Positions 1 to 7,539 of a stretch of 7,539 nucleotides of DNA are shown here, piece by piece. The translations under genes were made by a program, and so were the position numbers. Origin of the DNA: Chloroflexota bacterium (GTDB lineage Bacteria > Chloroflexota > UBA5177 > JANWHV01); NCBI GenBank assembly GCA_025450255.1, contig JANWHV010000109.1, forward strand, positions 1 through 7,539, given 5' to 3'. The notes under the pieces are model-generated. The model was not told the origin of the DNA. It was given only the letters and a program-made list of their open reading frames with translations, and made no database searches. The stretch's first letter is position 1. Each line of letters begins with the position of its first letter.

Positions 1-124
1 ACGGGCTGCCGCTGCATCCGCGAAGACCATAGGCGCCTGATCCACAAGTCCGTGCGCTACTATGGGTGATATCGGCGAGACCCGGCATTTTGTCTTGAAC
101 GACACGCTCCGGCTTTGCAATGAC

Positions 125-134
125 GGGGAGGGGT
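125..134 (+). promoter_or_regulatory. Ribosome binding site of the sensor histidine kinase
   Basis: The purine-rich run GGGGAGGGG lies just before the ATG at 137, with its GGAG core 6 bases from the start codon. It supports this ATG as the translation start of the kinase. No convincing -35/-10 promoter pair is visible in the 136 bases upstream. Confidence 0.75.
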
Positions 135-136
135 AG

Positions 137-2452
137 ATGACCGGCGCGCAACCTGACCTCGCTCCCGGCCCGGACGTCTTCTTCGCGCTCACCGCGCACT
201 CCCACGAGCCCGCGGCCTTGCTGGATGCTGATGGTACGTTCCGCTATGCCAGCCCGGCCTTCCGCCATGTCCTTGGCTACGCGCCCGAGGACATACTGGG
301 CACCAACGCCTTTGACAATATTCATGCGGAGGACCACGCCCGCGCGCTGGCCGCGTTCGTCGCCATCGTGGAGGCCGACGACGGCACGCCCACGGTCCTT
401 CACAACCGCTACCGCCACGCGGACGGCTCCTGGCGGATGCTGGAGACGACAGGCAGCAGCCTTTTCAAGAACCCCCTGGTCCGCGCCTTCATCGCCACGA
501 GCCACGACATCACCGAGCATCGCCGTGCCGAGGAACGGCTGGTCGAACAGGAGGCCCAGTACCGCGGCATCTTCGAGGCCACGATCGATGGTCTGGTGAT
601 TCTCACCCTTGACGGTTATATCGCCGAGGCAAACCCCGCTTTCTGCGCCATGTACGGCTATCGCTATGACGAGATCATCGGCATGCCGGCCACGGCGTTC
701 GTCCATCCGTCCAATCACGACATCCAGGTGAAACACCTCGAGGATGCCCGCCGCGGCCGTTCAGGGTGGGATAAGGAACTGGGGGTGCGGAAAGACGGCA
801 CGTTGTTCGACGTGGAGGCGCACGGCGCCATGTTTTCCTTCAAGGGGACGCCGCACGTGCTCGGCATTGACCGCGACATCAGTGATAGGGCGCGGGCGGA
901 GGCCCAACTGCTGGAGAAGGAAGCGCAGTACCGCGGCATCTTCGAAGCGACCAGCGACGGCATGGTGATCATCGATTTCGAGGGCAACGTCGTCGAGGCG
1001 AACCCCGCCTTCTGCGCCATGTATGGATACCAGTACGACGAGATGATCGGACTCAACGTCGCGGTACTATCCACCGCCGAGAGTCGGCATGTCATCGAGG
1101 AATCGTTCGCGGCTATCCTTGCCGACGGCTCCTTTCATGCCGAAGGCGGCGCTACCCATAAAGACGGCACGGTGTTCAATCTCGAGGCGCATAGCACGAT
1201 GTTCACGTATAAGGGGCAGCCTCATATTCTTGGCGTGGCGCGCGACATCACGGATCGCGTGCGGGCCAAGGAATTGTTGGAGCAGCGCGTGGCGGAACGC
1301 ACGCGTGAGCTCTCGACCTTGCTCGACGTGTCGCGCAACGTCGCGTCCACCTTGCAATTGCAACCGCTGCTTAACCTGGTCCTCGATCAGCTAGGGACGG
1401 TCGTGGAGTACACGGGCGCCGGCATCTCGGTACTGGAAGGGGCCGAGATGCGCATCGCCGCCTACCGCGGTCCCGGATCCCAGGTACTGGCTCTCGATAC
1501 ACGGTTGCCGAGCGCGTCGGCCGGCCCGCTCTGGGAGTGGATGCGGCGGGGAGAGCCGGTCATCATCCAGGATGTGCGCGCCGATTCCCATGAGGCGTTG
1601 CTCTATCGCCAGTCGGTCGGAGGGCATATGAACGGGTCGTTCAGCTATGTCCGCTCCTGGATGTCCGTACCCTTGCGCGTCCGCGACCGGGATCTCGGCT
1701 CGGTGTTCCTCGAGCACGCGCAACCCAACGTCTATACGCCGCGCCATGCCGAGCTGGCGCTGGCGATTGCGCGCCAGGCCGCGATCGCCATTGATAATGC
1801 GCGTCTGTACGAGCAGGTACATGAGGCGGCCGCGCTTGAAGAGCGCCAGCGACTGGCCCGCGAGCTGCACGACTCGGTCTCGCAGGCCCTCTATGGCATC
1901 GGGCTGGGCGCCACGACCGCGCGTGCCCTGCTGGCGCGTGACCCGCAACAGGTAGCCGCTCCCCTGGACTACGTGATCACCCTGGCAAAAGCCGGGCTGG
2001 CCGAGATGCGCGCCCTGATTTTCGAGCTGCTCCCCGAGGCGCTGGAAACCGAGGGACTGATCGCCGCCCTGACCAAGCAGACGGCGGCGGTGCAAGCGCG
2101 GTACGGGCTCGCCGTCGACGTGATGCTGGGCGAGGAGCCGGAGGCGGATCTGCCGGCGAAGCAGGCGATCTACCGCATCGCGCAAGAGGCGCTGCACAAC
2201 GTGGTGAAGCACGCGCGCGCCGGCTCGATCGTGCTTCGCCTGGAAGCGTCCGCCGGCCACCTGGCATTGGAGGTGCGTGATGACGGCATGGGCTTCGATG
2301 CCGGCGGCTCATTCCCCGGCCATCTGGGGTTGCGCTCGATGCGCGAGCGGGCCACAAGCCTCGGCGGCACGCTCGATGCGGCGAGTACGCCCGGCGCGGG
2401 CACGCGGATCCGTGCCCAGGTGCCGCGTTTCGCCGTCGGTCCCGGCAGCTAA
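137..2452 (+). CDS. Soluble multi-PAS/GAF sensor histidine kinase (NarL/HisKA_3 class)
   Basis: This 771-residue protein is a two-component sensor kinase that should autophosphorylate a histidine and pass the phosphate to a response regulator. I see three PAS domains (about residues 14-135, 139-258 and 262-381), a coiled-coil linker (about 375-400), a GAF domain (about 400-555), a HisKA_3 dimerisation domain and a C-terminal HATPase. The H-box reads RLARELHDSVSQAL with phospho-acceptor His578, the form typical of NarL/DegS-type kinases. The ATPase has an N-box with Asn688 (EALHNVVKHA), a G1 box DDGMGF at 715-720 and a G2 box GHLGLRSM from 728. I see no signal peptide or membrane segment, so it should sense a cytoplasmic signal; the ligand cannot be told. 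PAS2 and PAS3 are a tandem duplication. The start is set by a strong ribosome binding site. No LuxR-type regulator, the usual partner of this class, is adjacent, so it is an orphan here. The class call is firm and the signal unknown. Confidence 0.96.
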   Translation: MTGAQPDLAPGPDVFFALTAHSHEPAALLDADGTFRYASPAFRHVLGYAPEDILGTNAFDNIHAEDHARALAAFVAIVEADDGTPTVLHNRYRHADGSWRMLETTGSSLFKNPLVRAFIATSHDITEHRRAEERLVEQEAQYRGIFEATIDGLVILTLDGYIAEANPAFCAMYGYRYDEIIGMPATAFVHPSNHDIQVKHLEDARRGRSGWDKELGVRKDGTLFDVEAHGAMFSFKGTPHVLGIDRDISDRARAEAQLLEKEAQYRGIFEATSDGMVIIDFEGNVVEANPAFCAMYGYQYDEMIGLNVAVLSTAESRHVIEESFAAILADGSFHAEGGATHKDGTVFNLEAHSTMFTYKGQPHILGVARDITDRVRAKELLEQRVAERTRELSTLLDVSRNVASTLQLQPLLNLVLDQLGTVVEYTGAGISVLEGAEMRIAAYRGPGSQVLALDTRLPSASAGPLWEWMRRGEPVIIQDVRADSHEALLYRQSVGGHMNGSFSYVRSWMSVPLRVRDRDLGSVFLEHAQPNVYTPRHAELALAIARQAAIAIDNARLYEQVHEAAALEERQRLARELHDSVSQALYGIGLGATTARALLARDPQQVAAPLDYVITLAKAGLAEMRALIFELLPEALETEGLIAALTKQTAAVQARYGLAVDVMLGEEPEADLPAKQAIYRIAQEALHNVVKHARAGSIVLRLEASAGHLALEVRDDGMGFDAGGSFPGHLGLRSMRERATSLGGTLDAASTPGAGTRIRAQVPRFAVGPGS
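551..1270 (+). repeat. Intragenic tandem duplication of a PAS domain (369-bp period)
   Basis: Two consecutive PAS modules align without any indel at an offset of exactly 369 bp (123 codons). Three anchors show this: EAQYRGIFEA (codons starting 551 and 920), NPAFCAMYGY (about 632 and 1001) and the KDGT motif (791 and 1160). Much of the first half is identical or nearly so at both DNA and protein level. The sensor half of the kinase therefore grew by an in-frame duplication of one PAS unit. The first PAS domain (residues 14-135) is clearly more diverged. Confidence 0.85.
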
Positions 2453-2574
2453 GCGAACCCCGGCCACCGCGCGTATCATGACCTTCCAGTGCCCCGCTCC
2501 CGCCGGCGATTCCGCTCGGAGTGGGAAGCCGCCAGGGTGGTTTACATGCAGTCCCGCCCCGCGCACGCGAACCC

Positions 2575-2620
2575 TTCCGCTCCTCCGTGTCTCAGTGCCT
2601 CCGTGGTTTCCGTTCCTCTC
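2575..2620 (-). repeat. Dispersed intergenic 'HGGTETRR' repeat element
   Basis: Read on the minus strand, this stretch contains AACCACGGAGGCACTGAGAC followed by an ACGGAG repeat. Its conceptual translation includes NHGGTETRR. Such ACGGAGNCAC-type sequences recur between genes in many unrelated bacterial genomes and generate spurious protein annotations. It sits between the convergent 3' ends of the histidine kinase and the FAD oxidoreductase, a typical location. I do not regard it as coding. A related, degenerate element of the same style lies at 7011-7052 on the other strand. Confidence 0.55.
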
Positions 2621-2627
2621 GCGCCGG

Positions 2628-3848
2628 TCAATCGTCCAGCAGCAGGCGTCGCAGATAGGGGTTGAGGAACCGTCCGCGAGGATCGACGCGGGCACGCTGC
2701 TCGCGGAAGCGATCCCACATCGGATAGAGCGCGCGCAGCTCGCTTGCCGTATGAGTGTGCAGCTTGGCCCAGTGCGGCCGGCCGCCGTGATTGCGGAACA
2801 CCGCCTCGGCATCGGCGAAGAACGCCTGGTACGGCAACTCGTTCGACTGATGCAGGGAGAGCGTCACCGAATCGCGCCTGTAGGCGGGGCTGAGGTACAA
2901 ATCAGCCTGGCGCAGGGTGCGGTATTCTATCGGCCACTCCACCGCGGGGTGCCGCTCGCGCATCAGCAGCCGCAATTCGCGGAAACACTCGGGACCGCGC
3001 TCGATTGGCACGGCGAACTCCATCTCCACGAACTTCAGGGCGCGTTCGGAGGCAAAGACGCGGTAACTCCAGTCCACGCGCTCGGGCCGCGTGTAGCGTT
3101 CGATGGTGCCGGCGCGGGCGGCGGCATCCGTGTCCTCGTCCCCGCCTACTGCCGCGCCGGTGGTATTCAGGGTCTTCATGGCCGAGGCGTCGTACCGCGG
3201 CAGCCAGAAGAACTCGAAATGCTCGTTCCCGTCGACCAGCGCTTGCAGTTGGTCCATGGTGTCCTCGAACGACGCCACCCAGGTGCGCTCGTGCAGGCGA
3301 AACGCGGGCGCCACGCGCATGGTGACGCGCGTGATGATGCCCAGCAGCCCCAGCGATAGCTGGGCCGCCTTGAAGAGCGCCGGCTCGACGGTAGAGGAGC
3401 AGGTCAGGCGATCGCCCGACGCCAGGAGGAGGTCGAGCGCCGTCACGCGCGACGACAGGCTGCCGAAGCGGATACCGGTGCCGTGCGTGCCGGTAGCGAT
3501 GGCGCCGGCCAGCGCCTGGTAATCCACATCACCCTGGTTCTCCAGCGCCAGGCCCTCGGCGCGCAGCATATCGCCCAGCCGCGCGATCTTGGTGCCTGCC
3601 CAGATCGTGGCTTCCCCGGCGGCGGGGTCGCTCGCGATGACGCCCTGCAGCGCGTCCAGCGAGATCAGGGTGTCGTCCGTGGCGCAGAGCGGCGTGAACG
3701 AATGGCCCGTGCCGGCCACGCGGATAGCGCCGGCATCCGTTCGCTGGAGAATCGCCGCCAGTTCCTGCTCGCTGTCTGGCGTCTCGAAATGCCGGGGCCG
3801 GCACTCGACGATGCCGGACCAGTTCGTCCACGCGTCCATGCGCTTCAT
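2628..3848 (-). CDS. FAD-linked oxidoreductase, aldonolactone/alditol oxidase family
   Basis: This predicted 406-residue flavoenzyme belongs to the family of D-arabinono-1,4-lactone oxidase, L-gulonolactone oxidase and alditol oxidase, which oxidise a sugar lactone or polyol with FAD. The N-terminal FAD-binding domain (about residues 15-150) has RVAGTGHSFTPL with His49, the position where related enzymes attach FAD covalently, and later the family motif ATGTHGTG. The C-terminal ALO domain (about 150-405) has the block YLSPAYRRDSVTLSLHQ, then HWAKLH (359-364) and DPRGRFLNPYL near the end. WTNWSG at residues 7-12 is the usual start of these proteins. The reading frame stays open to 4004, but the upstream codons look unlike the family, so I place the start at 3848. 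A second ATG at 3839 is equally possible, and neither has a clear ribosome binding site. No neighbouring sugar genes reveal the substrate, and no signal peptide is seen, so it is probably cytoplasmic. Confidence 0.93.
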   Translation of the reverse strand: MKRMDAWTNWSGIVECRPRHFETPDSEQELAAILQRTDAGAIRVAGTGHSFTPLCATDDTLISLDALQGVIASDPAAGEATIWAGTKIARLGDMLRAEGLALENQGDVDYQALAGAIATGTHGTGIRFGSLSSRVTALDLLLASGDRLTCSSTVEPALFKAAQLSLGLLGIITRVTMRVAPAFRLHERTWVASFEDTMDQLQALVDGNEHFEFFWLPRYDASAMKTLNTTGAAVGGDEDTDAAARAGTIERYTRPERVDWSYRVFASERALKFVEMEFAVPIERGPECFRELRLLMRERHPAVEWPIEYRTLRQADLYLSPAYRRDSVTLSLHQSNELPYQAFFADAEAVFRNHGGRPHWAKLHTHTASELRALYPMWDRFREQRARVDPRGRFLNPYLRRLLLDD

Positions 3849-4148
3849 CTTTCGCGGTCGGGCCGGCAACCTCAGATCACCGTATCGTACCGCATTGGGC
3901 AAGTGACACCGCCCTGTGCCTCGTGTCTGGTGCCCGCCAACGCCGTGATAAGACACGTGGGAACGCGCATCCAGGTATTCAGTTCTCTGTCCATTGGCGA
4001 CCATGGGCGTGCCGTTGCAATCGCGGCGCGGTGGCGCGCCGGGTTATCGGCTCAGGCAACCGTTCGACAGGGCGCCGGCACGCGAAACCGTACGTATCGG
4101 AACCTGAGGCATGCGAGAAATGAGCGGATTGAGGGCGCGCCTGTCGAT
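3849..4148. other. Intergenic region with no recognised feature
   Basis: About 300 bases separate the start of the FAD oxidoreductase from the stop of the Rpn-like gene, both on the minus strand. I see no credible gene, tRNA, strong terminator or obvious promoter pair. Short palindromes (CACGTG near 3955, two GGCGCGCC sites) are of the sort expected in GC-rich DNA. The promoter of the oxidoreductase should lie in the right-hand part of this region or just upstream of its ATG, but I cannot place it. Confidence 0.6.
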
Positions 4149-4424
4149 TCAGGCCGTTGCTTCGAGTCGCGCGCGCGCCTGTTCCGACGAGTCGGTGCCA
4201 ATATGCGCCAGGGCATCGGCGAGTTGTGCCTCGTTCGCCTGCCGCAGCGCGTTCAGGAACGGCTCATCCAGCGTACCAAACCGCCCTTCGAGCGCGATAC
4301 GGGCCGATTCTCGCATGGCCGCGTCCCGGGCCAGGGGCATCGCTGCTTCCATGGCCAGGGGCATCGCTGCTTCCATCGCTCGTTCCATAGCTTGCGCCGT
4401 GGCTCGTTCCATGGCTCGTTCCAT
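4149..4424 (-). CDS. Candidate internal start giving a 91-residue C-terminal product (RpnS-like, shorter form)
   Basis: A second internal ATG in the same frame (4422-4424) is preceded by GAGGAG at 4431-4436 with a 6-base spacer. It begins exactly at the first MERA unit of the four-residue repeat helix and would give about 91 residues: eight repeat units plus the C-terminal tail. GAGGAG also simply encodes Glu-Glu of the full-length protein, so its ribosome binding role could be fortuitous. It is an alternative or an addition to the start at 4481. Only one of the two needs to be real for the gene-within-gene model. Confidence 0.35.
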   Translation of the reverse strand: MERAMERATAQAMERAMEAAMPLAMEAAMPLARDAAMRESARIALEGRFGTLDEPFLNALRQANEAQLADALAHIGTDSSEQARARLEATA

Positions 4425-4481
4425 GCCGAGCTCCTCGAAGATTACGGTGGCGCTGGACTCCTTGAGTAAATCCTCTAACAT
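4149..4481 (-). CDS. Candidate internal start giving a 110-residue C-terminal product (RpnS-like, longer form)
   Basis: Inside the Rpn-like gene, in the same frame, two adjacent ATG codons (4482-4484 and 4479-4481) follow the minus-strand sequence GGGAGGAGC. The GGAGG core is 6 bases before the second ATG, close to ideal. Translation from here gives MLEDLLKESS and runs through the four-residue repeats to the gene's own stop, about 110 residues. It lacks the nuclease core entirely. In characterised Rpn systems a separately made C-terminal fragment acts as antitoxin to the full-length protein; this is the position and architecture expected. Independent translation is inferred, not shown. Confidence 0.4.
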   Translation of the reverse strand: MLEDLLKESSATVIFEELGMERAMERATAQAMERAMEAAMPLAMEAAMPLARDAAMRESARIALEGRFGTLDEPFLNALRQANEAQLADALAHIGTDSSEQARARLEATA

Positions 4482-5129
4482 CATGCTCCTCCCGAGGGCA
4501 TCGCGAATCAGGTTCGGCGGCAGTCGTAGTCCCGCGAGCAACACCAGCAGGCTGGTCAGATCGCTTCTTTCCTGTAGCGGCCGTGGCGACGCGGCGATCT
4601 GCTCCGCTGCCTGCACGACCGTGCCAACCGTGGCGCCCTCCATTAGGCTTGCCAGCGGCCACAACTCCACGTACGGGGCGTCGAGCGCGCGCCTGGCCGG
4701 CACGTCCCACAGACGCACTACCTCGAAGTTGTAGCGCAGGCTATCCTGACCCATCCAGTCTATCACGAACGGGGAGATGCTCTCCATGCCTGATGGCCGC
4801 AGGACGATCACAATTGAACGGATCGGCAGGTGGTCGCGCCGCCAGAGGCGGATGGCATATTCGGCCATGCGCTCGCCAATATCGGCCGCGGCGCGCGTTT
4901 GTAGCTCGATGTGCAGGAGCCCGATCGAGCGATCGATACGCTCCACCTCCCATACGATGTCGGCCAGACGAGCGATGGCCGGCAACTCGGTCGGCCGATC
5001 GCGCCGCCACGTCAACTCCGGCGCTACAAGAGCCAGGAACCCGTCGTGCCCATCCAGTAGCACGCGTTTCAACGCCTGATCGATGTTCACTCGTTCGGAC
5101 GGAGACATCGCGAAACGGGCCTTTCTCAT
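4149..5129 (-). CDS. Rpn-like PD-(D/E)XK nuclease with C-terminal tetrapeptide-repeat tail
   Basis: This roughly 326-residue protein resembles the Rpn (recombination-promoting nuclease / putative transposase) group. The likely catalytic core is Asp57 (LADIVWEV) followed by Glu75-x-Gln77 (LLHIELQ), the E-x-Q form of the PD-(D/E)XK motif seen in these proteins. Next comes a helix with ERMAEYAIRLW, a family-style R..Y..L segment. The C-terminal third is Ala/Glu/Met/Arg-rich and helical, with eight four-residue units (about 236-267), then a conserved-looking tail ending ARLEATA. Known Rpn proteins are DNA nucleases in which a separately translated C-terminal piece inhibits the full-length toxin and which can protect against phage. 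Two internal ATGs here have good ribosome binding sites. The start is uncertain: TTG at 5141 has an AGGG at usable spacing, ATG at 5129 abuts AGGA, and ATG at 5108 lacks a site. I choose 5129 as a compromise. The family call is from motif pattern only; activity is inferred. Confidence 0.75.
   Translation of the reverse strand: MRKARFAMSPSERVNIDQALKRVLLDGHDGFLALVAPELTWRRDRPTELPAIARLADIVWEVERIDRSIGLLHIELQTRAAADIGERMAEYAIRLWRRDHLPIRSIVIVLRPSGMESISPFVIDWMGQDSLRYNFEVVRLWDVPARRALDAPYVELWPLASLMEGATVGTVVQAAEQIAASPRPLQERSDLTSLLVLLAGLRLPPNLIRDALGRSMMLEDLLKESSATVIFEELGMERAMERATAQAMERAMEAAMPLAMEAAMPLARDAAMRESARIALEGRFGTLDEPFLNALRQANEAQLADALAHIGTDSSEQARARLEATA
4329..4424 (-). repeat. Coding 12-bp tandem repeat array (eight units)
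   Basis: Ninety-six bases form eight 12-bp units. Positions 4329-4352 and 4353-4376 are a perfect 24-bp tandem duplication (each two 12-bp subunits). 4401-4412 and 4413-4424 are identical (ggctcgttccat); 4377-4388 differs by one base, and 4389-4400 is a diverged unit. On the minus strand they encode tetrapeptides: MERA twice, TAQA, MERA, then MEAA and MPLA alternating twice. Because 12 bp is a multiple of three, gain or loss of units keeps the frame, so copy number can vary between strains without breaking the gene. Confidence 0.92.
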
Positions 5130-5221
5130 TCCTAACGTCAATGCTTACACCCTACCACGGCGGCGAGGGCAGACGACCGGCGGTATCCGCACAACGGCGA
5201 GCGGTCCCCCCGGTTCCCGGC

Positions 5222-5271
5222 CATTTCCCGCGGCGCTGCTACTGACGCGTACTGGCGCATGCGCGTCGCCG
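5222..5271 (+). repeat. Dispersed ~50-bp repeat, copy A, with inverted repeat
   Basis: This segment aligns without gaps, at an offset of 1959 bp, to 7181-7230. The right-hand 31 bases (5241-5271) match at 26 positions, centred on a shared ACTGG(C/T)GCATGCGCGT; the left-hand part matches more loosely. Within it GACGCG (5244-5249) and CGCGTC (5262-5267) form an inverted repeat around a 12-base loop. It lies roughly 90-145 bases upstream of the Rpn-like gene start and next to the 38-bp palindrome. It could be an operator, a structured RNA element or a remnant of a dispersed repeat. Confidence 0.6.
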
Positions 5272-5273
5272 TA

Positions 5274-5311
5274 AGGAAGCTCCGCCGGTGCGCGCACCGG
5301 CGGAGCTTCCT
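5274..5311 (-). terminator. 38-bp perfect palindrome, probable hairpin after the ferritin-like gene
   Basis: The two 19-base arms are exact reverse complements (5274-5292, beginning aggaagctccgcc, and 5293-5311). On the minus strand the hairpin begins 27 bases after the stop of the ferritin-like gene, where a terminator is expected. There is no U-run on either side, so it is not a textbook rho-independent terminator. It may act as a U-less terminator or an mRNA-stabilising 3' hairpin, or it may be a protein-binding palindrome. The structure is certain and its role inferred. Confidence 0.65.
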
Positions 5312-5338
5312 ATGCGATGACCTGTCCGCGGTCGGCGC

Positions 5339-6199
5339 CTACTGCGCGCTGTCGCTCTCCTCCAACTGCTTCGAGGTGATCGGCGCGCGGCTGACGATCC
5401 GGGCGTTCACGTCGCTATACACCGGATCGTGCTCGTAGTCGATCGGCGTGTAGGAGAAGCTGTTCCCGGTACTGGCATTCGGGCTCAGGAAGCCGGCGGC
5501 GGCGACGACGGCGGGCGCGTCGCCCACCGCCTCCAGGGTGAGCAGGCCGTAGACCCAGTTGTCGGCGGGATTGTAGCTGTCGTCACCCGTGCCGCTGATG
5601 CCGGCCGCGGCGGCGATGTTGCGGCCCAGGGCGCGGTGCTCGGACTCTACCATGGCGATCTCCGCCGCGATCTGGGCGAGGTCCGGGCGGCCGGCCTGCG
5701 CGAACTCGTAGACGGCGGCGATGAAGGCGGCATCGAAGACCCCTTCGAGCATCTGCTGGGTGGCGATGAACAAGCCCAGGTCGGCGAAGGTGCCCAGGCC
5801 ATAGGGGAAGCTGAAGGTGGTGGCCAGCGATCCGCCCCCGGCCGCGGTAAAGAACTGCTGGTGGATTTGCTCCTCGATCGCCGCCGCCTTGATGTTGTCG
5901 AGGTGCAGCCCGCTGAGCTTGAGCTTACCCGCCACGGCGCTGCGAATGCCGTTCTCGTAGAAGGTGACGGCAAGCTGCTCCGCCGTGCGCGCCACGGTGA
6001 AGATCGTGGCGAAGCTGTCCTCGGCGCTGCTCCCCGTCCCGTTATCCGCCGCCTGCACGGGCATCCTGGACAGCAACCCAGCGCCGGCGATGGCCGCGCC
6101 GGCGCCCAGCGCGCCCTTGAGCATCGACCGCCGTGAGCGGCGCGCGTCGAGCGAGTGCAACAGGTTCTCGGTCGCCGCGTGCCTTGTCTGTTCGTCCAT
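5339..6199 (-). CDS. Tat-exported ferritin-like di-iron domain protein
   Basis: This 286-residue protein has an N-terminal twin-arginine signal: SRRSMLKG at 22-29, then a Gly/Ala-rich hydrophobic stretch to about 43, and a probable cleavage site near PVQAAD (47-52). It should thus be exported folded, probably with metal bound. The mature part is a Ferritin_2-type four-helix bundle with plausible di-iron ligands Glu74, Glu110-x-x-His113, Glu152 and Glu185-x-x-His188. The two ExxH pairs and single glutamates are in the canonical order. The ~75-residue tail (PADNWVYGLL onward) is outside the bundle. Such proteins may handle iron or oxidative stress outside the membrane, but the substrate is not known. 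The frame is open to 6346, but ATG 6199 has AGGAAGG six bases upstream and starts right before the signal peptide, so it is the clear start. It is divergent from the receiver gene and followed by a large hairpin, so probably monocistronic. Confidence 0.9.
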   Translation of the reverse strand: MDEQTRHAATENLLHSLDARRSRRSMLKGALGAGAAIAGAGLLSRMPVQAADNGTGSSAEDSFATIFTVARTAEQLAVTFYENGIRSAVAGKLKLSGLHLDNIKAAAIEEQIHQQFFTAAGGGSLATTFSFPYGLGTFADLGLFIATQQMLEGVFDAAFIAAVYEFAQAGRPDLAQIAAEIAMVESEHRALGRNIAAAAGISGTGDDSYNPADNWVYGLLTLEAVGDAPAVVAAAGFLSPNASTGNSFSYTPIDYEHDPVYSDVNARIVSRAPITSKQLEESDSAQ

Positions 6200-6375
6200 G
6201 ACCAACCTTCCTATCCTCTGTCCGGCCGCCCCAACGCGGCCGCCGACACAGGTAATACGCCGGCCATCGTTAACTCGATTACGGGCATGAAGAGCGGCGC
6301 CGCGACACGCCGGCCATGCGCGCGGGGATGACGAGCATGCGGCCATGTCACGACGCGGCGGGCCGTGGATCCGCG

Positions 6376-6416
6376 GTTAACGCCTTTTTAACCCCGCCGT
6401 TAACCGCATCTTCACG
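6376..6416 (+). promoter_or_regulatory. Four direct TTAAC-type hexamers at 11-12 bp period, PhoP/PhoB-box-like
   Basis: Hexamers TTAACG (6377-6382), TTAACC (6388-6393), TTAACC (6400-6405) and TTCACG (6411-6416) start 11, 12 and 11 bases apart, one helical turn each. This resembles the direct-repeat boxes bound by OmpR/PhoB-family regulators, in particular the Bacillus PhoP box (TTAACA-like units with about 5-base spacers). The array sits 74-114 bases upstream of the receiver gene. The first and third copies also form a 10-bp inverted repeat, GCGGTTAACG (6373-6382) and CGTTAACCGC (6398-6407), so a dimeric repressor is an alternative reading. An isolated CGTTAA occurs at 6268-6273 on the ferritin-gene side. 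Confidence 0.45.
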
Positions 6417-6474
6417 CCGGCATGCTTTGCTACGTGCAGTGACGATGTACCGCGTGCGCCGGGGCGCAACGCGC

Positions 6475-6480
6475 GGAAGG
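6475..6480 (+). promoter_or_regulatory. Ribosome binding site of the receiver gene
   Basis: GGAAGG lies 9 bases before ATG 6490 and 3 bases before an in-frame GTG at 6484. The spacing favours ATG 6490, which also places the first beta strand (KTLLIVEDD) directly at the N-terminus as in other receivers. Confidence 0.6.
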
Positions 6481-6489
6481 TCCGTGTCG

Positions 6490-6876
6490 ATGAAGACATT
6501 GCTCATAGTCGAGGACGACGAAATCACCCGCGGCATGTTGCTGGAGATGTTGCGCGTAAACACGGACTGGCGCGCGATAGCGGTCGCGGACGGCCCCATG
6601 CTGCTCAAGACGGTGAGCGTGATCAGGCCGGACCTGGTGATCCTCGACATCGTGATGGACTACATGGATGGCCTGGAGGCGCATCGGTTGCTCCGCGAGC
6701 ACCCGTTCGGCGCCGACATTCCCGTGCTCTTCGTCACGGCCAATTTGGTGAAAGCCGAGGCCGCGCACCTGACCGGCGCGCACGCGTTGCTCGAAAAGCC
6801 ATTCCACCTGAACGTGCTGATCGACAAGGTTGAAACCATGCTGGCGTCGCCGGGCGCCGGGTCTTCACGGGTGTAA
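6490..6876 (+). CDS. Stand-alone response regulator receiver (CheY-like)
   Basis: This 128-residue protein is a single receiver domain with no DNA-binding or enzymatic output. The acidic pair Asp9-Asp10 (LLIVEDDE), the phospho-acceptor Asp53 (DLVILDIVMDYMDG), Thr83 (VLFVTAN) and Lys103 in LEKPF are all in place, so it should accept phosphate from a histidine kinase. After Lys103 there is only a last helix and a short tail (SPGAGSSRV). It must act by binding a partner, as in a phosphorelay, or modulate another protein. No kinase is adjacent; the nearest is the NarL-class kinase 4 kb upstream, whose typical partners carry LuxR-type outputs. The reading frame is open back to 6316, but the upstream residues do not look like part of a receiver and the ribosome binding site supports 6490. 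The upstream direct-repeat boxes suggest control by an OmpR/PhoB-type regulator. Confidence 0.93.
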   Translation: MKTLLIVEDDEITRGMLLEMLRVNTDWRAIAVADGPMLLKTVSVIRPDLVILDIVMDYMDGLEAHRLLREHPFGADIPVLFVTANLVKAEAAHLTGAHALLEKPFHLNVLIDKVETMLASPGAGSSRV

Positions 6877-7010
6877 GCAAGGTGTTGTTATATCCTGGCG
6901 CGACATAGAGCGAACCGCCACGTACGGGAGCATCGCAAGGCCGGGTTAGCCTGCCTGCGAGCGACTGCGCTCTACCCCTAATTATCGCCCACGCCTGCCG
7001 TGGCCGGGCA

Positions 7011-7052
7011 CACGAAGAAAACAACACGGAGATCGCGAAGATCGCGGAGGGA
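7011..7052 (+). repeat. Degenerate ACGGAG-type periodic intergenic element
   Basis: The run AACACGGAGATCGCGAAG continues into ATCGCGGAGG, a purine-rich 9-12 bp periodicity like that of the minus-strand element at 2575-2620. Its open frames give low-complexity Arg-rich or Glu/Ile/Ala-rich peptides typical of spurious translations of this repeat class. It is probably another, more diverged member of the same dispersed class. Confidence 0.4.
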
Positions 7053-7090
7053 CGCCTGGCGGCGTTCTCACGGTCGGTCCGCCGCCGCGC

Positions 7091-7123
7091 GAGCATACAT
7101 ATCCTGTGAAATCCGCCGGCAAT
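7091..7123 (+). repeat. 73-bp-spaced direct repeat, copy 1
   Basis: This 33-base segment matches 7164-7196 at 28 positions. The final 18 bases (gtgaaatccgccggcaat) are identical. All five differences are transitions. After the shared block the two copies diverge, apart from a GCGCACTTG..TGCA / GCGCACTGG.TGCA resemblance a little further on. Confidence 0.8.
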
Positions 7124-7163
7124 CCGGCAGTTCCGGCGTGCGCACTTGCTGCACATCCAGCGT

Positions 7164-7230
7164 GAGCATGTACATCTCGTGAAATCCGCCGGCAATGGTA
7201 CTAACGCGCACTGGTGCATGCGCGTGGCGG
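7164..7230 (+). repeat. Direct repeat copy 2 fused to dispersed repeat copy B, with inverted repeat
   Basis: The left part (7164-7196) is the second copy of the 33-base direct repeat. The right part (7181-7230) matches 5222-5271. It contains the inverted repeat ACGCGCA (7204-7210) / TGCGCGT (7219-7225) with an 8-base loop, ending 21 bases before the HTH/WYL start codon, an operator-like or 5'-leader position. In copy A the corresponding arms still pair with one G-T mismatch, so the dyad is preserved despite sequence change. Confidence 0.65.
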
Positions 7231-7246
7231 GTGTACAGTAGACAGC

Positions 7247-7539
7247 ATGAAGCAATTTCCCATTGGCCACGATCTTGGGACCCGGCTGGAGGAAACCAAG
7301 CGCATCACGCGCATCTTGCTGCTGGTGACAATCATTAGCAGCGCGCCCCGCCGCTGGACCCGGCGGAGGTTGAGCGAGCACTTCGAGATCAGCGAACGGC
7401 AGCTCGACAATGACTTCATGCAGATCCGGCAGGGTCTCAAGTGCGAGCTGAGGCACAGCCGCGAGGGCTACTACTTCACAAGGCTGCCGGAGCTGCCGCC
7501 GGTGCGCTACACCACGCCCGAGGCGCTGGCGCTGATCAC
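7247..7539 (+). CDS. HTH/WYL-domain transcriptional regulator, 5' part (runs off the window)
   Basis: An open frame from ATG 7247 continues without a stop to the window end, giving 97 complete codons. Residues about 19-77 form a DeoR-type winged helix-turn-helix: a first helix (KRITRILLLVTII), the recognition segment RRLSEHFEISERQLDNDFMQI and the wing EGYYFTRL. It is followed by the linker LPELPPVRYTTPEALALI, which in this family leads into a WYL ligand-sensing domain. That domain is beyond the window, so the WYL call is inferred from the HTH and linker style. WYL regulators act as dimers on inverted repeats and often control phage-defence or stress genes. An inverted repeat lies just upstream of the start, which fits autoregulation. 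The ribosome binding site is weak (only AGTAGACAGC before ATG). Confidence 0.8.
   Translation, partial: MKQFPIGHDLGTRLEETKRITRILLLVTIISSAPRRWTRRRLSEHFEISERQLDNDFMQIRQGLKCELRHSREGYYFTRLPELPPVRYTTPEALALI

Follow-up and report, generated by a model that had tools for sequence, protein, structure and literature searches.

Does a single reading frame in a Chloroflexota bacterium encode both a nuclease toxin and, from a start codon inside the same gene, the protein that restrains it? The gene in question lies on contig JANWHV010000109.1 (assembly GCA_025450255.1), of which we analyzed a stretch of 7,539 nucleotides (hereafter, the window), and an earlier note, made from the letters alone, had read it as a toxin-antitoxin gene of the Rpn type, with a PD-(D/E)XK core and a helical C-terminal tail that can be translated separately. 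A one-frame gene making a nuclease and the tail that restrains it is the best-supported reading of the locus, and the comparative sequence evidence for the internal start is strong; the finding carries a type of system already known into a remote lineage. The minus-strand open reading frame, 4149 to 5141, begins with TTG and includes the ATG at 5129 from which the earlier note had started the gene and from which we number the residues of the protein (Table 1).

Table 1. Features of the Rpn-like gene and of its neighbors in the window
Feature	Position	Strand	Evidence or remark
Whole gene, RpnL-like full-length protein	4149..5141	-	ORF list; own start TTG 5141, ATG 5129 or ATG 5108
Predicted PD-(D/E)XK nuclease core	4644..5108	-	Model residues 8-162; AlphaFold2 model and structural matches over 8-162
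Predicted catalytic Asp D57	4959..4961	-	D in 97/97 proteins
Predicted catalytic E75-x-Q77	4899..4907	-	E in 97/97, Q in 96/97 proteins
Internal Shine-Dalgarno GGGAGGAG	4486..4493	-	dG -10.3 to ATG 4481; conserved across family
Candidate RpnS-like ORF, 110 aa	4149..4481	-	ATG 4481 (or ATG 4484) to shared stop
Second candidate start ATG 4424 (codon 4422-4424), GAGGAG at 4431-4436	4424..4436	-	dG -8.1; not conserved
12-bp/24-bp tandem array, four-residue repeats (MERA, MEAA, MPLA ...)	4329..4425	-	Tandem Repeats Finder
C-terminal short helices with conserved RFG motif (R283 F284 G285), DUF4351-like	4149..4300	-	R in 95, F in 88, G in 91 of 97
Histidine kinase	137-2452		
D-arabinono-1,4-lactone oxidase-type protein	2628-4004	minus	
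Ferritin-like protein, weak TAT signal	5339-6202	minus	
Response regulator	6490-6876		

Searching roughly 5.8 billion proteins (7996 candidates scored) turned up 114 relatives at an E value of ≤0.001, mostly 270 to 350 amino acids long; all those with an organism name belong to the Ktedonobacterales, and the closest, P0001, is 76% identical to the window protein. Eight of the 114 carry the source name "predicted transposase YdaD," which we take to be the name of COG5464, the group named Rpn in PMC10327210. The profile match to PF04754 for which the earlier note had suggested a search is absent: the window protein matches no model in Pfam (PF04754 included), NCBIfam, or PADLOC, the last of these being uninformative because Escherichia coli RpnA has no PADLOC match either. 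Among the 42 members of alignment A1 (three of them distant), PF04754 is matched by 10 at an E value of ≤0.1 (best, 1.4e-4) and DUF4351 by 6 (best, 9.9e-20; the window protein is not among them), and no PF04754 match at ≤1e-5 occurs in 201 Chloroflexota genomes. Rpn identity is supported most clearly by direct similarity, in that a tblastn search of plasmids with the window protein recovered five cyanobacterial records (E values of 2e-8 to 5e-6), four of which are annotated "Rpn family recombination-promoting nuclease/putative transposase." An hhalign comparison of the window profile with E. coli RpnA, weak in itself (probability, 17%; E value, 0.0014), sets RpnA residues D11, D63, E82, Q84, and R94 on window residues D17, D57, E75, Q77, and R87, and mutation of these RpnA positions abolished or changed activity, according to PMC5350276. 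Very probably, we are dealing with a member of the Rpn (COG5464) toxin-antitoxin genes that has diverged far enough for Pfam to miss it.

The family is multicopy and patchily distributed, as expected of Rpn. Four genomes picked for holding a relative contain 12, 5, 11, and 5 matches at about 9, 4, 9, and 5 separate places, some matches being pieces of one gene; the two with 12 and 11 (G001 and G003, about 9 places apiece) are 4.7 Mb each. Across the class, 32 of 47 genomes have a family match at an E value of ≤1e-20.

The AlphaFold2 model of the window protein (pLDDT, 91.5) has PD-(D/E)XK-type nucleases as its best structural matches, as the proposed core would lead one to expect, with modest Z scores (top, 8.7); Foldseek gave no match to the model at an E value of ≤0.001. 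Residues D57, E75, and Q77, whose loss in homologues would have told against a nuclease, are retained nearly without exception (Table 1). The window protein is PD-(D/E)XK-like, with a predicted nuclease fold and conserved residues at the putative catalytic positions.

Whether this gene also makes a second product turns on its internal start codons. The pairing energies of the internal ATGs with the anti-Shine-Dalgarno sequence are -10.3 kcal/mol at 4481, -9.7 at 4484, and -8.1 at 4424, and the claim that the sites at 4481 and 4424 are stronger than any at the gene's own start is borne out: the best own-start value is -6.0 at TTG 5141 (calculated with the full upstream sequence), compared with -3.2 at ATG 5108 and +0.3 at ATG 5129 (upstream stretch ending at the ORF end). 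The site at 4481 exceeds chance in the window gene alone, since its value is reached by only 1% of 200 synonymous shuffles of that gene, and the excess is far greater across relatives. No internal promoter pattern was found in the gene.

For the comparison across relatives, loci from genome contigs (6 loci), four genomes, 47 genomes of the class, and further regions provided 104 sequences, including the window, with 115 ORF hits; after removal of duplicate proteins and of hits below 60 bits, 96 distinct ORFs were aligned, and 92, the window among them, were analyzed at the column of the 4481 methionine (four with a gap there were excluded). Start codons were sought at this column or within one codon of it, ATG first, which slightly favors finding one. 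Such a codon is present in 87 of the 92 ORFs (81 ATG and 6 GTG), with the end of a GGAGG lying six bases ahead of it in 38 of the 87, and the mean pairing energy at the site is -9.0 kcal/mol, versus -3.3 in synonymous shuffles and -2.4 at the 494 other in-frame internal ATGs. A value of -6 is reached by 86% of the sites versus 12% of those other ATGs. The difference from shuffles holds in close (-9.4 versus -3.3; n = 19), middle (-9.4 versus -3.1; n = 53), and distant (-7.5 versus -3.9; n = 20) relatives, and 48 of the 92 genes (3 of the 20 distant ones) individually beat 95% of their own shuffles. The best own-start site averages -7.5 (85 ORFs) and is surpassed by the internal one in 50 of 81 genes.

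One place in the alignment clearly stands out. We scanned the 299 columns in which at least 60% of 67 representatives (sharing less than 60% identity) have a residue, and the four with the greatest difference from the null (columns 602 to 604 and 609; -5.1 to -6.1, where all columns average 0.10 with a standard deviation of 0.76) are those of the internal-start site. Next come its flanking columns, 601 and 610, together with columns 326 to 329 (-0.6 to -1.4); the latter immediately precede the column of the conserved D17 (331), which is where one would expect the gene's own start.

Codon choice at the site follows the same pattern. Just upstream, arginine is written AGG in 73 of 88 cases, versus 101 of 1538 elsewhere (Fisher P = 2e-62), and AGGAGG is the spelling of 26 of the 42 Arg-Arg pairs there, versus 11 of 243 elsewhere; the Shine-Dalgarno sequence is also encoded through other residues and phases (GR, QED, KEH, and KEQ). 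Valine at the start column is GTG in six of eight cases (P = 0.036), and where the column is not methionine, the following codon is often an ATG that the Shine-Dalgarno sequence can still serve; of the five ORFs with no start codon at the site, four have a weak Shine-Dalgarno sequence. The P values for codon choice are too small, because relatives are not independent events, but protein constraint alone would hardly explain such a pattern. The earlier note had asked for conservation of the internal signal at the codon level and had named homologues lacking it as the contrary outcome; most homologues keep both the start codon and its Shine-Dalgarno sequence. ATG 4481 and its GGGAGGAG are not accidental, and the conserved signal supports initiation at 4481/4484.

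The earlier note had proposed two internal starts, and only the one at 4481 is conserved. The GAGGAG before ATG 4424 is present in the window, but methionine occupies the corresponding column in just 6 of 96 ORFs and, in the protein alignment, 4 of 97 sequences; P0001 has it too. The five other ORFs with this methionine have pairing energies of -1.0 to -3.3, leaving the window as the only one of the six with a strong site; this start is probably incidental.

The product that would begin at ATG 4481 is predicted to be helical, as had been claimed of the tail: its model (pLDDT, 95.2) consists of a long helix and short helices, and the RpnAS crystal structure (7th0) was not among the structural matches listed. 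The MERA/MEAA/MPLA array starts 19 residues past M217, and PMC10327210 describes four-residue repeats starting 8 to 20 residues after the internal methionine as a hallmark of Rpn. Among 97 proteins, 16 different distances, between 30 and 82 residues, separate the internal methionine column from the RFG motif (82 in P0001 versus 66 in the window protein), and 93 of these linkers have lengths equal to 2 modulo 4 (P = 1e-50 against an expectation of 1 in 4, with relatedness ignored); the rule is looser in the wider set of loci (49 of 79). Four other distances between motifs each have one dominant length (59 to 85 of 97), and the rest are not four-spaced. By these measures, the tail shows the four-residue repeat variation characteristic of Rpn.

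E. coli RpnA to RpnE and the plasmid-borne RpnP2, in which full-length and tail products are termed RpnL and RpnS, share the D...E-x-Q motif with the window protein and also have four-residue repeats (PMC10327210). They differ in several respects: the window protein is not caught by PF04754, its tail has 110 residues rather than the 49 of RpnA, its repeats are rich in Met and Ala, and its host belongs to another phylum. Like the window gene, E. coli K-12 rpnA has an internal Shine-Dalgarno sequence and ATG ahead of its tail, with AAGGAGAGTTTAATG at M244; this residue is the published internal start (PMC10327210), and the RpnAS crystal structure (7th0) begins with it. We judge the two starts to occupy the same place by their position ahead of the tail and repeats, the profile alignment stopping short of M244. 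PMC10327210 reports a tail product for E. coli genes and, as in our reading of the window gene, from the internal start of one Clostridioides difficile gene expressed in E. coli. Inhibition of the nuclease by the tail is described there for the E. coli members studied (RpnA, RpnB, RpnC, and RpnP2), and phage defense is described for RpnP2.

Rpn/DUF4351 proteins of cyanobacterial plasmids (Nostoc, Synechocystis, and Acaryochloris) have the internal start in the same column as the window protein, to which they are 30 to 35% identical over 35 to 50% of its length; their tails are shorter (53 to 80 amino acids in the 15 genes listed with a site, versus 110). We fetched 16 such genes from the 33 records matched by relative P0112, and all 16 have an ATG at the aligned column, 15 with a pairing energy reaching -6. 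The set includes several near-copies, 4 of the 15 fall short of beating 95% of shuffled versions of themselves, and other sites resembling Shine-Dalgarno sequences occur in some of the genes.

By analogy with E. coli, the gene would work as follows. The full-length product (RpnL) would be a PD-(D/E)XK DNA endonuclease, and a second ribosome entry at GGGAGGAG-CATG-ATG (4481/4484) would yield the C-terminal 110 residues alone as RpnS. Through its long, repeat-bearing helix, this tail would pair with the same helix of RpnL and keep the nuclease inactive, and the number of four-residue repeats might set partner specificity among paralogues of one cell. We infer the translation of RpnS, its dimerization, inhibition, and specificity, and an antiphage role from the E. 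coli systems, the antitoxin role of the tail in particular from RpnA, RpnB, RpnC, and RpnP2; a part in phage defense is the least supported step. Because relatives keep the internal start through unusual codon choices, the gene is probably a working toxin-antitoxin of the known kind.

Internal initiation might be real and yet yield a tail that assists the full-length protein as a stoichiometric subunit, in the way that Cas11d does for Cas10d in the type I-D CRISPR system, a gene-within-gene unrelated to Rpn whose second product, unlike RpnS, is a helper and not an inhibitor. There, too, the second product begins at an internal start, an example cited in PMC10327210, which allows that internal-start products may have complementary roles, and our conservation data bear on initiation, not on inhibition; the family relation and repeat anatomy nevertheless match Rpn, whose E. 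coli tails inhibit in the cases studied there, so we regard a helper tail as unlikely. That the gene encodes just a common nuclease, or a transposase-like protein, with no role as a toxin-antitoxin would agree with the YdaD name on 8 of the 114 relatives and with the window neighbors, among which Pfam recognized no defense gene. The name, however, presumably denotes the Rpn group itself. The rpn genes are argued not to be transposases in PMC10327210. The conserved internal start speaks against this explanation too, and we hold it to be very unlikely. That the conserved AGGAGG-ATG makes no second product, and instead makes elongating ribosomes pause where the nuclease domain gives way to the tail (codons resembling Shine-Dalgarno sequences are sometimes proposed to slow ribosomes) or simply reflects a conserved Arg-Arg-Met (both RR and Met are conserved as residues too), is highly improbable given the excess of AGGAGG over other Arg-Arg spellings at the site, its survival as QED, KEH, or KEQ, the use of GTG for valine and of next-codon ATGs for methionine, and the weak Shine-Dalgarno sequences in four of the five ORFs with no start codon.

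The codon-level comparison points to selection having maintained the same second start in a distant phylum, where Pfam models mostly miss the proteins. Since Shine-Dalgarno sequence and start codon coincide in position between Chloroflexota and Cyanobacteria, have a positional counterpart in E. coli, and would be held there by selection on codon choice, Rpn may be one ancient gene-within-gene toxin-antitoxin; we lean slightly toward an internal antitoxin start that is ancestral and near-universal in Rpn, with the tails of broken copies perhaps serving as orphan antitoxins against paralogues. If so, sequence alone would suffice to annotate the second product of Rpn, whatever the genome. A Shine-Dalgarno excess at one alignment column provides a sequence-only test for such hidden genes. 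With four-residue repeat variation seen across a family that has several copies per genome, the idea of partner specificity becomes testable among the paralogues of one cell.

In several relatives the nuclease frame is interrupted or missing, whereas the internal start and the frame of the tail remain open (L037, L019/L027, L033/L035, L123 to L125, and L130, which is the same gene as L021). Of eight places where only the C-terminal part is found, four (L123, L124, L125, and L130) keep a start codon with a pairing energy of -9.5 or better, and four have no site in an open frame, one of these being cut by a contig end. They look like the remains of broken genes; the broken copies fit the loss of a toxin before its antitoxin but could reflect recent decay.

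Around five relatives, 10 of the 27 neighboring ORFs listed were scanned, and no convincing defense gene emerged from PADLOC or Pfam: one ORF matched PADLOC models, being a Clp-type AAA ATPase by Pfam, and six of the 10 had no Pfam match. On the cyanobacterial plasmids, the Rpn genes L110, L119, and L121 adjoin a PIN/HicB toxin-antitoxin pair, an IscB gene, and a type III-B Cas10/Cmr2 gene.

Besides the genes of Table 1, the window contains the start of a possible regulator. The spacer from the Rpn-like gene to the ferritin-like gene's 3' end contains a perfect 19-bp inverted repeat whose arms directly abut (5274 to 5311), absent from the terminator scan list. A 44-nucleotide repeat occurs at 5226 to 5269 and 7185 to 7228 (80% identity), and a 37-nucleotide direct repeat occurs at 7087 to 7123 and 7160 to 7196. 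The histidine kinase gene, which carries repeated PAS domains, contains a duplication at a spacing of 369 nucleotides (524 to 1271).
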